Below, piece after piece: positions 1 through 40,430 of a DNA stretch of 40,430 nucleotides. The translations under genes and the position numbers were made by a program. Source of the stretch: Longimicrobium sp. (GTDB taxonomy: Bacteria > Gemmatimonadota > Gemmatimonadetes > Longimicrobiales > Longimicrobiaceae); contig NZ_DATIND010000039.1 in assembly GCF_035474595.1 (NCBI RefSeq), positions 1-40,430 of the forward strand, given 5' to 3'. Under the pieces are notes generated by a model, which did not search any database, had not been told where the DNA came from, and saw nothing but the letters and a program-made list of their open reading frames with translations. Each line of letters opens with the position of its first letter. Position 1 is the first letter of the stretch.

Positions 1-929
1 GGAATGCCGTCGCCTTCCTCGGCGCAGCGCTCGGCGATCCACTGCATGAACGGCGCGGTCTCGTCCGTCAGTCCCAGGCGAATCAGCGCGTACAGGGTGA
101 ACGCGGCGTCGCGCACCCAGGTGTAGCGATAGTCCCAGTTGCGCGCCCCGCCCAGCGCCTCCGGCAGCCCAAAGGTGGGCGCGGCCACCAGCGAGCCGTG
201 CGGATGGCTGAACAGCATCTTCAGCACGAGCGCCGAGCGGTGCACCTCGTCGCGCCAGCGGCCGCGGTAGGTGGATTTCCCGATCCACCGCCGCCAGAAG
301 TTGGTGGTGCGCTTGAAGGCCTCGGCCACGTAGTGCGGGGCCGAGGCGGGCGAGCGGGCGGAGACGTCGCCGACCTCGAAGACGAAGGTGGCCGCCTCGC
401 TGTGGCGCAGGGTGAACTCGGCCACCGCGTCGCCCTCGTGGAAGCGCACGGGGATGGTGGTCCACAGCCGCGCGGCGACGGTCCCGTCCCGCGGCGTGAA
501 GAGGACGCAGCCGTCCTCGCCCCTCGCGCGGTGCGTCTCGGGGCCGTAGCCGAAGCGCGGGGCGCAGCGCACGCAGAAGCGCAGGTCGCCGCGCACCGCC
601 TTCACCCGGCGCACCACGGCACGCACGTGGTCGCTCTCGCCCACGGGCATGAAGTCCGAGATCTCGGCCACGCCGTCGGGCGAAAGGAAGCGGGTGAGGA
701 GGACGTTGGTGTCGGGGAGGTACAGCTGCTTCAGCCGCGCGCCGTTCAGCACCGGCGACAGCTCGAAGCGCCCGCCGCGGCCGCGGTCCAGCAGCGAGCC
801 GAACACCGGCGGCGAGTCGAAGCGCGGCGCGCACATGAAGTCGATCGTGCCGTCCCGGCAGACCAGCGCCACGGTGTGCAGGTCGCCGATGATGCCGTGG
901 TCCTCGATCGGGGGGTAGTCGCGCTCCAT
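1..929 (-). CDS. Glycoside hydrolase family 15 protein (glucoamylase/trehalase-like), 3' end outside window
   Basis: The reverse strand reads from ATG at 929 without a stop to the window edge, giving about 309 residues. The N-terminus (MERDYPPIEDHGIIGDLHTV) and the segments IDFMCAPRFDSPPVFGSLLD and RNWDYRYTWVRDAAFTLYAL are typical of bacterial GH15 proteins. These have an N-terminal beta-sandwich followed by an (alpha/alpha)6 barrel that hydrolyses alpha-glucosidic bonds in maltooligosaccharides or trehalose. The RNWDYRYTWVRD segment is the start of the catalytic barrel; the catalytic glutamates would lie beyond the window. No signal peptide is seen, so it is probably cytoplasmic. A GAGG sequence lies just before the ATG. 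Family-level assignment is solid; the exact substrate cannot be decided. Confidence 0.85.
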   Translation of the reverse strand, partial: MERDYPPIEDHGIIGDLHTVALVCRDGTIDFMCAPRFDSPPVFGSLLDRGRGGRFELSPVLNGARLKQLYLPDTNVLLTRFLSPDGVAEISDFMPVGESDHVRAVVRRVKAVRGDLRFCVRCAPRFGYGPETHRARGEDGCVLFTPRDGTVAARLWTTIPVRFHEGDAVAEFTLRHSEAATFVFEVGDVSARSPASAPHYVAEAFKRTTNFWRRWIGKSTYRGRWRDEVHRSALVLKMLFSHPHGSLVAAPTFGLPEALGGARNWDYRYTWVRDAAFTLYALIRLGLTDETAPFMQWIAERCAEEGDGI

Positions 930-1291
930 TCGCCTCGCGCCGGGCTCGGGGTCATGCCGCGTTTCGCCCGCGGACAGGGCAAGACCCGTGCGCCGTCTGC
1001 CGCGAAGGCTGGAGGCGGAGGACGGAACTGTGCCGAAGTGATGAACGGATGAAGACCAAGGGCGCTTGGGCGTGTTTGGCGCCGAGGCGCCAAACCGGGC
1101 TGCGCGCGCGGTAGGGCACGATACTACTGTGCCCAACCGCGCCGGGCCCCCGCCGCGCAACGCATCTTCCCGATTCCCAGGCATCTGCGCGGGCGCGGCG
1201 GGTTCCCGGCCCTTCGGGCGCGCATCCCTCACGCGGTTCGTGGCAGGACCGAACGATCGTCCCCCGCATCGCGGCCGCGGGGGCGCAAGGT
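930..1291. other. Intergenic region with two inverted repeats
   Basis: No convincing gene is present between the GH15 start and the end of the small basic-protein gene. It holds a 10-bp perfect inverted repeat with a 2-bp centre (1074-1095, half-site GTTTGGCGCC) and a 6-bp stem with a 9-nt loop (1114-1134, GGGCAC/GTGCCC). The second could end transcription of the gene at 1292. The first looks more like a DNA-binding palindrome. Confidence 0.5.
1074..1095. promoter_or_regulatory. Perfect palindrome, possible operator upstream of the GH15 gene
   Basis: GTTTGGCGCC and GGCGCCAAAC are separated by GA. The 2-nt centre is too short for a stable RNA loop, which favours a dimeric DNA-binding protein site. 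It lies about 145 bp upstream of the GH15 start codon. No regulator is identified. Confidence 0.35.
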
Positions 1292-1477
1292 CTACACCGC
1301 CTGCACCTCCGCCAGGCGGTGTCGGTGCTTCTTCTTGCCGCCCTGCTTCCGCGCGGCATCCACCGCGGCGCCGACGAGCGCGGACGCGAGCGCCGTCACG
1401 ATCTCCGAGCCGTGCTTGCGCACCAGCTTCCGCACGCGCTTCCTCAGCGACTTCTTCGCCTTCTTCCTGTGGCCCAT
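1292..1477 (-). CDS. Small basic hypothetical protein (61 aa)
   Basis: The start is the ATG at 1477, chosen because a strong Shine-Dalgarno sequence (GGAGGAC) precedes it. An upstream in-frame start would only add a low-complexity extension. The product begins MGHRKKAKKSLRKRVRKL. It has a lysine/arginine-rich N-terminal half, a central alanine-rich helix (EIVTALASALVGAAVDAAR) that could be amphipathic, and a second basic patch (KQGGKKKHRHR). I do not recognise the family. The charge pattern would suit a nucleic-acid-binding or membrane-active peptide, but that is inference. It sits alone on the minus strand, divergent from the TonB-dependent receptor gene. The good ribosome site and coherent composition argue that it is real. 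Confidence 0.55.
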   Translation of the reverse strand: MGHRKKAKKSLRKRVRKLVRKHGSEIVTALASALVGAAVDAARKQGGKKKHRHRLAEVQAV

Positions 1478-1700
1478 GCTCGTCCTCCGTCCGGGGTTCG
1501 AGAGCGGGGTGCCCCGCACGCGGCGTACCCGCAACGGCGCTGCATCGTCACAATTCCGTCACGAATCTCCATCCCTCCTTCAATCTCCCCGTTCCCGATC
1601 GAGATTGGCCGCGGAGCCATCCCCACGGAGCGATTGGGCCCTCGCGGGGACAATCTCCCGGAAATCCCGCCCGCGTATGGGCCCCGATGCGCCGGAATGC

Positions 1701-1729
1701 TTGATCTTGCAGCGGATTCGGCGTATCGT
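1701..1729 (+). promoter_or_regulatory. Candidate sigma-70 promoter for the TonB-dependent receptor
   Basis: TTGATC (1701-1706) and TATCGT (1724-1729) are separated by 17 bp, about 190 bp before the receptor start. The -10 match is weak. The rest of 1478-1919 contains only a 7-bp inverted repeat (CAATCTC/GAGATTG, 1581-1607) and no gene. Confidence 0.3.
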
Positions 1730-1919
1730 GCGCTCCATTCACCGCCCGCCCCTGACGCACCTTCCGCCCGGTCCACCGCCCCAGCGACCCGCGCCTCCGC
1801 GCGGACGGACGGGCGTTCCCGCAAACGCATCGCCCGCGGCCGCCGCCCGTCTCCCGGCGGCGTGCCGCCGTTCCTCGCCGGCGCCGCCGGCCCGCCCCTC
1901 CCCATCCAACGAGGACCGC

Positions 1920-4757
1920 ATGCCCCGCAGACCCGTACGCAGCCTCGCGCTCGTCGTGGCCTTCCTCGCCCTCACCGCCGTTCCGGCGCTGGCCCAGCAG
2001 GACGGCAGCGTGGGCGGCAGCGTGAAGGACCCCACCACCGGCCGCGCCGTGGCCGGCGCCCACGTGGACGCCGTATCGAGCGACGGGCGCGTGGTGGGCA
2101 GCACGACCACCGACGCGCAGGGGAACTACCGGCTGGCCGGGCTGCGCCCCGGCTCGTACACCATGGTCATCAAGAACGAGGGCGGCTCGGAAAGCAGGCT
2201 TGGCGCGGTGGTCGCCGCCGGGCAGGCGTCCACGGTGAACGTGGAGATCTCGGCGGGCGCCGTCGCCCTGAACCCGCTGGTCGTCTCGGCCTCCAAGCGC
2301 CCCGAGAAGGCGCTCGAGGCGCCGGCCCGCGTGGAGGTGGTCTCCGAGCGCGAGATCGAGGCGCGCCCGGCCATCACCACCGTCGACCACCTGCGCTCCG
2401 TCCCCGGCGTAGACATCGCGCAGACCGGCGCGGGGTCGGCCAACGTGGTGGCGCGCGGCTTCAACAACATCTTCTCCGGCGCCCTGCACGCGCTCACCGA
2501 CTACCGCCTCACCGGCGTGCCCAGCCTGCGCGTGAACTTCCTCCAGTTCGTTCCCGCCAACAACGAGGACATCCAGCGGATGGAGGTGGTGCTGGGCCCC
2601 GGCGCGGCGCTGTACGGGCCGAACACGGCCGACGGCATCCTGCACATCATCACCAAGAGCCCGCTGGACGAGCAGGGAACCACCCTGGCCGTGGGCGGCG
2701 GAAGCCGCAGCACCCTGCAGGGCGAGTTCCGCACGGCGCAGCTGCTGGCGCCCAACTTCGGCGTGAAGCTCAGCGGCCAGTACGTGCGCGCCGACGAGTG
2801 GCGCTACACCGACCCGGCCGAGGTGCTGGAGCGCAACAAGTTCGCCTCGAACCTGGCCTTCTACCGCGCCGACCTGATGCGCGCCTCGGGCATCACCCAG
2901 GCCGAGGCCGACGTGCGCATCGCCCGCATCGGGCAGCGCGACTTCGGCATCGAGCGCTGGAGCGGCGACGCGCGCGCCGACTGGCGCGTGAGCGACGACT
3001 TCACCGCCGTGCTGAGCGCCGGCGTGAGCACCGAGGTGAACGGGATCGAGCTGACCGGGCTGGGCGCGGGGCAGGCCCGCAACTGGCGCTACACCTACGG
3101 CCAGCTGCGCGGCAACTGGCGGCGGCTGTTCGGGCAGGTGTACGTGAACCACAGCGACGCCGGCGAAACCTTCCTGCTGCGCAACGGCGCGCCCATCGTG
3201 GACCGCTCGAGCGTGGTGGTGGGGCAGCTGCAGCACGGGTTCGACCTGGGCACCCGCCAGCGCTTCACCTACGGCGGCGACTACACCTGGACCAACCCGG
3301 TGACCGAGGGAACCATCAACGGGCAGTACGAGGGGCACGACCAGACGCGCGAGTTCGGCGCCTACCTGCAGAGCGAGACGGCCATCACCCCCAAGCTGGA
3401 CCTGGTGCTGGCCGGCCGCATCGACACGCACTCGGCGCTCCCGGACCCGGTGTTCAGCCCCCGCGCGGCGCTGGTGTTCAAGCCGGCCCCGGGACACGCG
3501 CTGCGCCTCAGCTACAACCGCGCGTTCAGCACGCCCAGCTCGCTGAACCAGTTCCTGGACCTGGGCTCGTCGATCCCCAACGACCAGCTGGCTGGGCTGG
3601 GGTACTCGCTGCGCATCCAGGGAACGGGCGACGTGGGCTTCTCGTTCCGCGACGCGGGCGGCAACTACCAGGTGCGCTCGCCCTTCACCCCCGCCGGGCT
3701 GGGCGGCCCCGGCCAGCTCCTCCCCGGCAACTCCACCACGCTCTTCCCGCTGGCGGTGGGCGTGCTGGCGGCCCGCGCGGCGCAGGCGGGAACGCCGCTG
3801 CCGCCGACGCTGGTGGCGTACCTGAGCGGGCTGCACCCGACGTCGGGGCAGGTGGGGCTGAACTACCTGAACGCGGTCACCGGGCAGGTGGGCGACCTGG
3901 CCTCGCTGGCGCTCCCCGACGTGAAGCCGATCCGCGAGTCGCCCTCGAACACGCTGGAGGCCGGATACAAGGGAATCCTGGGCGACCGGCTGCTGATTGC
4001 CGCCGACGCGTGGTGGTCGCGCAAGGAGAACCTGGTGACGCCGCTCACCATCCAGACGCCGCTGGTGCTGCTGAACGGGCCGCAGCTGGGCGCGTACCTG
4101 GTCCCGCGCTTCATGGCGGACCTGGGGATGAGCCAGGCGCAGGCCACGGCGCTGGCCGCGCAGCTGATCGGCAACGCCACCTCGCCCGGGCTGGCCACGA
4201 TCCCCGTGGGCGTGATCTCGGCGCCCAGCGTGCACGCCAACAGCGCGCAGCTGCTGGTGACGTACGTGAACGTCGACGAGAACATCGACCTGTGGGGAAG
4301 CGACCTGTCGGCGCGCTTCATCGTGAACCCCGAGTGGTCGGTGAGCGCCAGCGGCTCGTACGTGAGCGACGACCGCTGGCAGACGCGCAACGCCGGGCTG
4401 GTGACGCTGAACGCGCCCACGAAGAAGGCGACGCTGGCGCTGACCTACGACGCCGCCGAGGGGAACGGCTTCTCGGGCGAGGCGCGGATGCGCTACACCG
4501 CGGGCTTCCCGGTGAACTCGGGGGTGTACATCGGCACGCGCTGCCTGGAGGGCGCGTCGACCAGCCCGCTGGCCGAGGACTGCGTGAGCGCGTACACGCT
4601 CTTCGACATGAACGTGGGGTACCGGCTGCCGGTGCGCGGGCGCAAGACCACGCTGCAGGTGGCCGTCACCAACCTGTTCAACGAGGGCTACCGGCCGTTC
4701 CCGGGCACGCCCAACATCGGCCGCACCATCCTGGCCCGCGTGAAGTACGACTTCTGA
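1920..4757 (+). CDS. TonB-dependent outer-membrane receptor with N-terminal carboxypeptidase-like domain
   Basis: This 945-residue protein begins at the ATG at 1920, after GAGG. Residues 1-25 are a Sec signal peptide ending AVPALAQ. Residues about 30-105 form a carboxypeptidase regulatory-like beta-sandwich (GGSVKDPTTGRAVAGAHVDA, GNYRLAGLRPGSYT). Residues about 115-225 are the plug, with DHLRSVPGVDI and VVLGPGAALYGPNTADGILHIIT. The remainder is a TonB-dependent beta-barrel ending in phenylalanine (ARVKYDF), as outer-membrane barrels do. It would bind a ligand at the cell surface and import it using TonB energy. The layout resembles SusC/CirA-type receptors, but no SusD partner is next to it and the substrate cannot be inferred. 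The longer open frame upstream lacks a signal peptide and is rejected as the start. Confidence 0.93.
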   Translation: MPRRPVRSLALVVAFLALTAVPALAQQDGSVGGSVKDPTTGRAVAGAHVDAVSSDGRVVGSTTTDAQGNYRLAGLRPGSYTMVIKNEGGSESRLGAVVAAGQASTVNVEISAGAVALNPLVVSASKRPEKALEAPARVEVVSEREIEARPAITTVDHLRSVPGVDIAQTGAGSANVVARGFNNIFSGALHALTDYRLTGVPSLRVNFLQFVPANNEDIQRMEVVLGPGAALYGPNTADGILHIITKSPLDEQGTTLAVGGGSRSTLQGEFRTAQLLAPNFGVKLSGQYVRADEWRYTDPAEVLERNKFASNLAFYRADLMRASGITQAEADVRIARIGQRDFGIERWSGDARADWRVSDDFTAVLSAGVSTEVNGIELTGLGAGQARNWRYTYGQLRGNWRRLFGQVYVNHSDAGETFLLRNGAPIVDRSSVVVGQLQHGFDLGTRQRFTYGGDYTWTNPVTEGTINGQYEGHDQTREFGAYLQSETAITPKLDLVLAGRIDTHSALPDPVFSPRAALVFKPAPGHALRLSYNRAFSTPSSLNQFLDLGSSIPNDQLAGLGYSLRIQGTGDVGFSFRDAGGNYQVRSPFTPAGLGGPGQLLPGNSTTLFPLAVGVLAARAAQAGTPLPPTLVAYLSGLHPTSGQVGLNYLNAVTGQVGDLASLALPDVKPIRESPSNTLEAGYKGILGDRLLIAADAWWSRKENLVTPLTIQTPLVLLNGPQLGAYLVPRFMADLGMSQAQATALAAQLIGNATSPGLATIPVGVISAPSVHANSAQLLVTYVNVDENIDLWGSDLSARFIVNPEWSVSASGSYVSDDRWQTRNAGLVTLNAPTKKATLALTYDAAEGNGFSGEARMRYTAGFPVNSGVYIGTRCLEGASTSPLAEDCVSAYTLFDMNVGYRLPVRGRKTTLQVAVTNLFNEGYRPFPGTPNIGRTILARVKYDF

Positions 4758-4776
4758 CTGCGAGCGGTGGGGCGAT

Positions 4777-4813
4777 GAACAGAAGGCCGGACGCTCTGTC
4801 CGGCTTTCTGTTC
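4777..4813 (+). terminator. Strong hairpin terminator after the TonB-dependent receptor
   Basis: A 16-bp stem (4777-4792 with 4798-4813, one G-T wobble) closes a 5-nt loop. It starts 20 bp after the receptor stop codon. No long T-run follows, but the upper stem contains TTTCTG and the pairing is nearly perfect. Confidence 0.75.
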
Positions 4814-4844
4814 AGGTCCTGCCGAGCTTCTGTTTACCTTCCTC

Positions 4845-4873
4845 TTGACTGCAGCGCCTCCGGGCGCTAGACT
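4845..4873 (+). promoter_or_regulatory. Sigma-70 promoter for the NYN-domain gene
   Basis: TTGACT (4845-4850) and TAGACT (4868-4873) are spaced by exactly 17 bp, directly downstream of the receptor terminator. Transcription would begin near 4880 and give a leader of about 105 nt. The TTG at 4873 overlaps the -10 box, which argues against it as the start codon. Confidence 0.6.
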
Positions 4874-4918
4874 TGTCGTCGCTCCCCACCTGCGGGTGGT
4901 GTGAGTACATAACTCCGG

Positions 4919-4957
4919 GGGGTTGGGCCTTATTGGCACAACCCCTCGTTATTTTAT
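4919..4957 (+). terminator. Attenuator-like hairpin in the NYN gene leader
   Basis: GGGGTTG (4919-4925) and CAACCCC (4939-4945) form a 7-bp stem with a 13-nt loop. The T-rich stretch TCGTTATTTTAT follows. It lies between the promoter and the start codon, so it could act as a conditional terminator. No aptamer family was recognised. Confidence 0.4.
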
Positions 4958-4986
4958 CCAACTACAACTCTCTTGGAGCCGTAGCA

Positions 4987-5559
4987 TTGGATACCACGCC
5001 TTTCCCGAGGCCCTTCAAGCCATCCGTAGAGATCTTCGTAGACGGGCCAAACTTCAACCTGGCGCAACGGTACGAAGGCATTCCGTTCCGTATCGACCTG
5101 AACCTGCTCGCTACGCGGCTCAGCCGAGGTTATCACTTCGTCAAGCTGCGGTACTACACGTCGCCGCTCCCCGATCAGCACAGCCACAGCTACCGCGCGC
5201 AGCAGCGGTTCTTCGCGCAGGTCTCCCGCAGCAGCCGCATCGAGCTGGTGCTGGGGCGCCACGAGCCGCGCATCGACCGGGAAACCGGCCGCAGGTACCA
5301 CGTCGAGAAGGAAACGGACGTGAACCTCGCCGTCGACATGGTCGTCGGCGCCTACCGCGACCGCTACGACGTGGCGATGCTGGTGGCGGGCGACAGCGAC
5401 TACGTCCGCGCAGCCGAAGCGCTGAAGGATCGCGGCAAGCAGCTGGTGTGGTGCCCGCTTCCGGCACAACGAAGAGTCGACCAGCTGGCAAGGCTGGCCG
5501 ACGGAACGCGGGAGCTCGATCTCAAGTTCCTGCGGACCTGCGCACTGCCGCAGCGGTAG
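4987..5559 (+). CDS. NYN-domain (LabA/DUF88-type) putative ribonuclease
   Basis: The product is 190 residues from the TTG at 4987, which has GGAG eight bases upstream. The possible TTG at 4873 falls in the promoter. The core shows VEIFVDGPNFNLA near the N-terminus (first catalytic Asp and the Asn of the NYN fold), a central KETDVNLAVDMVVGA, and DVAMLVAGDSDYVRAAEAL (second acidic cluster). These are the hallmark PIN-like NYN motifs. NYN proteins are metal-dependent RNases that act in RNA processing or decay. The gene is monocistronic and converges on the 58-aa gene and TPR gene. Domain assignment is strong; the RNA target is unknown. Confidence 0.85.
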   Translation: MDTTPFPRPFKPSVEIFVDGPNFNLAQRYEGIPFRIDLNLLATRLSRGYHFVKLRYYTSPLPDQHSHSYRAQQRFFAQVSRSSRIELVLGRHEPRIDRETGRRYHVEKETDVNLAVDMVVGAYRDRYDVAMLVAGDSDYVRAAEALKDRGKQLVWCPLPAQRRVDQLARLADGTRELDLKFLRTCALPQR

Positions 5560-5582
5560 CGCGCACGATCTCGCCGAAGCGG

Positions 5583-5759
5583 CTATAGGAGCGGAGGCGG
5601 AGCCTTACGCCGACGCCGGTCCAGGATCCGGCGAACGCTTCGCATGCTGATCTGCATCCCCCTGTCGAAGCCATCCTGATCGTCCGGACGTTCGGCGGAG
5701 GCGAGGGGGACTGGTTGCTCTCCATCCAACGGCAGGGCGGAGGGATCGTCGTCTTTCAT
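5583..5759 (-). CDS. Small hypothetical protein downstream of the TPR gene (58 aa)
   Basis: The frame begins MKDDDPSALPLDGEQ at 5759 and ends RRRRKAPPPLL before a TAG at 5583. It has an acidic, proline-rich N-terminal half and a basic C-terminus (SVRRILDRRRRK). A weak GGAAG ribosome site lies upstream, and it starts 28 bp after the TPR gene stop on the same strand. The two are probably co-transcribed. No family was recognised. The short length and lack of known motif leave real doubt. Confidence 0.4.
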   Translation of the reverse strand: MKDDDPSALPLDGEQPVPLASAERPDDQDGFDRGMQISMRSVRRILDRRRRKAPPPLL

Positions 5760-5787
5760 CGCCAATCTTCCGAAGTCGGCCCGACGA

Positions 5788-7089
5788 TCATGCAGCGACC
5801 GCCCGCTCCAGCGTGGCCAGGTCCGCATCGACGCGGGCGAGCTCGGGGAGGAAGCCTACGGCGTCGTAGATCTCGCGGGCGGCCTCGAGGTAGGCGCGGG
5901 CCTCGGACGGGCGGCCGCAGGCGGCGTGCAGCAGGCCGTAGCCGTGCAGCACCGCCGCCTCCTGCTTGCGCGGAAGGCCGCGCTCCTGGCAGACGCTGAG
6001 CGCCTGCTCGTAGAACACGAACCCTTCCTCGTCGGCCCTGGCCCGCGCGATCCCGCCCAGCAGCAGGTACACGTCCACACAGTCCTCGATCAGCCGGTCC
6101 ACGATCGCCAGCTCCTCGGCGCGGCGCGCCTCTTCCTGCGCCTCGAACAGACGCCCCTGCCGCAGCAGCACGTCGCCCAGGTTGGTGCGCACCGTCATCT
6201 CCCAGCGCGGCTCCAGCCTGCGCGCCAGCGCCTCGCGCAGCACCGCCTCGGCGCCCGGCAGGTCGCCGTGCTCGGTGAGCAGGAGACCGCGGTTGTTCAG
6301 GTAGAAGGGCATGGCGTCGTCGGCGCCGGTGGCCTCGATGCGCTCGCGGGCGCGGGCCAGCAGCGCCTCGGCGTCGGCCAGCTCGCCGTGCTTGATGGAG
6401 ATGACGGAGAGGTTGGTGTAGAACGGCCATTCCAGCGCGGGATCGCCCAGCCCGCGGGCGATGGCCAGCCCGCGCTCGTACCAGTCGCGCGCCCGCTCGC
6501 GCTCGCCGCGGTCGTCGCAGAGGTTGCCCATCCCCTGGCAGGCGATGGCCTGCGCGGCGGCGTCCATCTGGTCGACGGCCAGCGCGTGGCTCTGCTCGTA
6601 CCACTCCCACGCCTCGTCCGGCCGCCCGGCGGCGCGCGCGGTGCGGCCCAATCGGCGCAGCGCCACGATCTGCGGCGTCTTCTCGCGCAGGTCGCGCGAG
6701 ATCTCCAGCGCCAGGCCGTAGATCTTCTCCGCCTTCTCCAGCCGCCGGTCGGCTTCCTCGGCCTCGCCCGCGCGGATCAGCGCGGCGGCGGCGGCGGCCA
6801 GATCGCCCTCCTGCTGGTGGCGGATGGCCTCGAGGACGTGCGTGTACAGCTCCTCCAGCCGCTGGCGCGAGCGCTCGGCCAGCGCGGGGATCATCTCCGC
6901 CAGCCGCGCCGGGTCCACCACGCGCTTGCCCAGCGTGGCGTACGCGCCCGAGCGGGCCCACACCTTCTCGCGGTCCAGCCGCGACGAGCCGATGACGGCG
7001 TCGCTGAGCGGCAGGAACTCTTCCGAGTCGGGGACCAGCGCGAGCGCGCGCTCCACCAGCAGGTGCGGCGGCGACGACGGCCTGCTCAC
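5788..7089 (-). CDS. Tetratricopeptide-repeat protein
   Basis: This 433-residue soluble protein is made of successive helix pairs of about 40 residues. Clear TPR-like units include EIVALRRLGRTARAAGRPDEA-type segments, AIACQGMGNLCDDRGERERA and PFYTNLSVISIKHGELADA. Others are MPFYLNNRGLLLTEHGDLPGA, TVRTNLGDVLLRQGRLFEA and AVLHGYGLLHAACGRPSEA. The series resembles the TPR_12 arrays used as protein-interaction scaffolds in large bacterial regulators. The N-terminus (LVERALALVPDSEEFLPLSDAV) has no signal peptide or enzymatic domain. The start is a GTG at 7089 with no strong ribosome site, so it could begin slightly further in. Its partner is unknown. Confidence 0.8.
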   Translation of the reverse strand: MSRPSSPPHLLVERALALVPDSEEFLPLSDAVIGSSRLDREKVWARSGAYATLGKRVVDPARLAEMIPALAERSRQRLEELYTHVLEAIRHQQEGDLAAAAAALIRAGEAEEADRRLEKAEKIYGLALEISRDLREKTPQIVALRRLGRTARAAGRPDEAWEWYEQSHALAVDQMDAAAQAIACQGMGNLCDDRGERERARDWYERGLAIARGLGDPALEWPFYTNLSVISIKHGELADAEALLARARERIEATGADDAMPFYLNNRGLLLTEHGDLPGAEAVLREALARRLEPRWEMTVRTNLGDVLLRQGRLFEAQEEARRAEELAIVDRLIEDCVDVYLLLGGIARARADEEGFVFYEQALSVCQERGLPRKQEAAVLHGYGLLHAACGRPSEARAYLEAAREIYDAVGFLPELARVDADLATLERAVAA

Positions 7090-7132
7090 CAGATGAACGG
7101 GTCGAGGATTGGAGACGGGAAGCCGGCGGCGC

Positions 7133-7705
7133 TCAGCCGCCGGCCATGATGTACTTGCCCCCGTAGTACGAGAAGTGGGGCGTGGTGCCGGACAGCCGGG
7201 TGCCGTCGGTGCTGATGGAGCCGCCCAGGTTCACCCAGTGATCGCCCTCCCAGCGGGCGACGCCGATCGGGCCGCTGCCCAGCAGCACGCCGGCGAGCGG
7301 GAAGCTGAGCGTGACCGGGGTGTTGAACTGCACGCCGTGGGGGCCGAACTCGGCCACCAGGCGCTTGGCCAGCACCGCGTCCGACGGGAGGTCGATGGTG
7401 ACGGTGGTGTCGCGCGGGAGCGCCCCGGCGGGGATGTCGACGCGGAAGCCGTTCAGCTCCACGAAGCCGCCCTCGCTGGCGCGGATGTACTTCTGCGCGT
7501 GGCGCGGCGGGCTCAGGTCGGGGGTGCCGATGAACTGCAGCAGTCCGCTGACGTCGATGCTCCCGCCCAGCGCGTGGGCCGGCGCGGCGGGCACGACGGG
7601 CGCGAGCGGCGCCTGCGCGCGGTCCGAGCAGCCGGCCAGCACGAATGCGGCGGCGGCCAGCGATACGAGGGTGCGGCGTATCCTCACGGCGGCTTCCTTG
7701 GGCAT
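7133..7705 (-). CDS. Lipoprotein with ZU5-like beta domain
   Basis: The 190-residue product has a lipoprotein signal peptide with lipobox LAGC (Cys about residue 26). The mature part contains RASEGGFVELNGFRVDIPAGALPRDTTVTI, followed by VQFNTPVTLSFPLAGVLL. This is the pattern of ZU5-like beta domains in bacterial surface proteins, where 'v.iPaGal..dt.iti' is the conserved core. It ends with a small beta segment (HFSYYGGKYIMAGG). The ATG at 7705 has only GGAA upstream. A GTG at 7687, with AAGGA seven bases before it, would give a more typical 184-residue precursor and may be the true start. The upstream leader contains a small hairpin (GCACC/GGTGC, 7722-7735). A surface-structural role is inferred. 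Confidence 0.75.
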   Translation of the reverse strand: MPKEAAVRIRRTLVSLAAAAFVLAGCSDRAQAPLAPVVPAAPAHALGGSIDVSGLLQFIGTPDLSPPRHAQKYIRASEGGFVELNGFRVDIPAGALPRDTTVTIDLPSDAVLAKRLVAEFGPHGVQFNTPVTLSFPLAGVLLGSGPIGVARWEGDHWVNLGGSISTDGTRLSGTTPHFSYYGGKYIMAGG

Positions 7706-7890
7706 CTGGGTTCCGTACAGCGCACCTTACGGTGCAAGCAGATGCCATGCCGATTTCTTTACCCCGAGCTAACCTGTTTCCGTTGAATGACTTCGGATTG
7801 AAGCGGGAGATGGAGGCGCCACCGTGCGGGCGCGAGAGGCTGCACAAAAAACAGGCAAGCTCACCAAATCGGGGAATCGCACGACCAACA

Positions 7891-7963
7891 TCGCTGGATC
7901 TCACGCGGAGACGCGGAGTCGCTTTCCTGCACCTCCGCGTCTCCGCGGCTCCGCGTGAGGCCA
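7891..7963. repeat. Palindromic dispersed repeat, copy A
   Basis: An imperfect palindrome: GATCTCACGCGGAGACGCGG on the left and CCTCCGCGTCTCCGCG plus CTCCGCGTGAGG on the right. The same sequence recurs at 8378-8460 and 12446-12519 in the same orientation. Copies A and B bracket the decayed GxxExxY gene. Confidence 0.75.
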
Positions 7964-7994
7964 ACGGAGTTCGGAGACGCAGAGATATCGTGAG

Positions 7995-8313
7995 TCAGCC
8001 TACCATCTGGTCGATCCGCAGCAGGGAGCCGGGACCAGGGACATGGGAATTCACCACCCGCTGCAGACCGTCCTTCATCGTCGCCGACCCGAAGTTGATC
8101 AGCAGGCCTACCGGGAGTCCGAGGAGACGGAGATAGGTCAGCACCCGCTTCGCATGAACCGGCGCTAATCTTTGGACGGTGAGTCCGCGTTTCTCGATCG
8201 ATGTCGGCCAGAATGGCTTCGTAGACAGATTCCAGCATGCCGGGCCCGAGTTGCGTGTGGATCCGGAACGCAGCGTCGATGATGGTCCCCGTGATTTCGT
8301 CGGTTTCGCGCAT
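7995..8313 (-). pseudogene. Decayed GxxExxY-family (PDDEXK-like) gene
   Basis: The ATG at 8313 keeps a perfect AAGGAG ribosome site. The first frame reads MRETDEITGTIIDAAFRIHT, then LGPGMLESVYEAILADID, which is the GxxExxY-family signature. A one-base insertion near 8185-8190 then shifts the frame. The next frame continues EKRGLTVQRLAPVHAKRVLTYLRLLGLP and GLLINFGSATMKDGLQRVVN, matching the family C-terminus. About 40 central residues (the VxYxGxxLxxxYRxDLxV and VExKAV segment with the putative nuclease residues) are missing. Both defects together make a functional product very unlikely. The gene sits between two copies of the palindromic repeat. Confidence 0.8.
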
Positions 8314-8377
8314 TCAGAACTCCTTCGCTCAGAAACACGGCGTGAGTTCGAATTTCTCCGCGTTCTCTCCAGGATCG

Positions 8378-8460
8378 TTGATCTCACGCGGAGTTGCGGA
8401 GACGCGGAGTCGCCGGCCCTGCACCTCCGCGTCTCCGCGTCTCCGCGTGAGATCCAGCGA
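8378..8460. repeat. Palindromic dispersed repeat, copy B
   Basis: Same element as at 7891, with an additional internal GCGGAG unit. Its right arm CTCCGCGTGAGATCCAGCGA is the exact inverse of the left edge of copy A. It ends 12 bp after the sigma-54 activator stop codon and could serve as that gene's terminator. Confidence 0.75.
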
Positions 8461-8472
8461 TGCAGAGGACGC

Positions 8473-9828
8473 TCACTCCAGGCCGTACTCGCGGATCTTG
8501 CGGGTGAGGGTGTTGCGGTGGACGCCCAGGACGTCGGAGGCCTTGCCGAGGTGGCCCTGCACCAGCTTCAGCACCTCGCGGATGTGCAGGCGCTCCACGT
8601 CGGCCAGGTGGAGGCCGGGGGCGTAGCCGGCGAGCGGGGCGCCGGTGCCGTCTTCCTCGGGCGCGGGGGGGCTGAGCTGGTCGAGGGGAAGGTGCTCGGG
8701 GAGGAGGACGGTGCCGTGCGCCATGAGGACGGCTCGCTCCAGCACGTTGCGCAGCTCGCGGATGTTGCCCGGCCAGGCGTGCTCGTGCAGCCGCTCCATC
8801 ACGCTGCGGGCGATGCCGCGGATCTCGCGCCCGTAGCGCGCGGCGTTCAGCGCGACGAAGTGGCGGACGAGAAGGTCCAGGTCTCCGCCGCGCTCCACCA
8901 GCCGCGGCAGCTGCAGGGTGACCACGGCCAGGCGGAAGTACAGGTCCTCGCGGAAGGTGCCGTCGGTGATGGCGGCACGCAGGTTCTTGTTGGTGGCCGC
9001 GACCACGCGCACGTCCACGGGGATGCGGTCCTCGCCGCCCACGCGCTCGATCTCGCGCTCCTGCAGCGCGCGGAGGATCTTGGCCTGCAGCGCCAGCGAC
9101 ATGTCGCCGATCTCGTCCAGCAGCAGCGTGCCGCCGCTGGCGCGCTCGAAGCGGCCCACCTTGCGGGCGATGGCGCCGGTGAACGCCCCCTTCTCGTGGC
9201 CGAACAGCTCGCTCTCCAGCAGGTTCTCGGGGATGGCGGCGCAGTTGAGGGCCACGAACGGCCCCGCCGCGCGCCCGCTGTTGCGGTGGATGGCGCGCGC
9301 GACCAGCTCCTTTCCCGTTCCCGACTCGCCCAGGATGAGCACCGTGGCGGGGGAGCCGGCCACGCGGCCCACCATGCGGAAGACCTCGAGCATGGCCGGG
9401 CTGGCGCCGATGGCCGCCTCGTCGTCGCCGTCGCCCACGTCGGCGGGGGTGATGGGGATGACGTCCTCGGCCTGGAACACCTCGCGCAGCGCCGCGCCCA
9501 GCTCTCGCGGGTCCGGCGGCGAGGCGAAGACGCCCAGCACGCCGAGGCGCGACGCCTCGACCATCATCTGCATGGTGGGGCGCGACGCGAGCAGGACCAT
9601 CGACCCCGTGGGGACGCCGGACTCGGCGATGCGGCGGACGAGCGCGAGGTCCGCGGCGGGAAGGTCGAGCGAGAGGACGAGCGCGGCCCAGCTCCCGCCT
9701 CGGAGTTGCTCCAGCCCGTCGCCCAGGGTGGCCGCGGCGCGCACCTCGGCGCGGCCGGCGACCGCCTCGCGGACGGCTTCGGCCGCGGCGGCGGCGGGCT
9801 CGATGACCAGGACGGCGGGACGCGGCAT
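8473..9828 (-). CDS. Sigma-54-dependent activator with degenerate receiver domain
   Basis: This 451-residue protein starts at the ATG at 9828. Residues about 1-120 look like a CheY-type receiver that has lost its chemistry. Ser53 stands where the phospho-accepting Asp should be, the N-terminal acidic pair is EP, the Thr/Ser switch is Ala, and the conserved Lys is Ser (FASPPDP). Residues about 140-370 form the AAA+ domain. It has Walker A GESGTGKE (167-174), the sigma-54 contact loop GAFTGA (214-219), Walker B LLLDEI and the arginine-rich sensor region. Residues about 410-451 are a Fis-type helix-turn-helix ([18 protein letters not shown]). It should drive sigma-54 promoters by ATP hydrolysis, without control by a histidine kinase. 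No kinase is adjacent, and its targets are unknown. Confidence 0.9.
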
Positions 9829-9940
9829 CGGCGGCGGGCGCGGTGGGGCGCGGGTGACGGACGGCGAAACGGTGAGGCGGGAATCTGAGGGATTCTGCAA
9901 AATGGTGCAACAGCGGGGGGCGGGTGCGCGCACCCCGAAT

Positions 9941-9983
9941 GGAATTCGGGGGCAACAACAGCACAAAGTCCCTTCGGGACTGC
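9941..9983 (+). repeat. REP-like hairpin, left end of RAYT unit 1
   Basis: It contains GCACAAAGTCCCTTCGGGAC followed by TGC: a 6-bp AGTCCC/GGGACT stem on a TTC loop, preceded by GAATTCGGGGGCAACAACA. A second small hairpin (CCCCGAAT/ATTCGGGG) lies just before it. Confidence 0.7.
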
Positions 9984-10001
9984 AGCCTTGGCATCGTGCC
10001 G

Positions 10002-10442
10002 CTAAGCCGGCCGTTTTGCTTCCGCTGGTTGGGCCGGGGGAGGCTCGAGGAGCGGCCAGAGGCGCTGCTCGCGGTGATGCTCTTCCTGGTTGAGGATGTA
10101 CTCGGTGATGATCGGGACATGGCGCTTCGACACGCTGAAGGCGCCGTAGCCACTCTGCCAGCGGAAGGTCCGATAGAACCCGTGCGCATGGTTCATCGCG
10201 TGCGCCGATGAGCCCTTCACCTGCTTCACCAGCATCGCGGGAGCGAGCGTGGGCGGCACCCGGACAAGGAGATGCACATGATCCTCGATCCCCCCGATCG
10301 CCAGCACATCGGCCCGCAGCCGCGTGCAGTCCGCCTGGATCAGGTGATACACCTCCGACCGGAGCGGCTCCACCAGAAGCGGCGCGCGCTTCCATGTCGT
10401 CCACACGAGATGCAGATACAACTGCGTCCACGCGTCGCTCAT
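10002..10442 (-). CDS. REP-associated tyrosine (IS200/IS605-like Y1) transposase, intact copy
   Basis: The product is 146 residues. It has the N-terminal LYLHLVWTTWKRAPLL pattern, the HUH metal-binding motif in EDHVHLLV, and the candidate catalytic tyrosine in PIITEYILNQEEHHR. These features and the length define the IS200-like/RAYT single-strand transposase family, which nicks DNA through a 5'-phosphotyrosine link and acts on hairpin ends. It is bounded on both sides by inverted REP-like hairpins and has no accessory TnpB gene, which favours a RAYT rather than a complete IS605. A second copy at 15947-16386 is frameshifted. The start is the ATG at 10442, conserved in both copies. Confidence 0.88.
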   Translation of the reverse strand: MSDAWTQLYLHLVWTTWKRAPLLVEPLRSEVYHLIQADCTRLRADVLAIGGIEDHVHLLVRVPPTLAPAMLVKQVKGSSAHAMNHAHGFYRTFRWQSGYGAFSVSKRHVPIITEYILNQEEHHREQRLWPLLEPPPAQPAEAKRPA

Positions 10443-10482
10443 GTTGACACCAGAAGTGAATGAACGGGTAGATACCTGGAGA

Positions 10483-10526
10483 GCAGTCCGCGGAGCGGAC
10501 TTTGTGCAGTTGTCGGGGGTGAATTC
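10483..10526 (-). repeat. REP-like hairpin, right end of RAYT unit 1
   Basis: GCAGTCCGCGGAGCGGACTT then TGTGCAGTTGTCGGGGGTGAATTC: inverted relative to the left end, with an AGTCCGC/GCGGACT stem. Confidence 0.7.
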
Positions 10527-10546
10527 TATTCACCTTTCCGACCAGC

Positions 10547-10660
10547 GCAACCGGAGCGGCTCCACCAGAATTCACATCGGAAGTGGGATGAACGGGTAGA
10601 TGCTGGAGAGCAGTCCGCGCAGCGGACTTTGTGCAGTTGTTGCGGATGCATTCCATTCAC
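10547..10660 (-). repeat. Remnant of a third RAYT unit with its REP-like end
   Basis: It repeats the transposase 5' fragment (CGGAGCGGCTCCACCAGAA), then jumps to the upstream flank (GGAAGTGGGATGAACGGGTA) and a REP hairpin (10610-10654). This is an internally deleted copy placed directly beside the right end of unit 1. Its flank is closer to that of unit 2 than to that of unit 1. Confidence 0.6.
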
Positions 10661-10765
10661 CTGTCCGGGCGAGCGGGAGGGCCATTCCTCAGGAGTGAGC
10701 CAGGTCGCCGAGCGCCCGGAGGCCGGGACGGTGATGCGCGCACTGTAGCTGGATCAAAAGCAAGC

Positions 10766-10796
10766 CGGGGTCGGGAGCCTTTCGCTCCCGGCCCCG
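10766..10796 (-). terminator. Hairpin terminator downstream of the tandem subtilase genes
   Basis: A 13-bp stem (10766-10778 with 10784-10796, one G-T wobble) and a 5-nt loop. On the minus strand it is followed by GGCTTGCTTTTG. It lies about 110 bp after the stop at 10904. The rest of 10661-10903 shows no gene. Confidence 0.6.
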
Positions 10797-10903
10797 CCCG
10801 GCCGGCCCGCCCAGTATCTGTCGCCCCGATGAATTATGGGGTGTGCTGTTTACCAGACCGCGGCATCACCCGATCGCGGGCGAACCGGCCGCTTCGCTCG
10901 CCC

Positions 10904-12361
10904 TCACCGGTACGCCCGGGCGGCCTGCACCGCCGCGTAGGCGTCCGCGTAGCCGGTGCCCTGCTCCCAGAGAGCGTAGCCGGGCTGCGGGCGGGCGGTG
11001 TTCTCCAGGATCGTTTCCACCTGGTCGGGCGTGAGCCTGCCGCCCGCGGCCTCCTGCATCAGCGCCACCACGCCGGCGATGTGCGGCGCGGCCATCGACG
11101 TGCCCGACATGCAGGTGAAGTCGTCGAGGTTCTGGAAGCCGATGTTGCAGGCGTTCAGGTCGCTGGTGATGCCCAGCGGCGCCACCACGCCGGTCGACGA
11201 GCGCGCCGACACGATGCGCACGCCCGGCGCGGTCACGTCGGGGTGCAGCAGCGGGTCGCCCGCCACGCCGCGCGACGAGAAGCCCGCCAGCACCGGCGCG
11301 CGGCCCGTGGCGTCCACACACTGCGACGCGGAGTTGGTGGGGTCGAGCACGAACAGCTTGCACCCGGCGGCCACGCTGATCACCCACGGCGCCACGCTCA
11401 GGTAGTTCATGGTGTTGGCCGCCGGCCCGTCGTTCCCCGCGGCGAAGACCACGGTGATGCCGGCGTCGTGCACCGACTTCATGGCCTCGATCACCGGGTC
11501 GGTGGGATCGAAGTCGCCGGTGCCGCCCCAGGAGTTGTTCACCACCTTGATGTTGTACTTCACGCGGTGGTCGATCATCCAGTCCACCGCCTGCAGCACC
11601 GAGGCGTACACGATCTCCAGCGTCTCGCCCGCGCTCAGGCCGATGAGGCTGGCGCCCGGGGCCACGCCGCGGTACGCGCCGAAGCTGGTGCCGCCGTTCC
11701 CCGCCGCGATGCCGGCCACGTGCGTGCCGTGCCCGCCGGTGTTGTCGGTGTTGGGAAGGTTCTCCACCGCCAGCTCGCCGCCGGGGCGCGGAAGGCTGGT
11801 CGTATCGTCCGTCAGGTAGGCGAAGTTCAGCGTGAACTTCACGTTGGCGACGGTCTTCGTCGGATACGCGACGTCGGAGTTCAGCCCGTTGATGCCGCTG
11901 TCGAGGATGGCGATGCCCACGCCCTTCCCCGTGATGCCGCCGTTCCACGCCATGTCGGCGCGAAGCGACTGCGTGCTCTCGCGCAGGAGGGTGGGAACGG
12001 CGCGGTTGGCGTAGATGCTCTGCACGCCGCCGAGCCCCGCCATCGCCTGGATCTGCGCGGGGGTGCCGAGGGTAACGAGCATCGACAGGTTGCGGAAGGT
12101 CATCACCCCGGCGCCGAGGCGCATCACCTGGTTGGCGATGGCGAGCTTCGAGGTCTTGGCCGGATCGAAGTTCACGATGGCGACCAGCTGCTGCGCGGGC
12201 GCCGCCACGGCCAGCGCGCTCGCCAGCTTCGCGTCGATCTTCGGCCCGCTGGCGACCGTCGCCAGCCGGGCGGGTCCGGCCGGGGCGACCGCCGTGGGCT
12301 GCGCATCGTTGCATGCCGCCAGCGCCAGCGCGGCCAGGGAAAGAAGGAGAGTCCGCTGCAT
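10904..12361 (-). CDS. Subtilisin-like (S8) serine protease lipoprotein, tandem copy 1
   Basis: This 485-residue lipoprotein precursor has lipobox LAAC with Cys17. Residues about 45-125 are an N-terminal pro-region-like beta domain. The S8 catalytic domain has Asp154 (AILDSGI), His211 (GGHGTHVAG), oxyanion Asn310 (FAAGNDGP) and Ser422 (MSGTSMAAPH), so the triad is complete. It should be anchored to a membrane facing the periplasm or surface and degrade proteins. It is a paralogue of the next gene upstream on this strand (12543-13985), sharing NIKVVNNSWG, SVAPWVISVAAGCK and DPTNSAS almost exactly. This indicates a tandem duplication. The ATG at 12361 lacks a strong ribosome site, so it may be translated from a shared transcript. 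Confidence 0.92.
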   Translation of the reverse strand: MQRTLLLSLAALALAACNDAQPTAVAPAGPARLATVASGPKIDAKLASALAVAAPAQQLVAIVNFDPAKTSKLAIANQVMRLGAGVMTFRNLSMLVTLGTPAQIQAMAGLGGVQSIYANRAVPTLLRESTQSLRADMAWNGGITGKGVGIAILDSGINGLNSDVAYPTKTVANVKFTLNFAYLTDDTTSLPRPGGELAVENLPNTDNTGGHGTHVAGIAAGNGGTSFGAYRGVAPGASLIGLSAGETLEIVYASVLQAVDWMIDHRVKYNIKVVNNSWGGTGDFDPTDPVIEAMKSVHDAGITVVFAAGNDGPAANTMNYLSVAPWVISVAAGCKLFVLDPTNSASQCVDATGRAPVLAGFSSRGVAGDPLLHPDVTAPGVRIVSARSSTGVVAPLGITSDLNACNIGFQNLDDFTCMSGTSMAAPHIAGVVALMQEAAGGRLTPDQVETILENTARPQPGYALWEQGTGYADAYAAVQAARAYR

Positions 12362-12445
12362 CGTTCCGCGTCGTCCGTCATCAGGTTGCGGCCGCCACCG
12401 GGTGCGGCGGCCGAGGTTCGTTCATCTTCGCGTCTCCAGACTCCG

Positions 12446-12519
12446 CCAGGTCTCACGCGGAGGCGCGGAGCCGCGGAGGCGTGTCCCCGGCACCTCCGCG
12501 TCTCCGCGTGAGATCCAGG
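12446..12519. repeat. Palindromic dispersed repeat, copy C
   Basis: Same CTCACGCGGAG ... CACCTCCGCGTCTCCGCG TGAGATCCAG arrangement as copies A and B. It fills most of the 180-bp spacer between the two subtilase genes and could weaken transcription from the upstream gene into the downstream one. Confidence 0.7.
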
Positions 12520-12542
12520 GGTGCCGGGGAGACGCGGAAGCG

Positions 12543-13985
12543 CTACCGCCGCACTGACATCACCGCCGAGTAGGCGTCCAGGTAGCCGGCGCCCGCCTCC
12601 CACTCGCCGTAGTACGGCATCGTGCGGGCGCTCTTCGTGATCGCGCGGTAGACCTGGTCGGGAGTGAGCCTGCCGCGCGCGGCCTCCTGCATCAGCGCGA
12701 TGGTGCCGACCACGTGCGGCGTGGCCATCGACGTCCCGCTCATGCACGTGTAGTACGGCACGAACGTGGTGGGGATGGCGCAGTCCAGCGCGTCGCTGGG
12801 CGCGTTCAGCGCGTTCATGGGCGTGCCCGTGCTGGCGCGGGCCGACACGATGTTGGCGCCCGGCGCGGTGATGTCCGGATGGTACAGCGGATCGTTGCGG
12901 ATGCCGCGCGACGAGAAGTCGGCCAGCATCGAGGTCCCGCCCGCGCAGAGCGAGGCGGAGTTGGTGGGGTCGGGGGAGACCGTCTTGCACCCTGCGGCCA
13001 CGCTGATCACCCACGGAGCAACGCTGTACGGATTCAGCGTGTTCTCCCCCGGCCCGTCGTTCCCCGCGGCGAACACCACCGCGATACCCGCCTTGTAGAC
13101 CGCCTTCGTGGCCACGTTGGTGGGGTCGTTCGGATCGAACGTTCCGCTCGAGCCCCACGAGTTGTTGACCACCTTGATGTTGTACTTCGCGGCGTTGTCG
13201 ATCAGCCAGTCGAAGCCGGCCAGCGCCCAGAACACCACGATCGTCTCGCCGGTGCTGATGCCCACCAGGTTCGCGCCCGGCGCCACGCCCGTGTACTTGC
13301 CGGCCGACGACGCGCCCGAGCCGCCCACGATTCCCGCCACGTGCGTCCCGTGCCCGCCGGTGAGGTCGGTGTTGGGGACGTTCTCCACGAACAGGTTCGC
13401 CCCGACGGCGGGAAGCGTCTCGTCCTGCGTCACCAGGTCCTTCATGCTTCCCAGCACCTTCACGTTCTGCACGACGTGCTCGGGATAGTGCACGTCGGGG
13501 TTGAACAGCCCGTCGATGCCGCTGTCGAGAATGGCCACGCCGATCCCCTTCCCCGTGTAGCCGGCCACGCGCGCCAGGTTGGCGCGGATGCTGGGGACGC
13601 TCTCGGCCAGGAACCACTTCAGCTGCTTGTTCGAGTAGAGCGAGACCACGCCCGGCACCGCGGAGATGCGAGTGATCTGCGCGGGGTTGGCCACGGCCGC
13701 CACGATCGGGAGGTGCTTGAAGCGGATGATCCCCGCGCCGGTGGCCCGTACGGCGCTGGCGACGGCGTCGCCGCTCGCGAGGCTGTCGTACGTCACCAGC
13801 ACCTCGAGCTGGTCCAGCGGCCCGGCCAGCGCGAGCGCCGAGGTGAGCACCGGGTCCACGTCCACGCCCGGGGCGAGGGTGACGCGGTGCAGGGTGTTGG
13901 GGGCGCGGTCCGGCCCCAGCGGCTGTGGGTCGTTGCACCCCGCGGCCAGTGCGGCAACCGCCGCGAGCGCGAGCCAGCGTTTCAT
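12543..13985 (-). CDS. Subtilisin-like (S8) serine protease lipoprotein, tandem copy 2
   Basis: This 480-residue precursor starts at the ATG at 13985, which has GGAGGAC upstream. A longer frame lacks a signal peptide. Residues 1-17 form a lipoprotein signal (AALAAGC, Cys17). Residues about 45-125 are a pro-domain-like region. The catalytic residues are Asp154 (AILDSGI), His212 (GGHGTHVAG), Asn309 (AAGNDGP) and Ser419 (MSGTSMATPH). The C-terminal helix region is RLTPDQVYRAITKSARTM. A membrane-anchored exported protease is the likely role. It forms a tandem pair with the gene at 10904-12361, is first in transcription order, and carries the better ribosome site. Confidence 0.92.
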   Translation of the reverse strand: MKRWLALAAVAALAAGCNDPQPLGPDRAPNTLHRVTLAPGVDVDPVLTSALALAGPLDQLEVLVTYDSLASGDAVASAVRATGAGIIRFKHLPIVAAVANPAQITRISAVPGVVSLYSNKQLKWFLAESVPSIRANLARVAGYTGKGIGVAILDSGIDGLFNPDVHYPEHVVQNVKVLGSMKDLVTQDETLPAVGANLFVENVPNTDLTGGHGTHVAGIVGGSGASSAGKYTGVAPGANLVGISTGETIVVFWALAGFDWLIDNAAKYNIKVVNNSWGSSGTFDPNDPTNVATKAVYKAGIAVVFAAGNDGPGENTLNPYSVAPWVISVAAGCKTVSPDPTNSASLCAGGTSMLADFSSRGIRNDPLYHPDITAPGANIVSARASTGTPMNALNAPSDALDCAIPTTFVPYYTCMSGTSMATPHVVGTIALMQEAARGRLTPDQVYRAITKSARTMPYYGEWEAGAGYLDAYSAVMSVRR

Positions 13986-14385
13986 CGTGCGTCCTCCAGC
14001 GTGACCGAGTGTGAACCCGTGAGCGTTGCGTTCCGTGCCCCGAGGAAAGGCAATCGCGGGTCCACGTGCCATCTCCCCTGCACCGCTTTGGTGAAACTGC
14101 GGAATTCGGAAGATGGGGATGAGAGGAGATGAAGATGAACGGATGGGGGTGGATCCGCATCGCAAGTCGATGCGATAAAAGTTTTTGGATCAGATCGAGG
14201 AAGACGGATGACGGATCGTCGCGGCGCGGGCGGGGAGTGGGGAGGATGCCGAAAAACGGGATCGCTCGGCGCGACATCGTGTGCGATGTGCAGCATCGCC
14301 GATCAGGCTAATTTCACATTAATGGTGCAGAACGGATTCGCATTTCGGTGAATCCAGTCGGGGCACGGCGCGTGCTCTGTCATCG
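13986..14385. other. Divergent intergenic region between subtilase and HD-GYP genes
   Basis: No gene is seen. It should hold both promoters. The AT-rich stretch near 14290-14330 (CTAATTTCACATTAATGG) is the most promoter-like part for the rightward gene, but no convincing -35 is present. A short inverted repeat (GCATCG/CGATGC, 14157-14173) is followed by AAAAGTTTTTGG. Confidence 0.3.
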
Positions 14386-15849
14386 TTGAAACGGTTTCTC
14401 GATCTCCTTCGCGGACGGGCACGGGCAAAGATGGCGACCCACGTCGAAGCACAGCTGGCCGCCGGCACTCCGCCGGAGGACCCGGTCCTTTCCCTGCTCG
14501 ACGCCGCGGCCGAGGCGTACCGGATGCACGACGGCGCGCTGCGCGGCGAGCTGGCGATGGCGCAGGCCGACGCGCGCTCGTCATCGGCGGAGGCGGAGCG
14601 CTGGCGCGCCGAGGCGCAGTCGGCCGAGGCGGACGCGGAGTCGCTGCGCGGCGAGGTGCGCGCGGTCCGGAGCGAGCTGGAGGGCGCTCACCTGGCATTC
14701 CAGCGGCAGCGCGAGCGCGCCGAGACGCTCAGGCACGCGCTGGTGAGCGTGCACCGCGCGCTGTTCGGGGGGAACGTCTACGAGATGATCCTGCGCGCGT
14801 GCATGCAGATCACCGGCGCCACGCGCGGCCTGTACATCTCCTCGCGCGCGGGCGGGCGGATGCGCGTGCGAGCGGCGCACGACGTGGACGGATATCCCGA
14901 CGCCGACCCGTCGCCCTTCATCTGCGCGCTCAGCCGCCGCGTGATTGACCGCAACGAGCCGGTGGTGTGCAACGACGGCACCGACAACGGCGTCGCCGAC
15001 ATCCCCGCCCCCACCTCCGACGGCGAGCGCTTCCGCAATCTCGTCGTCAGCCCGGTGGTGGTCATGCAGGACCTGGACGGCGTGGTGATCGTGGGCGACA
15101 AGCAGGGCGGCGGCTTCGACCCCAACGACGTGGAGACGCTGCTTTCGGTGGGCCACCACGCCGGCGTGGCGGTGGAGAACCGGCGGCTGGAGCAGGCGCT
15201 GCAGATGGCGTACGTGTCCACCGTGAGCATCCTGGCCGACGCGGTGGAGGCCAAGGACCCGTACACGCACGGCCACTGCGAGATGGCGTCGCGGTACGCG
15301 CGGCTGGTGGCGGGGCGGATGGGGCTGACGCCGCAGGAGCAGGCGGTGGTGTGCTACTCGGCGCTGCTGCACGACGTGGGAAAGATCGGCGTGAGCGACG
15401 GGGTGCTGAACAAGCCCGGGCCGCTGCTGCCGGAGGAGATGGAGCTGATGCGCGCGCACGTGCGGGTGGGGCACGACCTGCTGCGCAACGTGCCCGTGCT
15501 GCAGCCGGTGGCCGACGTGGTGCTGCACCACCACGAGCGCTACGACGGCGACGGCTATCCCGACGGCCTGCGCGGCGACGAGATCCCGCTTCCCGCGCGG
15601 ATCGTGGCGGTGGTGGACGCCTACTGCGCCATGATCACGCGGCGCAGCTACAAGGAGGCCTACACCGAGGACCACGCACGCGACGAGATCCGCCGCTGCG
15701 CCGGCAGCCAGTTCGACCCGGGCGTGGTCGACGCCTTCCTGCAGGTGCTGGAGACCCCCGAGGCCGACGATCCGGACGAGGACGCCTGGGCCGAGTGCCT
15801 GGTCCTTCCCGGGCTGGCGGACCGGCAGCTGCTGCGCAAGGCGTCGTAG
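14386..15849 (+). CDS. GAF and HD-GYP domain protein, putative cyclic-di-GMP phosphodiesterase
   Basis: The 487-residue product has an N-terminal coiled-coil stretch (about 40-120, Ala/Glu/Arg-rich) and a GAF sensor domain (about 120-270, ending SVGHHAGVAVENRRL). The HD-GYP domain covers about 280-460, with HD at 329-330 (ALLHDVGKIG), HHERYDGDGYPDGL at 381-394 and ARIVAVVDAYCAM. HD-GYP enzymes hydrolyse cyclic-di-GMP to pGpG or GMP. The usual DxxDALT is DAYCAMI here, a minor deviation. It is cytosolic, with no transmembrane segment. It converges on a GGDEF cyclase gene (16609-17856), giving a make/break pair separated by a dead RAYT copy. The TTG start is uncertain; the ATG at 14431 would remove 15 residues. 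Confidence 0.88.
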   Translation: MKRFLDLLRGRARAKMATHVEAQLAAGTPPEDPVLSLLDAAAEAYRMHDGALRGELAMAQADARSSSAEAERWRAEAQSAEADAESLRGEVRAVRSELEGAHLAFQRQRERAETLRHALVSVHRALFGGNVYEMILRACMQITGATRGLYISSRAGGRMRVRAAHDVDGYPDADPSPFICALSRRVIDRNEPVVCNDGTDNGVADIPAPTSDGERFRNLVVSPVVVMQDLDGVVIVGDKQGGGFDPNDVETLLSVGHHAGVAVENRRLEQALQMAYVSTVSILADAVEAKDPYTHGHCEMASRYARLVAGRMGLTPQEQAVVCYSALLHDVGKIGVSDGVLNKPGPLLPEEMELMRAHVRVGHDLLRNVPVLQPVADVVLHHHERYDGDGYPDGLRGDEIPLPARIVAVVDAYCAMITRRSYKEAYTEDHARDEIRRCAGSQFDPGVVDAFLQVLETPEADDPDEDAWAECLVLPGLADRQLLRKAS

Positions 15850-15886
15850 GGGACAGGGGGCGACTCAAATCTCCCACCCCCCGAAT

Positions 15887-15928
15887 GAATTCGGGGGCAA
15901 CAACGGCACAAAGTCCCTTCGGGACTGC
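15887..15928 (+). repeat. REP-like hairpin, left end of RAYT unit 2
   Basis: Nearly identical to 9941-9983, including CACAAAGTCCCTTCGGGACT and the GAATTCGGGGGCAACAAC prefix. Confidence 0.7.
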
Positions 15929-15946
15929 GGCCTCGGCATCGTGCTG

Positions 15947-16386
15947 TCAGCCCGACAGTTTTGCTGCCGCTGATTCGGCCGGGGGAGGCTCGAGGAGGGG
16001 CCAGAGGCGCTGCTCGCGGTGATGCTCCTCCTGGCGGAGGATGTAGTCGCCGATGACCGGCACGTGGCGCCTGGACACGCTGAAGGCGCCGTAGCCGCTT
16101 TGCCACCTGAAGGTCCGGTAGAAGCCGTGCGCATGGTTCACCGCGTGCCCCGATGAGCCCTTCACTGCTTCACCAGCATCGCGGGGGCGAGCGTGGGCGG
16201 CACCCGGACAGGGAGATGCACATGATCCTCGATCCCCCCGATCGCCAGCACATCGGCCCGCAGCCGCGTGCAGTCCGCCTGGATCAGGTGATACACCTCC
16301 GACCGGAGCGGCTCCACCAGAAGCGGCGCCCGCTTCCATGTCGTCCACACGAGATGTAGATACAGCTGCGTCCACGCGTCGCTCAT
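15947..16386 (-). pseudogene. REP-associated tyrosine transposase, frameshifted copy
   Basis: The first frame starts at the ATG at 16386 and follows the intact copy (MSDAWTQLYLHLVW to APAMLVKQ). Then one C is missing where the intact copy has TTCACCTGC and this one TTCACTGC (about 16163-16167). The remaining sequence (GSSGHAVNHAHGFYRTFRWQ to the end) is in another frame. The HUH motif is also altered, HVHLPV instead of HVHLLV. The two changes make it almost certainly inactive. A programmed shift is unlikely because no slippery sequence is present. Confidence 0.85.
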
Positions 16387-16426
16387 GGTCACACCGGAAG
16401 TGGGATGAACGGGTAGATGCTGGAGA

Positions 16427-16470
16427 GCAGTCCGCGAAGCGGACTTTGTGCATTTGTAGCAGGTGAATTC
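16427..16470 (-). repeat. REP-like hairpin, right end of RAYT unit 2
   Basis: GCAGTCCGCGAAGCGGACTT and then TGTGCATTTG ... GAATTC. It is the counterpart of 10483-10526. Confidence 0.7.
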
Positions 16471-16510
16471 TATTCACCTGTTCGGCCCCGGCAAGCGGGA
16501 TGGAGATGAA

Positions 16511-16556
16511 AAGAAGCGGAGCAGCAGAAGATTCGTCTTCCGCTGCTCCGCTTCTT
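16511..16556 (-). terminator. Long hairpin terminator after the GGDEF gene
   Basis: A 15-bp perfect stem (16511-16525 with 16542-16556) extends by a further AGAAGA/TCTTCC arm around a TTCG loop. On the minus strand the stem ends in CTTCTTTTC. It lies about 50 bp after the GGDEF stop. Confidence 0.7.
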
Positions 16557-16608
16557 GCCGATCATCACCGATGGGGCCGGATGCGGGCAAGCATCCCTGT
16601 CCTGTCCT

Positions 16609-17856
16609 CTACCGGCAGCCGCGGGCGCGCTTCACCTCGTACAGCGCGCGGTCGGCGTCGCGGACGAGCTCGTCGGGCGAGGCGATCTCGGGGCGGTACT
16701 CGGCCACGCCGGCGCTGACCCCCACCGACCCGTTCAGCCGCATGCGCACCCGCTCGGCCAGCGAGTGCGCGGCCGCTGCGTTCCCGCCGGGAAGGATGGC
16801 CAGGAACTCGTCGCCGCCGTAGCGCACCACCACGTCGCTTCCGCGCGCCTCGGAGCGCAGGACGTCGGCCACCTGGCAGAGCACGCGGTCGCCGGCCTGG
16901 TGCCCCTGCGCGTCGTTCACCGCCTTGAAGCCGTCCAGGTCCAGCACCATCACCGCCAGCGGTTCGCCGCGCCGGGCCGAGGCCCACGCGTGCTCCATCA
17001 CCACGTCCATGTGGCGGCGGTTGGCCAGGCCCGTGAGCGAGTCGGTGAGGGAAAGGCTGCGCACGCTCTCGATCAGCCGGATGCGGCGGAGCGCCATCTC
17101 GGCCTGCAGCGCCAGCGCACGCATCACGTCCCAGTCCTCGGGCTCGAAGACGCGGTCCTCGCGGCGCTCGGTCAGCACCAGCACGCCCTCGTCGGCCACG
17201 GGAACGTGGGCCACCTGCGACGTGGCGGGGTCGCCGAAGAGCGGCGCGGCCACCGCGCAGGGGCCGCCGGCGCGCGCGTCCAGCGCCTGCATCAGCCCCG
17301 GCTCGGCGAAGCGCGGGTCCCACAGGAGGCAGGCGCGGTACTCCGTCGGCGCGGCGCCGGGGCGGGCGGGGGCGCGCAGCATCCCGCGCGCGGGCTCGCG
17401 GACGAACGCCAGCGAGGTGTGCGCGCCCACGATGCGCAGCGCGTGCTCGGCCAGCGCGCGGAACACCTCGTCCTCGGCCGCGGCGGCGTTCAGCTCCTCG
17501 AAGTAGGCGATGAGCTGGTCCGGAAGGCGCTGGCGCTTCAGCTGCCGCATCCGCTCCTGCCGCAGCGCGGCGATGCGCGCGCGCGCCTGGGCCAGCAGGT
17601 CGCCCTCGCCCTCGCAGGGAAGGCGCCAGGTGCCGGACGCGGCCAGCAGCACCCCCTCTTCGGGGCCCGATTCCAGGAGCAGCACCAGGTCCTGCACGTC
17701 GGCAGGCACTTCGATCATCTGCTCGACCGCGGCGCGCACGGCCTGCCGCGGCCCGCGCTCGTCGTGCGCGGGCGCGCGCGTGCCATCCGCGATCCACCGC
17801 GTGGGCGTGGCCATGAGCACGCCCAGCGTCCGGTCGTCTCCGCGCCGCAATCGCAT
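16609..17856 (-). CDS. GAF-GGDEF diguanylate cyclase
   Basis: The product is 415 residues from the ATG at 17856, with GGGAGGAC as ribosome site. The overlapping TTG at 17859 is less likely. Residues about 110-255 resemble a GAF sensor domain, ending ALALQAEMALRRIRLIESV. Residues about 260-415 form a GGDEF domain: LTDSLTGLANRRHMD, VMVLDLDGFKAVND, active-site RYGGDEF (GGDEF at 347-351) and the inhibitory I-site RGSD at 338-341. The enzyme should condense two GTP to cyclic-di-GMP with product inhibition. It is soluble. It is controlled from a well-defined promoter with a leader hairpin (17877-17914). The HD-GYP gene opposite could remove its product. Confidence 0.92.
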   Translation of the reverse strand: MRLRRGDDRTLGVLMATPTRWIADGTRAPAHDERGPRQAVRAAVEQMIEVPADVQDLVLLLESGPEEGVLLAASGTWRLPCEGEGDLLAQARARIAALRQERMRQLKRQRLPDQLIAYFEELNAAAAEDEVFRALAEHALRIVGAHTSLAFVREPARGMLRAPARPGAAPTEYRACLLWDPRFAEPGLMQALDARAGGPCAVAAPLFGDPATSQVAHVPVADEGVLVLTERREDRVFEPEDWDVMRALALQAEMALRRIRLIESVRSLSLTDSLTGLANRRHMDVVMEHAWASARRGEPLAVMVLDLDGFKAVNDAQGHQAGDRVLCQVADVLRSEARGSDVVVRYGGDEFLAILPGGNAAAAHSLAERVRMRLNGSVGVSAGVAEYRPEIASPDELVRDADRALYEVKRARGCR

Positions 17857-17867
17857 CAAGGTCCTCC

Positions 17868-17914
17868 CAAAAGAAAACGGGCCGATCCGTCCCGAAACCG
17901 ACAGATCCGCCCGT
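17868..17914 (-). terminator. Terminator-like hairpin in the GGDEF leader
   Basis: On the minus strand ACGGGC, GATC and GTC pair with GAC, GATC and GCCCGT (17877-17914), interrupted by two single mismatches. TTTTCTTTT follows directly. The stem stands immediately before the ribosome site of the GGDEF gene, as in a transcription attenuator. The roughly 35 nt between the predicted transcript start and this stem do not match a riboswitch class I know, including the GEMM cyclic-di-GMP aptamers. Confidence 0.5.
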
Positions 17915-17945
17915 ACCCAAAGACCAGCTAAGCTATTGCCTTCAT

Positions 17946-17957
17946 TTGGCTTGCCAA
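17946..17957. promoter_or_regulatory. Possible operator at the GGDEF transcription start
   Basis: TTGGC TT GCCAA is a 12-bp inverted repeat overlapping the edge of the -10 box and the predicted start site. That is a suitable place for a repressor. Confidence 0.35.
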
Positions 17958-17984
17958 TATAAACGTGTTCCCTAAATGCGTCAA
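17956..17984 (-). promoter_or_regulatory. Near-consensus sigma-70 promoter of the GGDEF gene
   Basis: On the minus strand TTGACG (17979-17984) and TATATT (17956-17961) are separated by exactly 17 bp. It stands out as AT-rich in an otherwise GC-rich window. The predicted leader is about 90 nt. Confidence 0.75.
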
Positions 17985-18425
17985 TCGGTGTCCTCGCACG
18001 GGGACGGCCATCCAGAAATTCAACATTCCCGCGTTCGCGCAGGGTTCAAAAAAGGTGACGGAGCAGGGCACGGTTCGGCGGCGCACCCCGTCCGCGGGCG
18101 ACGATCAAGGCTGAGGATGACCGGAGCCCACGTCACCAGACGCCGAGATTCATCGACAGCCGCTCAGGATCTCAGGAACGCGAAAGAGCCCTGCATTCAC
18201 GAGAGATGCAGGGGTTCATTTCGCCACGGCACTTCACATCGGAGGCGAAGGAAACGCCAGGCCGACGCTTGCGCCGTCGCATGCGGGAGTGCGCAACTTA
18301 CTCGTTATACAATCTTTTCGGGATAATCCTTGCGCGGAGTTCAGGGAGGAGCTACTCTGGACTTACGATAAGGTGTGCTCCTAAAGGAGCGCACTCGTAG
18401 AAACTCATTATGAGGAGAGTGGCGC
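17985..18425. other. Intergenic region upstream of the third subtilase
   Basis: No gene is seen. It contains an 8-bp stem (CCCTGCAT/ATGCAGGG, 18189-18213), an AT-rich stretch TCGTTATACAATCTTTTC near 18303-18318 that could hold a -10 box, and a hairpin at 18373-18394 in the probable leader. No good -35 box was found at the right spacing. Confidence 0.35.
18373..18394 (+). promoter_or_regulatory. Leader hairpin upstream of the third subtilase
   Basis: GTGTGCTCC and GGAGCGCAC form a 9-bp stem with a TAAA loop (one G-T wobble). The stem ends 17 bases before the GGAG ribosome site at 18414-18417. It could stabilise the transcript or affect translation; this is inference. Confidence 0.4.
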
Positions 18426-20018
18426 ATGAGAAACAAGTGGTTGCACTGGGCGGCGGCCTCACTGCTGGTGGCGCTCGCCGCCTGCGCCGACGAGGTAACG
18501 AGGCCCGACCTGCGGGCGCCGCAGGCATCACGCACTTCGCGCCGGGGCGACGTCGTACCGGACCGCTACATCGTCGTCTTCCGGGAGACGGTCGGCGATG
18601 CGCCCGGGCTGGCGCGGCAGCTCGTGGCGGCGCACGGAGGGACGCGGCACTATACCTACCAGCACGCGCTGAAAGGCTTCGCCGCCACCCTTCCCTCCTC
18701 CGCCATCGAGGCGCTGCGGCACAATCCCAACGTCGCCTACGTCGAGCCGGACCGGGTGGCGGCCCTCGACCAGACCGCGCAGCCGAGCCCCGTCTGGAAC
18801 CTGGACCGGGTGGACCAGCGCCGTCTGCCGATGGACGGCACCTACTACTACGCCTGGGCGGGCGCCGGCGTCACGGCGTACATCATCGACACGGGGATCC
18901 AGACGTCGCACCCGGAGTTCGGCGGGCGCGCGCAGGTGGGCTACGATGCATTCGGGGGGAACGGCCAGGATTGCACCGGCCACGGGACGCACGTGGCGGG
19001 CACCGTGGGCGGCGCCACGTACGGCGTGGCGAAAGCGGTGAAGCTGGTGTCGGTGCGCGTCTTCGAATGCACGAACACCACCACCTGGTCGGCGGTGATC
19101 GCCGGCATCGACTGGGTGCGCCTGCATCACCAGACGCCCGCCGTGGCCAACCTGTCGCTCGGCGGCGCCGCGGACTCGGTGGTGGACGCCGCCGTGCGCA
19201 ACCTGATCGCCAGCGGCATCACCGTGGTGGTGTCGGCCGGGAACGATGCGGCGGACGCGTGCAACTACTCGCCCGCGCGCGTGGCCGAGGCGCTGACCGT
19301 GGGCGCGACCGACCAGACGGACCAGCGGACGTCGTTCTCCAACATCGGTAGCTGCCTGGACGTGTTCGCGCCGGGGATGAACATCACCTCGGCGTGGATC
19401 AACGGAGGCTCCAACACGATCAACGGCACGTCGATGGCCGCTCCGCACGCCACGGGTCACGTAGCCCTGTTCCTCCAGGAAAAACCGGCCGCGACCACCA
19501 TCGAGACACGTGATCGGGTCGTCGCCAACGCCACACCCGGCCTCGTGACCTCGGCAGGCGCGGCGTCGCCCAATCGACTGCTGAATACGCGGCTAGGCCG
19601 GGACTACGGCGCACGTTCGCCCGTGCACCGGACCTATCAACCATACTTGGTAGACCATAGCTACTCGCTCGCGCCGGGCGCGCTGGATTATCCGCTCGAG
19701 AAGCTCGACTACTTCTACACGGCGAGCGATTCCTCCGCCGGGCACATTCCCCTGTACCGCTGCAGAGACCAGACCTACTACAATCGCAACCTGCTTTCCG
19801 TGAACGGCAGCTGCGGGATCTTCACGCAGGGCGTGCTCCAGGGCTACATCGCGACCTCACAGGTCACCGGCACCGTGCCGCTGTACCGGGTCTACCATCC
19901 GGGGTATCATGACAATCTGTACACCAAGAGCATTACGGAGGTGCAGGACAAGGTGGCCAACGCCGGGTACGTCGATAAGGGCATCATAGGCTACGTGTAC
20001 AACACGCCGTCACCCTGA
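18426..20018 (+). CDS. Proteinase K-like S8 protease lipoprotein with I9 propeptide and C-terminal beta domain
   Basis: The 530-residue precursor has lipobox LAAC (Cys20). Residues about 47-115 form an inhibitor-I9 propeptide (RYIVVFRE ... NVAYVEPDR). The catalytic domain has Asp155 (AYIIDTGI), His186 (GHGTHVAGTVGG), Asn273 (SAGNDAAD) and Ser336 (NGTSMAAPH). This is the compact arrangement of proteinase K and aqualysin, not that of the two minus-strand subtilases. Residues about 400-530 contain two similar units (IPLYRC ... and VPLYRVYHPGYHDNLYTKS), resembling DUF5648-type domains found after secreted enzymes. GAGGAG lies 8 bases before the ATG. An exported, lipid-anchored protease is expected. 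Confidence 0.92.
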   Translation: MRNKWLHWAAASLLVALAACADEVTRPDLRAPQASRTSRRGDVVPDRYIVVFRETVGDAPGLARQLVAAHGGTRHYTYQHALKGFAATLPSSAIEALRHNPNVAYVEPDRVAALDQTAQPSPVWNLDRVDQRRLPMDGTYYYAWAGAGVTAYIIDTGIQTSHPEFGGRAQVGYDAFGGNGQDCTGHGTHVAGTVGGATYGVAKAVKLVSVRVFECTNTTTWSAVIAGIDWVRLHHQTPAVANLSLGGAADSVVDAAVRNLIASGITVVVSAGNDAADACNYSPARVAEALTVGATDQTDQRTSFSNIGSCLDVFAPGMNITSAWINGGSNTINGTSMAAPHATGHVALFLQEKPAATTIETRDRVVANATPGLVTSAGAASPNRLLNTRLGRDYGARSPVHRTYQPYLVDHSYSLAPGALDYPLEKLDYFYTASDSSAGHIPLYRCRDQTYYNRNLLSVNGSCGIFTQGVLQGYIATSQVTGTVPLYRVYHPGYHDNLYTKSITEVQDKVANAGYVDKGIIGYVYNTPSP

Positions 20019-20061
20019 GCGGCACCCCCGGCCGAGGATCGGCGGGCTCGCCAAACGCATA

Positions 20062-20095
20062 CCGGCCCCGCGATCGATGGCGATTGCGGGGCCGG
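20062..20095. terminator. Bidirectional hairpin terminator between convergent genes
   Basis: A 15-bp stem (20062-20076 with 20081-20095, one G-T wobble) lies between the convergent subtilase and amidohydrolase genes. CCGGCCCCGC pairs with GCGGGGCCGG around a short ATGG loop. Confidence 0.7.
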
Positions 20096-20119
20096 ATGCT
20101 TTCGAGATCCACCGGTGGA

Positions 20120-22129
20120 TCAGGGGACCGGGGCGACCCCGATAGCGGCGTACAGGCGGTCCGGCTGGTAGACGACGCCGTCCTTCACCACCAGCCGCGT
20201 GCGGCGCACGTCCGAGATGTTGGTGGTGGGGTCGCCGTCCACCAGCACCACGTCGGCCAGGCGTCCGGCGGCGATGGTGCCCAGCTCGCCGTCGCGCTTC
20301 ATTACCTGCGCCGCGCCCAGCGTGGCGATGTACAGCACGTCGGCCGCCGGGATCCCCGCCTGTACGTACAGCTCCAGCTCGCGGTGCAGCTGGAACCCCG
20401 AGAGCGCGTCGGTTCCCGCCACCAGCCGCACCCCCTGGCGGTGCAGCATCCCCACGAGCTGCACCATGCGCCGGTAGCTCTCGCGGTAGCGCGCGTCCAT
20501 CCCCTCCGGCACGGGCAGGCCGCCGGTAAGCAGGCTGCGCCGCACGTTCACCGGCAGCCGGTCCGCCACCGCCGCGAAGTCCGGCGACACCTCGCCGCTG
20601 CGCGCGGTGAACATCCCTTCGAACGCGTTCAGCGTGGGGTCCACCACGATGTGCCGGTCGCGCAGCAGCGCCACGAAGCGCTGCACCTGGGGCGACGACA
20701 GGTCCAGCCCGGCCGCCATCGCCGCGGGGCGGGTGAAGCGCGCCGGGGTGCGGGTGTCGATGCTGTCGCCCAGGAAGTTCAGGACGAGGAAGTTGGCGTG
20801 CTGGATCTCGTCCATCCCCATCCGCACCCCGTCCTCGGCGGTGAGGTGCCAGGGGATGTGCCCGCTGACGCGCATCCCCAGCGCGTGCGCCCGCTGGATG
20901 ATCCCCGGCAGCAGGGTGGTGTCGAGCGAGCTGTAGACCTTGATCTGCTCCGCGCCGAGGCGGCGGTACGCGTCCACCGCGGCCCGCGCCTCCTGCGGCG
21001 TCGACACCTTCAGCCCGGTGGGCGCCGTGAACGGCCCCGGCCCGTCGATGAAGCCCGCGATGATCAGCCGCGGGCCCAGCTGCTCGCCCGATGCCCAGCG
21101 CCGCCGGAGCGTGGTGACGATGGTGGTGTCGTTGCCCATGTCGCGCACGCTGGTGACGCCCGCGGCCAGGTGCATCAGCCCGTCGATGGGGCTGTTGTGC
21201 GTGTGCATGTCCCACAGCCCCGGGAGCAGCGTCTTCCCCGCCCCGTCGATCACCTCCGCCCCCGCCGGCACGCTTACCGACCCCGCCGGCCCCGCGGCCA
21301 CGATGCGGTTCCCGTCGATCACCACCGTCATCCCGGTGCGGCGGACGCGCGCCGCGGGGTCGAACACCGCCACGCCGCGAAAGACGAGGGGGTGCCCCGG
21401 ATGCCGCGCCAGGGTGCGGGCCATCTCCGCGTAGCGCCGCTCCTCGGCCGCGTCCTGCGCGCGCACGAGCTGCGGGAGCACCGATTCCCATCCCGCCTCC
21501 ACGGTGCCGCCCCACCCGCCGCCCTGCGCGAAGAAGCGCCGCTCCGGTGTGAGCCACAGCGTCATCGGCTCGAAGCCGAAGCCGGCGATGCGGTACTCGG
21601 TGACGGTGCGGGTGCGGCCGCCGGCGCTCACCTGCAGGTCGCCCACGCGCTCGAGGGTGGCGCGCCCGCCGGGAAGCAGCGGGAGCGCGTGGTCCGGCGC
21701 GTCGAGCAGCGCCCGCGCCAGGATCCCCGCGTCGGACGCATCGTTCATCGCCGCGTAATACGCCGGCCCGCTCACGGCGGCGTCGCCGTGCTCGGCCGCG
21801 CTGCGCCAAGTGGCGCGGCCGTTCGCGATCTCGAACCGCTCGTCCACCGGGTTCTTGTAGTAGTCCACCCCGGTGGTGTGCAGCATCGCCGGAAGCCCGT
21901 CGGCGCCCAGGCGGACGTGCGTCTCCAGCTCGGCCCCCCGCCCGCGGTCGTTCACCTTCGAGGTGAAGCGCAGCTCGCCGTCGGGCATCGTCCACCCCCG
22001 CAGCTCGCCCGCGCTGCGCTCGCCCAGGACCACGGTCCAGCGCGCGGTGTCGGAAGCCGCGGGGTTCTGCGCCGGGAGGCGGGCGGCGGAAACGAGGCAC
22101 AGCGCAAGGAGGATCGCGGGTCGTTTCAT
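20120..22129 (-). CDS. Secreted amidohydrolase-family protein
   Basis: The 669-residue precursor starts at the ATG at 22129 with a Sec signal peptide (MKRPAILLALCLVSAARLPAQ). Residues about 25-250 are an unrecognised N-terminal beta-rich domain. The C-terminal 400 residues are a metal-dependent amidohydrolase TIM barrel. It has GLWDMHTHNS (HxH metal pair), MRVSGHIPWH, EIQHANFL and the terminal metal Asp in VAGTDALSG, followed by LGTIAAGRLADVVLVDGDP. Such exported proteins include imidazolonepropionase-like and prolidase-like hydrolases that cleave C-N bonds. The metal ligands appear complete. Substrate is unknown. It shares a convergent terminator with the third subtilase. Confidence 0.88.
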   Translation of the reverse strand: MKRPAILLALCLVSAARLPAQNPAASDTARWTVVLGERSAGELRGWTMPDGELRFTSKVNDRGRGAELETHVRLGADGLPAMLHTTGVDYYKNPVDERFEIANGRATWRSAAEHGDAAVSGPAYYAAMNDASDAGILARALLDAPDHALPLLPGGRATLERVGDLQVSAGGRTRTVTEYRIAGFGFEPMTLWLTPERRFFAQGGGWGGTVEAGWESVLPQLVRAQDAAEERRYAEMARTLARHPGHPLVFRGVAVFDPAARVRRTGMTVVIDGNRIVAAGPAGSVSVPAGAEVIDGAGKTLLPGLWDMHTHNSPIDGLMHLAAGVTSVRDMGNDTTIVTTLRRRWASGEQLGPRLIIAGFIDGPGPFTAPTGLKVSTPQEARAAVDAYRRLGAEQIKVYSSLDTTLLPGIIQRAHALGMRVSGHIPWHLTAEDGVRMGMDEIQHANFLVLNFLGDSIDTRTPARFTRPAAMAAGLDLSSPQVQRFVALLRDRHIVVDPTLNAFEGMFTARSGEVSPDFAAVADRLPVNVRRSLLTGGLPVPEGMDARYRESYRRMVQLVGMLHRQGVRLVAGTDALSGFQLHRELELYVQAGIPAADVLYIATLGAAQVMKRDGELGTIAAGRLADVVLVDGDPTTNISDVRRTRLVVKDGVVYQPDRLYAAIGVAPVP

Positions 22130-22427
22130 GGGAGAGCTGGCTGAAGGGGAACGGGTGGAGACGAAAATCGGCTTCCCGGGAAGTAGGGGCGATTCGATAA
22201 GGGGCGCAAGACGGACGTGAAAGGAGGGGAGGGCGCCGCAAGGAGCGTCCTCGCGCGCCGGACCTTCGCGCGCGGGGATTCGCGATCGCGCCGATGCCGG
22301 CGTCATCGATGCTTCCGCGGCCGGGCCGGCGAAGCGCCGCCACGCCGGAACGCACGAAAGGATCTCCGCCGGGGGTCGGCTGCCGCACGTGGCGGATGGC
22401 GGGAACCCGACCGCCTCCCCCGGCGGT
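22130..22427. other. Intergenic region upstream of the amidohydrolase
   Basis: About 300 bp without a supported gene. It should contain the amidohydrolase promoter, and TTGCGC with TACTTC at 18-bp spacing on the minus strand is the best but weak candidate. Several GC-rich inverted repeats are present, none distinctive. Confidence 0.3.
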
Positions 22428-23081
22428 TCAGATCATCACGGGGATTCTGCCGATGTCCAGGAGCAGCGCGTCGAGGCAGCGGCTGCTCTTTCCCCAGTCG
22501 AACATCTGCCCCTTGATGGCCGTGCTCGCCCGCACCTCGGTGCGCGGGTCGGTGCGGCGCAGCGCCACGAGAACCTTTCCCTCCCACGACCACAGGTCCG
22601 AGGGGAGGACCGCCTCCACCATGCAGCCGTCGCTGGCGAGGTGGAATTCGTGCAGCACCTGGCCGTTGCGGGCCAGGGAGCACAGCAGCGCGGCCAGCGC
22701 CTCGTGGATGGGCCGGTCGACGGTGGCCACGCGCTCCTGCCCGGTCTTCACCCCCAGCCGCGCGTAGATCGGCTGCGCGATCCCGATGAGCGGAGAGAGG
22801 GGAATGGGAACGCCCGTGAGCGCCTGGAACGGCCTGTCGAAGAGCTTCAGGAACTGTTCCGCGCTCATCCGGCCCCTTGCCTGCGCCGCATGCTCGCCCA
22901 CCAGCTGCCTCACCTGCGGCGAGCGGGCGAACGCCGCCAGATCCGATGCCGGCGCCGGAGCCGGAGCCGGTGCCGGTGCCTGTGCCGGCTCCGGAAGCCG
23001 GGCACCGCCACCCGCCAGCGGCGCCCCGCACGACCAGCAGAACCGGCCCTCCGCCTTCACTCCGCAAGCCGAGCAGTACAT
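22428..23081 (-). CDS. Zinc-ribbon domain protein of unknown function
   Basis: The product is 217 residues from the ATG at 23081, with GGAGGAC before it. An N-terminal zinc ribbon (MYCSACGVKAEGRFCWSCG, four Cys in two CxxC pairs) leads into an Ala-Pro spacer (about residues 30-46). The spacer is coded by an imperfect hexanucleotide repeat at about 22948-22997. The remaining 165 residues are a mixed domain I do not recognise, with LIGIAQPIYARLGVK, LLCSLARNGQVLHEFHLAS and a C-terminal FDWGKSSRCLDALLLDIGRIPVMI. No transmembrane segment is seen. The Ala-Pro tract is likely a flexible linker, and its length may vary between strains. The gene lies upstream of the amidohydrolase on the same strand, but separated by 300 bp. 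Confidence 0.75.
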   Translation of the reverse strand: MYCSACGVKAEGRFCWSCGAPLAGGGARLPEPAQAPAPAPAPAPASDLAAFARSPQVRQLVGEHAAQARGRMSAEQFLKLFDRPFQALTGVPIPLSPLIGIAQPIYARLGVKTGQERVATVDRPIHEALAALLCSLARNGQVLHEFHLASDGCMVEAVLPSDLWSWEGKVLVALRRTDPRTEVRASTAIKGQMFDWGKSSRCLDALLLDIGRIPVMI

Positions 23082-23199
23082 GGGTGTCCTCCGGATGGAG
23101 CGGTCACGGTCCGGCGTACGCTGCCCGTAGCCGCCACATTCGCTCCATACGACGCGGGGCGCTGCGTCCACGGCGCCCGTTGTGGTATTCGATCTATCG

Positions 23200-23973
23200 T
23201 CAGCGTCCGCACTGGCCCGGCTGCACGGAGCCGCCAGGCGCGGGAGCCGGCAACGGCGAGATCCACACCTCGATCAGCCCCGGCCGAGCGTGGAACAGCC
23301 CAAGGCGCTGGCGCGTCAGCATCGGCCAGAGCGGCATCGTCACCGTGTAGCCGCGCCGCGCCAGCTCGGCTTGGACCCTGGTGCAAACGACGCGCGCGAG
23401 AACACTGTCACCCTCGAAAAAGTAGCGCACGCCGCCGTAGGTCTCGGGGCGGTTCTCGCCCGCAGGAAGGACGTGCTCAGGCGTGCCGACCCGCCAGTCG
23501 TCGTGCTGCTTCAGCGCCAGCCGCACGCGGGAGACCGTCTGTCGGTCGCCGGGATCCTGGTACTGGAGGGTGATGCGAGTCGGCCCCGGCACGTACGGCG
23601 CCGCAGATCCGTGTGCCGCCTGCCCTGACGGCCCCTCGGCCAGGTAGCGCCTGCTGGCCCACCCCTCGATCCCGCGCACACGGATGCGCGCCCAGTCCGG
23701 CGCGCCGCCGGGCAGGATCTCCACTGGCTCGCCTCGCCCGGCGATGGTCAGGACAGGCTGGGTGCTGCCAGGCCCCGCGCGCACGTTGAGGTCCGGCGCG
23801 ATGACGAACGCCGTCGCCACAGCCGCGATTACCGGCGATGCCGAGATCTGGCCCGATCCGAAGATCACGCGTACGAGCCCGAGCGCCACGCCGAGCACCA
23901 TCCACTGTGCGACGTATCCGCGCATCCCGGTCGAGGGGGATCTGCCACCAGGAACAGAGGCACCGGTACTCAT
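23200..23973 (-). CDS. Membrane-anchored SH3-like domain protein
   Basis: The product is 257 residues from the ATG at 23973. A TTG three codons earlier is possible. One transmembrane segment lies at about 22-55 (YVAQWMVLGVALGLVRVIF, then SPVIAAVATAFVIA). A bacterial SH3-like domain follows (about 60-115: NVRAGPGSTQPVLTIAGRGEPVEIL ... WARIRVRGIEGWASRRYLAE). The C-terminal 110 residues are unrecognised (ITLQYQDPGDRQTVSRVRLAL ... VRYFFEGDSVLARVV). SH3b domains often bind peptidoglycan or other cell-wall ligands. The neighbour downstream is the zinc-ribbon gene and the neighbour upstream is a multi-pass membrane protein, all on one strand. A joint envelope-associated role is possible but unproven. 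Confidence 0.75.
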   Translation of the reverse strand: MSTGASVPGGRSPSTGMRGYVAQWMVLGVALGLVRVIFGSGQISASPVIAAVATAFVIAPDLNVRAGPGSTQPVLTIAGRGEPVEILPGGAPDWARIRVRGIEGWASRRYLAEGPSGQAAHGSAAPYVPGPTRITLQYQDPGDRQTVSRVRLALKQHDDWRVGTPEHVLPAGENRPETYGGVRYFFEGDSVLARVVCTRVQAELARRGYTVTMPLWPMLTRQRLGLFHARPGLIEVWISPLPAPAPGGSVQPGQCGR

Positions 23974-24059
23974 CGATTGCAATCCTTATCCAGCGGAATG
24001 GAAGGGATAGTTGAGTTCGAAGAGATGGGAGATGCGGATCAGTCTCGAAGCGAGCCACT

Positions 24060-25316
24060 CTAAGAATCGTCGGGGAGATTCGCTGCGATCACCAACACCA
24101 GCAGGCCGAAACCTAAGGCGGCGCCCACCTTCAGCGCCTCCACACTGATGTAGCGCGCCTGCCAGGCGTCTTCCTCCGCCTCGCGCCGCCACATCGCGCC
24201 CACGGCCGCGGTCGTGAGAAGGGCCGCCAGGACCACCGCGTCGAACACGGGCGCGCTGGCGTGCTGGAACATCGCGGCGAACGCTCCCGCCACTGCATCG
24301 GGGAGCGCTTGGAAATGACTGGCAGCAGGGGACCAGGTGTTGAGCATCCACGCATGCTCGTGCCACGCCACATCGATGCCGGCGGCCACGTCCGGCAACC
24401 CGGCGGTGACTGTCAGCAGCAGCGCGAACGCGCTTCCCACGGAGAAGCCCGCGAGCGCCATCGGACGCTCGCCTCGTCCACCCTCCCACGCCGTGCGGAA
24501 CTGATCAATGGCGAGCCGGCCCAACATCCCGAGGACGAACACCAGCGCCCCGGCGACGCCGAGCACCGCAACGAACGCCAGGACCACCATCAGGACCACG
24601 CCGACCGCGGCGAGGATCCATGCAACGATCGGCGCGAGGAAGTGCAGGATTGGCAGCAGCAACGAGGCATAGCACCAGCGGAGCAGCGGAACCGTCAGCC
24701 ACACGACCGCCGTAGCTGCCACTGCCGCCAGCGCGTACTTCACGAGGGTCAGACCGAGGGCGCGCACCAGATGGACCAGCGCGTACACCACGCCAATGGC
24801 GAGTCCGATTCCCGCCAAGTACGGAAAGATGACGGCGACAAGGGTGGAGATGAAGTGGAACACCGCGCCGACGATGCTGAAGACGAAGGCGAGGATCACG
24901 CCAACTGTGCTCGCTATCTTCACCAGCACCACCCCCATCCAGCTTAAGAGCACGACTGATCCGAGCCCCACGCACAGCCCCGAGAGCCCGTTCGCCAGCC
25001 GGCCCGGTTTCATGAAGACGAGAGAGGTGACGAACAGGATGGCGAGGTACCACCAGAGACCCACCACCAGCCATTCCGCGAGCAGGGGGCTCCACGCGGT
25101 ACCCGCCCCGGTGAACGCCAAAGTGTTCTCGGTGAACCGGAGCACCGACAACGTTGGGTTTGCGAGCCACTGCGGCGCCCAGTGGTTCGCCACGTATGCC
25201 AGGAAGCCCCGGAAGTTGTAAGTGAAGAAAACGAGACCTACGGCGAGGTCGGCGCCCAGCAAACGCCAGTTGAAGCTGGCAGCGGGCTTCTTGACCGCGG
25301 GAAATGGAGATCTCAT
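24060..25316 (-). CDS. Multi-pass integral membrane protein of unknown function
   Basis: The product is 418 residues from the ATG at 25316. The sequence is strongly hydrophobic, with about nine to ten likely membrane segments. Examples are LGADLAVGLVFFTYNFRGFL, WWYLAILFVTSLVF, VGVILAFVFSIVGAVFHFIS, IFPYLAGIGLAIGVVYALV and the C-terminal VGAALGFGLLVLVIAANL. No transporter signature motif or catalytic residue was recognised. The central helices are rich in Val, Ala and Gly with few charges. The ATG has no strong ribosome site. It is first of three minus-strand genes ending with the zinc-ribbon protein, with gaps of 86 and 118 bp, so a common transcript is plausible. Confidence 0.75.
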   Translation of the reverse strand: MRSPFPAVKKPAASFNWRLLGADLAVGLVFFTYNFRGFLAYVANHWAPQWLANPTLSVLRFTENTLAFTGAGTAWSPLLAEWLVVGLWWYLAILFVTSLVFMKPGRLANGLSGLCVGLGSVVLLSWMGVVLVKIASTVGVILAFVFSIVGAVFHFISTLVAVIFPYLAGIGLAIGVVYALVHLVRALGLTLVKYALAAVAATAVVWLTVPLLRWCYASLLLPILHFLAPIVAWILAAVGVVLMVVLAFVAVLGVAGALVFVLGMLGRLAIDQFRTAWEGGRGERPMALAGFSVGSAFALLLTVTAGLPDVAAGIDVAWHEHAWMLNTWSPAASHFQALPDAVAGAFAAMFQHASAPVFDAVVLAALLTTAAVGAMWRREAEEDAWQARYISVEALKVGAALGFGLLVLVIAANLPDDS

Positions 25317-25674
25317 GATCGCGCAACACGGAGGGATGACGCCATTGTGAAGGTGGCACGTTAACGGACAATTCCCAGCGGCGGAAGAGTCTTGTCGCCA
25401 CATGCGGGTACCCGCTGGCAAGATGGCTTGGCAAACGAACGCCGTAGCTCCGCCCCCAACGCCGGCCCGCCTTCGTCGTGCTCAGGGTGCCACTCACAAC
25501 GAAACTGCCCTGCCACCCGTGAGGCGACAGGGCCGCAATTCGTTTGCAGCGCAACAGCGGAGGCGGAGGAACAGCCCCTGCCTGTGCCCCAGCGTACCGT
25601 GACCGCCGCGTCAGCCAAAAACCAGTGGCAAGCACGCATCTCCCGCCAGCCGAGCTTCGGCGACCGGGGGATGG
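25317..25674. other. Intergenic region carrying a tRNA-Ser-end repeat
   Basis: About 360 bp without a supported gene. It contains the 23-bp copy of the tRNA-Ser(CGA) 3' end plus flank (25547-25569), preceded by a small stem (GCCCTG/CAGGGC, about 25506-25532) that recalls the tRNA-cluster terminator. Confidence 0.5.
25547..25569. repeat. tRNA-Ser 3'-end repeat (attachment-site-like), copy I
   Basis: All 23 bases are identical to 39823-39845, which covers the discriminator, acceptor 3' strand, start of the T-stem and downstream flank of tRNA-Ser(CGA). It matches 22 of 23 at 38886-38908. Upstream it also shares TTTG with the terminator edge. A chance match of this length is very unlikely. Confidence 0.6.
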
Positions 25675-27015
25675 TCAGCCCGCGGCCCCGGCCTCGGCTC
25701 GAATCGTGGATGAAGATGCGGCCGCGGGGAGCGTGAACTGGAACCTGCTCCCTCGCCCCGGCTCGCTCTCGGCCCAGACCCGGCCGCCGTGCGCTTCCAC
25801 CATCCCCTTGACGATGGCGAGGCCGAGCCCCAGCCCGCGCCGGTCCGACCGGCGGGCCTGCCAGAACCGGTCGAAGAGGTGGGGGAGATGCTCCGGCGGA
25901 ATCCCGGGTCCGCTGTCCTCCACCCACCACCGCACCTCATCCCCCTCCGCGCACGCCCCGACCTCGACCCGCCCGCCGGCGGGGGTGAACTTGAGCGCGT
26001 TGCCGAGCAGGTTGCCGAGCACCTGGAGAACGCGGTCGCGGTCGGCCATCACCGGGGGAAGCGGTTCGTCCAGCCGGAAGCCGATCTCGATCCCCTGCTC
26101 CTCCGCGGTTCCCCGGTGCGTCTCGATCGCCTCGCGCACGATCGGCCCCACCGCCTCCGGAGCGGGGTCGATGGCCAGCCGCCCCGCCTCGATCCGCGAG
26201 ATGTCGAGCAGGTCGTCGATCATCCGGTTGGCGCGCCCGGTGGAGCGGAGGATGGTGCGCAGGGTGCGGCCGAACACCCCGTCCCGGAGCTCCGGCGAGG
26301 CCTCTTCCAGCAGGTACGAGGCGCCCTGGCCGACCGTGTTGATGGGGTTGCGAAGGTCGTGCGACACCACGCGCAGCACCTCGTCGCGCGCACGGACCGC
26401 CTCCTGCGCCGCGCCGTACAGCCGCGCGTTGTCGATGGCCACCGAGGCGATGCGCCCCAGCTCGCGCGCGAGCACCAGGTCGTCGGCCTGGTAGTAGCGG
26501 TCGGTGCGGGTCGAGGCCAGCGCGAGCCCCCCGAGGCGGCTTCCCCGCGCCAGCAGCGGCACGTACATGAGCGAGGTGGGCGCCAGCCCGCTCCACGCTT
26601 CGTGCTCCTCCTCGCTCGCCGCGTTCCGGCGCAGCCACTCGGCGGTCACCGGGGAGATGAGCACCGGCTCCTCTTCCTTCAGCCCGAGCGGAAAGGCCGA
26701 GGTACCCTCCGAACCGCCGACCTCGGCCACCAGCCGCTGCAGCTGCGGGAGGCGGCCCGGATCCACGTGCGCGATCCCGAGCGCCCGCACGCCGCCGTCG
26801 GGCTCCACGACGTCCACCACGCACATGCAGGCCACGCGCGGCACGGCCAGGTCCGCCAGCGCCTGCAACGCGCGCGCGTAGTCCAGCGTGCTCGCGAGCG
26901 TCTGGCCGGCCTCCATGAGAAAGCGGAGCGCCTCGCGCGTGCCGACCCGCGACCGCTCCAGGCCGCGGTCCTGAGGAAGCTCCGAGGGCGCTTCGATGGA
27001 ACTCGTGCCGCTCAT
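25675..27015 (-). CDS. Soluble GAF-domain sensor histidine kinase
   Basis: The product is 446 residues from the ATG at 27015, preceded by GGGAG. Residues about 30-195 are a GAF domain (RVACMCVVDVVEPDG ... YVPLLARGSRLGGLALAST). A HisKA dimerisation domain has the phospho-accepting His in RVVSHDLRNPINTV. The HATPase_c domain has the N-box NLLGNALKFTPAG, G1-box VEDSGPGIPPEHL and G2 GLGLGLAIVKGMVEAHGG. All kinase boxes are intact. There is no transmembrane helix, so it should sense an intracellular signal or a protein partner. No response regulator is adjacent, so its partner is elsewhere. Confidence 0.92.
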   Translation of the reverse strand: MSGTSSIEAPSELPQDRGLERSRVGTREALRFLMEAGQTLASTLDYARALQALADLAVPRVACMCVVDVVEPDGGVRALGIAHVDPGRLPQLQRLVAEVGGSEGTSAFPLGLKEEEPVLISPVTAEWLRRNAASEEEHEAWSGLAPTSLMYVPLLARGSRLGGLALASTRTDRYYQADDLVLARELGRIASVAIDNARLYGAAQEAVRARDEVLRVVSHDLRNPINTVGQGASYLLEEASPELRDGVFGRTLRTILRSTGRANRMIDDLLDISRIEAGRLAIDPAPEAVGPIVREAIETHRGTAEEQGIEIGFRLDEPLPPVMADRDRVLQVLGNLLGNALKFTPAGGRVEVGACAEGDEVRWWVEDSGPGIPPEHLPHLFDRFWQARRSDRRGLGLGLAIVKGMVEAHGGRVWAESEPGRGSRFQFTLPAAASSSTIRAEAGAAG

Positions 27016-27192
27016 GCTCGCTCCCGCTCGAAGAAATCCCGGCCACCCCGCGCCTCGCCGCAAGATACGCACGCGCAGCGATCGCCGCCCGCCTCGCGCG
27101 CGCCGTGCGGCGAAGAGGGATGGCGGCGAGGCGGACGCGGTTGACGGAGCGGGGACCGGTTCGGCGGGCTCGCGGGCCGGACGAGCGCCGGA

Positions 27193-28239
27193 TCAGTAGC
27201 CGTCGACCTCCACGACGGCGTCAGCGAAGGCTACGGGGGCTTCCTGGGGCAGGTTGTGGCCGACGCCGCCCGTGACGACCCGGTGTGCGTATCTCCCCGA
27301 GAACTTCCCGGCGTAGGCGCTGGCGTCCGGGTGTGGCGCGCCGTTGGAATCGCCCTCCAGGGTGATGGCGGGGACGGCGATCACGGGAGCACCGGCGAGC
27401 CGCCTTTCGAGTTCGTCGTACTTCGCCTCGCCTTCGGCCAGTCCCATCCGCCAGCGGTAGTTGTGGATCACGATGGCGACGTGGTCCGGGTTGTCGAACG
27501 CGGCCGCGCTGCGCTCGAAGGTGGCATCATCGAAGCTCCACCGCGGCGAGGCGAGCTGCCAGATGAGGCGGTTGAAATCGTGCCGGTACCGTTCGTAGCC
27601 CGCGCGGCCGCGCTCCGTGGCGAAATAGAACTGGTACCACCACTTGAGCTCGGCGTCCGGCGGCAGCGGCGCCCGGTTGGCTTCCGGGCTGCCGATCAGG
27701 TAGCCGCTGACGGAGACGATCGCCTTGCAGCGCTCCGGCCAGAGCGCCGCCACGATGTTCGCCGTCCGCGCTCCCCAGTCGAATCCGGCGACGATCGCCC
27801 TCTCGATACCCAGCGCGTCCATCAGGGCGATGGTGTCGGCCGCGATCGCCGACTGCTGGCCATTCCGGAGCGTCTCGCCCGAGAGAAAGCGCGTCGTCCC
27901 GTGGCCGCGCAGGTACGGCACGATCACGCGGTAGCCCCTCGCCGCCAGCAGCGGCGCGACGCCGGCATAGCTGTGGATGTCGTAGGGCCAGCCGTGGAGC
28001 AGGACCACCGCGGGGCCGGCGGCGGGGCCGGCTTCGGCGTACCCTACGTTCAGGACGCCGGCATCGACCTGCTTCACCGGACCGAACGACGCGATTGTCC
28101 CCGGAGTGGTCGCGCCCGCGGGGCTCGTCCGGCTGGATTGCGCGTCCGCGGAACCGATCGAGGCGAGCTCGGCCGCGGCGAGGGCTGCCGCGGCGGCGCT
28201 CAGGAAGCCACGGCGGTCGAGGTGGATTGCTTCGGACAT
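27193..28239 (-). CDS. Tat-exported alpha/beta hydrolase (epoxide hydrolase/haloalkane dehalogenase type)
   Basis: The product is 348 residues from the second of two adjacent ATGs (28239), which has the better spacing to GGAG. The first is at 28242. A twin-arginine signal (DRRGFLSAAAAALAAAELAS) is present at the N-terminus. The hydrolase core shows the oxyanion motif HGWPYD, GHGTTRFLSG, the nucleophile Asp in AGFDWGARTA, and a terminal His in GGVGHNLPQEAP. An Asp nucleophile after GF/GH with DWGA is typical of epoxide hydrolases and haloacid or haloalkane dehalogenases, not of esterases. It would act in the periplasm. It is followed on the same strand by related hydrolases. Confidence 0.88.
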   Translation of the reverse strand: MSEAIHLDRRGFLSAAAAALAAAELASIGSADAQSSRTSPAGATTPGTIASFGPVKQVDAGVLNVGYAEAGPAAGPAVVLLHGWPYDIHSYAGVAPLLAARGYRVIVPYLRGHGTTRFLSGETLRNGQQSAIAADTIALMDALGIERAIVAGFDWGARTANIVAALWPERCKAIVSVSGYLIGSPEANRAPLPPDAELKWWYQFYFATERGRAGYERYRHDFNRLIWQLASPRWSFDDATFERSAAAFDNPDHVAIVIHNYRWRMGLAEGEAKYDELERRLAGAPVIAVPAITLEGDSNGAPHPDASAYAGKFSGRYAHRVVTGGVGHNLPQEAPVAFADAVVEVDGY

Positions 28240-28447
28240 CATCTCTCCAGTCGTCCCTGGAATCCGGACGAAATCCCGGCCGGTCGCGGTTGCGCGGATG
28301 CGGCCGTTTCGCTCACGACGGCAGCGCTTTGCCGGACTGCTCCGCCACCATGTACGCGGCGTACCACTCGGGCCAGCCCGCGCCCGAGCAGGCCGCGACG
28401 TCTCGCGGGAGAGGCACGGCATGCGGCGCGTGCCCCTCTCCCCGCGG

Positions 28448-29797
28448 TCAGCGCAGGGTCCTGAACGACGCCCGCATCTCCCCGGTAAAGAGCGCGGGCT
28501 GCTCCCACGCGGCGAAGTGGCCGCCCCGGTCCAGCCGGTTGTAGTGGATGAGCCGGGGGTACGCGCGCTCCGCCCAGCTCCGCGGCGCGGCGTAGATCTC
28601 GTCGGGGAAGGCGCTCACGGCCACCGGGAGCTTCACGCCCCGCACGTCGAAGAAGCCTCCGCTCGCCGGAAGCTGCGCGGTGTCCCAGTACAGGCGCGCC
28701 GAGGAGATCGCGGTGTTCGTCACCCAGTAGAGCGTGACATTGTCGAGCACGTCGTCCCGCGTCAGCCCCTCCGTCTTTCCGTCGAAGACGCGGGCGATCA
28801 TCTCCTGGCTGCGTGCGTCGTGGTCCAGCATCCAGGCCGCCAGGCCGACCGGCGAGTCGACCAGCCCGTACAGCGTCTGCGGACGGTTGTTCATCTCGAT
28901 GGCGTAGCCCAGCCCCTTCTTGTAGAAGAAGTCCAGCTGGTCCCACGCGCCGCGCTCCTCGGGCGTGAGGCCGGCGGGCGGTGCCTGGCCGAACGCGAGC
29001 GCCTTCGAGACGTCGGCCGGGACCGTGGCCGCCATGTTGGTGTGGATGCCGAGCAGCCCCGGCGGCTCCTGCAGGGCCATCACCTCCGAGACGGCGTTCC
29101 CCCAGTCGCCGCCCTGCGCCACGTACCGCGTGTACCCCAGGCGCTGCATCAGCGTCGCCCACGCACGGGCGATGCGGACGGGGTGCCACCCCGGCGCCGT
29201 GGGCTTGCCCGAGAAGCCGTAGCCGGGGAGCGAGGGGATCACCACGTGGAACGCGTCGGCCGCGCTCCCCCCGTGCGCCGTGGGATCCGTCAGCGGCGCG
29301 ACGACCTTCAGCTGCTCGATGACCGAGCCGGGCCACCCGTGGGTGATGATGAGCGGCAGCGCGTTCTCGTGCTTCGAGCGCACGTGGATGAAGTGGATGT
29401 CGAGCCCGTCGATCTCCGTGACGAAGTTCGGCACGGCGTTCAGCCGCGCCTCCACCTTCCGCCAGTCGTAGCCGCTCGCCCAGTAGCTCGCGAGTGCCTG
29501 CATGGTCGCCTGCTGCACGCCCTGCGACGCATCGGCCACCGTCTCCCGGTCGGGCCACCGCGTCGCGGCGACGCGCCGGCGCAGGTCGGCGAGATCCGCG
29601 TCGGGGATGTTCACGCGGAACGGACGAATCGCGGGATCGGTCTGCCCGCTCACCGCCAGCGGTGTGTCCAGCGTCACGACGTCGGTCATCGCGCTAACTC
29701 TCCTGGAAAGGGCGAGAAGGCCCGGCTGGCCGGCGGCGACGGTCGCGGCCGCGGCGGCGAGGAAGTGGCGGCGGGTGAGATCGGGCGGCTCGGGCAT
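28448..29797 (-). CDS. Tat-exported epoxide hydrolase with EHN domain
   Basis: The product is 449 residues from the ATG at 29797, with a strong AAGGAGG ribosome site. The Tat signal is DLTRRHFLAAAAATVAAG. Residues about 65-170 form the epoxide hydrolase N-terminal (EHN) domain (IRPFRVNIPDADLADLRRRV ... DWRKVEARLNAVPNF). The alpha/beta hydrolase part has oxyanion motif THGWPGS, nucleophile Asp in QGGDWGNAV and catalytic His in RGGHFAAWEQP. This is the microsomal/juvenile-hormone epoxide hydrolase type, which opens epoxides to diols. It is exported folded. It lies upstream of the smaller Tat hydrolase on the same strand, with 208 bp between them, so both may be involved in detoxifying related compounds. 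Confidence 0.9.
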   Translation of the reverse strand: MPEPPDLTRRHFLAAAAATVAAGQPGLLALSRRVSAMTDVVTLDTPLAVSGQTDPAIRPFRVNIPDADLADLRRRVAATRWPDRETVADASQGVQQATMQALASYWASGYDWRKVEARLNAVPNFVTEIDGLDIHFIHVRSKHENALPLIITHGWPGSVIEQLKVVAPLTDPTAHGGSAADAFHVVIPSLPGYGFSGKPTAPGWHPVRIARAWATLMQRLGYTRYVAQGGDWGNAVSEVMALQEPPGLLGIHTNMAATVPADVSKALAFGQAPPAGLTPEERGAWDQLDFFYKKGLGYAIEMNNRPQTLYGLVDSPVGLAAWMLDHDARSQEMIARVFDGKTEGLTRDDVLDNVTLYWVTNTAISSARLYWDTAQLPASGGFFDVRGVKLPVAVSAFPDEIYAAPRSWAERAYPRLIHYNRLDRGGHFAAWEQPALFTGEMRASFRTLR

Positions 29798-30015
29798 GCG
29801 GTGCCTCCTTCGGCGGGTGGCCACGGTACGGACGTCTATCCCTCCAGCGGGGACCAGCCCGGTCCCGCCGGTCGCTCACCGCTCCTTCGGTCGTTCCGAT
29901 TGCACGATCGTTTCTTCACCTGGTCATGAGTCCGGCACGGCGGCGGCGGCATCGGCCGCCTGCCCCGTGCCCCTCTCTCCGTCAGCGCGGGCGGCCGGAA
30001 CGCGCCGCGCAGGGT

Positions 30016-31212
30016 TCACGAATCCGAAACCACGTGGCCGATCCCGGCGGCGAGCTCGGCCGGGCTCGCGGTGGCGCCCACCGGCTCGGCGGCCACCTGG
30101 CGGGCGAACTCCAGCAGGTCGGCGTTGAACCGCTCCCCGTGCGTGCTCATCAATCCGTGCGGCGCGCCCGGATAGATCTTCAGCGCCGCGCCCGGGATCA
30201 TCTTCGACGAGCGCAGGCCGCCCACGGTGATGGGCACGATCTGGTCGTCGTCGCCGTGGATGACCAGCGCCGGCACGTCCACCTTCCCCAGGTCCCGCCG
30301 GAAGTCGCTCTCGGAGAACGCCCTGATGCAGTCGTACGCCGCGGCCAGCCCGCACTGCATGCTCATCAGCCAGAACGCGTCCCGGACGCCCTGCGACACC
30401 TTCGATCCCTCGCGGTTGGCACCGTAGAAGGGCGCGCTCAGCTCCTTCCAGTACTGCGGCCGGTCCCCCGCTACGCCCGCGCGGATCCCGTCGAACGCCT
30501 CCATCGGCACGCCCTCGGGGTTGTCCGGCGTCCGCAGCATGAGCGGGGGGATGGCGCTCACCAGCACCGCCCCCGCCACCCGCGCCGTCCCGTGCCGGGC
30601 GATATAGCGCACCACCTCGCCGCCGCCGGTGGAGTGGCCCACGTGCACCGCGCCGCGCAGGTCCAGCGCTTCCGCCACCGCCGCCAGGTCGTCGGCGTAA
30701 GTGTCCATGTCGTTGCCCGCCCAGCTCTGCGTGGACCGGCCGTGGCCGCGGCGGTCGTGCGCGATGGCCCGGAACCCGTGCGAGGCGAAGAAGAAGAGCT
30801 GGTCGTCCCACGCGTCGGCGTTCAGCGGCCACCCGTGGCTGAAGACCACCGGCTGCCCCGAGCCCCAGTCCTTGTAGAAGAGCTGCGCCCCGTCCCTCGT
30901 GGTGATCGTCGGCATGGCGGCCTCCCTGTGGCCGTGCGGGGGAGAGAACCGGCGTGGACGCGGCAGCGTGCCCATCCACTCCCGGATGTACGGCGGGCAA
31001 TGGAGCAGCTCGATCCCCTCGCCCTCGCACGCGGCCAGGAAGTCCACGCCCTCCAGGTCCACCAGCGTCACCTCGTCCAGATCGAGCGCAACCCGCCCGC
31101 CGCTGCTCCGGATGTGGACCCGCAGCTCGCCCACATCCTCCGGCTTGATGCGTCCGGCGAGCCGCAGCACCGCGGCTCCGCCGGCCGAATCCATTTCGAT
31201 CTTCATGGTCAT
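30016..31212 (-). CDS. STAS-like domain fused to alpha/beta hydrolase (non-haem chloroperoxidase type)
   Basis: One open frame of 398 residues runs from the ATG at 31212 to 30016. Residues about 1-80 resemble a STAS/anti-sigma antagonist fold ([20 protein letters not shown] ... [28 protein letters not shown]), though without the phospho-Ser loop. Residues 100-398 are a complete alpha/beta hydrolase. It begins [20 protein letters not shown], with Ser in VGHSTGGGE, Asp in HGDDDQIVP and His in [10 protein letters not shown], all as in bacterial haloperoxidases and esterases. The hydrolase Met has its own GGGAGG site at 30921-30926. Either a true fusion is made, or the 299-residue hydrolase is also made from the internal start. 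The hydrolase call is strong. The STAS call is weaker. Confidence 0.85.
30913..30926 (-). promoter_or_regulatory. Internal ribosome binding site and start codon for the hydrolase part
   Basis: GGGAGG (30921-30926) stands 5 bases from an in-frame ATG (30913-30915), exactly where unfused hydrolases of this family begin. It would allow a second, shorter product of 299 residues. Confidence 0.6.
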
Positions 31213-31359
31213 TGCGGGATTTCGGGCGGGCCGTGCGCGGAAGGAAGGGGCAAGCGGCGGGCCGGTGCCAAGCCATGGAACGGCAGGCACTTAGGATTTC
31301 CGCGAGTGCTGAATCGTCGGAAAATGCCGAGATTTCGGCGGGCAGGGGACGAAACAGAT

Positions 31360-31390
31360 AGTCCTAAGTCCCAAGTCCCAAGTCCTGAGT
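31360..31390. repeat. Heptanucleotide repeat AGTCCYR
   Basis: Four consecutive 7-bp units (AGTCCTA, AGTCCCA, AGTCCCA, AGTCCTG) followed by AGTG. Its last part is the exact inverse of CACTCAGGACT at the right end of the array at 31419-31481, so the two arrays can pair. Confidence 0.75.
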
Positions 31391-31418
31391 GATCAGGCTG
31401 ACATCGTATGCGCAGTTC

Positions 31419-31481
31419 AGCACTCAGCACTCAGCACTCAGCACTCAGCACTCAGCACTCAGCACTCAGGACTCAGGACTC
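31419..31481. repeat. Heptanucleotide tandem repeat AGCACTC
   Basis: Nine units: seven exact AGCACTC followed by two AGGACTC. The array is between the 3' end of the sigma-54 activator gene (31504) and the 5' side of the STAS-hydrolase gene. The intergenic stretch 31213-31503 otherwise holds no gene. Confidence 0.9.
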
Positions 31482-31503
31482 GAGAACTTCCCAGCACCCA
31501 GAC

Positions 31504-33960
<2,457 letters not shown>

Positions 33961-34293
33961 CGCCATCTCCTGTTCGTTCCCGCCGACGATCCATCTGCCC
34001 GGAGGCTGCCTATCCCCCCTGCGCGGTCTCCAGCCGCGATTGAGATTCCGGGACGCCGCTCCGTCCCTCCGCCGGGTGCGGCCGGCCGGGCCGGGCTGCC
34101 CTGCGGACTCTCGCGGTTCGATCGTGTATGAGGCAAATAGAAGGCGGACACGCTGGAAGGCAACGCAAACATCTGGGTCTGTAACGAATCCGTCACCGCC
34201 GGGAGGTGTGACCCCGCGGCCCTTTACAGGGGCAGTCCCGCCGGGCATCGTGCGATGGAGCACCTTTTCGGACCCGATCGGGAGGACACCGGC
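33961..34293. promoter_or_regulatory. Divergent promoter region
   Basis: It separates the sigma-54 activator from the FAD oxidoreductase. The AT-richer stretch 34118-34190 is the likely promoter area. GG-N10-GC at 34132-34145 (AGGCAAATAGAAGGC) has the spacing of a sigma-54 -24/-12 element, but its -12 half is poor. Confidence 0.3.
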
Positions 34294-35973
34294 ATGGACG
34301 CCACCGCTCCGGACATCGCCGAGGTCCCGCCGGCCGCCGAGCGCATGTTCCCCGTGCTGACGCCGGCGCAGGTCGAGCGCATGGCGCGCCACGGCCGCGC
34401 GCGTGCCGTGCGCGCCGGCGAGGTGCTGATGCAGCCGGGCGACCGCGAGGCGCCGCTGTTCGCGGTGAAGGCCGGCGAGCTGGAGGTCGTGCGCCCGTCC
34501 GGCGCCGTGGAGACGCCGGTCGCCGTGCTCGGCCCCGGCGGGTTCACCGGCGAGCTGAACATGCTCTCGGGCCGCCGCGCCTTCGTCCGGGCGCGGGTGC
34601 GCGAGCCGGGCGAGGTGGTCGAGCTGAACCGCGAGCAGGTGCTCGCGCTGGTGCAGACCGACGCCGAGCTGGGCGAGATCCTGATGCGCGCGTTCATCCT
34701 GCGCCGCGTGGGGCTCATCGCCCAGGGGTTCGGCGACGTGGTGCTGGTGGGCTCGGCTCACTCGTCGGCCACGCTGCGCATCCGCGAGTTCCTCACCCGC
34801 AACGGGCATCCCTTCGCGTACGTGGACCTGGACCGCGACGAGGGCGTGCAGGCGCTGCTCGACCGCTTCGGCGTGTCGCTGGACGACGTTCCGGTGCTCA
34901 TCTGCCGCGGCGAGGTGGTGCTGCGCAACCCCACCAACCAGCAGGTGGCCGACTGCCTGGGCTTCAACGCCGCCGTCGACGCCGCGCAGCTGCGCGACGT
35001 GGTGATCGTGGGCGCGGGTCCGGCGGGGCTGGCGGCCGCGGTGTACGCCGCGTCGGAGGGGCTCGACGCGCTGGTGCTGGAGACGAGCTCACCCGGCGGG
35101 CAGGCGGCCTCCAGCTCGCGGATCGAGAACTACCTGGGGTTTCCCACCGGCGTGTCGGGGCAGGAGCTGGCGGCGCGGGCCTACACCCAGGCGCAGAAGT
35201 TCGGGGCGCAGATGATGATCGCGCGCGGCGCCGCTCGCCTGGCGTGCGACGGGAGCCCGTACGCGGTGGAGCTCGGCGAGGAGACGCGGGTGCGGTCGCG
35301 CACGGTGGTCATCGCCACCGGCGCCGAGTACCGCGGGCTGGGGCCCACGCTCGAATCCAGGTTCGACAACGCGGGCCTCTACCACAGCGCCACCTTCATC
35401 GAGGCGCAGCTCTGCCGCGGCGCCGAGGTGGTGGTGGTAGGCGGCGGCAACGCGGCGGGGCAGGCGGCCGTGTTCCTGGCCGAAACCGCCGCGTGCGTGC
35501 ACATGCTGGTGCGCTCCGCCGGCCTGGCGGAGACGATGTCGCGCTACCTGGTCCGCCGCATCGAGGAGCACCCCGGCATCGTCCTGCGCACGCGCACGGA
35601 GATCGAGGCGCTGGAAGGAGACGGCCACCTGGAGCGGGTCCGCTGGCGGCAGAACGGCGCGGATGCCGCGGAGACGCGCGAGATCCGGCACGTGTTCGTG
35701 ATGACGGGCGCGGTGCCCGCCACCGCCTGGCTGCACGGATGCGTGGCGCTGGACGCGCACGGCTTCGTGAAGACGGGCCCGGACCTGACGCCCGACGACC
35801 TGGCCGCCGCCGGCTGGCCGCTCGGCCGCCCGCCGCACCTTCTCGAGACGAGCCTCCCCGGCGTGTTCGCCGTGGGCGACGTGCGCTCCGGCAACGTGAA
35901 GCGCGTCGCCTCGGCCGTCGGCGAGGGCTCCATCGCCATCTCCTTCGTGCACCGCGTGCTGCAGGACCGGTAG
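34294..35973 (+). CDS. cNMP-binding/glutaredoxin-like/FAD-dependent oxidoreductase lacking redox cysteines
   Basis: The product is 559 residues from the ATG at 34294, chosen for GGAGGA seven bases upstream. An ATG at 34255 has none. Residues about 15-130 form a cyclic-nucleotide-binding beta-roll (FAVKAGELEVVRP ... GPGGFTGELNMLSGRR). Residues about 149-223 have a thioredoxin/glutaredoxin fold (YVDLDRDEGVQALLDRFGV, then DVPVLICRGEVVLRNPTN). The CxxC position reads SAHSSA. Residues about 235-555 form a thioredoxin-reductase-like FAD/NAD(P)H module (VVIVGAGPAGLAAAVYAA, SPGGQAASSSRIENY, VVVGGGNAAGQAAVF, VFAVGDVRSG). The catalytic CATCDG-type motif is missing. It probably transfers electrons from NAD(P)H to an acceptor other than a disulfide. 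The family layout is known; the substrate is not. Confidence 0.9.
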   Translation: MDATAPDIAEVPPAAERMFPVLTPAQVERMARHGRARAVRAGEVLMQPGDREAPLFAVKAGELEVVRPSGAVETPVAVLGPGGFTGELNMLSGRRAFVRARVREPGEVVELNREQVLALVQTDAELGEILMRAFILRRVGLIAQGFGDVVLVGSAHSSATLRIREFLTRNGHPFAYVDLDRDEGVQALLDRFGVSLDDVPVLICRGEVVLRNPTNQQVADCLGFNAAVDAAQLRDVVIVGAGPAGLAAAVYAASEGLDALVLETSSPGGQAASSSRIENYLGFPTGVSGQELAARAYTQAQKFGAQMMIARGAARLACDGSPYAVELGEETRVRSRTVVIATGAEYRGLGPTLESRFDNAGLYHSATFIEAQLCRGAEVVVVGGGNAAGQAAVFLAETAACVHMLVRSAGLAETMSRYLVRRIEEHPGIVLRTRTEIEALEGDGHLERVRWRQNGADAAETREIRHVFVMTGAVPATAWLHGCVALDAHGFVKTGPDLTPDDLAAAGWPLGRPPHLLETSLPGVFAVGDVRSGNVKRVASAVGEGSIAISFVHRVLQDR

Positions 35974-36087
35974 AGGATCGATTGAACCGCCTCCGAGCCT
36001 CACCGGCGGATGCGGGTAGCCCCGGGCCCGAAAGGTGCCAGGTTCAGGCAGGCTGCGAATCCGGCCCTGCTGGATGTCACCGGGCTG

Positions 36088-36140
36088 ACGGAGGAACGGG
36101 AGGACCCCGTGAATTTCTCCGTTTCCTCCGCTCCCTCCGT
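36088..36140. repeat. Decayed palindrome of CGGAGG units
   Basis: ACGGAGGAACGGGAGG on the left mirrors TTTCCTCCGCTCCCTCCGT on the right. It is unrelated in sequence to the CTCACGCGGAG repeats, though similar in build. Confidence 0.45.
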
Positions 36141-36197
36141 GTGATAGTTTCAGGGGTGCCGGTGCGCAACGGATTTTGCGGAGGGATGAGAAGTGTG

Positions 36198-36227
36198 TAT
36201 GCCCGACTGGAAATCCAGCCGGGCATA
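36198..36227 (+). terminator. Hairpin between FAD oxidoreductase and E1 dehydrogenase genes
   Basis: TATGCCCG and CTGGA pair with TCCAG and CGGGCATA, with one internal mismatch. The stem is about 13 bp with a very short loop, followed by TGTACTTTCC. Terminator and leader roles are both possible. Confidence 0.45.
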
Positions 36228-36341
36228 TGTACTTTCCAGCACACCTGTGTGCCCCGGCCCCGGATCCGCATGGCATCGAAGTAGCCTCGGACCGTTGCCG
36301 CGCCCGCGCGAGAACCCGTATCGCAACAAGGAATCCGTTCA

Positions 36342-38717
36342 TTGCTGACACCTGACGAGATCATCAGGGACTACCGCATCGCCTTTCGCAGCCGCCAGGT
36401 GAGCACGCTCGCCGTCGGCGAGGTGATGCTCGGCCGCGCCATGTTCGGCATCTTCGGCGACGGCAAGGAGGTGGCGCAGGTGGCGCTGGCCCGGGCGTTC
36501 CGCCCCGGCGACCTGCGCTCCGGCTACTATCGCGACCAGACGCTCATGTTCGCGCTGGAGCTGCTCGACGTGCGGCAGTTCTTCGCGCAGCTCTACGCGC
36601 ACACCGACGTCGAAGCCGATCCGGCCTCGGGCGGGCGCGGGATGAACGCCCACTTCGCCACGCGCATGCTGGACGGCCAGGGGCGCTGGCTTCCGCTCAC
36701 CGAGGGCTACCAGTCGTCCGCCGACATCTCGCCCACGGGGGGGCAGATGCCCCGGCTGCTGGGGATGGCGTGGGCCTCCAGCCTGTACCGCAACCTGGAG
36801 GAGCTGCATCCGTTCACCGACTTCTCGCGGGGCGGCGACGAGGTGGCGTTCGGCACCATCGGCAACGCGTCGTGCGCGGAGGGGGTGTTCTGGGAGGCGA
36901 TGAACGCCGCCGGCGTGCTGCAGGTGCCCATGCTCATGTCCGTGTGGGACGACGGGTACGGCATCTCCGTTCCCAACGAGATCCAGGTGGCCAAGGGGAG
37001 CATCTCCGAGCTGCTGGAGGGCTTCCGCCGCACCCCCGGGAGCCCCGCGGGCTTCGAGATCGAGGTGGTGAAGGGGTGGGACTACCCCGCCCTGGTGGAG
37101 ACCTACCAGCGCGTGACGGAGATCGTCCGCCGCGAGCACGTGCCCGCGCTGGTCCACGTGGTGGAGCTCACGCAGCCGCAGGGGCACTCCACCTCGGGGA
37201 GCCACACGCGCTACAAGTCGGCCGAGCGGCTGCAGTGGGAGCGCGAGCACGACGCCCTGCCGCGGATGCGGGCGTGGATCGTGGAGCAGGGGATGGCCAC
37301 GGCGGAGGAGCTGGACGCGCTGGAGAAGGAGGAGACGCAGCACGTCCGCGCCGCCCGCGACGCCGCGTGGCAGGCGTACCAGTCGCCGATCGAGCAGGAG
37401 GCCGAGGCGCTGGCGGCGGTGATCGACCGCGCGGCGGCCGATGCGGGCGAGGCGCGCGCGCGGCTCGAGGCCGAGCGCGACGACCTGCGCCGCCGCAAGG
37501 CGCCGCTCCGGCGCGACCTGGCCGTCGCCGCGCACCGGGCGCTCGTGGCCGCGCGGGGCACGCCGGCCACGGAGCCCCTCCTCCGCTGGCGCCGCGAGCA
37601 GGAAGCGCGGATGGCGGAGCGCTACCACACGCACCTCCTCTCCGAGTCCGACGAGGCCGCGACGTGCGTTCCCGTGCTGCCGCCCGAGTACACGGCGGAT
37701 TCGGTCGAGGTGGACGGCTACAAGGTGCTGAACGCCTGCTTCGACGCGGCGCTGAAGCGGGACCCGCGGGTGATCGCGTTCGGCGAGGACGTGGGACGGC
37801 TGGGCGACGTGAACCAGGGGTTCGTGGACCTCCAGGCGCGCTACGGCCACCTGCGCGTGGCCGACACGGGGATCCGCGAGGCCACCATCATGGGGCAGGC
37901 CATCGGCATGGCGCTGCGGGGCCTTAGGCCCATCGCGGAGATCCAGTACCTGGACTACCTGCTCTACGGCCTGCAGATCCTTTCCGACGACCTGGCGACG
38001 CTGCGCTACCGCACGGCCGGCGGGCAGAAGGCGCCCGTCATCATCCGCACGCGCGGGCACCGGCTGGTGGGCGTGTGGCACTCGGGCTCGCCGATGGCGA
38101 TGATGCTGGGCGCGCTGCGGGGAGTGCACGTCCTCGTTCCCCGCGACATGACGCGGGCCGCGGGCTTCTACAACACGCTCCTGCGCTCCGACGACCCGGC
38201 CGTGGTGGTGGAGGTGCTGAACGGGTACCGGGTGAAGGAGCGGCTCCCCGCCAACATCGGCACGTTCACGCTGCCGCTGGGGGTGGTGGAGGTGCTGCGC
38301 GAGGGGACGGACTGCACGGTGGTCACCTACGGCGCCTGCTGCGCCATCGCCATGGAGGCCGCGGCGGCGCTGGAGACGGTGGGGATCAGCACGGAGGTGA
38401 TCGACGTGCAGTCGCTGCTCCCCTTCGACGTGGACGGCGGCATCCTCCGGTCGATCCGGAAGACCAGCAAGGTGCTCTTCCTGGACGAGGACGTGCCCGG
38501 CGGCGCCACCGCGTACATGATGCAGGAGGTGGTGGAGCGGCAGGGCGGGTTCCACTGGCTCGACGCGGCCCCGCGCACCCTCTCGGCGGCGGCGCACCGC
38601 GCCGCCTACGGGCGGGACGGCGACTACTGGTCCAAGCCCAACGCGGAGACCGTCTTCGACGCGGTGTACGAGATCGTCTCCGAGACGGCGCCTGCGCGCT
38701 TCCCCTCGCTCGCCTGA
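36342..38717 (+). CDS. Fused alpha/beta 2-oxoacid (branched-chain type) dehydrogenase E1
   Basis: The product is 791 residues from the TTG at 36342, with AAGGA nine bases upstream. Residues about 1-430 are the E1 alpha part ([26 protein letters not shown] ... [23 protein letters not shown] ... DDGYGISVP). They include the thiamine-diphosphate binding region. Residues about 455-791 are the E1 beta part ([24 protein letters not shown] ... [23 protein letters not shown] ... [12 protein letters not shown]). The enzyme would decarboxylate branched-chain 2-oxoacids or pyruvate and pass the acyl group to an E2 lipoyl protein. Single-chain E1 fusions of about 800 residues occur in Gemmatimonadota and Bacteroidota. 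No E2 or E3 gene is nearby, so partners lie elsewhere. Confidence 0.9.
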
Positions 38718-38840
38718 ACGGGAGCGGCGCACCTCAGGTGAAGGGGTGCCGGGAGCAGATGGACAAGGTCGCCGAATGGCTCGGGATTCAAGATGGATTC
38801 GGTCGAGGAGCGGTGAAACGGCGGTACACCAGAAACGAAA

Positions 38841-38876
38841 ACGGCCCCGCCGGTCTAATAAGAGCGGCGGGGCCGT
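38841..38876 (-). terminator. Hairpin terminator, duplicate of the tRNA-cluster terminator
   Basis: A 12-bp perfect stem (38841-38852 with 38865-38876) with a 12-nt loop, followed on the minus strand by TTTTCGTTTC. It sits before the degenerate tRNA copy as the terminator at 39778 does for the intact cluster. It may also end the E1 transcript. Confidence 0.7.
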
Positions 38877-38885
38877 AGATCGTTT

Positions 38886-38908
38886 CAGCGCAACAGCGGA
38901 GACGGAGG
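38886..38908. repeat. tRNA-Ser 3'-end repeat, copy II
   Basis: 22 of 23 bases match copies I (25547) and III (39823), with A in place of G at 38902. Here it overlaps the 3' end of the degenerate tRNA-Ser. Confidence 0.6.
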
Positions 38909-38968
38909 GGCTCGAACCGCGCCCGCCGCATTTCGAGGGCAGTGCCTTGCCAGTTAGACTACGCCTCC
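38897..38968 (-). pseudogene. Degenerate tRNA-Ser(CGA) copy
   Basis: It matches the intact tRNA-Ser(CGA) at 39834-39916 over the acceptor, D-arm and anticodon loop. The anticodon stem is broken (CTGCC against TGCGG), the long variable arm is lost and the T-stem is disrupted. It is 72 nt, against 83 for the intact gene. A functional tRNA is improbable. Confidence 0.75.
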
Positions 38969-38989
38969 AGAACTACTCCGACTTCCCAG

Positions 38990-39029
38990 TCGGGACGGCC
39001 GGATTTGAACCGGCGGCCCCTCGCTCCCG
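38990..39029 (-). pseudogene. Truncated tRNA-Pro(CGG), 3' half
   Basis: It matches the 3' half of the intact tRNA-Pro at 39938-40011 (acceptor strand, T-arm, and half of the anticodon stem), then diverges abruptly at about 39030. Together with the terminator and tRNA-Ser copy it shows a partial duplication of the tRNA cluster end. An 8-bp inverted repeat (GGAACGGC/GCCGTTCC, 39033-39064) lies right at the break. Confidence 0.7.
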
Positions 39030-39189
39030 GCAGGAACGGCTCTGCCTTTGATCGTTGCCGTTCCGAATCAGAACACGTTTATCGCCAAATTCTTGCTGAG
39101 ATGGTGCGATCGCGATAGCGTGGGCTTTGCCTTCAACGTTGGCCGCGCCCCGCGGCCAGTCCTGTGACCGATCAGCTGAGGGGGCAGTC

Positions 39190-39717
39190 ATGTGGATACT
39201 CAAAAATCAGCTTGCCTGGACGTTGCCTCTCATCGCGTTTCTCGGCGGAGGGACCTCCACGGAGTTGCTCGCCAGGCGCGATCTCGCGGCGGTGCAGCCA
39301 TGTACGGAGTGCAACATTGTCGAGGAAGGAATCTGGAACGAAAACCTTATCAACACGACGGTCTATGGGTACAGTCAGGACACCCATCGATTCTACCCAG
39401 TGACCGTTACGGCTGTTTACAGGGAGGGCCCCTATCGAGTTCTAGACTGGTACGATCCCGTTTCCGGCAGGCGCGGACATGACGACGCGACGAGGTATTA
39501 CTCGTACCGGAACATGCAGAACATACGGGCTCGGGGCAACCAGCCTGATCCATCCCAAGTCGAGACCCAGGAGCGGAATGGCTGGCTGGCGAGCTGCGCC
39601 ATGGCCCTACGGGGACGCGCGTCCCACAATCTAGCCGAGCAGTGGATCGGCGAACGCGGATGCTGCGAAAGCACCGCGGCGCGGCGCTATGGGCCGAACC
39701 ACGCAGTATGCGGCTGA
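39190..39717 (+). CDS. Hypothetical exported or membrane-anchored protein (175 aa)
   Basis: The ATG at 39190 follows GAGGGG at a suitable distance. The product begins with a hydrophobic segment (LAWTLPLIAFLGGG), probably a signal peptide or anchor. The rest has a CTEC pair, an aromatic-rich stretch (VYGYSQDTHRFYPVTVTAVY) and a CC pair near the end (GERGCCES). No family was recognised. Codon and base composition are lower in GC than the surroundings, which could mean recent transfer. It lies inside the tRNA-cluster duplication, between the degenerate and intact copies. A longer in-frame start at 39127 lacks a ribosome site. Whether it is expressed is uncertain. Confidence 0.55.
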   Translation: MWILKNQLAWTLPLIAFLGGGTSTELLARRDLAAVQPCTECNIVEEGIWNENLINTTVYGYSQDTHRFYPVTVTAVYREGPYRVLDWYDPVSGRRGHDDATRYYSYRNMQNIRARGNQPDPSQVETQERNGWLASCAMALRGRASHNLAEQWIGERGCCESTAARRYGPNHAVCG

Positions 39718-39777
39718 CCGGCGGTTCCGAACGCCGGACGGGCCCGCCGGGTACAGCGATCGCAACTACGCCAACGC

Positions 39778-39815
39778 AAAACGGCCCCTGCGATCGTAAG
39801 ATCGCGGGGCCGTTT
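39778..39815 (-). terminator. Terminator of the tRNA cluster
   Basis: AAACGGCCCC and GCGATC pair with GATCGC and GGGGCCGTTT around a GTAA loop, with a single bulge. On the minus strand it ends in GGCCGTTTTG. It lies about 20 bp after the tRNA-Ser(CGA) 3' end. Confidence 0.8.
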
Positions 39816-39822
39816 GCGATTG

Positions 39823-39845
39823 CAGCGCAACAGCGGAGGCGGAGG
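39823..39845. repeat. tRNA-Ser 3'-end repeat, copy III
   Basis: This is the intact locus: downstream flank, discriminator, acceptor strand and first part of the T-stem of tRNA-Ser(CGA). Tyrosine-recombinase integrases usually target this part of tRNA genes. Confidence 0.6.
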
Positions 39846-39916
39846 GACTCGAACCCCCAAGGGCTTGCGCCCGCCGCATTTCGAGTGCGGTGCCTTACCA
39901 GTTAGACTACGCCTCC
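39834..39916 (-). tRNA. tRNA-Ser (anticodon CGA)
   Basis: The acceptor pairs GGAGGCG with CGCCTCC. The anticodon stem is CCGCA/TGCGG with loop CTCGAAA, giving CGA for codon UCG. The long variable arm (GGGC/GCCC) is that of a serine tRNA. T-loop TTCGAGT. The length is 83 nt without CCA. Confidence 0.9.
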
Positions 39917-39937
39917 AGAACTACTCCGACTTCTCAG

Positions 39938-40011
39938 TCGGGACGGCCGGATTTGAACCGGCGACCCCTCGCTCCCGAAGCGAGTGCTCTACCGGGCTGA
40001 GCCACGTCCCG
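39938..40011 (-). tRNA. tRNA-Pro (anticodon CGG)
   Basis: Acceptor CGGGACG/CGTCCCG. Anticodon stem CTCGC/GCGAG with loop TTCGGGA, giving CGG for codon CCG. T-loop TTCAAAT. Length 74 nt. Confidence 0.92.
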
Positions 40012-40046
40012 AAGCCCTTTGTGCCACACCTGCACCTGCATCCGAA

Positions 40047-40133
40047 CGGACCGGGTGGGATTCGAACCCACGAGGGCTGTTACACCCCACACGATTTCCA
40101 ATCGTGCTCCTTAAGCCGCTCGGACACCGGTCC
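40047..40133 (-). tRNA. tRNA-Ser (anticodon GGA)
   Basis: Acceptor GGACCGG/CCGGTCC. Anticodon stem CACGA/TCGTG with loop TTGGAAA, giving GGA for UCC and UCU. Long variable arm. Length 87 nt. Confidence 0.93.
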
Positions 40134-40142
40134 AGGGCGGAG

Positions 40143-40229
40143 CGGAGAGGGCGGGATTCGAACCCGCGTCTGCCTTTTGAGCAGGACGGTTTAGCAAACC
40201 GTTGGTTTTAGCCACTCACCCACCTCTCC
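40143..40229 (-). tRNA. tRNA-Ser (anticodon GCT)
   Basis: Acceptor GGAGAGG/CCTCTCC. Anticodon stem ACGGT/ACCGT with loop TTGCTAA, giving GCT for AGC and AGU. Long variable arm (CCTGCTC/AAGGCAG region). Length 87 nt. Confidence 0.93.
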
Positions 40230-40270
40230 ATGCCAGTACGCGCGCGGTCAGCCCACCGCGTGCGCCCGAG

Positions 40271-40343
40271 TTGCCCCCCCAGGGCTCGAACCTGGACTTT
40301 CCTGATCCAGAGTCAGGCGTGTTGCCAGTTACACCAAGGGGCA
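40271..40343 (-). tRNA. tRNA-Gln (anticodon CTG)
   Basis: Acceptor TGCCCCT with GGGGGCA (one wobble). Anticodon stem CCTGA/TCAGG with loop CTCTGGA, giving CTG for CAG. T-loop TTCGAGC. Length 73 nt. Confidence 0.9.
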
Positions 40344-40397
40344 GCGGTGCCCGTTCCCTGTTTCAGGGTCTATACTCCACGGGCGAGGAGAGAACAG

Positions 40398-40430
40398 AGC
40401 GGGAGACGGGGCTCGAACCCGCGACCCTCA
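40398..40430 (-). tRNA. Partial tRNA, probably tRNA-Gly (5' part outside window)
   Basis: Only the T-arm (GCGGG TTCGAGC CCCGT) and acceptor 3' strand CTCCCGC with discriminator T are visible, preceded by TGAGGGTC. This 3' half matches the usual bacterial tRNA-Gly(TCC). The anticodon is beyond the window, so identity is inferred. Confidence 0.65.

Follow-up and report, generated by a model that had tools for sequence, protein, structure and literature searches.

A conserved dyad beside the promoter of a diguanylate cyclase gene in Longimicrobium sp., with a terminator-like leader hairpin shared by its closest orthologs

Attenuation at intrinsic terminators of 5′ leaders is known from the trp and pyr systems and from the expression platforms of riboswitches, and factor-dependent sigma70 promoters whose dyad lies immediately before the −35 box are known as well. 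In the open-licence literature we found no description of attenuation of a cyclase gene in Gemmatimonadota and no study of c-di-GMP control in the Longimicrobium group. The locus described here lies in the window, that is, the whole 40,430-nt stretch of DNA that was analysed, corresponding to contig C39 of a draft genome of 6.57 Mb. An earlier note on this DNA had read the leader of its diguanylate cyclase gene as a ligand-sensing attenuator. Comparison of orthologs suggests that control at the promoter and at a dyad upstream of the −35 box, which the note leaves unmentioned, is better supported than ligand attenuation; it is there that the conservation sits.

The cyclase gene occupies positions 16609-17856 on the minus strand. 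Its start codon is the ATG at 17856 (MRLRR, conserved in the ortholog protein alignment) and not the TTG at 17859. The encoded protein carries a C-terminal GGDEF domain (Pfam E = 7.8e-39), which supports the enzyme identity proposed earlier; by sequence it is a diguanylate cyclase of GAF-like/GGDEF type, with c-di-GMP synthesis predicted. The motif is intact, and all 13 aligned orthologs share residues G347, G348, D349, E350, and F351 without change. An RxxD motif five residues ahead of it is conserved to the same extent (13/13), and we take this to be the inhibitory site of the cyclase. The structure model (mean pLDDT 76.6, pTM 0.49) places a helix-strand domain at about residues 126-265, preceding GGDEF. 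In fold comparison the model comes closest to sensor-linked cyclases, a bacteriophytochrome cyclase among them, and the TM-scores over the whole chain are low (0.33). Pfam reports no GAF match in the cyclase, and we infer from the model that the middle domain is GAF-like. The N-terminal 54 residues have low model confidence and carry a conserved MxxRRxEDR.

Downstream lies a plus-strand gene for a GAF-HD-GYP-type HD-domain protein (14386-15849; Pfam HD_5 1.7e-35, GAF_2 1.5e-10). Such a gene adjoins the cyclase in 11 of 14 ortholog loci and is convergent with it in 10 of the 14; in one of the loci counted (L192) the cyclase was identified otherwise than by the ORF picker. The HD-GYP-type upstream regions examined contain no match to the cyclase promoter, with the gene start uncertain in most loci. 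The neighbour upstream of the cyclase is divergent in the window, and no regulator gene is conserved among the cyclase neighbours of the 14 loci. On either side of the cyclase/HD-GYP pair are subtilase-like genes for secreted proteins, three in all (10904-14165 and 18426-20018); the one at 18426-20018 was checked against Pfam and the other two were assigned by reading only. The gap separating the cyclase promoter from the divergent subtilase contains a 9-bp terminator-like stem (18189-18213) with no obvious gene owner. Elsewhere in the window, five tRNA genes are clustered on the minus strand at 39834-40343.

The cyclase promoter consists of a −35 hexamer TTGACG (17979-17984, minus strand) and a −10 hexamer TATATT (17956-17961, minus strand) separated by 17 bp, within the 16-18 bp usual for sigma70-type hexamers, and it matches the consensus at 10 of 12 bases. 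It is the sole promoter-like site in 17500-18300, where shuffles expect 0.1, and the near-consensus promoter proposed earlier stands. Transcription is predicted to start at about 17949, giving a leader of 93 nt to the ATG, in line with the length of about 90 nt claimed before. The inverted repeat TTGGC-AA-GCCAA that the earlier note placed over the start point is indeed there (17957-17946, minus strand), but it is not conserved; a perfect 5+5 dyad occurs in only 1 of 12 orthologous leaders, and the repeat was ruled out as an operator. Further into the transcript, at about +10 to +23, is an AA-N5-TA element (here GGCAATAGCTTAGC; 17927-17940, minus strand), whose columns A73, A74, T80, and A81 are at least 90% identical in the 12-ortholog alignment; in the orthologs the element falls at about +14 to +22. 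Its reverse strand resembles a −10 box; this candidate was dropped, with no −35 box seen.

Upstream of the −35 box is the dyad CCGTCC-CCGTGCGA-GGACAC (17988-18007, minus strand), centred at about −48.5, a putative transcription-factor site. Cyclase orthologs were found at E<=1e-60 in 14 of 21 family genomes, and TTGAC with a −10 box could be located upstream of 12; the upstream sequences of the other two (L019 and L020) show no such promoter. Common to these 12, which span four genera, are the dyad GTCC-N8-GGAC, TTGAC, a 17-bp spacer with AACA, and AA-N5-TA. As the search for the sites relied on TTGAC and the best −10 match, these letters are partly selected, whereas the dyad, AACA, and the downstream element are not. 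With that qualification for TTGAC and the −10 letters, the invariant letters of the 12-ortholog promoter alignment are GTC, GAC, TTGAC, ACA, TA, T, and A, and AA-N5-TA is nearly so. On average, 4.0 of 6 arm pairs form at the fixed dyad axis in the 12 orthologs, versus 0.2-2.8 at 99 other axes tried. When the axis is allowed to float, each ortholog forms 3-6 of 6 pairs, the dyad of L021 reaching only 3. The distance from dyad to −35 box is 4-5 bp, that is, it floats by 1 bp among orthologs. Pairing that peaks at one axis while the distance to the −35 box floats is as expected for a separate protein site. A conserved dyad in a set place beside the promoter is the arrangement of a transcription-factor operator, and binding of a protein is predicted.

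Searches for further copies returned little beyond the cyclase genes. A profile built from the nine members of one genus picks out the cyclase promoters in three other genera (E = 5e-12, 3e-7, and 1e-4). Below E 0.8 it gives no additional match, whether in those loci, in two more loci of the family, or in 400 kb of the source genome. A model built from all 12 promoters (R1) detects only those 12 below E 0.03 in the 21 family genomes; in 146 genomes of the order, matches at E<=0.01 occur in 12 genomes, exactly its own members. Recovery of the 12 follows by construction, and the absence of other matches does not; 150 first-look candidates per genome were scored in the family and 30 in the order, a depth that could overlook weak sites. 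In the 21 genomes, the exact pattern GTCC-N8-GGAC-N4,5-TTGAC matches eight times, seven of them at cyclase orthologs, against four for the reversed control; one match of the site pattern lies in G008:C53. A wider regulon was dropped, as neither the pattern nor R1 gave further clear sites. Within the sensitivity of these searches, the promoter site appears specific to the cyclase gene and to the family, at one copy per genome.

The leader carries a terminator-like hairpin (17877-17914, minus strand) of 14 bp with one 1×1 mismatch and an 8-nt loop, folding at −26.4 kcal/mol. It is followed directly by the U-tract TTTTCTTTT (17869-17877, minus strand) and then by a Shine-Dalgarno-like GGGAGGA (17862-17868, minus strand); the stem and U-tract reported previously before the ribosome site are thus borne out, in the GC-rich arrangement of an intrinsic terminator. 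For the whole leader the predicted folding energy is −38.1 kcal/mol, a z of −2.94 that is matched by 2 of 200 shuffles. In 440 kb comprising the window and 400 kb of the same genome, 12 of 201 heuristically called genes have a terminator-like site within 90 nt upstream, and the cyclase hairpin ranks first of the 201 gene starts, with the most net pairs (13) and the shortest distance to the start codon (18 nt). Fold z alone is less special, 7 of the 201 background leaders reaching −2.9 and 20 reaching −2. The layout does exist, and it is an uncommon one for this genome.

Among orthologs, the hairpin is confined to near relatives. Under a terminator rule requiring at least 5 T, a clear terminator is present in 3 of 12 orthologous leaders, those of the window (L008) and its two closest orthologs (L009 and L010; protein identity 81% and 71%), which retain the hairpin with arms that partly differ in sequence and with U-tracts of their own. 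Shuffled sequences score as well in 5 of 1000 cases for L008, 11 of 1000 for L009, and 123 of 1000 for L010, which is weaker by this control. The leader of L012 passes with a poor stem (155/1000), and the remaining eight fail. Mean fold z over the 12 leaders is −0.5 versus a background of −0.3. In a MAFFT alignment, the 14 stem pairs of L008 and L009 show one double change, four one-sided changes, and two broken pairs, no better than shuffles (247 of 500 as good), while the true register is 92.6% paired versus 37-52% for slid registers. A consensus fold of nine leaders has seven pairs and −1.36 kcal/mol; at four pairs one or more leaders carry a double change, and the covariation term is 0.06. 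Covariation in the leader is absent or uninformative, and the conserved leader structure that the attenuation proposal looked for is largely missing. Short ATG frames (eg, MKAIA in L008) were rejected as leader peptides; they vary in length, have no ribosome site, and are missing from other leaders.

Evidence for a ligand sensor was sought by family searches and folding. Rfam at gathering scores reports only tRNAs in the whole window, and at E<=10 over 17800-18420 it yields one unrelated chance match and no GEMM-I, GEMM-I variant, or GEMM-II, in keeping with the earlier remark that the leader matches neither GEMM class. A riboswitch at the cyclase leader was dropped on these scans of the window and leader region. 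About 35 nt separate the predicted start point from the hairpin, and prefix folds of the L008-L010 leaders give only weak early structures and no stable competing antiterminator; one stabilized by a protein is possible. Given the short lead-in, the lack of a family match or of a stable competing fold in the prefixes, and the fact that 3 of 12 leaders have a clear terminator, ligand attenuation is an unproven reading that the comparison mostly fails to support.

GEMM-I type aptamers do occur elsewhere in the source genome. Rfam identifies nine in seven stretches (L209-L215, on contigs C103, C25, C156, C64, C155, C14, and C48), three of them c-di-GMP-I-GGC and two forming a tandem pair in L215; 31 of 61 genomes searched have some. 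The following gene was scanned for eight of the nine, the first copy of the tandem being left out. Two of the genes are GH26-like and one is Ig-like with polysaccharide-lyase similarity; the others encode a PilZ glycosyltransferase, an M23 peptidase, a subtilase, a protein with one weak CARDB match, and one with no match. No cyclase is among the eight, which include genes for secreted hydrolases.

We lean, with modest confidence, towards a combined explanation in which the cyclase would be switched mainly at transcription initiation. A putative dimeric transcription factor would bind just upstream of the −35 box of a sigma70-type promoter, and the spacer AACA and the early-transcript AA-N5-TA would belong to the same control region. 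The position of the dyad near −48.5 suggests that the factor is most likely an activator. In the sub-clade of the window (3 of 12 orthologs), the leader terminator would stop some transcripts short of the ribosome site, lowering basal output, perhaps conditionally. The near-consensus hexamers might need no activator, and the factor could be a repressor; an activator also usually has more than one target, which counts against one serving a single gene. The two orthologs that lack the promoter, the poorly paired dyad of L021, and the lack of a conserved regulator among the neighbouring genes weigh against this explanation too. That the promoter region is instead conserved as an alternative sigma-factor promoter, with an accidental dyad, would fit conservation running through the spacer and early transcript, but the −35 and −10 hexamers fit the housekeeping consensus, the symmetry is specific to one axis that floats against the −35 box, and there is one copy per genome; we consider this very improbable.

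The leader hairpin itself admits other roles. In the sub-clade where it occurs, it might act as the main switch, with an RNA-binding antiterminator protein or a small ligand opening it. Its first rank among 201 gene starts for a hairpin and U-tract by the ribosome site argues for such attenuation, as does its retention in the two closest orthologs with partly changed arms and separate U-tracts. Moreover, the genes upstream of the cyclase in L008, L009, and L010 are oriented away from it (in L010 there is only a small ORF), so a terminator could act only on the cyclase's own transcript. Regulated attenuation is nevertheless unlikely given the three clear terminators in 12 leaders, pair changes matched by shuffles, a consensus fold with a covariation term of about 0, and the lack of an Rfam match or stable competing structure. 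We are similarly doubtful of a constitutive role for the hairpin as an insulator or mRNA stabilizer, with the U-rich stretch mainly aiding ribosome loading. L012 is also U-rich directly before the ribosome site without a good stem, and by eye the leaders of L014 and L015 could form a hairpin at the corresponding position that lacks a U-tract, both consistent with that role; in L008-L010, however, the U-tract follows the hairpin with no gap, the arrangement required for intrinsic termination. Less probable still is a dedicated one-target factor, perhaps reading c-di-GMP, at the promoter together with a sub-clade antiterminator or ligand that opens a leader terminator outside Rfam. For initiation control by a dimeric factor, the reading we prefer, the 20-bp dyad at one copy per genome offers a precise handle for finding the cyclase regulator. 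The leader in turn illustrates that an attenuator-like layout may be shared by only a few species, and it cautions against calling a riboswitch from layout alone.

Set beside known systems, the protein resembles GAF-GGDEF diguanylate cyclases in its GGDEF motif, the RxxD five residues before it, and the inferred GAF-like fold that precedes them, and differs in the low-confidence 54-residue N-terminus with its MxxRRxEDR. With c-di-GMP-I riboswitches (GEMM-I, RF01051, RF03167) the common ground is the c-di-GMP pathway and the nine copies elsewhere in the genome, whereas the cyclase leader has no match at E<=10 and the eight GEMM-I downstream genes checked are not cyclases. Like attenuators of the trp, pyr, and riboswitch type, the locus has a promoter, a short leader, and a GC-rich hairpin with a U-tract before the ribosome site, but no aptamer or antiterminator fold was found and the arrangement is conserved only in the nearest species. 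Compared with factor-dependent sigma70 promoters, it differs in a putative factor with apparently one target per genome, and is alike in the dyad centred near −48.5, the consensus-like hexamers, and the 17-bp spacer.
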